Shown piece after piece: positions 1 to 38,476 of a DNA stretch of 38,476 nucleotides. The stretch comes from Chromatiales bacterium (GTDB lineage: Bacteria; Pseudomonadota; Gammaproteobacteria; Steroidobacterales; Woeseiaceae): NCBI GenBank assembly GCA_004282875.1, contig SHLT01000014.1:1-38476 (forward strand), read 5' to 3'. Each line of letters begins with the position of its first letter. The first letter of the stretch is position 1. A program made the translations under genes and the position numbers. The notes beneath the pieces were generated by a model that saw only the letters and a program-made list of their open reading frames with translations, ran no database searches and was not told the DNA's origin.

Positions 1-2661
1 GGGAGCATCGTCCTCTTTGGCGCCAGTGACCGTGAAGACTCGGTCGGCGGCATCGTCTTCAAAAACCTGCTGACATCCGGCTTCAAGGGCCCGATCTACG
101 CGGTAAATCCCAAGCGCGACGTGATCCAGGGACAGCCCGCTTTCAAGTCGCTGGATGACATCGACGGCTCCGTCGATCTCGCCGTGGTCGCAACGCCTGC
201 GCCGAGTATTCCGGCGATTGTCGAGGCCTGTGGCGAGCGCGGCATCCGGATGATGCTCATCCTGTCGGCGGGTTTCCGCGAAATCGGGCCTGAGGGCAGG
301 CATCTCGAGGATCAGGTGACGCAGCTGGCAAGCCGCCACGACATTCGCCTGATGGGACCCAACTGCCTCGGCATTATCCGTCCGGACATCGGCCTCAATG
401 CGACCTTCGGCAATAACAATGCGCTGGCGGGGAACCTGGCGCTGGTTTCACAGTCGGGTGCGATCTGCACCGCCATTCTCGACTGGGCGGCACAGAATGA
501 AATCGGCTTTTCCACGGTCGTCTCGACCGGCATCGCCGCGGACCTCGATTTCGGTGACTATCTCGACTACCTCGTCACGGATCCCAAGACGAAGGCCATC
601 CTCCTCTATATAGAGGGAGTCTATGATTCCCGGCGTTTCATGAGCAGCCTGCGCGCGGCGGCGCGCATCAAGCCGGTGATTGCGTTGAAAGTCGGCCGTC
701 ATGCTGCGGGCGCCGAGGCTTCTGCATCGCACACCGGCGCACTCGTTGGCAGCGACGACACGTTTTCAGCCGCGCTGTCGCGTTCGGGTGTACTGCGCGT
801 CGAAACCATCGGCCAGCTGTTCGCAGCCGCACGGGCACTGTCGTCCAACCATCCCCGGCGGCCGTCCGAACGCCTTGTCATCATTACGAACGGCGGAGGC
901 CCGGGCGTCATGGCTGCCGACCGCGCCGTCGACCAGGGGATCGAGCTGAGTTCCCTCTCCGATGCGACCATGGAAAAGCTCAACGAGGTACTCCCGTCGG
1001 TCTGGTCACACAGCAACCCCGTGGACTTGATTGGCGACGCGCCTCCCGAGCGCTACGAACAAACCCTCGACATCTGCCTTGCGGATCCCGACATCGACGG
1101 CGCAGTGGTCATTCTCACGCCGCAGGCGATGACGCGGCCGACGGAGGTGGCCCAGGCCGTGATCGAGGCCGCTGCGAAAAGCGACAAGCCCGTCATGACA
1201 AGCTGGATGGGCGGCGCCCAGATCGCAGAGGCCCGCAAGCTCTTCAATGCCGCCCGCGTACCCAACTACACCACGCTCGAAAATGCGATTGATGCGTTTT
1301 CCTATCTCGCCCGCTACAACCGCAACCAGCGCATGCTGCTGCAGACGCCCGGGCGACTGAGTACCGGCAAGAAGGCTCCTGACGTCGACGGTGCGCGCCT
1401 GATTATCGAGGCGGTTCTCAACGAACAACGCCACACGTTGACCGAGCCGGAGTCCATGGCCGTCCTGAACGCGTTTCACATCCCGACGGTTCGCAACGGG
1501 GTTGCACGTTCCGCGAACGAGGCGTTAATCGTGGCCGAGTCGATCGGCTTCCCCGTGGCGATGAAGGTGCTGTCGACGGACATTTCGCACAAATCGGACG
1601 CCGGCGGCGTAAGACTCAACATCAATTCGGCGCATGAAGTGCGCAGCGTGTACCGGCAAATTGTCGACGAGGTGCAGAGCAAGGTACCGAATGCAAGCAT
1701 CGATGGCGTAACGATCGAAAAGATGTATCGCAGCTCCAACGGCCGCGAACTCATGATCGGCATTATTCGCGATCCGGTTTTTGGTCCCGTCATCAGCTTC
1801 GGCAGCGGCGGGACAACGGTCGAAATCATGGGCGACTCGGTCATCTCACTGCCGCCGCTCAACCATCGTCTGGCAACGGACCTGATCAATCAAACACGCG
1901 TCTCGAAAATGCTCGGAAATTTTCGCAATATGCCGGCGGTTGATCTCGATCAGCTCATCGACGTGTTGTTGAGCGTGTCCGGCATGGCGTGCGAGCTACC
2001 ATGGGTTCAGGAGATGGACATCAACCCGCTGATCATCGACGACCAGGGAATCGTCGCCGTGGATGCGCGCATCATGGTCGAATTTCCGAAACCGTCGACC
2101 GATCCGTACCATCATCTTGCAATTCACCCCTACCCGGCGCACCTCGTCAAAAAGGTTCAGCTAAACGACGGCACCGACATTGTGATCCGCCCGATTCGGC
2201 CGGAAGATGCTGAAAGCGAAGCGAAATTCGTACGGGAGCTGTCAAAGGAATCGAAGTACTTCCGCTTCATGAATTCCATTCACGAACTCAGCCAGGAAAT
2301 GCTCGTCCGGTTTACACAAATCGACTATCACAATGAAATGGCACTGACCGCAGTACGGCAGACGCCCGATGGGGATGAACAGATCGGGGTTGCACGTTAC
2401 TCAACCAACCTGGACAAGCGCAGCTGCGAATTTGCGCTTGTGGTCTCGGATCAATGGCACGGTAAGGGTATTGCACATCACCTGATGCGCAACCTGATGG
2501 AGGTCGCGCGGGATCGCGAGCTCGAGGTCATGGAAGGCCAGGTCCTGAGCGAGAACAAGAGGATGCTCGAGCTTATGGAGAGCCTGCATTTCAAGATCGA
2601 GATCGACCCGGAGGACAGATCGATCAGGCACGTGGTGGCGCAGCTGCACGGCCCGGGCTGA
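1..2661 (+). CDS. Pat-like protein: NDP-forming acyl-CoA synthetase fused to GNAT acetyltransferase (5' end missing)
   Basis: The frame is open from base 1, so the start lies upstream of the window. The visible order is: the rest of a CoA-binding Rossmann domain (it begins just before an FGAS-D stretch), a succinyl-CoA-ligase-like region, an ATP-grasp domain at about 1430-2100, and a C-terminal GNAT domain at about 2150-2650 with an acetyl-CoA loop reading QWHGKGIAHHLM. This is the architecture of the protein lysine acetyltransferase Pat/PatZ, which acetylates metabolic enzymes such as acetyl-CoA synthetase. A SHTG motif (His codon 730-732) sits where ADP-forming acyl-CoA synthetases carry the phosphorylated histidine. 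As I recall, that histidine is lost in enterobacterial Pat, so ligase activity may survive here. A transporter gene follows 48 bases later on the same strand. Family assignment is firm; which activity dominates is not. Confidence 0.92.
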   Translation, partial: GSIVLFGASDREDSVGGIVFKNLLTSGFKGPIYAVNPKRDVIQGQPAFKSLDDIDGSVDLAVVATPAPSIPAIVEACGERGIRMMLILSAGFREIGPEGRHLEDQVTQLASRHDIRLMGPNCLGIIRPDIGLNATFGNNNALAGNLALVSQSGAICTAILDWAAQNEIGFSTVVSTGIAADLDFGDYLDYLVTDPKTKAILLYIEGVYDSRRFMSSLRAAARIKPVIALKVGRHAAGAEASASHTGALVGSDDTFSAALSRSGVLRVETIGQLFAAARALSSNHPRRPSERLVIITNGGGPGVMAADRAVDQGIELSSLSDATMEKLNEVLPSVWSHSNPVDLIGDAPPERYEQTLDICLADPDIDGAVVILTPQAMTRPTEVAQAVIEAAAKSDKPVMTSWMGGAQIAEARKLFNAARVPNYTTLENAIDAFSYLARYNRNQRMLLQTPGRLSTGKKAPDVDGARLIIEAVLNEQRHTLTEPESMAVLNAFHIPTVRNGVARSANEALIVAESIGFPVAMKVLSTDISHKSDAGGVRLNINSAHEVRSVYRQIVDEVQSKVPNASIDGVTIEKMYRSSNGRELMIGIIRDPVFGPVISFGSGGTTVEIMGDSVISLPPLNHRLATDLINQTRVSKMLGNFRNMPAVDLDQLIDVLLSVSGMACELPWVQEMDINPLIIDDQGIVAVDARIMVEFPKPSTDPYHHLAIHPYPAHLVKKVQLNDGTDIVIRPIRPEDAESEAKFVRELSKESKYFRFMNSIHELSQEMLVRFTQIDYHNEMALTAVRQTPDGDEQIGVARYSTNLDKRSCEFALVVSDQWHGKGIAHHLMRNLMEVARDRELEVMEGQVLSENKRMLELMESLHFKIEIDPEDRSIRHVVAQLHGPG

Positions 2662-2709
2662 GACCGCCGACCAATTGACGGCATCGATGTGGCTCAATAA
2701 GCTGCGTCG

Positions 2710-3885
2710 ATGCACCGTCACTGGCAAAACCCGCATACGCTCCTGGTCCTGATGTCGATCGCCATGCCGATCGCCTTCAGCACCTGGACGGTCCTGCTCA
2801 ATAATTTCGTCGTCGAAAGAGCGGCGTTCACAGGTATCGAGATCGGCATCCTGCAGAGTTTGCGAGAGGTGCCGGGCTTTCTCGCCTTCACCACCGTGTT
2901 CGTACTTCTGCTCCTCAAGGAGCAGACATTTGCTGTCGTGGCCCTGGCCCTGCTCGGCATCGGCGTTGCACTCACGGGGTTTTTTCCGAGTGCGATGGGG
3001 CTCTACCTGACCACCGTGTTGATGTCGATCGGATTCCACTACTTTGAAGTCCTCAAGCAGTCGCTTGCCTTGCAGTGGTACTCGAAAGAGGATGCACCGC
3101 AGGCATTTGGCAAGTTGATATCGGTCGGCGCAGTGACTTCGCTGGCCGTGTACGCAATCCTCTGGGTACTCCTCGCGCCGCTCGGCGTCGACTACGTCTG
3201 GCTGTTCCTGCTGGCCGGAAGCGTCTGTTGCGGACTCGCCATTTTCATGCGGCTGGGATTTCCGGAATTTGGTGGGGAGCACAAGCAGACCCAGTCACTG
3301 GTATTGAAGCGACGCTACTGGCTGTTCTATGCGCTGCAGTTCTTCTCGGGCGCAAGACGCCAGATCTTCATGGTCTTCGCCGCCTTCCTGATGGTGGAAA
3401 AGTTCGGCTATTCCGCAGCGCAGGTTACGACGCTGTTCCTCATCAATTACGTGTTCAACTGGCTCTTCGCGGAGAGAATAGGAAGCCTGATCGGCAGGAT
3501 CGGTGAGCGCAAGGCTCTGACCATCGAGTACGTCGGACTGATCGTCGTCTTTACCGCCTATGCCTATGTCGAGAACGCGTATGTGGCCGCGGGGCTGTAC
3601 GTGATCGATCACATGTTCTTCGCACTCGCGATTGCGATAAAGACCTACTTCCAGAAGATCGCGAGCCCCGAAGACATTGCGAGCACCGCTGGCGTATCGT
3701 TCACGATCAATCACATTGCCGCGGTCGTGGTGCCGGCTGCACTGGGCCTGGTATGGGTGGTGTCCCACTCAGCCGTGTTCCTCGTCGGTACGGCCTTCGC
3801 GGTCTGCTCATTGCTGCTGTCGCAGAACATCCCGTCGCGGCCCAATGAAGGCAACGAGGTCGTTTGGGGATACGTCAGTCGTTAG
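2710..3885 (+). CDS. MFS-type membrane transporter
   Basis: A 391-residue, strongly hydrophobic protein with about 10-12 predicted membrane segments in two halves, joined by a charged loop near residues 185-200 (GGEHKQTQ). This is the size and pattern of a major facilitator superfamily permease in the inner membrane. I do not recognise the substrate. The ATG at 2710 is the first after an in-frame stop at 2698-2700; I see no strong ribosome binding site, so the gene may be read through from the upstream acyltransferase gene 48 bases away. The TAG stop at 3883-3885 overlaps the stop of the convergent channel gene. Confidence 0.8.
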   Translation: MHRHWQNPHTLLVLMSIAMPIAFSTWTVLLNNFVVERAAFTGIEIGILQSLREVPGFLAFTTVFVLLLLKEQTFAVVALALLGIGVALTGFFPSAMGLYLTTVLMSIGFHYFEVLKQSLALQWYSKEDAPQAFGKLISVGAVTSLAVYAILWVLLAPLGVDYVWLFLLAGSVCCGLAIFMRLGFPEFGGEHKQTQSLVLKRRYWLFYALQFFSGARRQIFMVFAAFLMVEKFGYSAAQVTTLFLINYVFNWLFAERIGSLIGRIGERKALTIEYVGLIVVFTAYAYVENAYVAAGLYVIDHMFFALAIAIKTYFQKIASPEDIASTAGVSFTINHIAAVVVPAALGLVWVVSHSAVFLVGTAFAVCSLLLSQNIPSRPNEGNEVVWGYVSR

Positions 3886-6275
3886 AGCTCGTCTTCGGCG
3901 AGCACGACCAGTTTGTCATCAGGCTGCAGATTGAACACCCTTGTCTTTTCGGGGATCAGCTGGATACCGTTGTTGCGCGACTTGTCGCTCTCGTAGGCCA
4001 TGGTCTTCACGCCGATGCAGATTTCGTCACGCTGCTGGGCGATTGCCATCATGTCCGCAAACGTTGCTTCGGGCGGTAGTGACTCGAAGTACAGGCTGAC
4101 GGGCTTCAGGTAAATTTCCGACCCGTCTTCCTGGAAGATGTCGTCATACACGCGCTCGATATCGGCACTCTCCGAGATCTGCGCCATAATCATGCTGACG
4201 AGCCGGTTTGAGATGATCACATCCTGCACACCGGCTTTGGCGACAAGCGCATCGTTTTGGGAGTCGAGAATCTCGGTGATCAGCTTGGTGTTGGCGCTTT
4301 CGTCCGCGTACTGGCTGAAGATCCGCCGCAGCAACAACAGCGCGACGATGTTCTCGGAATCGACACGCGCTGCGTCGACCTCGGTATCGTCGACGGCATT
4401 GCCCGCAAGAATGATGATGTTGTCGTACTCGAACGGCTTCACCGACATCAGGTCTTCAATACTGAGACAGTCTTTCTCGAGCAGCGATACATCGATCGAG
4501 TCGATCTCCTTATCCAGCGCTTCGATATCCGCAACCTGCTCGGCGGTGGGCCGCTTGAGCAGAACATGGATCTGGCTGCCGTCGACAATGTAGTCAGCAA
4601 ATTCGCGGATGATCGCAGCTGATTTAAACGACCAGCCGATCATCAACTCTCGCTCGATCTGCTGTTCCTGGCGATCGCCGGACAGCGCATGCACCACGGG
4701 CGCGGCGACCGGTGCGTCAAGCAACTCGATGGTCGAATCGTCGTCGGCGATGATCAGGATTTCGTCGGTTGGCTGGAGCATCTGGTCCGAGTCGGGGTTC
4801 AGCGCGATGCTGCCATCGTCGCTGCGAATACCGATCGGTACGCCATCGGGGAAGCGGTAACCGATGTCACCAAAACTAGAACCGCCCCAGTCGGCGTCGT
4901 AGAAATACATCTCGCAGCCATCGAAGGACAGGATTTCGTTATAGACCGTGGACAGGCCAACCGATCGGGATGTCTGCACCAGGAGCTTGGCGAGAATATC
5001 GCTCGTATTCACCGTGATGACGTGATCGGGGAAACTGGAGCGGACAATCTCGCGATGGGTCGGATTGAAAATCTCGACGACGACGCTGAAATCCTCGTTC
5101 TCTATTTCATTACCCATCGTGGCAAGCACGGTCTGGATAGCTTTGGCGTCGCTCGACGCCTTTCTTTCGGCCGTGTCGGTGTCGTCGCAGTCCGCAAGAA
5201 TGATGACGGACTTGCAGGACTCCAGCGACACCATGTCGAGATTGGTTACGGAGGCGACGTCGCCACTGCGTGTGACAACACGGGTCGTCGCCAATTCCTT
5301 GACGCGCAGGCGCAGGATGTCGTCCATGTCCTCCTTATCCATGTCGGCAAGGATGACGACACACGCGTCCTTCTCACTTTCATTCGCGAGAACCAGCTCG
5401 CGAATAATCTCGGCGATGCGCTGCTCGCTCCATCCAAGAATCAGTGTGTGGCCGCTCTCGATGACTTTCGAACGACCGCGCTTCAGTTCGTAGATCTTCT
5501 GGTCCATCGCGGTCGTGATGAACGCGATAAGCGCCGACAGCATCACAATGCCCGCCAGGCCTGCCAGTATGGCGAATACCTTGTAACCGACGCCCGAGTA
5601 GATGTCCTGGGCCATGTTGCCCGGGTCGGTGATTTCGAGGAACGTGATGTACAGGCCACCGAGGAAACCGACGTCGTGCTGTTGGGCAATGTCGGGGGCA
5701 AACATCAGGAGGACACCGCGCAGAACGCCGATAAACAGGAACGTAACCACGAAGACTGCCGTCAGCGCCTTGAAGATGTTGCCGCCACCCTTGGCCATAA
5801 AGGTGTCGAAGCGGTAGCGCCACCGGGTCTTGCGGGCGTCGGCCGGCGTGCCCTTCTCGACGACACGCTTCTCGGTTATCTGCGAGAGGTGCCGAATCTT
5901 CGCTGTCGCTGAGAGGTCGAGCGGGCCCGACGATTCGTCCACAACGATCTCGGGCGTGGGCACCGGCGCGGGAGCCGGCGCGGGCGGCGTGGCCGCTACA
6001 GGATCATTCGCGGAAGCCGCTGTCCCGAATCGCGTTGCAGCACCGGCCTCGTCGACCAGGTAGACGACGGCGCCGATTGCATTGAGGCGCTCGACCGTCG
6101 CGCGGGCGCGATCGAACTCCAGGTTTCTGGCGAGCGTGACGGCCTTGCCGGAGAACAGGCGCTCGAGAGCGCTTGCGTCGCGCCTCGTCGATTTCGCGAA
6201 ACGCCGCCGCACCTCGTCGGGTGAAAACCCGTCTGCGACTTCGCCTTTGAACGCTATGTTAAATTGCCTGCCCAT
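3882..6275 (-). CDS. CASTOR/POLLUX-type ion channel with RCK/TrkA-N-like domains
   Basis: 797 residues. Residues 1-80 form a small soluble domain of the kind seen at the N terminus of assorted gammaproteobacterial membrane proteins (a GEV-x-DGFSPDEV opening, then LFSGKAVTL). A proline/alanine-rich linker follows (residues ~90-110). Two membrane segments lie near 175-200 and 235-262, with a re-entrant pore-like segment between them (LEITDPGNMA). Its DPGN resembles the ADxGN filter of the plant nuclear channels CASTOR and POLLUX. The rest is cytosolic: two Rossmann-like RCK units, one beginning at HTLILGWSEQR and one near LMIGWSFKSA. Proteins of this type are probably tetrameric cation channels gated by a cytosolic ligand. 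It converges on the MFS gene with a 4-base overlap and is divergent from rdgC. Ion and ligand cannot be read from sequence. Confidence 0.85.
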   Translation of the reverse strand: MGRQFNIAFKGEVADGFSPDEVRRRFAKSTRRDASALERLFSGKAVTLARNLEFDRARATVERLNAIGAVVYLVDEAGAATRFGTAASANDPVAATPPAPAPAPVPTPEIVVDESSGPLDLSATAKIRHLSQITEKRVVEKGTPADARKTRWRYRFDTFMAKGGGNIFKALTAVFVVTFLFIGVLRGVLLMFAPDIAQQHDVGFLGGLYITFLEITDPGNMAQDIYSGVGYKVFAILAGLAGIVMLSALIAFITTAMDQKIYELKRGRSKVIESGHTLILGWSEQRIAEIIRELVLANESEKDACVVILADMDKEDMDDILRLRVKELATTRVVTRSGDVASVTNLDMVSLESCKSVIILADCDDTDTAERKASSDAKAIQTVLATMGNEIENEDFSVVVEIFNPTHREIVRSSFPDHVITVNTSDILAKLLVQTSRSVGLSTVYNEILSFDGCEMYFYDADWGGSSFGDIGYRFPDGVPIGIRSDDGSIALNPDSDQMLQPTDEILIIADDDSTIELLDAPVAAPVVHALSGDRQEQQIERELMIGWSFKSAAIIREFADYIVDGSQIHVLLKRPTAEQVADIEALDKEIDSIDVSLLEKDCLSIEDLMSVKPFEYDNIIILAGNAVDDTEVDAARVDSENIVALLLLRRIFSQYADESANTKLITEILDSQNDALVAKAGVQDVIISNRLVSMIMAQISESADIERVYDDIFQEDGSEIYLKPVSLYFESLPPEATFADMMAIAQQRDEICIGVKTMAYESDKSRNNGIQLIPEKTRVFNLQPDDKLVVLAEDEL

Positions 6276-6418
6276 ATTTGTGCCCGTGGATGTGTCGTTG
6301 CTACAGGGGTATAGGCTTTAAAATACAAGGGTTTGCCCGTGTAAAAGGCTACTTCGGTCACAAATTTGGCGCGCCGGCGGCCGCTCCCGGGGAAATTTGC
6401 GGGACCGTGCTCGCAATA

Positions 6419-6447
6419 GTGACATCGGGCCACCAAACAGTGATACT
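6419..6447 (+). promoter_or_regulatory. Candidate sigma-70 promoter of rdgC
   Basis: GTGACA at 6419-6424 (5 of 6 against TTGACA) and GATACT at 6442-6447 (4 of 6 against TATAAT) are separated by 17 bases. Transcription would begin near 6454, leaving a leader of about 24 bases before the rdgC start. The match is by eye only. Confidence 0.45.
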
Positions 6448-6477
6448 GCGCCGCCTTTCCGAGCAGATTAATTCCGC

Positions 6478-7365
6478 ATGTTTCGAAACGTTCGTTTTTA
6501 CAGCCTCGAAGGCGACTGGCCCGCGAGCGAAGAGGCCCTGTCGAAGGACCTTGAAAATGCCGGCTTCGAGCCTTGCGGACCATTTACGGAGCGCAGCTCC
6601 GGCTGGATTCCCGTGGATGCGGACACAAGCGACTCACTCGCCCGCCGCGTCAACGGCGCCGACCTGATCAGGTTGCGCAGCCAGTCCCGAGTCCTTCCAC
6701 ATGCCGTCGTCAGGGAAGAGCTGGAGGCGCGTATCGAGGAGTACCGCGAACGCACCCAGGAAGCGCCCAGCCCGCGCGAAAAGCGCCGGCTGAAAGCTGA
6801 AGCACGCGACGAGCTGTTACCCAAATCGATGCTGAAGTCGGACAGGATCTGGGGCTACTTCGACATCAAGGAGAAGATGCTCGGCATCGATGCGGCACAG
6901 GAGACAGCGGCAGAACGATTTCTGCGGCGCCTGCAGGCCTCTTGCGATCGCGTGAATCTGAAGCCCCTGCAATACAGGAAGCCCTTCGACGACCTGTTGA
7001 CGAAGGTGTTTCTCGGTGGCGCACCCAGCCAGTTTACTGTCGGCCGGGAGTGCCGCATGCAGGACGCGGCCGACACCGGCTCGCTCGTGCGCTGGACCAA
7101 TTTCGACCTGAGCGATCGTTCGATTCGTGACCACGTCGCGCATGGCATGCGCCTGACGCATCTCGAACTCGTTTACGAGAACATTATGAGTTTTGTGCTC
7201 AGTGACAAAGGCGTCATCACCAAGCTGAAGTTTCTCGGAATGGATGATGACGGTGAGGACCACGAGGATCCTCTCGCCCGGCTCGATGCGGAGTTTGTGT
7301 TATTGACGGGCACCCTGCGAAAAATGCTCGGAGACCTCAGGAAGGTGCTTGGCGGTCTCGCCTGA
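6478..7365 (+). CDS. rdgC: Recombination-associated protein RdgC
   Basis: 295 residues, close to the 303 of the E. coli protein, and collinear with it as far as I recall that sequence. Shared points are an N-terminal FRNVRFYSL strand, a GFEPCGP turn, the WIPVDA segment, RVLPHAVV before a long charged helix, and a C-terminal block with RLDAEFVLLTGTL. RdgC is a ring-shaped DNA-binding dimer that coats duplex DNA and restrains RecA filament formation; it acts on the nucleoid. The gene is transcribed alone, divergent from the channel gene and convergent with the ABC operon. The 48-base gap at its 3' end shows only a weak 5-bp stem (CCTGC/GCAGG) and no T-tract. Confidence 0.93.
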   Translation: MFRNVRFYSLEGDWPASEEALSKDLENAGFEPCGPFTERSSGWIPVDADTSDSLARRVNGADLIRLRSQSRVLPHAVVREELEARIEEYRERTQEAPSPREKRRLKAEARDELLPKSMLKSDRIWGYFDIKEKMLGIDAAQETAAERFLRRLQASCDRVNLKPLQYRKPFDDLLTKVFLGGAPSQFTVGRECRMQDAADTGSLVRWTNFDLSDRSIRDHVAHGMRLTHLELVYENIMSFVLSDKGVITKLKFLGMDDDGEDHEDPLARLDAEFVLLTGTLRKMLGDLRKVLGGLA

Positions 7366-7413
7366 CCGATCTTGCCTGCAAGGTCGCAGGATCCGGCGGA
7401 CACTCGCGAGCGG

Positions 7414-7764
7414 CTACAGCGAATCCAGGCGATAAACCTTCTTGAGCGGCCTGGTCTGAAACAACAGGGCCGAAACCAGGGTCACCAGCGCGACGCTGCC
7501 AAGAATAATGACCATCCGCGTCGTCGACTCGCCCATCGCGGCACGCACCTGCATCAGGCCAATCAGGGTCCGCACCCATTCGAGCGCGCCCAGCACGAGC
7601 GCGACCTGGACAAGACGCGCTACCCAGGGCTGCCGCAGGAACAAGAGCGCAATCAGGACCAGCGAGCCGATGACGCCTATCTCATGGCCATAGCGCAGGA
7701 AATGCGCGCCCAGGACCACGAAGCTCAGAACGATCGGAATGTGCAGGAGAACTTTGGCAATCAT
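7414..7764 (-). CDS. Small four-helix membrane protein of the ABC operon
   Basis: 116 residues with four hydrophobic segments (about 5-22, 28-43, 50-68 and 84-102) and a basic C-terminal tail. I do not recognise a family. It starts 15 bases downstream of the second permease gene on the same strand, as the last gene of the operon, and ends 48 bases short of the convergent rdgC stop. Position suggests an accessory subunit of, or passenger with, the exporter. No clear ribosome binding site precedes the ATG, so coupling to the upstream gene is likely. Confidence 0.7.
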   Translation of the reverse strand: MIAKVLLHIPIVLSFVVLGAHFLRYGHEIGVIGSLVLIALLFLRQPWVARLVQVALVLGALEWVRTLIGLMQVRAAMGESTTRMVIILGSVALVTLVSALLFQTRPLKKVYRLDSL

Positions 7765-7779
7765 CGGTCAGGAACCCGG

Positions 7780-8928
7780 CTACTCGTAGCGGAAGCGGCG
7801 TGCAGCAAGAACGCCGAAGACTGCCGTTGCAGCGAGCAGCAGCAGGACATTCGGGATCACCGACGCCGCACCGGCCTGGAAGCTGATGAGCTTGTGGAGG
7901 GCGTCCATGGTCCAGCCTGTGGGGATGAGTTTCTGGATGAACTGCATCCACGCCGGGGCAACCTCGATCGGCCACCAGCAACCTCCAAGCGCCGCCAGCA
8001 GGTTGGCCGTCAATACCCCGATGCCGCCCGCCTGCGCCTCGGTGCCTGCAACGGTACCGAGCCACAGCCCGGCCGATGCACAGAAGCCGCCCCATGCCAG
8101 CAACACAACGATAACCATGGCCAGGTCGGGTCCCCACTCCATCTGGAACAGGAAGGTGCCGAACACCAGTGCAACGGCAATCTGGATGGCGGCGAGCACG
8201 ATGCGCCCCTGCCACTTGCCCGCTATGACCTCAGCCCGTGAGATTGGTGCCGAGGCGAGCCGGCGCAACAGGCCCTGCGTTCTTTCCTGAACCAGTAGCG
8301 TGCCGCTGCTGGTCAACAGGATCAGCAACGTGAACATGACGAGGATCCCGGGCACAGCCTGCTGGAATCCCGAAGGGATAGTCTGTCGTTCCCCTGCAGG
8401 CGCGACGTCGAGCTGCCAGACTCGCGGCGCATTGTTGACGCTGGCGAGCGCCTCGCTGCTCAACGAACCAATGGTTGCCTCTGCCACGATAATGTCGGCC
8501 AATACCGTGTAAAGCGCGCGCTGGATGCGGATTTCTTCGAACTCGCGCGTCAGTGAGTTGGCCCGCGTGTCAAAGCTCACCTCCACCGCCTCGTCCGCCA
8601 GCAGCTGCGCACTGGCGTTCGCGTCGAAGGTCAGCGTCCGCGCCGGTGCGTCGGCTTCATTTTCGGACCCGACTGATTCGACCCATGCCGGCGCAAAGTC
8701 ATTGGCGACGAGCCGCAAATCAACCTGTTCCCTGAGGAATCCCGGCGCATCTGCGACGACCGTGAGCGGCGTTGCCTGGGCACCGCTGGTGGCCGACGAA
8801 AAGCCGCCCGTCACGGTGCCGATGAAATAAAAGAAGATCGGCGGCATGAGGAACAGCCACATCAGCGTCGAGCCGTCTCGCAACCAGTTGCGAATATCTT
8901 GCCAGGCGATAAACAGGATGTTCCTCAT
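7780..8928 (-). CDS. ABC-2 type exporter permease, second subunit
   Basis: 382 residues from the chosen start (MRNILFIAWQDI). An in-frame ATG 18 bases upstream at 8946 would place the strong GGAGGTG ribosome binding site inside the coding sequence, so 8928 is the better start. The fold is typical of ABC-2 permeases: one membrane segment at residues ~20-40, a large extracytoplasmic domain of about 150 residues, then five segments, with a coupling-helix-like VQERTQGLLRRLASAPIS stretch between two of them. It begins 4 bases after the stop of the preceding permease gene, so the two are translationally coupled and probably form a heterodimer. Such exporters move drugs, lipids or polymers; the substrate is unknown. 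Confidence 0.88.
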   Translation of the reverse strand: MRNILFIAWQDIRNWLRDGSTLMWLFLMPPIFFYFIGTVTGGFSSATSGAQATPLTVVADAPGFLREQVDLRLVANDFAPAWVESVGSENEADAPARTLTFDANASAQLLADEAVEVSFDTRANSLTREFEEIRIQRALYTVLADIIVAEATIGSLSSEALASVNNAPRVWQLDVAPAGERQTIPSGFQQAVPGILVMFTLLILLTSSGTLLVQERTQGLLRRLASAPISRAEVIAGKWQGRIVLAAIQIAVALVFGTFLFQMEWGPDLAMVIVVLLAWGGFCASAGLWLGTVAGTEAQAGGIGVLTANLLAALGGCWWPIEVAPAWMQFIQKLIPTGWTMDALHKLISFQAGAASVIPNVLLLLAATAVFGVLAARRFRYE

Positions 8929-8932
8929 CGCC

Positions 8933-10162
8933 TCACCTCCGCGCAAATCCGCTGCGCAGGCGCAAGACGCTCACCGCCAGGCCGCCGGCGGTAATGGCGA
9001 GCGATACGAGCCAGCTCTGTGCGTCGATCGACCAGGCGCTTGCAGACGTCAGTTCGCCGCTCAGCCGATCGACGATGAACCCATTGGGCGCCAGGCGGCC
9101 AAGGTCTGCGATCCAGTCCGGCAATGCCGCAAGCGGAAAGAAGCTGCCGCCGGCCATCATCAGGGGAAACAGGAGGATCGTCGTAATCAGGTTTGCCGCC
9201 CGGTTGTTCGGGAACAGCATCTGCAGCGCGGCGAACCAGGCGAACAGACCAACGCCACCGAGCGATACCCACAGTAGCGAGGGCAGGAACTTCGACCAGG
9301 CGACACCGTGATAGGTGAAGCCGACAACCAGCGTGATCGAGACCAGAAGCGCCATCACGAGCAGCGCGGCGATGGCCTTGCCCGCCACGAAGCCCGACAA
9401 TGCGCCCGGCGCCGACACGAGGCGGCGCAGCGTGCCCTTGTCTCGCTCAACCCAGTAATCCGCCGCGAGGGAGTTGGCTGCGAACAACACGGCCATAAGG
9501 ATGACGCCCGGCAGGAACAGCAAGGCTATGTCCGGCTGCGGCTCCTGCGGTGGCGGCTCGACGACGACCAGTTCGATCGCCAGCGGCGAGAGCCTGGGCA
9601 TGATGGCGTCGACCTTCTGCTGGATGTCGACGGATATGCCGGCAACGAAGACGTCCGTGGGCGTCGTGTCGGCATCCGAGTCCATGATTGCCTTGATCTC
9701 GGGGCCGAGCAGTCGCTGCGCGTAAAACCCGGCATCGAGCAAGACCTCGGTCACGTTTTCGATGATGCCGGGAAGAATGGTCTGCGCCGGGTTCGTCCTG
9801 AGCGTCAGCGTAACGGGTGTCTCGTTGAGAAACGCGTCCTGAAAGCCCTTAGGGATAGTCAGGAATCCACTGGCTTCGCCATCGTTAACGCGCCTCAGGC
9901 CTTCTTCGGTCGTGACCTGTTCGACGATGATCAACTCACCCAGCTGTTCCTGGCTGTAGGCGCCGACGACGAAGCCGCTCAGGAACGAATCGTCCTGGTC
10001 CGCAATCAGCAGCGTGCCGGTCGGCGTGCCATTGCCGCCGTCCATCATCAGGGTGATCAGGCCGCCGATCAGGAATGGAATGCCGAGCCAGATCAGCAAG
10101 GCCATCCGGTCCTGCATCCAGCGGAGCAGATCTTTCCGGACTGATGCGAACAGGAAGTCCAT
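8933..10162 (-). CDS. ABC-2 type exporter permease, first subunit
   Basis: 409 residues with the same layout as its downstream partner: a cytosolic N-terminal helix, a first membrane segment around residues 23-41, an extracytoplasmic domain to about residue 210, and a bundle of five or more C-terminal segments. The motif VERDKGTLRRLVSAPG precedes a membrane segment as in DrrB/YhhJ-type permeases. The gene starts 2 bases after the stop of the ATPase gene, and its own end carries the GGAGGTGA used by the next gene. It belongs to the inner-membrane part of an ATP-driven exporter of unknown substrate. Confidence 0.88.
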   Translation of the reverse strand: MDFLFASVRKDLLRWMQDRMALLIWLGIPFLIGGLITLMMDGGNGTPTGTLLIADQDDSFLSGFVVGAYSQEQLGELIIVEQVTTEEGLRRVNDGEASGFLTIPKGFQDAFLNETPVTLTLRTNPAQTILPGIIENVTEVLLDAGFYAQRLLGPEIKAIMDSDADTTPTDVFVAGISVDIQQKVDAIMPRLSPLAIELVVVEPPPQEPQPDIALLFLPGVILMAVLFAANSLAADYWVERDKGTLRRLVSAPGALSGFVAGKAIAALLVMALLVSITLVVGFTYHGVAWSKFLPSLLWVSLGGVGLFAWFAALQMLFPNNRAANLITTILLFPLMMAGGSFFPLAALPDWIADLGRLAPNGFIVDRLSGELTSASAWSIDAQSWLVSLAITAGGLAVSVLRLRSGFARR

Positions 10163-10164
10163 CG

Positions 10165-11106
10165 CTATTCGCGGAGCTCCTTACCGGTGAGCAACAGGAA
10201 CAGCGTCTCAAGATTCGGGCTGCGCAGACTCGTCTCGCTGACGCTCCCGCCGGCTTGACTGACAACGTCGAAGATTCGCGGCAGGTGTTGTGACGCCGCG
10301 GACAGCGTAAGGAGCAGCGAGTCTTCGTCCTGGCTCAGGATTTCAAGATCGTCGATATCCCGGGCCAGCGACTCGATGGCGTCGCCGATCGTAGCAGCCG
10401 GAAACTGGCCAGACAGCTGGAGCGCATCGCGGGCCCCGAGCTGGGCCTTGAGTCCGTCAACCGTGCCTTCCGCGACGATCTTGCCATTGTCGATAATCGC
10501 CAGCGAATCGCACAGGCGCTCGGCTTCTTCCATGTAGTGCGTTGTATAGAGTACGCAGGCGCCTGCGTCGCGCTCTGCTTCGACGAGGTCGAACAGCTTC
10601 GCACGCGACTGCGGATCGACGCCGACGGTCGGCTCATCGAGCAGTAATACCTTGGGCTGGTGCACAACGCCGCAGCCAAAGTTCAGCCGGCGCTTCATGC
10701 CGCCCGAAAACTTCTTGGGGAGATCGCGGGACCGGTCGGCGAGACCGATGCAGTCGAGCACGTCGGCGACGCGGTTCTCCAGCGCCTTGCCGCGCAGTCC
10801 ATAGGCCTTGCCCCAGTAACGAAGATTGTCGATCGCCGGCAGATCTTCGTACAGCGCCAGCTCCTGCGGCACGACGCCGAGCGACTGCCTGGCCGCCTTG
10901 CCGTCGCGCGCGATGTCGTGTCCCGAAACCGCAATGCGTCCCGTGGTCGGCGTCAGCAGCCCGGAGATGCAGTTGATGGTTGTGGACTTGCCCGCACCGT
11001 TCGGACCGAGCAGGCCGAACACGGCGCCCTTCTTTGCCTGAAAGGAGACATCGTCGACGGCCGTGAGGTCACCGTATTGTTTGACCAGGTGTTCGACATT
11101 CAGCAT
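10165..11106 (-). CDS. ABC exporter ATP-binding subunit
   Basis: 313 residues. Walker A is GPNGAGKST (34-42), the Q-loop glutamine is Q81, the signature is FSGGMKRR (133-140), Walker B is VLLLDE (153-158), and the H-loop histidine lies in TTHYMEEAE. The extra C-terminal ~90 residues resemble the DrrA/NatA branch that partners ABC-2 permeases. It is first in a four-gene operon, has an AAGGA ribosome binding site, and is divergent from the DRG-like GTPase gene. All motifs needed for ATP hydrolysis are intact. Confidence 0.93.
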   Translation of the reverse strand: MLNVEHLVKQYGDLTAVDDVSFQAKKGAVFGLLGPNGAGKSTTINCISGLLTPTTGRIAVSGHDIARDGKAARQSLGVVPQELALYEDLPAIDNLRYWGKAYGLRGKALENRVADVLDCIGLADRSRDLPKKFSGGMKRRLNFGCGVVHQPKVLLLDEPTVGVDPQSRAKLFDLVEAERDAGACVLYTTHYMEEAERLCDSLAIIDNGKIVAEGTVDGLKAQLGARDALQLSGQFPAATIGDAIESLARDIDDLEILSQDEDSLLLTLSAASQHLPRIFDVVSQAGGSVSETSLRSPNLETLFLLLTGKELRE

Positions 11107-11161
11107 CGCGCGTCCTTATCCCCTCGCCTCGGGCAGCAGCCCCCGATATTACAGTTATCCC

Positions 11162-11192
11162 TACTATCGAACATCCCGCCGCACCGATAGTA
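11162..11192. promoter_or_regulatory. Inverted repeat in the divergent promoter region (candidate operator)
   Basis: TACTATCG at 11162-11169 is matched by its exact reverse complement CGATAGTA at 11185-11192, with a 15-base spacer. Half-site centres are about 23 bases apart, roughly two helical turns. A second inverted repeat, AGTATT (11189-11194) and AATACT (11203-11208), overlaps its right half. The pair sits in the 116-base gap between the ABC operon and the DRG-like GTPase gene, so a bound protein could control either or both. Confidence 0.45.
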
Positions 11193-11222
11193 TTTACTTA
11201 CGAATACTTTCTCGACCGGATC

Positions 11223-12242
11223 ATGCCCACCAACGTCTCACCCGAATACAAGAAAGCGGAAGAAGCCTACCGCAAGGCGCGCGAACCAAAAGAGCGCCTG
11301 GACTGCCTGAAGGAAATGCTGCGGACGATCCCCAAGCATAAGGGGACGGAGCATTTGCAGTCCGACATCAAGACTCGCATCAAGCAGTTGACGGAGGAGC
11401 TCGCGGGCCCGAAGAAGGGGGGCAAGCGCAGCGGGCCATCGCATGTCGTGCGCAACGAGGGTGCAGCGCAACTTTGCATGATCGGCCCGCCCAACGCCGG
11501 CAAATCAAGCCTGCATGTACGCCTCACCGGGTCGCACAGTGATGTCGGACCCTACCCCTACACAACCCACCTGCCGATTCCGGGCATGCTGCCTTTCGAG
11601 GACATCCATTTTCAGCTCGTGGACCTGCCACCCGTGTCGGGCGAGTTCCTGGAGCCGTGGCTGGTCAACACACTGCAGCACGCGGACGGCGTCCTGCTCG
11701 TTATCGATGTCGCCGACCCAGAGTGCCTCGAGCAGGTGCCGGTCGTTCTTGAGCGGCTGGCCGAGAGGAAGGTATTCCTGAGGTCGGCCTGGCCCGGGCT
11801 GGACTCGGCACCGGCGCAGGAGACCGGGGAAGACGACCCCTTCCGGCTGGACCTCCCGACCGTGCTCATCGCCAACAAGAGCGACCTCGACCCGGACCCT
11901 GAAGAGGTGAAGATTCTCGAAGAGCTGCTCGGCCTGCGCTACCCGGCGTTGACCATGTCGGCCGAGACCGGGGACGGCGTGGACCAGCTCGGGCCGTTCC
12001 TGTTCAAGGCGCTGCAGATCGTGCGTGCCTACACGAAATCACCCGGCAAGCCGGCTGACAACGACAAGCCGTTCACGGTCCGCCGCGGCGACACGATTCT
12101 CGACGTCGCGAAGCTGGTGCACAAGGACATCGCGCGTGACCTGAAATTCGCGCGCATGTGGGGCAGCGAGGTATTCGACGGGCAGCAGGTCGGCCACGAC
12201 CACGGGGTGGCCGACGGGGACCTCATCGAGCTGCACGTCTAG
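11223..12242 (+). CDS. DRG/OBG-type GTPase with C-terminal TGS domain
   Basis: 339 residues. A charged helical N-terminal region (1-75) contains a PKHKGTEHLQ stretch. The G domain has G1 GPPNAGKS (88-95), G3 DLPP (134-137), G4 NKSD (218-221) and G5 MSAETG (245-250). A TGS domain fills 282-339. This order matches the DRG GTPases best known from archaea and eukaryotes, which act on ribosomes; a bacterial branch exists but has little assigned function. G3 reads D-L-P-P where Obg and DRG proteins have D-x-P-G. The start ATG at 11223 follows the divergent regulatory gap. The stop overlaps that of the convergent DUF4920 gene by three bases. Likely cytosolic; ribosome association is inferred from the TGS domain. 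Confidence 0.87.
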   Translation: MPTNVSPEYKKAEEAYRKAREPKERLDCLKEMLRTIPKHKGTEHLQSDIKTRIKQLTEELAGPKKGGKRSGPSHVVRNEGAAQLCMIGPPNAGKSSLHVRLTGSHSDVGPYPYTTHLPIPGMLPFEDIHFQLVDLPPVSGEFLEPWLVNTLQHADGVLLVIDVADPECLEQVPVVLERLAERKVFLRSAWPGLDSAPAQETGEDDPFRLDLPTVLIANKSDLDPDPEEVKILEELLGLRYPALTMSAETGDGVDQLGPFLFKALQIVRAYTKSPGKPADNDKPFTVRRGDTILDVAKLVHKDIARDLKFARMWGSEVFDGQQVGHDHGVADGDLIELHV

Positions 12243-12757
12243 CCGCGCGGCACCCTGACAGAGCTTGCGACAATCTCGTAAGTCATGCCCGGCTCCATGA
12301 CCGGCACCTTTTTGCCGATATCCTCGGCGAAGTGTTCAGCAGCCTCAGGCGTGATCTCTTTCGCCACGACTTCCCCGACGAACATCACGCGCTTACCGCT
12401 GATATCGGTGGGCACGAAGAACGCGTAGTCCCTGAACGAGACCCTGACAATGCTGCTGCCTGCCTGGGCGATGAAAAAACAGCCCTTCTTCTGGCACACC
12501 TCGGAGACCCTGGCCTCGACCCGGACCGACCGCCCCACAAAGCGCTCGCCATCACCGGCGATCTGCTCGAGCGACACGGTGGGCACCGCATCGTCCAGCG
12601 GCGAACCGAAAGTCTCTGAGTCCGCCGTCTGCACCACGGGCTCCGACAGCCGCATGACGTCGGTCTGCTCACCACCCAGGCTCGCACCGGCGGCAAAAAA
12701 ACCGATCGCCAGGGCGGCAATCCTGAGCGTAAAACGCTGTTTCATCGATTCTTCCAT
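12239..12757 (-). CDS. Secreted DUF4920-type protein
   Basis: 172 residues from the ATG at 12757, chosen because GGAGG lies six bases upstream; an alternative ATG at 12745 (MKQRF) gives a more typical signal peptide. The N terminus is basic then hydrophobic (LRIAALAIGFFAAGASL), so export to the periplasm is likely. The body contains the hallmark EVCQKKGCFF pair of cysteines followed by an OB-fold-like strand pattern (RVSFRDYAFFVPTDISG), as in DUF4920 proteins. The two cysteines could bind a metal or form a disulfide. Upstream in-frame sequence to 13003 is open but has no signal peptide logic and would overlap the DUF1302 gene start. Confidence 0.78.
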   Translation of the reverse strand: MEESMKQRFTLRIAALAIGFFAAGASLGGEQTDVMRLSEPVVQTADSETFGSPLDDAVPTVSLEQIAGDGERFVGRSVRVEARVSEVCQKKGCFFIAQAGSSIVRVSFRDYAFFVPTDISGKRVMFVGEVVAKEITPEAAEHFAEDIGKKVPVMEPGMTYEIVASSVRVPRG

Positions 12758-12991
12758 CGTGGCCTCCTCCGACCATTCTGCCTTCTCGGCCGGGCCTCTT
12801 CCACCATCCAGGCGCCCCTCTGTTAACGCATTAAAGACCGCAGCCAACCCTCGGTTTTTCCGAATAACGAAATTCGCCGTGATATGAGCGAATAGCCTCA
12901 TCTGCGGCCATTCGTGACCTGATAATAACAATCGGCGCGGGGGGTTGTGGCCATCCAATAAGACCAAGTCCAATTCAGGGGTTATGTCGAA
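12758..12991. other. 234-base divergent intergenic region
   Basis: This gap separates the DUF4920 gene (leftward) from the DUF1302 gene (rightward) and must hold both promoters. I see a GATAAT box at 12921-12926 without a convincing -35 partner, a CGAAATTCG palindrome near 12868, and an AGGGG ribosome binding site about ten bases before the ATG at 12992. No RNA gene or small coding region is evident. Confidence 0.4.
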
Positions 12992-14929
12992 ATGAACGGG
13001 CATTTAAGAACGGCATCTATCGGGGTGCTGCTGGCGTCGTGCGCGCTAAGTATTCCTGCAAACGCGGCTGAGTTTCAATGGGGTGACGTTGAGGTCAGCA
13101 TCAATTCACAAATTTCGCTGGGCTCCAGCTGGCGCCTGGAGGAACAGGATCCGCGGCTGATCACGCCGGGTAACGCACCTGGCTTCGGCACGGCGTCCAC
13201 CGGTACCGGGGACGACGGCAACGCCAACTTCAAGGATGGCGATATCTACTCGCTGATTCTGAAGGGCGTTCACGATATCGAGTTCCGCAAGGGCGACTTC
13301 GGGTTGTTCCTGCGCGGCAAGTACTGGTACGACGAGGAACTCGCCAACGGCAAGCGGCCTCACGGCAACTCCGCGAACTTTTACACGTCGAATCAGAAGC
13401 TCGAAGACAGCGGTTTCGACGATTTTGCACAGGCCTCGGGCATCGAACTGCTGGATGCATTCGTCTACGGCACCTTCTACCTCGGCGAGAACGAGCTACC
13501 GCTCGACCTGCGACTGGGTCGCCAGGTGGCAAGCTGGGGCGAGAGCACCTTCATCCAGAACGGCATCAACTCGATCAACCCGATCGACGTCTCGGCGTTC
13601 CGTCGACCCGGCGCAGAAATCAAGGAAGGGTTGCTGCCCGTCTCGATGTTCACGCTGGCTGCCGGCCTGACCGACGCACTGAGCGTTGAGATGTTCTACC
13701 AGCTCGAGTGGGAAAAGACCGTGATCGATGGCTGCGGCACGTACTTCTCGTCGGCAGACGTCGCGGCTACCGGCTGTAATGTAGTCACGCTGACCAATGC
13801 GCTCAGCGACCAGGTACAAATGCTCGGAACTGTCGGCCTCTACATCACACGGCGCCCGGACATCGAGCCCGACGACAGCGGCCAGTACGGCATAGCGCTG
13901 CGCTACTTTGCCGAAAGACTTGCCGGTTCCGAGTTCGGTCTCTACTACATTAACTACCACAGCCGCATTCCCTATCTCGGCGGTTTCAGCTCTGCAAACC
14001 CTGGCGTGCCGTCAAGTGCGATACCGCCGGGCTTCCCGGACCCGCTGCCGCCATTTATCCCGCTGAGTGACGGCCAAGATCTCGGCGCCCTGCTCGGCGG
14101 TGGCAACCCGCAGTACTTTGCCGAGTTCCCCGAGGACATCGAGCTGTTCGGCGTGAGCTTCGCGACCAACCTGGCCGGCTTCGCGATTTCCGGCGAGGTC
14201 AGCCACCGGCCCGACTTCCCCGTGCAAATCAATACAACCGAGATCCTGCAAGGCGCGGTTGGGCTGGCACCCTGGTCGACTGTGACGCCGATTATCCTGG
14301 CTGATGTTGCAGTCAATGGATGGGGATCACCCATCTCCGGATTTGACCTTCTGCCGGTTACCCAGGCGCAGGTGACGTTCATCCGCTTCTTTGACCAGGT
14401 CCTCGGAGCCAGCCGCCTGTCTTTCGCTGCGGAAATTGGCGCAAACTGGGTGGACGACCTGCCAGAGCAGTCCGTACAGCGTTACGGCCGGTCGCCGACC
14501 TTTGGCATGGGCTATTTCGACCCGATAGCGCTACCTTCGCCGCCACTTCCGCCAGGAGAATTCATTACCTGCGAAGCCGGCAATGCGCTTGCTGGTGTCG
14601 ATGCACCGAACACCAATGCGGGCAACTGCACAACGGACGGCTATGTTACCGACTCGTCATGGGGCTACCGCATCCGCGCGTCGTTGACTTACAACGACGC
14701 CTTCGCGGGTGTGAACCTGACACCGCGCTTTGCGTGGTCGCACGACGTTGATGGCTATTCACCGAACAGCAACTTCAATGAAGGCGCCCAGGCGCTCTCG
14801 CTCGGGCTGACGGCCGAATACCTGAACCGCTACACTGCAGCGGTTGACTACACAACATTCTCAGGTGGTGACTACAATACTATCGAGGACCGCGATTTCG
14901 TATCCTTGTCGTTCTCCGTCAGTTTCTAA
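12992..14929 (+). CDS. DUF1302 family outer-membrane protein
   Basis: 645 residues with a clear signal peptide (cut expected after SIPANA, residue ~25). The remainder is rich in alternating hydrophobic strands with aromatic ends, and closes with a short strand ending in phenylalanine (FVSLSFSVSF), the outer-membrane beta-barrel signature. Motifs typical of DUF1302 include the opening QISLGSSWRLEEQDPRL, DLRLGRQVASWGES, and GINSINPIDVSAFRRPG. It is the first gene of a tight four-gene set with DUF1329, YCF48-like and RND genes. In Pseudomonas and relatives this set recurs beside genes for degrading lipids, steroids or other hydrophobic compounds. A role as an outer-membrane channel for hydrophobic molecules is inferred. 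Confidence 0.88.
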   Translation: MNGHLRTASIGVLLASCALSIPANAAEFQWGDVEVSINSQISLGSSWRLEEQDPRLITPGNAPGFGTASTGTGDDGNANFKDGDIYSLILKGVHDIEFRKGDFGLFLRGKYWYDEELANGKRPHGNSANFYTSNQKLEDSGFDDFAQASGIELLDAFVYGTFYLGENELPLDLRLGRQVASWGESTFIQNGINSINPIDVSAFRRPGAEIKEGLLPVSMFTLAAGLTDALSVEMFYQLEWEKTVIDGCGTYFSSADVAATGCNVVTLTNALSDQVQMLGTVGLYITRRPDIEPDDSGQYGIALRYFAERLAGSEFGLYYINYHSRIPYLGGFSSANPGVPSSAIPPGFPDPLPPFIPLSDGQDLGALLGGGNPQYFAEFPEDIELFGVSFATNLAGFAISGEVSHRPDFPVQINTTEILQGAVGLAPWSTVTPIILADVAVNGWGSPISGFDLLPVTQAQVTFIRFFDQVLGASRLSFAAEIGANWVDDLPEQSVQRYGRSPTFGMGYFDPIALPSPPLPPGEFITCEAGNALAGVDAPNTNAGNCTTDGYVTDSSWGYRIRASLTYNDAFAGVNLTPRFAWSHDVDGYSPNSNFNEGAQALSLGLTAEYLNRYTAAVDYTTFSGGDYNTIEDRDFVSLSFSVSF

Positions 14930-14955
14930 TATTGAATTCCAGGGGCATAAACAAC

Positions 14956-16311
14956 ATGAGAACTCTTACAAAAATTTCGATGCTGGCGGCGCTCGGACTG
15001 ATGTCACAAGGCGCGCTTGCGGAACTCACGCAGGCCCAGGCTGACAGCCTTGGCGGTGACGAACTGACACCCATGGGCGCAGAGCGCGCCGGCAATGCGG
15101 CCGGCACGATCCCGGCATGGACGGGCGGCATCACCGAATTGCCGGCCGGCTATGTCGAAGGTCAACCGTTGGTCGACCCGTTCCCGGGCGACCAGCCGCA
15201 GTTCACGATCACGGCCACTAACTACGAGCAGTACCAGGACAAACTGTCCCCGGGCCAGGTCGCCCTGCTGAAACGCTATCCGGACACGTTCCGGATGCCG
15301 GTCTACGAGAGCCGTCGCTCGGCAGCCTATCCCGACGAGCTGTACGCCGCGTACGAGCGGGACGCCGTGGACGCCGTGACGACAGACGGCGGCAATGGCC
15401 TGGCAAACGTCGATTCCTACCTGCCCTTTCCGATTCCGCAGTCCGGCATCGAGGTCATCTGGAACCACGTGCTGCGCTATCGCGGTGGCAGCGTGCGGCG
15501 CGTCTATGCACAAATCCCCGTGCAGGCGAATGGCGCCTTCAGCCCGGTCATACTCGATGAACAGCTGACCTTTGCGAACTACCTGCCGGATTCCCCGGAA
15601 AACCGCCTGTTCTACTTCAAGCAAGCCATCAAGGCGCCGGCACGGCTTGAGGGCGATGTCCTGCTCGTTCACGAGAACATCAACCAGATCGTCGAACCGC
15701 GGGCGGCCTGGATCTACAACGCCGGCCAGCGTCGCGTGCGACGCGCGCCCGACGTACAGTACGATGGACCGGGCACGGCTTCGGATGGCCTGCGTACTTC
15801 CGACGATCTTGATCTCTTCAATGGCGCGCCAGACAAGTACGACTGGAAGCTCATCGAAAAGAAGGAATTGTACATTCCGTACAACGCTTACAGGCTGCTC
15901 GACAAGAACCTCAAGTACAAGGACGTTGTGCTGAAGGGCCACCTCAATCCTGACTTCCTGCGCTATGAGTTGCATCGTGTATGGGTCGTCGAGGCCACGC
16001 TGAAGGATGGCGAACGGCACATCTATGCGCGCCGGACCTTCTATGTGGACGAGGACACGTGGCAGATCAGTATTGGGGATCTGTACGACGGCCGTGGCGA
16101 ACTGTGGCGCGTTAAGGAAGCGCACAACCTCTCGCACTACCAGGTCAAGGTGCCCTGGTACGCGCTCGAGACATCGCACGACCTGATCTCCGGGCGGCAC
16201 CTGCCGCAGGGTCTGGCGAACGAGCTCAAGGGCTACCAGTACCAGTGGGACTACAAGGTAACCGAGCGCGAGTACACGCCGGCGGCACTTCGTCGTTCCG
16301 GTGTCCGCTAG
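14956..16311 (+). CDS. DUF1329 family periplasmic protein
   Basis: 451 residues from the ATG at 14956, which begins a good signal peptide (MRTLTKISMLAALGLMSQGALA). An in-frame ATG at 14932 only adds eight polar residues before it. The mature start carries the family hallmark: LGGDELTPMGAERAGN followed by GTIPAWTGGI. The C-terminal half (RTFYVDEDTWQI, YDGRGELWRV) is like the LolA/LolB-type lipoprotein-sorting fold to which DUF1329 is often assigned. It follows the DUF1302 gene by 26 bases and overlaps the YCF48-like gene by 11. A periplasmic shuttle for lipid-like molecules between the RND pump and the DUF1302 barrel is plausible but unproven. Confidence 0.88.
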   Translation: MRTLTKISMLAALGLMSQGALAELTQAQADSLGGDELTPMGAERAGNAAGTIPAWTGGITELPAGYVEGQPLVDPFPGDQPQFTITATNYEQYQDKLSPGQVALLKRYPDTFRMPVYESRRSAAYPDELYAAYERDAVDAVTTDGGNGLANVDSYLPFPIPQSGIEVIWNHVLRYRGGSVRRVYAQIPVQANGAFSPVILDEQLTFANYLPDSPENRLFYFKQAIKAPARLEGDVLLVHENINQIVEPRAAWIYNAGQRRVRRAPDVQYDGPGTASDGLRTSDDLDLFNGAPDKYDWKLIEKKELYIPYNAYRLLDKNLKYKDVVLKGHLNPDFLRYELHRVWVVEATLKDGERHIYARRTFYVDEDTWQISIGDLYDGRGELWRVKEAHNLSHYQVKVPWYALETSHDLISGRHLPQGLANELKGYQYQWDYKVTEREYTPAALRRSGVR

Positions 16312-17452
16312 CCGCAGACAGGCATCCAGGACCGTCGCCTCATGTGCGGCGGTCCTGCTCTTTGTCTTCGGTGGGTTCCCGACCAGCGCTGCCGGGGAGA
16401 CCGAATATGCGCTGCTGCCGGCCCTGAAGACAGACCTGGCGCTCGAGGGCCTGCTGCTCGACATCGCGCACGATGGTGAGCGTCTTGTCGTTGTCGGTGA
16501 GGCGGGCCATATCCTGTTCTCGGACGACAAGGGCTTGAGCTGGGTACACGCCGATGTACCCGTCTCGCTCACGATCACGGCCGTGGCGTTCGCGGGACAG
16601 GACCAGGTATGGGCAACAGCACACCACGGCTACCTGCTGCACTCGACCGATAACGGTACGAGCTGGCAGGTCAAGCTCACAGGATCGGATGTTGCGCGTT
16701 TGTCGGTAGGCGCCATAGAGCAGCGTGTGTCCGAGCTGCAGGTCACGGTCGATAACGCCCCACCCGACGCCCGGGAAGAACTGGAATGGGTGCTCGATGA
16801 CGCCATGTTTGCGCTCGATGAAGCAACCGCGGCGATCGATGACGGCATGACAACGCCGTTCCTGAATGTCTGGTTTGCCAATGACCGCGACGGCTACGCG
16901 CTCGGCGCCTACGGCATCTTCCTGCGCACCCGCGACGGCGGCGAAACCTGGGCGGTCGAGGGTAACCGGCTGGAAAACCCCGACAACTATCACCTTTACG
17001 ATGTCGCGCGCACCTCCTCGGGGACTGTCATCGTCGTTGGCGAAGCCGGCACGTTGCTGCGTTCGCCGGACGACGGCAATGAGTGGGAACGTGTGGATGC
17101 GGCTTATACCGGCTCGTACTTCGGCGCCGTTGCCGCCAACGACGACAGCCTGTTGATCTACGGGCTGCGCGGCAATGTATTCCGGTCCGTGGATCAGGGA
17201 GCGACCTGGACTCGGGTTGAAACCGGCGATCGTCGCACCCTGACATGCGGCGCGGCAGGCGAAGATGGTTCCGTCATTCTCGCTGGCGCAGCCGGCGCGG
17301 TGCTGCAAAGCCACGATGCGGGCAGCAGTTTCAGCGTAGTCCCTACCGAAGGTAACAGGGTCTACGGTGGTGTCACTGTCGCGCCGGACGGACGTGTGCT
17401 GCTGGTCGGCTTTGGCGGCATTTCCATCGTCTCGGGGAACAAACATGAGTGA
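16301..17452 (+). CDS. YCF48/BNR-repeat beta-propeller protein, secreted
   Basis: 383 residues starting at a GTG inside the end of the DUF1329 gene. A signal peptide ends near residue 31 (FPTSAAGE). Six repeats of the form GxxGxxxxSxDxGxxW are visible (for example GHILFSDDKGLSW, GTLLRSPDDGNEW, GNVFRSVDQGATW), giving a beta propeller like the photosystem II assembly factor Ycf48. Between the second and third repeats lies a helical insert (about residues 133-185) rich in acidic residues. The gene's last 8 bases overlap the start of the RND gene. It probably acts in the periplasm as a partner of that transporter; it has no link to photosynthesis here. Confidence 0.86.
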   Translation: MSASRRQASRTVASCAAVLLFVFGGFPTSAAGETEYALLPALKTDLALEGLLLDIAHDGERLVVVGEAGHILFSDDKGLSWVHADVPVSLTITAVAFAGQDQVWATAHHGYLLHSTDNGTSWQVKLTGSDVARLSVGAIEQRVSELQVTVDNAPPDAREELEWVLDDAMFALDEATAAIDDGMTTPFLNVWFANDRDGYALGAYGIFLRTRDGGETWAVEGNRLENPDNYHLYDVARTSSGTVIVVGEAGTLLRSPDDGNEWERVDAAYTGSYFGAVAANDDSLLIYGLRGNVFRSVDQGATWTRVETGDRRTLTCGAAGEDGSVILAGAAGAVLQSHDAGSSFSVVPTEGNRVYGGVTVAPDGRVLLVGFGGISIVSGNKHE

Positions 17453-19811
17453 CGCGCGCAAGGATGTCACGGGCCTGAATGGCGCCACGGCGCCGCTCGC
17501 TGAGCGTCTGCTGTTCGGGAACCGCGTTGTGGTGATCGTGGTCTTCGCGCTGCTGACACTGTTTTTCGGTTACCAGGCACTGCAATTGAGGCCCGACGCC
17601 AGCTTCGAGAAGATGATCCCGACGTCGCATCCCTTTATCCAGAACTACCTGGATAACCGCGCGGACCTCGCGAGCCTCGGCAACTCGATTCGCATCATCG
17701 TCGAGACAACCGACGGAGACATCTTCGACAAGGAGTTCCAGGAAGCACTGCAGCAGATCAACGATGAGGTGTTCTACATCGCGGGCGTCGACCGCGCCGG
17801 GCTGCAGTCGATCTGGACACCGAATATTCGCTGGAGCGAGGTCACTGAAGAGGGTTTCCGCGGCGGTACGGTAATTCCAAACGCCTACGACGGGTCACCG
17901 GGATCACTGGAGCAGCTCCGGGCGAACGTCCTGCGCTCCGGACAGGTCGGCCGCCTCGTCGCCAACAACTTCAGGTCGGCAACAATCATCGCACCGCTGA
18001 CTGACACCAACCCTGAAACCGGCGAACGGCTCGACTACCGGGACTTCTCGGCGAGTATCGAGCGCCTGGTCCGCGACAAGTACGAGACCGACACGATAAA
18101 GATCCGCGTCACGGGATTTGCAAAGATCGTCGGTGATCTCATCGAAGGCGCCACGCAGGTGGCTCTGTTCTTCGCGGTTGCGTTTATCATTACCAAAGTC
18201 CTGCTGCTGTTGTACTCGCGCTGCTACTGGGCAACGCTGATACCGCTGCTGTGTTCAACCATCGCCGTCGTCTGGCAGCTCGGACTACTGCGCACGATGG
18301 GCTTCGGCCTCGACCCGTATTCGATGCTCGTGCCCTTCCTGGTCTTCGCCATCGGCATCAGTCACGGCGTACAGATCATCAACAATGTTGCGGCGCGCTT
18401 CTTCTTCGGCGTCGGCGCACTGTGGTCTGCACGGCGTGCCTTCAGAGCACTTTATATCGCCGGTTTCATTGCACTCATTTCGGACGGCATCGGTTTCCTG
18501 ACGCTCATGGTCATCGAAATCCCGGTTATCCAGGAGCTGGCGCTGACCGCGAGCATCGGCGTTGCTGTACTGATTTTTACCAACCTGTTGCTCATGCCGG
18601 TACTGCTGTCCTACACAGGACTCACCAACTACTGCATGACCTACGTCAAGCAGCGGCAGGAAAATCCGTCCCGGCTGTGGCCGTTCGTCGCGCGCTTCGC
18701 CAAGCCGCCGTTCGCCCCCGCGACCATCGTGGTCGCCCTCGCGCTGTTCGCCGTCGGCATCTATGGCAGCAAGGACCTGCGCATTGGCGACCTGGACCCG
18801 GGAGCGCCTGAGCTTCGTCCAGACTCGCGCTACAACCTCGACAACGCCTACCTGACCGGCAACTACTCCACGAGCACTGACGTCTTCGTCACGATGGTTG
18901 AGACGGCGCCGCAGGCATGCGGGAACTACGAGACCGTGGCCGCGATCGATCGCTTCCAGGAGGTCATGCGCGACACGCCGGGAGTGCAATCAGTCATTTC
19001 CCTGGTCAACATTTCGAAACGCGTGACCATGGCCATGAACGAGGGCAACCCGAAGTGGCACACGCTAAGCCGCAATCGCTACATCCTCAATAACTCCCTG
19101 GCGCTTGTGCCGAGCAACCTGATCAACACGGACTGCAGCATGGTCCCGGTACTGATCTTCCTGAACGATCACAAGGCAGAGACCCTGCGGGCCGTGGTAG
19201 AAGACATCGAAGCCTTTGCCGACCAGTACAACAGTGAGGAAATCCAGTTCCTGCTTGCGGCCGGTAATTCGGGCATCGAGTCGGCGACGAACATCGTCAT
19301 CAGCAAGGCCCAGTATCAGATGCTGGCACTCGTGTATGGCGTCGTGAGTTTCCTCGTATTTCTCACGTTCCGCAGCTGGCGCCCCGTGCTGTGTATCGTC
19401 TTGCCGCTGGCCCTTACTTCGGTACTTGGTCAGGCGCTCATGGCTTATCTCGGTATCGGCGTGAAAGTCGCTACCCTGCCCGTCATCGCGCTGGGTGTCG
19501 GTATCGGCGTCGACTACGGCATCTATATCTACAGCAAGATGGACACCTACCTGAAGCGTGGCACTGAAGTGTATGCGTCCTACGTCAAAACCCTGCAGAC
19601 GACCGGTATGGCCGTCGGGTTCACCGGCATCACGCTGGCTATTGGCGTAGGCACCTGGATCTTCTCGCCCATCAAGTTCCAGGCCGACATGGGGCTGATG
19701 CTCACGTTCATGTTCCTGTGGAACATGCTCGGCGCACTGACCCTGCTACCGGCGCTGGCACATTACCTCGTCGTACCGGACCGCACAGCGGCCACGATGG
19801 AATCCCCCTAA
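17445..19811 (+). CDS. RND/MMPL family exporter
   Basis: 788 residues from the ATG at 17445 (MSDARKDV), which overlaps the preceding stop by 8 bases; an in-frame GTG at 17367 lies deep inside that gene and is less likely. The layout is the RND duplication: one membrane segment (~28-50), a large periplasmic domain, five segments (about 225-400), segment seven near 430, a second periplasmic domain, and five final segments. The motif LGVGIGVDYGIYIYSK in the second half is diagnostic of the MMPL/SSD-like branch; its first-half counterpart is VFAIGISHGVQI. It is powered by the proton gradient and probably moves lipids or other hydrophobic compounds with the three genes before it. Confidence 0.9.
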   Translation: MSDARKDVTGLNGATAPLAERLLFGNRVVVIVVFALLTLFFGYQALQLRPDASFEKMIPTSHPFIQNYLDNRADLASLGNSIRIIVETTDGDIFDKEFQEALQQINDEVFYIAGVDRAGLQSIWTPNIRWSEVTEEGFRGGTVIPNAYDGSPGSLEQLRANVLRSGQVGRLVANNFRSATIIAPLTDTNPETGERLDYRDFSASIERLVRDKYETDTIKIRVTGFAKIVGDLIEGATQVALFFAVAFIITKVLLLLYSRCYWATLIPLLCSTIAVVWQLGLLRTMGFGLDPYSMLVPFLVFAIGISHGVQIINNVAARFFFGVGALWSARRAFRALYIAGFIALISDGIGFLTLMVIEIPVIQELALTASIGVAVLIFTNLLLMPVLLSYTGLTNYCMTYVKQRQENPSRLWPFVARFAKPPFAPATIVVALALFAVGIYGSKDLRIGDLDPGAPELRPDSRYNLDNAYLTGNYSTSTDVFVTMVETAPQACGNYETVAAIDRFQEVMRDTPGVQSVISLVNISKRVTMAMNEGNPKWHTLSRNRYILNNSLALVPSNLINTDCSMVPVLIFLNDHKAETLRAVVEDIEAFADQYNSEEIQFLLAAGNSGIESATNIVISKAQYQMLALVYGVVSFLVFLTFRSWRPVLCIVLPLALTSVLGQALMAYLGIGVKVATLPVIALGVGIGVDYGIYIYSKMDTYLKRGTEVYASYVKTLQTTGMAVGFTGITLAIGVGTWIFSPIKFQADMGLMLTFMFLWNMLGALTLLPALAHYLVVPDRTAATMESP

Positions 19812-19850
19812 TAGGCCATCAATAACGGTCGCGAGTCGACGACATGGCAT

Positions 19851-19869
19851 TTGTGAACAACTGTCACAA
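19851..19869. promoter_or_regulatory. Palindrome upstream of the dodecin gene (candidate operator)
   Basis: TTGTGA at 19851-19856 and its reverse complement TCACAA at 19864-19869 flank a 7-base spacer. It looks like a CRP/FNR-type site (TGTGA-N6-TCACA) but the spacer is one base too long. It lies about 100 bases before the dodecin start in a 158-base gap. Downstream in the same gap, TGCAAC and GTTGCA (19924-19940) could form a small leader hairpin. Confidence 0.4.
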
Positions 19870-19969
19870 TTGCCCGCACGCCATTGTTCGTCAGGGCCAT
19901 GCCCCCCAGAATGCACAGCACGATGCAACAGCGCGTTGCAGCAACCGTGCTTATTTTCTGGAGGAAGTC

Positions 19970-20170
19970 ATGTCAGTAGCAAAAGTCGCCGAGATCTCGG
20001 CAACGTCGTCAAAGAGTTTCGAAGACGCAGTTAACACCGGCCTTGATCGTGCCAGCAAGACGATCGACAACATCGAAGGCGCGTGGGTGAAGGATATGAA
20101 GGTCCGCGTCAAGAACGGCAAGGTCAAAGAGTATCGCGTCAACATGAAACTCACTTTCGTTCTTCGCTAA
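19970..20170 (+). CDS. Dodecin, flavin-binding storage protein
   Basis: 66 residues. The start ATG at 19970 follows a good GGAGG ribosome binding site; an in-frame ATG at 19844 would add 42 residues with no dodecin similarity. The sequence follows the dodecin pattern: SFEDAVNTGLDRASKTI helix, then a tryptophan (W39) and the strand pair VKDMKVRVKNGKVKEY and NMKLTFVLR. Dodecins assemble into dodecamers that bind riboflavin, lumichrome or FMN between stacked tryptophans, and are thought to buffer free flavin in the cytosol. Two small genes follow on the same strand (gaps of 24 and 47 bases). Confidence 0.92.
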   Translation: MSVAKVAEISATSSKSFEDAVNTGLDRASKTIDNIEGAWVKDMKVRVKNGKVKEYRVNMKLTFVLR

Positions 20171-20194
20171 GAACCCAACAGGCAGGAGATCGAA

Positions 20195-20788
20195 ATGTCA
20201 TCCCTAATGGATATGCTTACGTCGTCGCTGGACGACAACGCCGTCGCAACCATCGGCCAGCAACTCGGCAAGGATAGTGCGACCACGAAGAGCGCGATCA
20301 AATCCGCGCTGCCCATGCTCCTGGGAGCGCTGCAAAAGAGCACTCAACAGGACAACGGTGAGGGGCTGGCACAGGCCCTGGCACAGAAGCACGACGGCCG
20401 CGTACTCGACAACGTTGCCGGCTTTCTCTCACAGGACGACGGCAAGGACGGCGCGGGCATTCTTCGCCACATCCTGGGTTCCAAACAGGGTGTCGCGGAA
20501 GCCGCATTGCAGTCTGCCGCCGGCGTCGACAAGAACCAGGCCGAAAGCCTGCTGACACGACTTGCACCGCTGGTGCTCGGCGCCGTCGGCAAGGCCAAGG
20601 CTGGCAGCAACACCCAGGGTAGCGACCTCACACAGATGCTGAATCGTGAAACGAAGGACATCGAGGCGCGCAGCCCCGGCGTCATGTCGGCACTTTCCGG
20701 AATGCTCGACGCCGATGGCGACGGCGACACGGATCTTGGCGACTTGCTGAAACTCGGCTCCGGGAAACTCGGCGGCCTGTTTCGTTAA
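20195..20788 (+). CDS. DUF937 family protein with a C-terminal EF-hand-like loop
   Basis: 197 residues, helical, cytosolic, with the DUF937/YidB-like opening (QLGKDSATTKSAIKSALPMLLGAL) and a repeated version of it at AGVDKNQAESLLTRLAPLVLGAV. Function of the family is unknown. Residues 172-183 read DADGDGDTDLGD, with Asp at positions 1, 3, 5, 7, 9 and 12 and Gly at 6, a near-ideal EF-hand or dockerin-like calcium loop. The protein ends in a glycine/leucine tail. It is preceded by AGGAGAT eight bases before the ATG and lies 24 bases after the dodecin stop. Confidence 0.82.
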   Translation: MSSLMDMLTSSLDDNAVATIGQQLGKDSATTKSAIKSALPMLLGALQKSTQQDNGEGLAQALAQKHDGRVLDNVAGFLSQDDGKDGAGILRHILGSKQGVAEAALQSAAGVDKNQAESLLTRLAPLVLGAVGKAKAGSNTQGSDLTQMLNRETKDIEARSPGVMSALSGMLDADGDGDTDLGDLLKLGSGKLGGLFR

Positions 20789-20835
20789 GCACCCCTATCA
20801 ACTCAACCAAAGATCAGAAAAGAAAGGACAGAACA

Positions 20836-21243
20836 ATGGCAAAAAGTATTGAATCAATCGAGGGCATTGGCCCGAAACTCGGCAAGGCGCTGCGGGCAGC
20901 CGGCATCCGGTCCGTTGGTGGGCTGCTGAAAGCGGGCGCTGACAAGAAGTCGCGGGCGGCGCTTGCGGAGACGACAGGTATTAGCGAAAAGCGCATTCTC
21001 AAGTGCGTCAACATGGCTGACCTGTTTCGTATTAACGGCGTAGCCAGCCAGTACGCAGAACTTCTTGAGTGCGCCGGCGTTGATACGGTCAAGGAACTGA
21101 AGCACCGGAACGCCGAGAACCTCGCGGCCAAGATGGCCGAGGTCAATGACGCCAAGAACCTGGTCCGCCGCCCGCCGTCCGCAGCAGTCGTAAGCGACTG
21201 GGTAGCGCAGGCGAAGAAGCTGCCTGGTGTGGTGACCTACTGA
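20836..21243 (+). CDS. DUF4332 helix-hairpin-helix protein
   Basis: 135 residues. It opens with SIEGIGPKLGKALRAAGIRSVGGLL, a helix-hairpin-helix motif, and has a second similar unit at FRINGVASQYAELLECAGVDTVKEL, the paired pattern of DUF4332. Such motifs usually contact nucleic acid, but no activity is known for this family. A strong AGAAAGGA ribosome binding site precedes the ATG. It is the last gene of the dodecin group; a hairpin terminator follows ten bases after the stop. Confidence 0.83.
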   Translation: MAKSIESIEGIGPKLGKALRAAGIRSVGGLLKAGADKKSRAALAETTGISEKRILKCVNMADLFRINGVASQYAELLECAGVDTVKELKHRNAENLAAKMAEVNDAKNLVRRPPSAAVVSDWVAQAKKLPGVVTY

Positions 21244-21252
21244 TAGTCGACG

Positions 21253-21284
21253 ACAGCCCCGCTATTTCTGAGCGGGGCTGTATT
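21253..21284 (+). terminator. Intrinsic terminator after the dodecin group
   Basis: ACAGCCCCGCT (21253-21263) pairs perfectly with AGCGGGGCTGT (21271-21281) across a 7-base loop. The following tract (ATTCGTCT) is only moderately T-rich, so termination may be partial. Confidence 0.75.
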
Positions 21285-21312
21285 CGTCTATCGCCTTAGA
21301 AGGAGATGCAAC

Positions 21313-22779
21313 ATGGATTTCACGACAATCTTTGAGTCGCTACAGGCAACGCTGGGCAATACGCTGCCTACCTTGCTCGCCGCCCTGGGTATTCTCACAG
21401 TTGGCTGGCTCGTAGCCGTGGTGTTCCGCGCGGGTACGCGGCGCTTACTCGACATGGCCAATCTGAATGAGCGAATCGCGAGCAACACGGACAGCGAGAT
21501 CGATGCCGAGTCCTGGGGCGCCACCGGCGTTTTCTGGGTGGTTATGTTCCTCGTCCTTATTGCATTCTTCAATGTACTCGACCTGGAGATTGTCTCCGAA
21601 CCATTGCGTGCGCTGGTTACCAAGGTGTTCGAGTTCGGACCGAGCCTGTTCGCAGGCGCAGTCCTCGCGCTATTGGCCTGGGTATTGGCAAATGTGGTGC
21701 GTTCGCTGACGACGAAGGCGCTGTCCAAGACGACGCTTGACGAGAAAGTCAGCGCAGCTGCCGAAATGAAACCGGTTAGCGACAGTATTGGCGATGTCCT
21801 TTACTGGCTGATCATGCTGATGTTCCTGCCAGCGATTCTCGGCACCCTGAAAATGGACGGCCTCCTCGTCCCCGTACAAGGCATGGTCGACAAGATCCTC
21901 GGCATGCTCCCGAATATATTCGCCGCGGCGGTCATCGGCCTGGTGGGCTGGTTTGTCGCCCGCATACTGCGTGACCTCGTACAGAACTTGCTCCAGGTTG
22001 TCGGCTTCGATCGCCTTGGTGAGAAAGCGGGCCTGAGCGGCAACGTCAGCCTCTCGCAGCTAAGCGGTCTGCTGGTATTTGTATTTGTCTTTGTCCCGGC
22101 ATTGGTCGCAGCTCTGAATACGTTGCAGATCGAGGCGGTCTCAGGACCTGCGACGCAAATGCTCAGCGCATTCATGGCCGCAATACCCGACATCTTTGCT
22201 GCCGTAATCATACTCAGCATCGCGTTCGTCATTGCGCGATTCCTCTCCAGCCTGGTTTCTCGCATGCTCGATGGACTTGGCGCCAACGATCTTCCGGAAA
22301 AAATCGGAATTGCATCCACGAAAGCCGACGGTTTCTACCTGTCGCACTTCGTGGGCCGCGTGGTTAGCGTGTTTATCATGCTGTTCGCCGGTGTGGAGGC
22401 CGCCAATCGACTCGGATTCGCGCAGGTTTCGGACCTGGTCTCAACGTTGATCGAGTTCGCCGGACAAGTACTGCTCGGCGGGATTATCCTGGCTGCCGGC
22501 TTCTGGATCGCTGGCATCGCTCATGCTGCTGTCATCCGCGTCAGCGGTGAGTCCGCAACCGGTCTCGCGGGAATTCTGCGAGCCGCTATCCTCGGACTTG
22601 TCCTGGCGATGGGCCTGCGCGCGATGGGCATAGCTGATGATATCGTCAACCTGGCGTTTGGACTCGTGCTTGGCTCGATCGCCGTTGCGTTTGCACTGTC
22701 GTTCGGCCTCGGCGGCCGCGAGGCTGCCGGCAAGCAAATGGAACACTGGCTCTCGCAACTTCGTAAGGATGGCGACTAG
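21313..22779 (+). CDS. CmpX-like TM-helix-repeat membrane protein (mechanosensitive-channel related)
   Basis: 488 residues. Five repeats of a conserved membrane helix are visible, each with a P/G-x-hydrophobic-A-x-x-hydrophobic-G/A-x-x-A pattern, for example LPTLLAALGILTVGWLVA, GPSLFAGAVLALLAWVLA, LPNIFAAAVIGLVGWFVA and IPDIFAAVIILSIAFVIA. This is the TM_helix family that includes Pseudomonas CmpX, usually annotated with MscS-type channels. I see no MscS beta domain at the C terminus, so channel activity is not certain. An AAGGAG ribosome binding site lies seven bases before the ATG. The next gene (Hpt) starts 15 bases downstream, so it may be co-transcribed with the phosphorelay genes. Confidence 0.85.
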   Translation: MDFTTIFESLQATLGNTLPTLLAALGILTVGWLVAVVFRAGTRRLLDMANLNERIASNTDSEIDAESWGATGVFWVVMFLVLIAFFNVLDLEIVSEPLRALVTKVFEFGPSLFAGAVLALLAWVLANVVRSLTTKALSKTTLDEKVSAAAEMKPVSDSIGDVLYWLIMLMFLPAILGTLKMDGLLVPVQGMVDKILGMLPNIFAAAVIGLVGWFVARILRDLVQNLLQVVGFDRLGEKAGLSGNVSLSQLSGLLVFVFVFVPALVAALNTLQIEAVSGPATQMLSAFMAAIPDIFAAVIILSIAFVIARFLSSLVSRMLDGLGANDLPEKIGIASTKADGFYLSHFVGRVVSVFIMLFAGVEAANRLGFAQVSDLVSTLIEFAGQVLLGGIILAAGFWIAGIAHAAVIRVSGESATGLAGILRAAILGLVLAMGLRAMGIADDIVNLAFGLVLGSIAVAFALSFGLGGREAAGKQMEHWLSQLRKDGD

Positions 22780-22794
22780 CAGCCCGATTCCCGT

Positions 22795-23172
22795 ATGCCT
22801 CTGTTACCTTGGCACGTAACACGAGCGCTTACAGAGACCGGACGAAACGTTGAAGTGGTGAATGGCGTGAACCCGAAGAAAACTATTCCAATAGAAATAG
22901 CCGACCCGTTTGCGCGCAAGCTGGTCGGTCAGTATCTCGAAAATCGCGAGAGCGATATTCAGAAGCTGCGAGAGGCGCTCCGGCTTCATGACTTCGATGC
23001 GATTCGCGTAACCGGCCACAACCTGTTCGGCTCGGGGTCGGCCTATGGTCTGGACGAGGTGTCGCGAATTGGCGCGCGCCTCGAACAGGCCGCCAGCGAG
23101 CAGGGTTCCGAAGAAATATGCCGCCTCGTCGCCGAGCTGGCCGACTACCTGCGCGACGTCGATGTGCACTAG
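22795..23172 (+). CDS. Stand-alone histidine phosphotransfer (Hpt) protein
   Basis: 125 residues if the ATG at 22795 is used. No ribosome binding site is evident there, and GTG codons at 22855 and 22858 are possible starts that still keep the whole domain. The four-helix Hpt pattern begins near residue 33; the phospho-acceptor is H75 in VTGHNLFGSGSAYG (codon 23017-23019), followed by the usual small residues and the helix LDEVSRIGARLEQAA. Hpt proteins pass phosphate between the receiver of a hybrid kinase and a response regulator. A hybrid kinase (26813-28363) and a DNA-binding regulator (23272-23973) in the same gene group are the natural partners. Confidence 0.88.
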   Translation: MPLLPWHVTRALTETGRNVEVVNGVNPKKTIPIEIADPFARKLVGQYLENRESDIQKLREALRLHDFDAIRVTGHNLFGSGSAYGLDEVSRIGARLEQAASEQGSEEICRLVAELADYLRDVDVH

Positions 23173-23271
23173 CGCACAAAACGGATCGGCAATTCGATGT
23201 AATGTTCTGTGAATTGCTAAGTACTTGTGCACCATCGCGGTATACTCATGCGGCAGCCCGAGGGCATGCGC

Positions 23272-23973
23272 ATGGGGGTTATATTGCGAGTCGCGATACT
23301 TGAGGACGATGCCGATCAGGCCGAATTGACGCGCCGCTGGCTGACCAACGCCGAATACTCGGTCGACTGTTACCCGGATGCCGGCAGTTTTCTCCGGGCT
23401 GTTCGACGCGAAAGCTTTGATCTGTATGTGCTCGACTGGGTGCTACCGGACCTGAGCGGCATCGAAGTTCTGCAAAAATTGCGTGCCGAGATGGCCGACT
23501 TTACACCGGCTGTCATTGCTACGGCGAAGAACGAAGAGCAGAGCATCGTTCGAGGTCTTGAGGCCGGTGCGGACGACTACCTGGTCAAACCAATCAGGCA
23601 GGCCGAACTCGTCGCCAGGCTTGGCGCAATATATCGTCGTGCCGGCATCGTGCCTGGCGGCAATCAACTCGAGGTGTCGCCGTACTCGTTGAACACGAGC
23701 GGTAAGTCGATTGAGTTACGCGGCGACGCCATTAACCTGACGAACAGGGAGTTCGAGCTCGCGTATTTCCTGTTTCGGAATGCCGGGAAAATGTTGTCGC
23801 GCAGCCATATCCTCGAGACAATCTGGGGAATAGACAACAAGTCTGTATCGACCCGGACAGTAGACACACACATGAGTCGCCTGCGCAAGAAACTCGACCT
23901 GTGCGACGAAAATGGCTGGAAACTATCGGCGATATACCAACACGGCTATCGACTGGAGAGAATCAATAGTTAG
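23272..23973 (+). CDS. OmpR-family response regulator
   Basis: 233 residues from the ATG at 23272 (MGVILRVAILEDD), chosen because CGAGGG lies about seven bases upstream; ATGs at 23248 and 23266 are in frame. The receiver domain has acidic pair D12-D13, phospho-acceptor D55 (DLYVLDWVLPD), a conserved threonine in IATAKN and lysine in YLVKP. Residues ~130-230 are a winged helix of the OmpR/PhoB class (LTNREFELAYFLFRNAGKMLSRSHILETIWG, then RTVDTHMSRLRKKL). It is expected to bind tandem direct repeats on DNA once phosphorylated. It follows the Hpt gene by 99 bases, a gap holding a TATACT box at 23241-23246, so it may have its own promoter. Confidence 0.92.
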   Translation: MGVILRVAILEDDADQAELTRRWLTNAEYSVDCYPDAGSFLRAVRRESFDLYVLDWVLPDLSGIEVLQKLRAEMADFTPAVIATAKNEEQSIVRGLEAGADDYLVKPIRQAELVARLGAIYRRAGIVPGGNQLEVSPYSLNTSGKSIELRGDAINLTNREFELAYFLFRNAGKMLSRSHILETIWGIDNKSVSTRTVDTHMSRLRKKLDLCDENGWKLSAIYQHGYRLERINS

Positions 23974-24012
23974 AGCAACCCTGAGAGGTGGTTGCCAGAG
24001 GAAGAGAAGAGC

Positions 24013-24573
24013 ATGGCAAAGAAGCAAACTCGAAAGGCACCCGAGGTAGACCTCGATACTACTGAGGGCAATGTCGACAAGATCCGTGAGATCCTCTTCG
24101 GTGGGCAAATGCGCGACTACGAGCAGCGATTCGCCGATCTCGAAGATCGATTAACTCGCAGCATTGAAGTCATGTCCAAGAACCTGGAAAAGCGCGTCGA
24201 TCGGCTTGATACCTACGCGAAGCGCGAACTGGACAAGCTGGGCGACCAGTTCAAGGAAGAGCGGCAGGCGCGCCGCAAAGACGAAAAGTCGAGTGCCCGG
24301 GAACTCAAGGAACTATCGAAGCAAGTGGAATCCTGGTGCGCCGAGCTCGAGGAAGGAATCGAATCCGAGTCACAGACGCTGCGCCGCAGCCTGCAGGAGC
24401 AAAGCGAAGAACTGTCGGGCATGGTCAGTGACGTGCACGACCAGCTGAGCAAGTCTCTAAGCGGCGAAACCCGCAACCTCGCGGATGCAAAACTCGCCCG
24501 CGAAGACATGGCCGATCTGCTCGCGGAAATGGCCTTGCGACTCAAGAAGGATCTGAAGCTGCCTGACGCTTAG
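24013..24573 (+). CDS. Coiled-coil protein of the GTPase operon
   Basis: 186 residues from the ATG at 24013, which follows a GAGGAAGAGAAG purine run; an in-frame TTG at 23992 is less likely. After a basic tail, residues 24-40 read IREILFGGQMRDYEQRF, and from about 40 to 175 the protein is almost pure heptad coiled coil, rich in Glu, Lys and Arg, with one cysteine and one tryptophan (VESWCAEL). No signal peptide or membrane segment, so cytosolic. The L-x-E-L-L-F-G-like motif recurs at the very N terminus of the OmpA protein encoded 24 bases downstream, which suggests a shared binding surface. No function is known to me; a scaffold between signalling partners is a guess. Confidence 0.8.
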   Translation: MAKKQTRKAPEVDLDTTEGNVDKIREILFGGQMRDYEQRFADLEDRLTRSIEVMSKNLEKRVDRLDTYAKRELDKLGDQFKEERQARRKDEKSSARELKELSKQVESWCAELEEGIESESQTLRRSLQEQSEELSGMVSDVHDQLSKSLSGETRNLADAKLAREDMADLLAEMALRLKKDLKLPDA

Positions 24574-24597
24574 GCGGGGATCTTTTGCGATACGCCA

Positions 24598-26292
24598 ATG
24601 AGTGACCTCGAGCAGTTAAAAGAACTATTGTTCGGTGCGGAGAAACAGGCACTGGACTCGATCGCGGCGCGCGTCGAACGCCGCGAGGTCCGTACGACCG
24701 ATGTTGCGGACGTCCTGCCCGAAGCGATATACCAGAGCCACCAGCAAGGTGACGATCTCGTAGACTCGCTTACCGAGCCCGTAGGCGAATGCCTGCAGCA
24801 AGCCTTCAAGGACGACCCGCAAACGTATGGTGACGCGCTGTACCCGGTTATGGGACCGGCCATTCGAAAGTCGATCATGCACGCGTTGCGCAACTTCGGA
24901 CAGCAGATCAATACCGCAGTCGAGCACAGCTTCACTCCTCGAGGACTCAAGTGGCGCTGGCAGGCATCGCGGGCCGGCGTGCCGTTTGGTGAGTTCCTGT
25001 TGCAGCAGACGTTGCAGTTCAGGGTTGAGCAGGCCTACCTGATAAGCCGGGAGAACGGTCTCCTGATCGCGCATGTCCACCACGACGCCGCAAAGATCAA
25101 GGACAGTGACGCAGTCTCGGCCATGTTTACGGCCATCCAGGATTTCGTAAAAGAATCGTTTTCACCCGATCGCACGGGTCGCCTGGAATCGGCCGACATG
25201 GGTGACTTCACATTGTGGGCAGTGCATGGCCCGCATGCACTGCTCGTTTGTGTCATCCGTGGTGTGCCACCGAAACGTCTGCGAGGCGATCTCAGCGCAA
25301 TCCTCGAACGGCTGCACTTCCGCTACGGCGACGCGATTCGCGACTATAAGGGCGACACATCGACCGTACCGGACGTGGACGACGACCTTATGCGTTGCCT
25401 GCGATTCGAGGCGCACGTGGAGCCCGTAAGCAAGAACCGCAAACCGCTGTTTTGGTTTATTGGGCTGGCACTGATAGCCGCCATCGCATTTTTCGGCTAT
25501 CGGAGCTGGCTTGCCGAACGTCAGCTCGAGCAGTTCTCGGCTGCGCTGCAGGCGACGCCGGGCATACACCTGACCGAGATCAGCCGCGATGACGGCATGA
25601 TCCAGCTTCGTGGTCTCCGCGATCCACTTGCGCAGACCGTCGCCGAGGTGGCGTCACAAGTGGATATCCCCATCGACAGTGTCACTGCTGTCATGCGCCC
25701 CTTCCAATCGCTTGAGCCGACGCTTATCGAAGCGCGCGCCCGAGAATTATTCGGCACCGTAGACACGATCGAGCTTCACCTGGTGGACGACGTTCTGGTT
25801 GTGAACGGCAGTGCCGAATCGGAATGGCTGAATGATTTCCAGGCGCGATACTCCCAGCTCGCCGGGGTCAGGGCGATCGATACGCGCGGGGTCGTCAATT
25901 CCGCTGCGGATCGACTTCGCCAGCGTGTCGCCGAACTCGACGACAAGGCGTTCTTTTTTGAGAATGGCATTGAGTTTGCCACGGGCCAGCGCGATACTTT
26001 TCTGGCGCATGCCGCCGCGCTTGCCGAGCTGAGTGATGCCGCGCGTCAGAACGGATTCGAACTCACACTGGCGGTACACGGCACGACCGACGCGATAGGC
26101 AGTGTCGAATCGAACCGGCTGCTGGCGCGGCAACGCGCGGCGGCAATCGGCACAATGCTTACCGATGCCGGCCTGACAGTAAAGGACATCGAAATCAGTG
26201 TGCCGACGGCTGGAGACCAGACAGTATCTGACGATGGTGGTCGACTCGCCCGTGTGGCGCTTTTCCTGCAGGAAACGGGCGCGCAGGAATGA
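24598..26292 (+). CDS. Inner-membrane OmpA-family protein with a roadblock/longin-like cytosolic region
   Basis: 564 residues with no signal peptide and a single membrane segment at 283-303 (LFWFIGLALIAAIAFFGY). Residues 1-45 hold LKELLFG and an acidic/basic helix ending DVADVLPEAI. Residues ~140-245 alternate strand and helix (VEQAYLISRENGLLIAHV, a helix, then FTLWAVHGPHALLVCVIRG and a final helix), which looks to me like a roadblock/longin fold. Beyond the membrane, 305-435 resemble BON-type domains and 450-558 are an OmpA peptidoglycan-binding domain with HGTTDAIG (D498) and RQRA (R513). The topology links cytosol to cell wall. Its stop overlaps the GTPase start by 4 bases (ATGA), so the two are made together. 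Roadblock identity is inferred, the rest is well supported. Confidence 0.85.
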   Translation: MSDLEQLKELLFGAEKQALDSIAARVERREVRTTDVADVLPEAIYQSHQQGDDLVDSLTEPVGECLQQAFKDDPQTYGDALYPVMGPAIRKSIMHALRNFGQQINTAVEHSFTPRGLKWRWQASRAGVPFGEFLLQQTLQFRVEQAYLISRENGLLIAHVHHDAAKIKDSDAVSAMFTAIQDFVKESFSPDRTGRLESADMGDFTLWAVHGPHALLVCVIRGVPPKRLRGDLSAILERLHFRYGDAIRDYKGDTSTVPDVDDDLMRCLRFEAHVEPVSKNRKPLFWFIGLALIAAIAFFGYRSWLAERQLEQFSAALQATPGIHLTEISRDDGMIQLRGLRDPLAQTVAEVASQVDIPIDSVTAVMRPFQSLEPTLIEARARELFGTVDTIELHLVDDVLVVNGSAESEWLNDFQARYSQLAGVRAIDTRGVVNSAADRLRQRVAELDDKAFFFENGIEFATGQRDTFLAHAAALAELSDAARQNGFELTLAVHGTTDAIGSVESNRLLARQRAAAIGTMLTDAGLTVKDIEISVPTAGDQTVSDDGGRLARVALFLQETGAQE

Positions 26293-26813
26293 CGCCCGTT
26301 ACGAGCAAGATCTGTGTTGTCGGGGATTTTGCGGTTGGCAAGACCAGCGTCGTCGAACGCTTCGTCAGCAATCATTTTTCGGACAAGTACCTGAGCACGG
26401 TCGGCGTCAAAATCGATACCAGGGACGTGGAGATCGACGATCTCCAGGTCAGCCACAAGCTCGTGATCTGGGATGTCGCCGGGGCAGACCAATTTGGGGA
26501 ACGCGAGTTCTCCTATCTTCGCGGTGCAAGCGGCTTCATTTTTGTCGCCGACGGCACCCGTGCCCTGACCTTGCGGTCTGCAGAGAATCTGCGAGCGCAG
26601 ATTTGCGAACGCTACGACGAAGCACCTGCCGTAATGCTGGTCAACAAGAAAGATCTGGTCGCCGATTATCACCTCAGCGAGGAACGTAGGGAAAAACTGC
26701 AGACTTCGTTTGACAGCGTCTACTCCACCAGCGCGAAGACGGGTGAAGATGTCGATGACGCCATGCAGCGCCTCTCGCGCCTGATCATCAACCGGGACAT
26801 ACAGGGCAGATAG
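26289..26813 (+). CDS. Rab-like small Ras-superfamily GTPase
   Basis: 174 residues, the size of a lone Ras-type G domain. G1 is GDFAVGKTS (12-20); switch I threonine is T37 in YLSTVGVKID, as in Rab proteins; G3 is WDVAG (61-65); G4 is NKKD (119-122); G5 is TSAKTG (147-152). The residue after the G3 glycine is alanine (A66) where Ras and Rab have the catalytic glutamine, so intrinsic hydrolysis may be slow or need a partner. The C terminus (RDIQGR) has no cysteine for prenylation. The gene overlaps the OmpA gene by 4 bases and the kinase gene by 1 base, so it is locked into the same translational unit. It most likely switches between the OmpA protein's cytosolic domain and the kinase. Confidence 0.93.
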   Translation: MTPVTSKICVVGDFAVGKTSVVERFVSNHFSDKYLSTVGVKIDTRDVEIDDLQVSHKLVIWDVAGADQFGEREFSYLRGASGFIFVADGTRALTLRSAENLRAQICERYDEAPAVMLVNKKDLVADYHLSEERREKLQTSFDSVYSTSAKTGEDVDDAMQRLSRLIINRDIQGR

Positions 26814-28363
26814 TGGAACTACCCCCGCTTGTTATCGGTTACTTGCAGGGTACCTATCTGGAGCAGGCGCGCCCGTTTTGCGCATTGCTCGATGAGAACT
26901 ATCGCCTCGTCAGCAAATGGGGCGAGGCCGATTGGTGTGGTTTTGACGAAGCCACCGTGGGCACGGACGTTCGTGATATTGCCCCGTTTCTGGTCGGCAT
27001 TCCCCTTGATGAGAAGCTCGCGTTCGACTTCCTGGAGCTACCGGGTGGTGCAATAGTCAGCGCGCACATCATCCCGCAGCATGGCGAAACCTACGTCCTG
27101 ATCCTGGACGTACACGGCAACCACGCGTCGGTTCAGTCGCAACAGCAAGCCGTGAACGAGCTGCGACTTCTGCAGAGCCGGCAGCAGCGCCTGATTTCCC
27201 GACAACGCGAACTCATCAGCGAGCTTGTGGAGGCGAAGGCGTCGCTGGACCACCAACGCCGCGAGACGGAGCGCGTCAGCAACAACAAGAGTCGCTTCAT
27301 GGCAATGATGTCGCATGAGTTCCGCACGCCGTTGTCATCGATCATAAATTACGCGCAACTTGCCGCCGATCCCGCTAGCGGCGACAACGACGTGCAAAAG
27401 GGTGTCGAGACCATAGTTCGATCCGCAAAGCACCTGAACTCGCTGGTCGAGGCTATTCTCGACGACGCCAGCCTTGATGCCGGACAAATCGAACTCGTCA
27501 ACCAGGATTTCGATTTGTACGAGTTATTGGGCGACATTGCCGCCATGATGGCGCCAATGGCCGCCGAGAAGGGAGTGTCGTTCGCCGTCCGTCTCGATGA
27601 CGATGTTCCCTCAATCGTGCATGCCGACGAAACGCGGCTGCGACAAGTCCTGATTAACCTGCTTGGTAACGCGGTCAAATTCACCGAAGAAGGAAGCGTG
27701 GAACTACTGGTCGCCCACAACGCCGGGCGGCTCGTTGTGACGATCAGTGACACTGGACCCGGCATCAGCCTCGAAGACCAGGAACGCGTTTTCCAGGCGT
27801 TCGAACGCGGCGATCAACGGCAGCACGCCGGAGCCGGGCTTGGGCTCAGCATTACCCTGCAGCTGGTTAAGCTCATGGGTGGCGAGGTGTCATTGGATTC
27901 AGCGCGTGGTGAGGGCTGCACAGTCAGCGTTCATGTGCCTGTCGTTGCAGGTCATGGCGATATCGAAGACCGGCCCGCTGTGTTGCCCACTCCCGCCGAT
28001 GGCACTCGCGCCACCAAGGCCGTCAGCGTGCTCATCTGCGATGACGACGACGACATGGTGGCCCTGATGGAACACTACCTGCACCGGTCGGGCTATGGGC
28101 TTATCACCAGCCACGACACGGCTGAGGCGATCGAGAAAACACTCCGTTACGACCCTGATGTCGTGTTGATGGATTGCAACGTGCCGGGTGTGGGCGGCGT
28201 GGTGGCTGCCAGGGTCCTCCGTGAGCGCGGCTTCACCAAACCTATCGTTGCACTGACCGCAACGAAGCTATGCGAGGAAGAGCAGCGCGTTTTCTCGCGC
28301 TTCTTCCGCAAACCGGCGCCTATCCAGGATCTGCTTGAAGAGATCAAACGCCTCACGCACTGA
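26813..28363 (+). CDS. Hybrid sensor histidine kinase with N-terminal PAS-like domain
   Basis: 516 residues from a GTG at 26813 that shares its G with the TAG stop of the GTPase gene. Residues ~20-100 are PAS-like (FCALLDENYRLVSKWGEADW, ending YVLILDVHGNH), followed by a coiled coil (105-158). The kinase core has H168 in MMSHEFRTPLSS, N-box N282/N286, DTGPGIS (313-319) and GAGLGLSI (340-347). A receiver at ~404-516 has DDDDD at 410-414, phospho-acceptor D454 (VLMDCNVPG) and K500 (FRKPAP). There is no membrane segment, so it is soluble and must sense an internal signal or a partner protein. H168 to D454 to the Hpt protein to D55 of the OmpR-type regulator makes a complete relay. Confidence 0.92.
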   Translation: MELPPLVIGYLQGTYLEQARPFCALLDENYRLVSKWGEADWCGFDEATVGTDVRDIAPFLVGIPLDEKLAFDFLELPGGAIVSAHIIPQHGETYVLILDVHGNHASVQSQQQAVNELRLLQSRQQRLISRQRELISELVEAKASLDHQRRETERVSNNKSRFMAMMSHEFRTPLSSIINYAQLAADPASGDNDVQKGVETIVRSAKHLNSLVEAILDDASLDAGQIELVNQDFDLYELLGDIAAMMAPMAAEKGVSFAVRLDDDVPSIVHADETRLRQVLINLLGNAVKFTEEGSVELLVAHNAGRLVVTISDTGPGISLEDQERVFQAFERGDQRQHAGAGLGLSITLQLVKLMGGEVSLDSARGEGCTVSVHVPVVAGHGDIEDRPAVLPTPADGTRATKAVSVLICDDDDDMVALMEHYLHRSGYGLITSHDTAEAIEKTLRYDPDVVLMDCNVPGVGGVVAARVLRERGFTKPIVALTATKLCEEEQRVFSRFFRKPAPIQDLLEEIKRLTH

Positions 28364-28372
28364 GCCCGTCAA

Positions 28373-28392
28373 GATTGTCAACGATTGTTGCA
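28373..28392. promoter_or_regulatory. Two 10-base direct repeats before mscL
   Basis: GATTGTCAAC (28373-28382) and GATTGTTGCA (28383-28392) are adjacent decamers sharing GATTGT in exact 10-base register, the spacing bound by OmpR-family regulators. They lie about 90 bases before the mscL start. Short enough to be chance. Confidence 0.25.
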
Positions 28393-28477
28393 ATTTCCTG
28401 AATCCTGCTGATTCCCCGCTAAACTCCCGCCGTACTCAAGAAGGCCAAGAGCCTCATTTCATTACAGGGGATACAGA

Positions 28478-28897
28478 ATGCTTAAGGAATTCAAAGAATT
28501 TGCCATGCGTGGCAACGTGGTCGATATGGCGGTCGGCATTATCATCGGCGCCGCTTTCGGCAAGATCATCAGCTCGCTCGTCAAGGACGTCATCATGCCG
28601 CCGATCGGGATGGTAATGGGTAGCGTCGATTTCAGCCAGCTCTACATCAACCTGAGCGACAAGGCGTACGACACGCTGGCGCTCGCACAGGAAGCCGGGG
28701 CACCGACTATCAACTACGGCATTTTCATGAACCACGTTCTCGACTTCCTGATTGTCGCGTTCGCGATATTCATGGTAATTCGTGGCATGAACAAGCTGAA
28801 AAAGAAGGAAGAGGAGAAGCCGGCAGAGCCGCCCAAGCCTTCAGAAGAGGTTCAGCTGTTAACCGAAATTCGAGACGCTTTGGGCAACCGCAGTTAA
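28478..28897 (+). CDS. mscL: Large-conductance mechanosensitive channel MscL
   Basis: 139 residues, near the family norm of about 136. It has the N-terminal amphipathic helix ([17 protein letters not shown]), TM1 with the glycine-rich pore face ([18 protein letters not shown]), the KDVIMPPIG turn, a periplasmic loop, TM2 ([12 protein letters not shown]), and a charged cytosolic bundle ending [12 protein letters not shown]. MscL opens under high membrane tension to release solutes during hypo-osmotic shock. An AGGGGA ribosome binding site precedes the ATG. The gene lies 114 bases after the kinase gene and ends in a strong terminator. Confidence 0.96.
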
Positions 28898-28921
28898 CCC
28901 GAGAGGGTGGGCGTCGGAAAA

Positions 28922-28952
28922 GGGGTGCTCGCCTTGAGCGCCCCTTTTTTTT
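28922..28952 (+). terminator. Intrinsic terminator of mscL
   Basis: GGGGTGCTC (28922-28930) pairs with GAGCGCCCC (28936-28944), with one T-G wobble and a 5-base loop, and is followed directly by eight T residues. Confidence 0.92.
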
Positions 28953-28990
28953 GCCGCTAATCAAAGCACGCGAGCGTAGCATCCGCGGCC

Positions 28991-29018
28991 AAAAAAAGGC
29001 CCCGAGAATCGGGGCCTT
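28991..29018 (-). terminator. Intrinsic terminator of the fasciclin gene
   Basis: Read on the minus strand, AAGGCCCCGA and TCGGGGCCTT form a perfect 10-bp stem with a 3-base loop, and the run of seven A on the plus strand (28991-28997) gives a T-tract. It lies 34 bases beyond the fasciclin stop and back to back with the mscL terminator. Confidence 0.92.
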
Positions 29019-29051
29019 GAGCGTTGCTTCGATCGAGTGGGGACAGATCGA

Positions 29052-30188
29052 TCAAAGCGTAGAGAGATCGACCGGAATCAGTACTCGTCCGATGGTCTGG
29101 ATAAACCCGTTCGACGCGCGAATATTGTCGAACTTGAACACATAGATGAACGGATCGCGGAGTGCCGGCTCGTTGTCGCCCAGCGTTCGCTTGAGTGCAT
29201 TCGGGTAGATTCCCGCGCCAAGCAAGGTTTCGACAAAGTCGGCTTCCAGCACCTGCTTGTTGGTTTGTGCATCGGGAATTACGTGGTACGTGAGAATAGC
29301 CTGCAGCAGCGGGATCGGATCGCCACCGCCCAGCTCCGTTAACGCGGCAACGATAAACGCAAATGCGCCACCCTCATCATCGCCGTGGAAACCAAGATCG
29401 CGCGCCGTCTTGATGAACGCCTTGTCGTTTGGCGCAAGCACCGTGAGACTGTCGTTCGGGTTATTCAGCGCGTCCGCCAAACCGGCGGCCACAACGGCAT
29501 TCAACAGGATATCGAAGTCTGCCTTGTTGTCATCGAACTCCCCGCCGCTCGCCACGACGAGCTCAGTGATCGTCGGCAACGACGAACTGTCCGGATTCAG
29601 GATATCCAGTGGAATCATGACTCGAGTAAGCACGTGGATGATGCCGTTGCTGGCTTCGATGTCGCTTGCCCCGGTGATAATCCGCGCGTCTTTCAGATCC
29701 GGGTCGTTGTCGAGCAACGTCGTCCTGGCGGGCAGGATCGTCGCGCCTGCGAGCAGCGTATCGATGCCGCCTGACTTCGAGACTGCGTCGCTCGACTTCG
29801 AGCCTGCTGACACGTGGTACAGCAATATATTTCTTAGCAGCGGTATCGGATCACCATCGCTCAGCTCCGTCAGCGCACCAACGATCACGCCGTACGCATC
29901 GGCTTCGTTACCACCCTTGAAACCGAGATTGCGGGCAAGGCGAATGAAGGCCTCGTCGGTCGGTGCGAATACCGTCAGATCTGCCTCGGGATCGTCGAGG
30001 GCCCCGGTCAGGTCAGCGGCAATCACGGCATTGAGAAGAATGTCGAAGTCGTTGTCGTTTTTATCGAATTGCCCGCCGCTGGCGGCAACGATTTGAGTAA
30101 TTGTCCGCGAATGGTGGTCGGCCGCAGCGCCGAGGGGTAGAAGCAGGGTTACGGCAGCAATGGCTGCCGCCTGTATCGCTCGGTTCAT
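29052..30188 (-). CDS. Secreted protein with two fasciclin (FAS1) domains
   Basis: 378 residues with a signal peptide (RAIQAAAIAAVTLLLPLGAAA, residues 3-23). Two FAS1 domains follow, about 28-195 and 200-377. Each has the H1 box (TVFAPTDEAFIRLA and TVLAPNDKAFIKTA) and H2-like end (SNGIIHVLTRVMIPLDIL and SNGFIQTIGRVLIPVDL), and each carries a related FDxNxxDFDILLNAVxAA opening, so the second arose by duplication. FAS1 proteins mediate adhesion at the cell surface or matrix. An AAGGAG ribosome binding site lies seven bases before the ATG. It is transcribed alone, with a terminator beyond it and a possible regulator site upstream. Confidence 0.92.
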   Translation of the reverse strand: MNRAIQAAAIAAVTLLLPLGAAADHHSRTITQIVAASGGQFDKNDNDFDILLNAVIAADLTGALDDPEADLTVFAPTDEAFIRLARNLGFKGGNEADAYGVIVGALTELSDGDPIPLLRNILLYHVSAGSKSSDAVSKSGGIDTLLAGATILPARTTLLDNDPDLKDARIITGASDIEASNGIIHVLTRVMIPLDILNPDSSSLPTITELVVASGGEFDDNKADFDILLNAVVAAGLADALNNPNDSLTVLAPNDKAFIKTARDLGFHGDDEGGAFAFIVAALTELGGGDPIPLLQAILTYHVIPDAQTNKQVLEADFVETLLGAGIYPNALKRTLGDNEPALRDPFIYVFKFDNIRASNGFIQTIGRVLIPVDLSTL

Positions 30189-30259
30189 GATGTTCTCCTT
30201 CGTAAGGCGTTATGTTTACATCCCACACGGTATCCCCCGGAGAACTCGAAGATGTTTCA

Positions 30260-30289
30260 AATCTGTGAGATTTTGTAGCAAATTGTAAC
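30260..30289. promoter_or_regulatory. Three phased 10-base direct repeats upstream of the fasciclin gene
   Basis: On the plus strand AATCTGTGAG, ATTTTGTAGC and AAATTGTAAC follow one another without a gap from 30260 to 30289, sharing A at position 1 and TGT at 5-7. A weaker, shifted copy (AGATGTTTCA) precedes them at 30250. The array lies 72-101 bases upstream of the fasciclin start. Tandem 10-base direct repeats are typical targets of OmpR-family regulators, one of which is encoded 6 kb away; the link is inferred. Confidence 0.35.
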
Positions 30290-30302
30290 TGCGCAAGCCG
30301 CT

Positions 30303-31136
30303 TCAATAATTCCAGGTAGCCGGATCCACTCGATAGTAACGACGCAGTTGCTCGTATAGATCCGGCAACCGCGTGCGCATCGCTTTTGCTTTCTCGAAGA
30401 ATGACTCGGTCGCAACGGCGAAGAACTCTGCCGGTGATTCGAGCCCATAATCGTCGAGCACATGGTTGGTGCCGCGAGCGGCGCGCTTGTGCAACGCCTC
30501 ATACTCACGGCTCAGCACCTGGGTCCATTCGTCGTAATGATGCAACGCGTGGAGTTCCGGCAGACCGTCGGTCCCCGAATCCTGTTCATCGAGCTTGTGC
30601 GCGAACTCGTGCAGCACCACGTTGAAGCCGTCGACGGGATCAGTGACGCCCCGAATCACGTCGCCCCAGGAAAGCACGACCGGGCCCCGGTGCCAGGACT
30701 CGCCCGCCCGGGCGGTCCGCTCATGGACCTCGACCGGCCCGTCGTACTGCACGTCCATGCTTTCGAAGGTGTCCGGATACACGAGAATCGACGTGAAGCC
30801 GGGGAAGTATTCCGGCTCTCGATTCAGCAACAGGATGCAGGCTGTACCCGCCACGGTATAGCGAATCTCGTCATTGATCTCCTGTCCCCCACAGCCGATG
30901 AAGTTCTTCTCGGCAAGGAACACGTTGACGTGACTCAGCAGCTGGCGCCGCAGCTCGGCGGGCATGGCAGCGTATAGCGGGACGTTGCGGGTTAGCATGG
31001 CTTCGAGCCCTGCGGGTGGTGCCAATGCGCGACGCCTCTTTCGGCGCCATCGCCAGAACGCCGGGCCAAATAGCAGGTAGAGCAGCACCGCGATGGGCAC
31101 GGCCAAAATTACACCAAAGACGATTTGTGCGCGCAT
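30303..31136 (-). CDS. mtfA: MtfA-type zinc metallopeptidase
   Basis: 277 residues from the ATG at 31136; an in-frame GTG at 31154 adds only six residues (MGAGGT). An N-terminal membrane anchor (residues 5-27) and a basic stretch (WRWRRKRRRA) differ from the soluble E. coli protein, so this one is probably tethered to the inner membrane. The zinc site is H176-E-F-A-H180 with a third ligand at E237 (ESPAEFFAVATE), the MtfA arrangement. In E. coli MtfA binds the repressor Mlc and so influences glucose PTS expression; whether that applies here is unknown. It is divergent from the plsB-like gene; the gap contains a 7-bp inverted repeat (TGCCCCC at 31139, GGGGGCA at 31164). Confidence 0.88.
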   Translation of the reverse strand: MRAQIVFGVILAVPIAVLLYLLFGPAFWRWRRKRRRALAPPAGLEAMLTRNVPLYAAMPAELRRQLLSHVNVFLAEKNFIGCGGQEINDEIRYTVAGTACILLLNREPEYFPGFTSILVYPDTFESMDVQYDGPVEVHERTARAGESWHRGPVVLSWGDVIRGVTDPVDGFNVVLHEFAHKLDEQDSGTDGLPELHALHHYDEWTQVLSREYEALHKRAARGTNHVLDDYGLESPAEFFAVATESFFEKAKAMRTRLPDLYEQLRRYYRVDPATWNY

Positions 31137-31262
31137 CGTGCCCCCGGCACCCACAACGAGATTGGGGGCAGTCTACTGCATGCGGCTCGTCATCGCTGCT
31201 TCGGACCCGACGCAGTGAACCACCGGTATGGGGTAAGATGATCGCCAGCAAGGACAACAATA

Positions 31263-33611
31263 ATGGCTGCTGCATCAAGCAATAAGAACAATAGTGCGAA
31301 GACGATGACCTCACCCTGGCCTGAAGCTGAAAACGGCCCGATCGCGTTCCTGCTCGATATCCGCGATAACTTCGAGTCCGAACTCCTGCGCGAATGGGTA
31401 GAAGCCAATCGGCCGAACACGGCATCGACCCCGGCATATTCCTTTATCGATCTCCCGAAAGGGCGCGGAACAGGCTGGCTGGATGCCGTATCGGCGCATG
31501 AGGGTGCCGTATGGATGCACCCGCTGCGTATCGCGTGGCTGCCCGCGGAACGCACCTCCGGCCGTATTTCACTGCGGGACCTCTTTTATGGCCGCATTAC
31601 GCAGCCCGGCATGTTGCGGCGGCGATGGCTCGCGAAATTCAGACCTGAGAGGATTGCGTACGTCGTCGGCGACGGCGCCAGTCTCGACGATATGCGGGAA
31701 CGGTTTGCCGACGCCGAGACCAGCGTAGCCGGCACGGAGCTGTCGGAGTTCATTGTCAACCAGGCGCTGATCGCTCTGGAGCGGTCGGAGCGCGCAGTAC
31801 GTGGGGCGCGCTACAAGGTCCCGCGCATTCTCCACAGCGAGGTTTTCGCCAATGCGGAATTCAGAAACCTCATCGCGAATATCGCTCAGCAACGCGATCG
31901 GTCGGTGCATGATGTAAAAGGGGATGCCGCACGCTACCTGCGGGAAATGGCGGCGACGCAAACGCCCTTCACGCTTGAAATGATGAACGGGCTCTATCGG
32001 TCTGCGTGTCGCAGTCACCATCACGACGAAATTAACGTCGACCCGAGGCAGCTCGAAACCGTTGCGGAGACGATTGGCTCCCGCCCCGTTGTGTTCCTGA
32101 TCAGCCACAAGTCGATGCTGGATACGATGGCCCTGTCGCTGGTGCTGTTCGATGCAAACCTGCCATTGCCGCTAACGTTCGGCGGCATCAATCTGAACAA
32201 GCCTGGTCTCGGGGCATTTGCCCGTCGCGCCGGCATCATCTTCCTGCGACGTGCATTCCAGGACAACGAGATCTACAAAGCGACCTTTCGCCGCTACATC
32301 GATTACCTCATAGAAAAGCGCTTTTCCCTGCTGTGGGCGCTGGAGGGCACCCGCTCGCGCACCGGCAAGCTGCTGCCGCCGCGCTTCGGGCTGTTCAATT
32401 ACGTGCTCGAGTCGATTCTGAGAACCCGCCTGTACGACGTGACCTTCATTCCCGTCAGCGTTGCGTACGACCAGATTACCGAGGTCGAGGATTACTCGAT
32501 CGAGCAGCGCGGCCAGAAGAAGAAACCGGAGGGCATCACCTGGCCGCTCCGTTTCCTGCGACGTGGCCGCTCAAGAGGCCAGATTCACTTGCGCTTTGGC
32601 GAAGGGCTTACGATCCGCGAACTGGTCGAACCGGCAGAACTCGAGGCCGGCATCGACGATCAGCAGAAGCAGATACTCGTACCGACGCTGGCGTTTGAAG
32701 TCGCTGTCCGCATGAACGCGGCAACACCCATTACCGCCACGGCTATCGTGACGCTTATTCTTCTGGCCAGTGGCAACCGCGCTCAGAACCTGGCCGAGAT
32801 ACAGGCACTGGCCCGCGCCGGTGCGGCCCTGATCCGGCAGCGGCGCCTCGAAATCGTAGGCCGCTCCAACTTCAAGGATGCCGATGCCGTGCTCGCGACC
32901 CTTGCAGAGCTTCACGAGACCGGCATCGTCAGCTACCTCGACGAGGGTACCGAGAGACTCTACACAATCAGTGCCGACCAGCATCTGAACGCCGCCTACT
33001 ATCGCAACACGGCGATCCACTACTTCATTCTCGACGCCTTTGTTGAGATTGCGCTGCTGGACGCGGCGTCCGAGACGGGAACACCGCGTGAGACCTTCTT
33101 CGCTCGCACCAGCGCTCTCAGGGAACTCTTCAAGTTCGAGTTCTATCTGCCCCGGCGCGCCAACTACCGGAAGGAAATCGAGAAGCGCGCACAGGATCGA
33201 TTTGCCGACTGGGAGGGTGCCATTCGGGACGGTGATGCGGGCATGCAGAAGGCCTTCGAAGAGGCCCGGCTTCTCGTCGCCCATGCCATTCTGCGCTCGT
33301 TTGTCGATGCGTATCGCGTGGCGGCGAGCGTTCTCGCTATCGCCGGCCCGGATGCCTTCGACGACAAGAACGCTTTCCTTTCGCAATGCCTGAAGAGCGG
33401 TAAACAGGAGCTGCTCCAGGGGAGAGTGTTCTCGGCCGAGTCGATTTCAAAAACGCTGTATGAATCAGGGTGGAAGCTGGCCGGTTACAGGGGGCTGCTT
33501 GCGGCGGACCAGGCTGAAGCGCGCCACGATTTCCACCAGGAGCTTCGCCGCATCAACAAGCGACTGGACGAGATTCTGGCGATGACCCTCGCGCGGGCCG
33601 ACGACCCGTAG
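31263..33611 (+). CDS. PlsB-type glycerol-3-phosphate 1-O-acyltransferase
   Basis: 782 residues, against 807 in E. coli PlsB. The acyltransferase blocks are in order: H282-KSML-D287 (the HX4D catalytic pair, in ISHKSMLD), GIIFLRRAF, EGTRSRTG (from E361) and FIPVSVAYDQI. The long C-terminal helical region is also PlsB-like. It would transfer an acyl chain to position 1 of glycerol-3-phosphate, the first step of phospholipid synthesis, at the inner-membrane surface. AAGGA lies about nine bases before the ATG. The M48 peptidase gene follows after 6 bases and the MATE gene after that, forming an operon. As the protein is divergent from enterobacterial PlsB, acyl-acceptor choice is not certain. 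Confidence 0.86.
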   Translation: MAAASSNKNNSAKTMTSPWPEAENGPIAFLLDIRDNFESELLREWVEANRPNTASTPAYSFIDLPKGRGTGWLDAVSAHEGAVWMHPLRIAWLPAERTSGRISLRDLFYGRITQPGMLRRRWLAKFRPERIAYVVGDGASLDDMRERFADAETSVAGTELSEFIVNQALIALERSERAVRGARYKVPRILHSEVFANAEFRNLIANIAQQRDRSVHDVKGDAARYLREMAATQTPFTLEMMNGLYRSACRSHHHDEINVDPRQLETVAETIGSRPVVFLISHKSMLDTMALSLVLFDANLPLPLTFGGINLNKPGLGAFARRAGIIFLRRAFQDNEIYKATFRRYIDYLIEKRFSLLWALEGTRSRTGKLLPPRFGLFNYVLESILRTRLYDVTFIPVSVAYDQITEVEDYSIEQRGQKKKPEGITWPLRFLRRGRSRGQIHLRFGEGLTIRELVEPAELEAGIDDQQKQILVPTLAFEVAVRMNAATPITATAIVTLILLASGNRAQNLAEIQALARAGAALIRQRRLEIVGRSNFKDADAVLATLAELHETGIVSYLDEGTERLYTISADQHLNAAYYRNTAIHYFILDAFVEIALLDAASETGTPRETFFARTSALRELFKFEFYLPRRANYRKEIEKRAQDRFADWEGAIRDGDAGMQKAFEEARLLVAHAILRSFVDAYRVAASVLAIAGPDAFDDKNAFLSQCLKSGKQELLQGRVFSAESISKTLYESGWKLAGYRGLLAADQAEARHDFHQELRRINKRLDEILAMTLARADDP

Positions 33612-33617
33612 GCGGGG

Positions 33618-34445
33618 ATGGCTGATTACGTACACACAGTTGACGCAGACGAGCAGGCGAAGATCGCCAGCTTCCTGCGCTGGTTTGCAATAGGCTCCGC
33701 GCTTTTCATCGCCGCGATTATTGCCCTGTTCGTGACGGCCGATCGCTGGCTGCGTTTGATCAGCATCGAATCGGAACGTCGCTTTATCGAGCCCTACATC
33801 AACCTGCTGGTTGAGAGCGATATTGTTGAGAGCGACCCGGTGCTGCAAGCCTATGTCGGCGACCTCGCCAGGGACCTGCACGCCCAACTGGGCGACGACC
33901 GTGAGCTGGACCTCCGCGTCTTCGTCGTCGAAGGCGACATGGTCAATGCCTTTGCCACGCTGGGCGGCTACATCTTCGTGTTCGATAGTCTCATCGAAGC
34001 CGTCGAGGACGAGAACAGCCTGGCGATGGTCCTGGGGCATGAAATCGCGCATGTGCATCATCGCGACCCGCTACTGGGCACAGGCCGGGCGATGCTGATC
34101 CAGCTCGCATTGTCGACGTTTTCCGGCAATGGCCTTGACCCGAATACGGTCAATGTCGGCAGCGATGTCATTCTCAACCAATACAGCCGCGAGCAGGAAC
34201 TGGCCGCCGACGAACTCGCGCTGCAGCTCGTGCAGGACCGGTATGAGCATGTCGGTGGCGCGACGCGTCTGTTTGAAATCATCGGGAACGATCTCGAGGA
34301 TGTGCAGTTCGCGGAATTTCTGTCGACGCACCCCGCCACGGATGCACGTATCGAGCGGATTGAAGCACTGACCGCCGAACACGGCTGGCCCATCGGCGAA
34401 CTCACGCCCTACCCCGACGCAGTCCTTGAAGCGCTTCGCCAGTGA
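33618..34445 (+). CDS. M48-family membrane metallopeptidase
   Basis: 275 residues. One membrane segment near the N terminus (residues 22-40) is followed by the peptidase domain. Zinc ligands are H141 and H145 in HEIAHVHHRDP and probably E194 in REQELAADELA; NAFATLGGYIFVFDSLI is the usual substrate-groove strand, and LSTHPATDARIERI is the conserved M48 C-terminal motif. Relatives (HtpX, BepA/LoiP) handle membrane or outer-membrane protein quality control. It starts 6 bases after the PlsB-like stop, with AGGCGGGG overlapping that stop as its probable ribosome binding site. The catalytic site is complete. Confidence 0.9.
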   Translation: MADYVHTVDADEQAKIASFLRWFAIGSALFIAAIIALFVTADRWLRLISIESERRFIEPYINLLVESDIVESDPVLQAYVGDLARDLHAQLGDDRELDLRVFVVEGDMVNAFATLGGYIFVFDSLIEAVEDENSLAMVLGHEIAHVHHRDPLLGTGRAMLIQLALSTFSGNGLDPNTVNVGSDVILNQYSREQELAADELALQLVQDRYEHVGGATRLFEIIGNDLEDVQFAEFLSTHPATDARIERIEALTAEHGWPIGELTPYPDAVLEALRQ

Positions 34446-34461
34446 TGCGAGTGAGCCCATA

Positions 34462-35838
34462 GTGGCCTACAGACAGCACTTCAGTCTGCGGACGCTTGGC
34501 GAACTCATGCGCCTCGCGCTGCCGATGGTGGTATCACAGGGCACGTTCGCCGTAATGATCTTCACAGACCGCTATTTCATGTCGCAGATCGACCCTGTGC
34601 ACATGGCCGCGGCGCTGGGCGGCGGCGTGGCGTCGTTTTTCTCATTCTGTTTCTTTGTCGGGTTGTTTTCCTACGCCAACGCGATGGCCGCGCAGTACCT
34701 GGGCGCCGGTGAACCCAAAAAATGCCCGAAAGTCGTCACGCAGGGACTGATCATGACCGTCATGAGCGCGCCGTTCCTGACGCTCATCACGTTCCTCGTT
34801 GCCGGTGTTTTCGCGGGCATGGGACACGATCCGGCACAGGTCGAGCTGGAACGCACGTACTACCTGATCCTGATGTCGGGCGCGCTCATCACCCTGGCCA
34901 AGGTCTGTATCTCGTCGTATTTTGCGGGCATAGGCCGAACCCATGTCGTCATGATTTGTGATGTTTTTGGCCTGATCATCAACATACCGCTTTGCTACGT
35001 GATGGTGTTCGGCAAACTCGGCTTCCCGGCACTGGGGATTATTGGCGCCGGCATCTCCACGGTTGTCGCGACTCTGCTCGCATTCCTGCTCTTTGTCATC
35101 TTCTACTTTCGCAAGGAACACCGGGACACGTTCGGAGTCAGCCAGTCGTTCTCGCTTGAGACCAGGATCTTGCGGCGCTTCTGGAGGCTCGGGTTTCCGT
35201 CCGGGCTGGAACTGTTCCTGAACGTCGCCGCGTTCAACCTGTTTCTGCTTATGTTCCAGTCTTACGGCGTCGCTGAGGCTGCTGCAGCTGCCATCGTTTT
35301 TAACTGGGACATCCTCTCCTTCGTGCCGATGATCGGGCTGCACGTCGGCATCATCAGCATGATCGGGCGCTTCGTTGGCGCAAGAGACATGGCGCGCACA
35401 AATGAAGTCATGACCGCGGCGTTTGCCGTCGCCCTGGCCTATGGTGTCTTTCTCGCCACGACCTACATAGTGTTTCGCTTCCCGCTCGTCGAGGTGTTCG
35501 CACCGCCATCCGGCGACTTCTCCGCCATTCGAAACCTGTCCGCGTTCATGATGATCGGCCTGTCCAGCTACGTGCTCGCCGATGCGATTATTCTCGTATC
35601 AGGCGGCGTACTGCGTGGAGCCGGCGATACTCGCTGGCTCATGGTGGCATCGGTTACCCTGCACTGGGCGATGCTCGTTGCCCAGTTCTTCATTATTCGC
35701 GTGTTCGGTTTCAGTCCCAAAGTGTCATGGCTCGCGTTCGTGGTGATGATCCTCGCGATTGCCGTGGTCTATGCGTGGCGTCTCAAGAGTGGACGCTGGC
35801 GTGATCCGGAGGCCCTGGAAAGGGTCATGGCCGAATGA
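34462..35838 (+). CDS. MATE-family multidrug/cation antiporter
   Basis: 458 residues from a GTG at 34462 (MAYRQHFSLRTLGELMRLALPMVVSQ), 16 bases after the M48 stop; an ATG at 34507 is an alternative that shortens the N-terminal cytosolic tail. Twelve membrane segments in two related halves are visible, with the typical LALPMVVSQ opening, GLFSYANAMAAQYLGAG in the first half and the counterpart IGLHVGIISMIGRFVGAR in the second, and a late GGVLRGAGDTRW motif. MATE proteins expel cationic or aromatic compounds with sodium or proton exchange. Substrate is unknown. It is last in the PlsB-M48-MATE operon. Confidence 0.9.
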   Translation: MAYRQHFSLRTLGELMRLALPMVVSQGTFAVMIFTDRYFMSQIDPVHMAAALGGGVASFFSFCFFVGLFSYANAMAAQYLGAGEPKKCPKVVTQGLIMTVMSAPFLTLITFLVAGVFAGMGHDPAQVELERTYYLILMSGALITLAKVCISSYFAGIGRTHVVMICDVFGLIINIPLCYVMVFGKLGFPALGIIGAGISTVVATLLAFLLFVIFYFRKEHRDTFGVSQSFSLETRILRRFWRLGFPSGLELFLNVAAFNLFLLMFQSYGVAEAAAAAIVFNWDILSFVPMIGLHVGIISMIGRFVGARDMARTNEVMTAAFAVALAYGVFLATTYIVFRFPLVEVFAPPSGDFSAIRNLSAFMMIGLSSYVLADAIILVSGGVLRGAGDTRWLMVASVTLHWAMLVAQFFIIRVFGFSPKVSWLAFVVMILAIAVVYAWRLKSGRWRDPEALERVMAE

Positions 35839-35854
35839 AACGCTTTGCTACTTT

Positions 35855-35930
35855 GGCGCAAATACGCCGGGCTGTAAATACGAGCTTCCTCTTAGGCAAA
35901 CCACCGTATCGCTTGGCTGCTTTTCCGGCG
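35855..35930 (+). other. Possible structured leader of the small gene at 35970
   Basis: GGCG (35855-35858) can pair with CGCC (35865-35868), or CGCCGG (35865-35870) can pair with CCGGCG (35925-35930); the two choices exclude each other. Between them ATACG (35878-35882) can pair with CGTAT (35905-35909). A weak promoter (TTGGCG, 16 bases, TAAATA) would start transcription too late to include the first arm, so the model is tentative. Confidence 0.25.
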
Positions 35931-35969
35931 CTAGTGTCAATTGTCCGGTGGTGATCCGGAGGATGTATC

Positions 35970-36206
35970 GTGGCTACGTTTACAAGAGAAGATGTTGTAC
36001 GACTGTGTCCCGGAAACCAGGCTCATACGGTCGTCGAACTATTGGAAACCAAGGCGAGTATTGCTGAGCTCGACGCCGCCGTGCAGCTGTTGCACGACGC
36101 CGACGAGGGCCTGATCGACGTTCAGCGAGAGCATGGCGACCAGATAAACGGGTTGCTGGTGATCCTTCGCAGGTCGGAGATATCACTCCCGGAGGTGGAG
36201 CCTTAG
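35970..36206 (+). CDS. Small hypothetical protein
   Basis: 78 residues from a GTG at 35970, supported by a CCGGAGG ribosome binding site seven bases upstream. The product is acidic and mostly helical (HTVVELLETKASIAELDAAV, then LLHDADEGLIDVQREHG), with one cysteine and no membrane segment or signal peptide. I recognise no family. It stands alone between the MATE gene (131 bases before) and the TPR gene (78 bases after), all on the same strand. Strong ribosome binding site and even codon use argue that it is real. Confidence 0.6.
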   Translation: MATFTREDVVRLCPGNQAHTVVELLETKASIAELDAAVQLLHDADEGLIDVQREHGDQINGLLVILRRSEISLPEVEP

Positions 36207-36284
36207 CGCGGCAGGTCGCGGACAAGTAGCGCCCTGTTTCTGGCAGTATGGTTTCACTCGAGGGTAGCCCATGGTTTCTGCTTC

Positions 36285-38330
36285 ATGAAATTCTGGTCGG
36301 AACTGCGGCGCCGCAACGTGTTGCGCATGGCCGCGCTCTACCTGGTGTCGGCGTGGCTGATACTGCAGGTGACGGAAGTCGTGTCGGGCCTGATCGAGAT
36401 TCCCGACTGGGTCGGCCCGCTCGTGCTCGCGATGCTCGCAATCGGCCTGCCGATCGCGTTGGTTCTTGCGTGGTTTTTCGAGATCACAGAGTCCGGTATC
36501 ACGCGCGACGCGGGTGACGCGGCGACAGCGGAAGCCGCCCTGGGCGGGCGCAGGCTGAATTTCGTCATCATGTCGATGCTTGTCGCGGCGGTTCTTGTTT
36601 TTGCGTGGCTCACGTGGTGGCCGGATCGAATAGTGGAGAAGTCCATTGCGGTCCTGGCGTTCGACAACATGAGCGACGATCCGGCCCAGGAGTACTTTTC
36701 CGACGGCATGTCGGAGGAAATTCTCGGTACGCTCACGGGATTTCCGGAGCTGTCCGTCATTTCCCGTTCGTCGTCGTTCTCGTTCAAGGGCAGGAATCTC
36801 GACGCACCGACAATAGCGCGACAGCTGGGCGTGGCGCACATCCTCGAGGGCTCTGTGCGCAAGTCCGGCAACCAGGTTCGAATCTCGGCGCAACTCATCG
36901 ACGCGTCGACCGACTCGCACCTGTGGTCGGGAACCTATGAGCGCGAACTGACGGCAGCAAACGTCTTCGACATCCAGTCGCAAATAGCACGCAGCATCGC
37001 CGAGGCCCTGAACGCTGTGCTTGCGGACGGCGAGAACGCCGCTGTTCCCCGCTTTCCTACCGAGAACCTGGAGGCGCTGGAGGCCTACCTGCTTGGCAAG
37101 CAGCAGATGGCGCTGCGGACGCGGCAGGGGTTGACCACAGCGCTCGCGCAGTTCCAGAAAGCGATCGGTCTCGACGCCGGCTTCGCGCCAGCATACCTCG
37201 GCCTGGCCGATGCCAACCTGCTGCTGAATTACAACGGTCACTTGCCGCTGGACGAGGCGCTGCGGCATGCCAGGCCTGCGATCGAACGAGCCATTGATCT
37301 CGACGACCGCTTTGGTGCCGCCTACGCGTCGCTCGGACTCCTGCGCAGCATGCAGGGTGATGTCCGTGGTGCGGAGTCCGCGTTGTCCCGCGCGATTGCG
37401 CTGGATCCGAACAACACCAAGGCGTATCACTGGTATGGGGACATGCTGATTTACGGCATCGGTGATCCGGGCGCGGCCATTCCGATGTTGCGCAAGGCAC
37501 GTGAGCTGGACCCGCTGTCACCCGTTATCGTCGTTACGCTCGGCGAAGCCCTCAGCAGTACCGGTGACCTGGCAGAGGGACTGCGGCTGTATCGCAAAGC
37601 CCTGGCGATCGACCCCAATTTCCTTAGCGCATTCAACTGGGTCGGCATGGCGTACTTGTCACTGGGAGACGGCGAAAACGCCGCCTACTGGCTGGCAGAA
37701 GGCGCGAGCCGGGCACCGGACGAGTTCCGGACGAACGCCGGCCTGGCATTCGTGTACCGGTTCCGTGGCGAAGAAGAGCGCGCCGTCGCCATTGCTCGCC
37801 GGCTACAGACGATTGCGCCGGGCAACAACGCATCGCTCGTAACGCTGGTCAGTTTCGCCCGCTACGAAGAGGCTATTGAATACGCTGAAGTCGACTGGCC
37901 TGGGCTGTCGTGCCGGGGCCCGCCCGACGTGCGACGCACCAACATCTTCCAGGCAATGAACCTGTCGCTTGCCTATGAACGAACCGGACAACAGGCGTGC
38001 TCGGAAGCTTTGTTGACCGGGATACTCGAGCTCGTGACCGGCCAACCGGGGCTGAGCGCGCGTGCCTTCGGCTTCCTCGACGCCGAAGTCTACGCCAGGC
38101 AGGGCAAGCTAGAGCAGGCGCTTGCCACGCTACGTGCAAGCGTAGACTCGGGAATGCGCGCACAGTGGATGATGCAGGTCGACCAAAGCCCGCACATGGA
38201 TGGATTGCGCGAGCTTCCTGAATTCAGCGTGATACAAAAAGAAGTGCTTGCAGATCTCGCCCGGCAACTCGCCGTTGTCCGAGAGATGGAAGCCCGCGGT
38301 GAGCTCGCCGCCGCCCCCGTAACGCCCTGA
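36285..38330 (+). CDS. Membrane protein with TolB/FlgO-like domain and TPR repeats
   Basis: 681 residues. The N terminus (FWSELRRRNVLRMAALYLVSAWLILQV) is a signature shared by many gammaproteobacterial TPR and cyclase-like proteins. Membrane segments lie near 13-34, 43-65 and 92-112. Residues 118-235 form a TolB/FlgO-like module: SIAVLAFDNMSDDPAQEYFSDG, then RSSSFSFKGRN, ILEGSVRKSGNQVRISAQLID and WSGTYEREL. From about 250 to 600 there are several TPR-type helix pairs (AIGLDAGFAPAYLGLADA, AIALDPNNTKAYHWYGDM, ALAIDPNFLSAFNWVGMA). It is probably a periplasm-facing scaffold; function unknown. No winged-helix or cyclase domain is attached, unlike some relatives. Confidence 0.85.
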   Translation: MKFWSELRRRNVLRMAALYLVSAWLILQVTEVVSGLIEIPDWVGPLVLAMLAIGLPIALVLAWFFEITESGITRDAGDAATAEAALGGRRLNFVIMSMLVAAVLVFAWLTWWPDRIVEKSIAVLAFDNMSDDPAQEYFSDGMSEEILGTLTGFPELSVISRSSSFSFKGRNLDAPTIARQLGVAHILEGSVRKSGNQVRISAQLIDASTDSHLWSGTYERELTAANVFDIQSQIARSIAEALNAVLADGENAAVPRFPTENLEALEAYLLGKQQMALRTRQGLTTALAQFQKAIGLDAGFAPAYLGLADANLLLNYNGHLPLDEALRHARPAIERAIDLDDRFGAAYASLGLLRSMQGDVRGAESALSRAIALDPNNTKAYHWYGDMLIYGIGDPGAAIPMLRKARELDPLSPVIVVTLGEALSSTGDLAEGLRLYRKALAIDPNFLSAFNWVGMAYLSLGDGENAAYWLAEGASRAPDEFRTNAGLAFVYRFRGEEERAVAIARRLQTIAPGNNASLVTLVSFARYEEAIEYAEVDWPGLSCRGPPDVRRTNIFQAMNLSLAYERTGQQACSEALLTGILELVTGQPGLSARAFGFLDAEVYARQGKLEQALATLRASVDSGMRAQWMMQVDQSPHMDGLRELPEFSVIQKEVLADLARQLAVVREMEARGELAAAPVTP

Positions 38331-38380
38331 TAAGGACGCTACTGTGCCTTGGCGATTGCAACGGGTCGGTATGATCGCGT

Positions 38381-38476
38381 TCAAGCTCGAGCTGGGAAGC
38401 CCCTCGAAATGAGCAAGGCCGCGGTGCCGTACAGGACCAGCGCCAGCACGATCACCGCGTTGAATCCGAACTGGAT
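38381..38476 (-). CDS. 3' end of a membrane-protein gene (truncated by the window)
   Basis: The last 31 codons of a minus-strand frame open through the right edge. They encode a hydrophobic segment (FNAVIVLALVLYGTAALLIS) followed by a short basic tail and TGA at 38381-38383. It converges on the TPR gene with a 50-base gap. Family cannot be told from so little. Confidence 0.5.
   Translation of the reverse strand: MQFGFNAVIVLALVLYGTAALLISRGFPARA

Follow-up and report, generated by a model that had tools for sequence, protein, structure and literature searches.

A Group 1 Rup GTPase Locus of Phosphorelay Form with a Predicted Longin/Roadblock-like Domain in Its OmpA Protein

Assignment of the Locus to the Group 1 Rup Systems

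Six genes contained in a DNA stretch of 38,476 nucleotides (the window) almost certainly constitute the phosphorelay form of a Group 1 Rup system, as indicated by the type of the GTPase, its G3 motif, its gene neighbours, the glutamine of its output module and the lack of an MglB match. The composition of the set is itself near certain: all six genes lie on the forward strand and encode, in this order, an Hpt phosphotransfer protein, an OmpR-type response regulator, a coiled-coil protein, an OmpA protein, a Rab-like small GTPase and a soluble hybrid histidine kinase. Open reading frames and domains agree with those claimed by a previous sequence-only reading of this DNA, as do the overlaps of 4 bases between the OmpA and GTPase genes and of 1 base between the GTPase and kinase genes. 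A promoter scan found nothing.

Neighbourhoods of this kind were first noticed in 2014 by Wuichet and Sogaard-Andersen, with the same four core genes and with histidine-kinase outputs included, and a membrane-signalling GTPase pathway was already proposed for them (PMC4316618). The earlier statement that no pathway of such composition had been described must thus be withdrawn, since the Group 1 Rup system was defined in that paper (PMC4316618). Both that description, in its accessible text, and the present locus comprise a Ras-superfamily GTPase devoid of the G3 glutamine, adjoining genes for a coiled-coil protein and for a protein made of an unknown domain, a transmembrane segment and an OmpA domain, and an output module (kinase or GGDEF/EAL there) with an invariant glutamine in its N-terminus, here Q112, while MglB is absent. 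On the contrary, the Hpt and OmpR-type regulator genes, the longin/roadblock fold, the LFG motif, and the HD-GYP, cyclase and sigma-54 outputs do not figure in the accessible text of that paper (PMC4316618). No other use of the term Rup GTPase was found in the literature covered.

The GTPase and Conservation of Its Neighbourhood

The GTPase (26,289 to 26,813) is a single-domain Ras-superfamily protein of 174 residues (PF00071, 105 bits, 4.2e-30), within the 240-residue limit of Group 1 Rup proteins, and Rabs are its closest solved relatives. Its motifs are GDFAVGKT (G1), DVAGA (G3), NKKD (G4) and TSA (G5). Unlike eukaryotic Rabs, it has no glutamine in G3 and no C-terminal cysteine for prenylation, the protein ending in INRDIQGR; glutamine after DxxG is in fact absent from all 65 GTPases compared. 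The G3 aspartate (Asp62) is present in every one of these 65, and no Robl_LC7 match indicative of an MglB homologue was obtained in the window's own genome assembly (86% complete), observations that rule out an MglA-type GTPase.

Lack of conservation among related genomes had been named beforehand as grounds for abandoning the proposed arrangement. This did not come about: every one of the 18 GTPase-bearing relatives retains the gene order (GTPase identity 44-92%; in two of them a contig end truncates the set), and a chance neighbourhood is therefore ruled out. None of 60 genomes has the GTPase without the full-length OmpA protein or the reverse, and the core formed by coiled-coil protein, OmpA protein and GTPase is found again within the class and the wider phylum, and also in a second phylum.

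The Phosphorelay

All four phospho-acceptors of a four-step His-Asp phosphorelay were found. The kinase (26,813 to 28,363; HisKA, HATPase and REC domains) carries H168 in its HisKA domain and D454 in its receiver domain. The Hpt protein (22,795 to 23,172; PF01627, 1.8e-9), whose place in the gene order is kept, carries H75 within the motif VTGHNLFG, although its relatives hint at a later GTG start that yields a protein of 105 residues. The OmpR/PhoB-type regulator (23,272 to 23,973; PF00072 and PF00486) lies in a frame open from 23,227, and its acceptor aspartate is D55 only with the ATG start at 23,272. With this proviso, the relay residues previously assigned stand, and so does the claim that the kinase lacks a membrane segment, its maximal 19-residue Kyte-Doolittle value being 1.4, versus 2.0 at the single transmembrane helix of the OmpA protein.

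Relay genes accompany kinase outputs, and the OmpR-type regulator accompanies hybrid-kinase outputs only: it adjoins 27 of the 31 hybrid kinases and none of the 27 other outputs. A phylogenetically independent test of this association, with three starred independent pairs and few independent changes, was not significant, and the Fisher value is accordingly not taken as proof. This restriction of the regulator to hybrid-kinase outputs is apparently new relative to the 2014 description.

The OmpA Protein and the Coiled-Coil Protein

The OmpA protein (24,598 to 26,292) consists of an N-terminal LFG motif with helices, a cytosolic domain predicted to be longin/roadblock-like, one transmembrane helix, a BON-like region and an OmpA domain. 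The transmembrane helix (residues about 283-301; 25,444 to 25,500) coincides with a hydropathy maximum of 2.04 at residue 283, and with a helix spanning residues 284-319 in the AF2 model. The C-terminal OmpA-like peptidoglycan-binding domain (residues 435-560; 25,900 to 26,277; PF00691) retains D498 and R513 and is matched structurally by Pal/OmpA proteins (Z 11-12).

The cytosolic domain (residues 140-273; 25,015 to 25,416) gave, as an AF2 model, a VIA Z of 13.3 (rmsd 2.5 over 118 residues) against a longin, and of 10.8-12.9 against Fuzzy-Inturned, TRAPP, Mon1-Ccz1 and MglB, with Foldseek used as further support. At the sequence level, the OmpA protein of the window matched no curated longin or Robl_LC7 family, Pfam returned only sporadic weak matches for the N-terminal domain, a match to Fuz_longin_1 appeared in just one or two members (E about 0.001-0.003), and a sequence-profile search for solved homologues of this domain gave none. 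Comparison with the roadblock set by hhalign had low probability, yet the roadblock alignment scored best and was collinear. A ranking test was taken instead, in which the roadblock profile placed the OmpA proteins above controls, the signal being weak but consistent (best single E 0.07). Model and profiles together suggest a longin/roadblock fold, like those of MglB, TRAPP and Mon1-Ccz1, for the conserved domain to which no function had been assigned in Group 1 Rup systems, a predicted assignment that is new here.

The coiled-coil protein (23,992 to 24,573, with a TTG start, or an ATG at 24,013), a cytoplasmic protein whose gene belongs to the Group 1 Rup core, displays the N-terminal motif hxxhRxhLFG, which is present in 63 of 65 relatives, versus 0.1 expected in shuffles. 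Its LFG element is common to the N-terminus of the OmpA protein, a feature also new here.

A Predicted PAS-like Input Domain on Different Outputs

The N-terminal domain of the kinase, together with the start of its signalling helix (26,813 to 27,148), is predicted to be PAS-like, the AF2 model matching PAS structures with Z 9.8. Q112 (27,146 to 27,148) closes this segment, and glutamine is found here in all 57 outputs, forming their sole invariant column; its role could be structural. Beside the core, the outputs are hybrid and orthodox kinases, HD-GYP proteins, class III cyclases, GGDEF-EAL proteins and sigma-54 activators, and an input domain is common to different outputs. A profile built from the N-termini of order-level kinases only retrieved held-out HD-GYP proteins (1e-19 and 4e-16) and cyclase proteins (2e-19 to 6e-10), and profile-profile comparison reached sigma-54 activators (8e-7). 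The domain thus appears, as judged by profile similarity, to be carried also by outputs of the HD-GYP, class III cyclase and sigma-54 activator kinds, a distribution that is new here. Two further output subfamilies were compared with the PAS-like family by hhalign, one joining weakly (E 0.008) and the other not (E 0.3). Loci L121 and L122 were rejected as members, MAFFT alone having joined them and profile comparison giving no support.

Proposed Mechanism and Alternative Explanations

We consider it rather probable that the wall-bound OmpA/longin protein sets the nucleotide state of the GTPase, and that the latter gates the kinase by way of its PAS-like domain. In this model, the OmpA domain would hold a single-pass inner-membrane protein on peptidoglycan, while the cytosolic longin/roadblock domain would bind the GTPase and control which nucleotide it carries, whether as a GEF, as a GAP or in both roles, in the manner of MglB, TRAPP or Mon1-Ccz1. 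The LFG helix, common to the OmpA protein, may bring the coiled-coil protein into the assembly. The GTP-bound GTPase would dock on the PAS-like domain and gate autophosphorylation, phosphate then passing from H168 through D454 and H75 of Hpt to D55 of the OmpR-type regulator, with changes in transcription as the outcome; the signal may be the state of the envelope or wall. Since the GTPase active site has no glutamine of its own, and Q112, where the signalling helix begins, may complete it, the kinase would be the effector and possibly a GAP too. Binding, direction, GEF or GAP activity and signal are what we infer within this model. Reading the genes as an operon, with the order OmpA protein, GTPase, kinase, Hpt and regulator, fits everything found and is partly supported.

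More generally, and only tentatively, a peptidoglycan-anchored transmembrane longin-type regulator may directly control a Rab-like GTPase that drives one portable PAS-like effector domain on up to six output kinds. The longin fold is not confined to GTPase regulators: SNAREs and adaptors without that role have it too.

A constant N-terminal domain is to be expected on unrelated enzymes that have an upstream partner in common, but it suits recruitment as well as activation. The GTPase could accordingly be a positional switch like Myxococcus MglA, localised by the OmpA/longin and coiled-coil proteins, so that the output enzyme is recruited to the envelope with its activity not directly changed. 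The roadblock-regulated polarity of MglA/MglB is a precedent, and a cytoplasmic coiled coil suits a scaffold; nonetheless, in the AF2 model the PAS-like domain runs straight into the kinase signalling helix, the usual layout for control of activity, and we regard this explanation as unlikely, albeit worth serious consideration. The glutamine, invariant in the outputs and missing from the GTPase, would also be expected if direction were reversed, the output controlling the GTPase (as a GAP via Q112) and the GTPase acting through the OmpA protein as the final envelope output, similarly to the proposal made for MglA in actinobacterial conservons (PMC4316618). This seems improbable, considering that the N-terminal domain is the only part common to unrelated catalytic outputs, and that an Hpt and a DNA-binding regulator of its own are retained in the kinase form, giving it a transcriptional output. 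PAS-like domains often bind small ligands, and that of the kinase might sense its own, the GTPase, OmpA and coiled-coil proteins being a separate envelope module merely co-expressed. Against this very improbable option, the same PAS-like domain is found on outputs adjoining the same GTPase across phyla, and the GTPase gene overlaps both the OmpA and kinase genes.

Under the favoured model, in which the OmpA protein acts on the GTPase and the GTPase on the kinase, the predicted longin/roadblock partner encoded beside these GTPases is a concrete GEF or GAP candidate, and it bears on the origin of Rab-longin pairs. The longin-Rab partnership is usually traced to archaea and eukaryotes; if direct longin control of the GTPase is true, the partnership has a bacterial form as well, that of a compact signalling cassette. 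One effector domain on several output kinds makes pathway direction testable, and phosphorylation of the OmpR-type regulator offers a simple read-out in the hybrid-kinase form.

Relationship to Known Systems

MglA/MglB of Myxococcus xanthus likewise consists of a small GTPase and a partner of roadblock/longin fold in a bacterium. However, MglA lacks the G3 aspartate and pairs with soluble MglB, while here the GTPase is Rab-like and the predicted fold lies within a membrane- and wall-anchored protein. The eukaryotic Rab regulators Mon1-Ccz1, TRAPP and Fuzzy-Inturned likewise join a longin-fold partner to a Rab-type GTPase, but they are heteromeric complexes, in contrast to the one longin-like domain predicted here in fusion with the transmembrane, BON-like and OmpA regions. 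Actinobacterial conservons (CvnA-D) also encode a histidine kinase and a small GTPase together, the latter, however, of the MglA family and with an MglB homologue, without OmpA protein or response regulator. Finally, YfiBNR of Pseudomonas resembles this system in that a signalling enzyme of the cytoplasm receives its input from a wall-binding protein of OmpA type, although it contains no GTPase and periplasmic YfiR is its link.

Locus, conservation and earlier description

The six genes of the locus (22795-28363, forward strand) and their domains were confirmed, together with both gene overlaps (OmpA/GTPase and GTPase/kinase) and the four relay residues proposed by the sequence-only reading (H168 and D454 in the kinase, H75 in Hpt, D55 in the regulator), in an assembly of 3.39 Mb of which the window is contig 11. 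The kinase is indeed soluble, with no membrane segment, and the OmpA protein presents a single hydrophobic segment of transmembrane grade (residues about 283-301) and a periplasmic part made of BON-like and OmpA domains; in the latter, the peptidoglycan-binding motif retains its Asp (D498) and Arg (R513). An uncultured Woeseiaceae bacterium (L003) is the closest named relative, its GTPase being 92% identical.

Among the 60 genomes most related to that of the window, the GTPase was found in 19, the window's own counted, and the full-length OmpA protein in exactly the same 19. The order Hpt, OmpR-type regulator, coiled coil, OmpA protein, GTPase and hybrid kinase is retained in 18 relatives, the contig ending before the kinase in two of them and some carrying an additional regulator gene between Hpt and the regulator. 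Conservation of the neighbourhood had been set beforehand as a point on which the reading could fail, and the retained order thus does not refute it. Elsewhere in the order, other families also have a second response-regulator gene (about 420 aa) between Hpt and the OmpR-type regulator (L067 5000-6247; L068 4842-6137; L069 3994-5250; L071 4794-6056).

Systems of this kind were nevertheless already described as Group 1 Rup GTPases by Wuichet and Sogaard-Andersen in 2014 (PMC4316618), so that the claim that no pathway of such composition had been reported does not hold. There, the neighbourhood comprises a coiled-coil protein, a protein with an unknown conserved domain, often followed by a transmembrane helix and an OmpA domain, a GTPase without the G3 glutamine and, as output, a GGDEF/EAL or histidine-kinase module with an invariant glutamine in its N-terminal region; this glutamine was proposed to be possibly supplied in trans, and the gene set to form a membrane signalling pathway. 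Every one of these features is present at the window locus. The G3 Gln appears in none of the 65 GTPases collected here, all of which retain the G3 Asp missing in MglA, and Q112 of the window kinase is the sole invariant column across 57 output N-termini. The system is genuine, conserved and of interest, and its kind has been on record since 2014. No later paper carrying Rup GTPases further was found in the literature searched; within it and the consulted sections of the 2014 paper, no description was found of the form completed by a phosphorelay, of the longin assignment or of the use of one effector domain over several output kinds.

Output modules and their shared N-terminal domain

Core loci were gathered at three levels: 24 of 274 genomes of the class carried them, as did 46 of 299 of the phylum and, with a Saprospiraceae locus as the entry point, 13 of 296 of a second phylum. 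The coiled coil, OmpA and GTPase core is constant across them, with the coiled-coil and OmpA genes divergent from the GTPase in a few second-phylum loci, while the gene after the GTPase varies among hybrid kinase, orthodox kinase, HD-GYP, class III nucleotide cyclase, GGDEF-EAL and PAS-sigma-54 activator. The consulted sections of PMC4316618 do not mention HD-GYP, cyclase or sigma-54 outputs. Most phylum-level matches come from a family of small genomes (f205, 1.2-3 Mb), in which all classifiable loci fetched have class III cyclase outputs.

When order-level kinase N-termini alone were used to make a profile, it recovered the held-out N-termini of HD-GYP proteins (1e-19 and 4e-16) and cyclases (2e-19 to 6e-10). 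Profile-profile comparison with the kinase N-terminus matched cyclases (E 3e-24), one HD-GYP group (1e-19) and sigma-54 activators (8e-7), Q112 aligning with a Gln in all three. A second output subfamily (other HD-GYP, orthodox kinases, GGDEF-EAL) gave a collinear but weak match (E 0.008), and one kinase pair provided no profile-profile support for the shared domain (E 0.3). The predicted fold is PAS-like, followed by a long signalling helix from residue 101 that bears Q112. In three outputs this domain apparently occurs in two copies ahead of the HD-GYP or kinase part (L104 10190-11680; L109 310-2319; L115 4966-6438). On a quick tree of GTPase and OmpA N-domain, the six output states require 8 changes against a minimum of 5, so some output kinds seem to have been acquired more than once.

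Of 31 hybrid-kinase loci, 27 have an OmpR-type regulator gene upstream of the coiled coil, against 0 of 27 others. The pattern is consistent but not significant as an independent test, since the loci share ancestry and offer only about three phylogenetically independent contrasts. Hpt, upstream in the window's gene order, directly follows the kinase gene in several other families. Even so, the pattern points to Hpt and the regulator as the output-specific part of the cassette.

A predicted longin/roadblock-like domain in the OmpA protein

In the AF2 model of the OmpA protein (50 sequences, mean pLDDT 84), the domain ahead of the transmembrane segment (residues about 140-273) folds as strand-strand-helix-strand-strand-strand-helix-helix. 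By VIA-align it resembles the longin domain of VAMP7 (Z 13.3, rmsd 2.5 over 118 residues), Fuzzy-Inturned and TRAPP (12.8-12.9), Mon1-Ccz1 (11.3) and MglB (10.8), and MglB and Mon1-Ccz1 are also among the best Foldseek matches (E about 3e-4). A bacterial roadblock profile, which does not depend on the model, placed OmpA proteins well above control ORFs and shuffled sequences, with the first 17 ranks taken by OmpA proteins only, although no individual score is significant and the ranked proteins are mutually related; many aligned in the strand 1 - strand 2 - helix register. The helix DAVSAMFTAIQDFV is the most informative stretch: its Met176 does not vary among 50 proteins, and hhalign aligns this helix with the AAM helix of the roadblock proteins. 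Pfam Fuz_longin_1 matched one or two members (E about 0.001-0.003). Longin and roadblock domains serve widely as platforms for small GTPases, and for the longins of Rab regulators descent from roadblock-type ancestors has been proposed (PMC3521125; PMC10933270). This predicted GTPase-regulator fold, together with the gene overlap, makes the OmpA protein a natural GEF/GAP candidate for the Rab-like GTPase, a function that the fold does not prove. Much longer OmpA proteins (about 890-1020 aa) occur at L107 (4085-7009), L108 (8399-11278), L176 (6918-9581) and L185 (5052-8123), an insert seemingly interrupting the N-domain in the first two.

The coiled-coil and OmpA proteins also have in common a short helix motif near the N-terminus, hxxhRxhLFG (24060-24130 and 24598-24660, respectively), detected in 63 of 65 and 34 of 72 proteins against about 0.1 expected in shuffles for each, with a profile-profile E of 1e-6 between them. 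We infer from its presence in both a putative common docking or co-assembly surface.

Proposed mechanism

In the preferred reading, the state of the wall or envelope would be conveyed by the OmpA/longin protein to the nucleotide state of the GTPase, and this through the PAS-like effector domain to the kinase, phosphate then passing from the kinase to D454, Hpt and the regulator. That unrelated enzymes share one constant domain speaks for a GTPase complex acting upstream. The mechanism of the sequence-only reading is plausible and strengthened, its novelty claim excepted. Eukaryotic TBC RabGAPs provide Rabs with a glutamine in trans, a precedent for such a role of Q112. A catalytic Q112 acting in trans is the 2014 hypothesis (PMC4316618), and this residue could equally be structural.

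An MscS-like mechanosensitive channel gene (21313-22779) upstream and MscL (28478-28897) downstream flank the six genes on the same strand and are kept in several close relatives. These channel genes hint that the signal may be turgor or wall stress. A DUF4332 gene lies farther upstream, and this context is kept, fully or partly, in those relatives.
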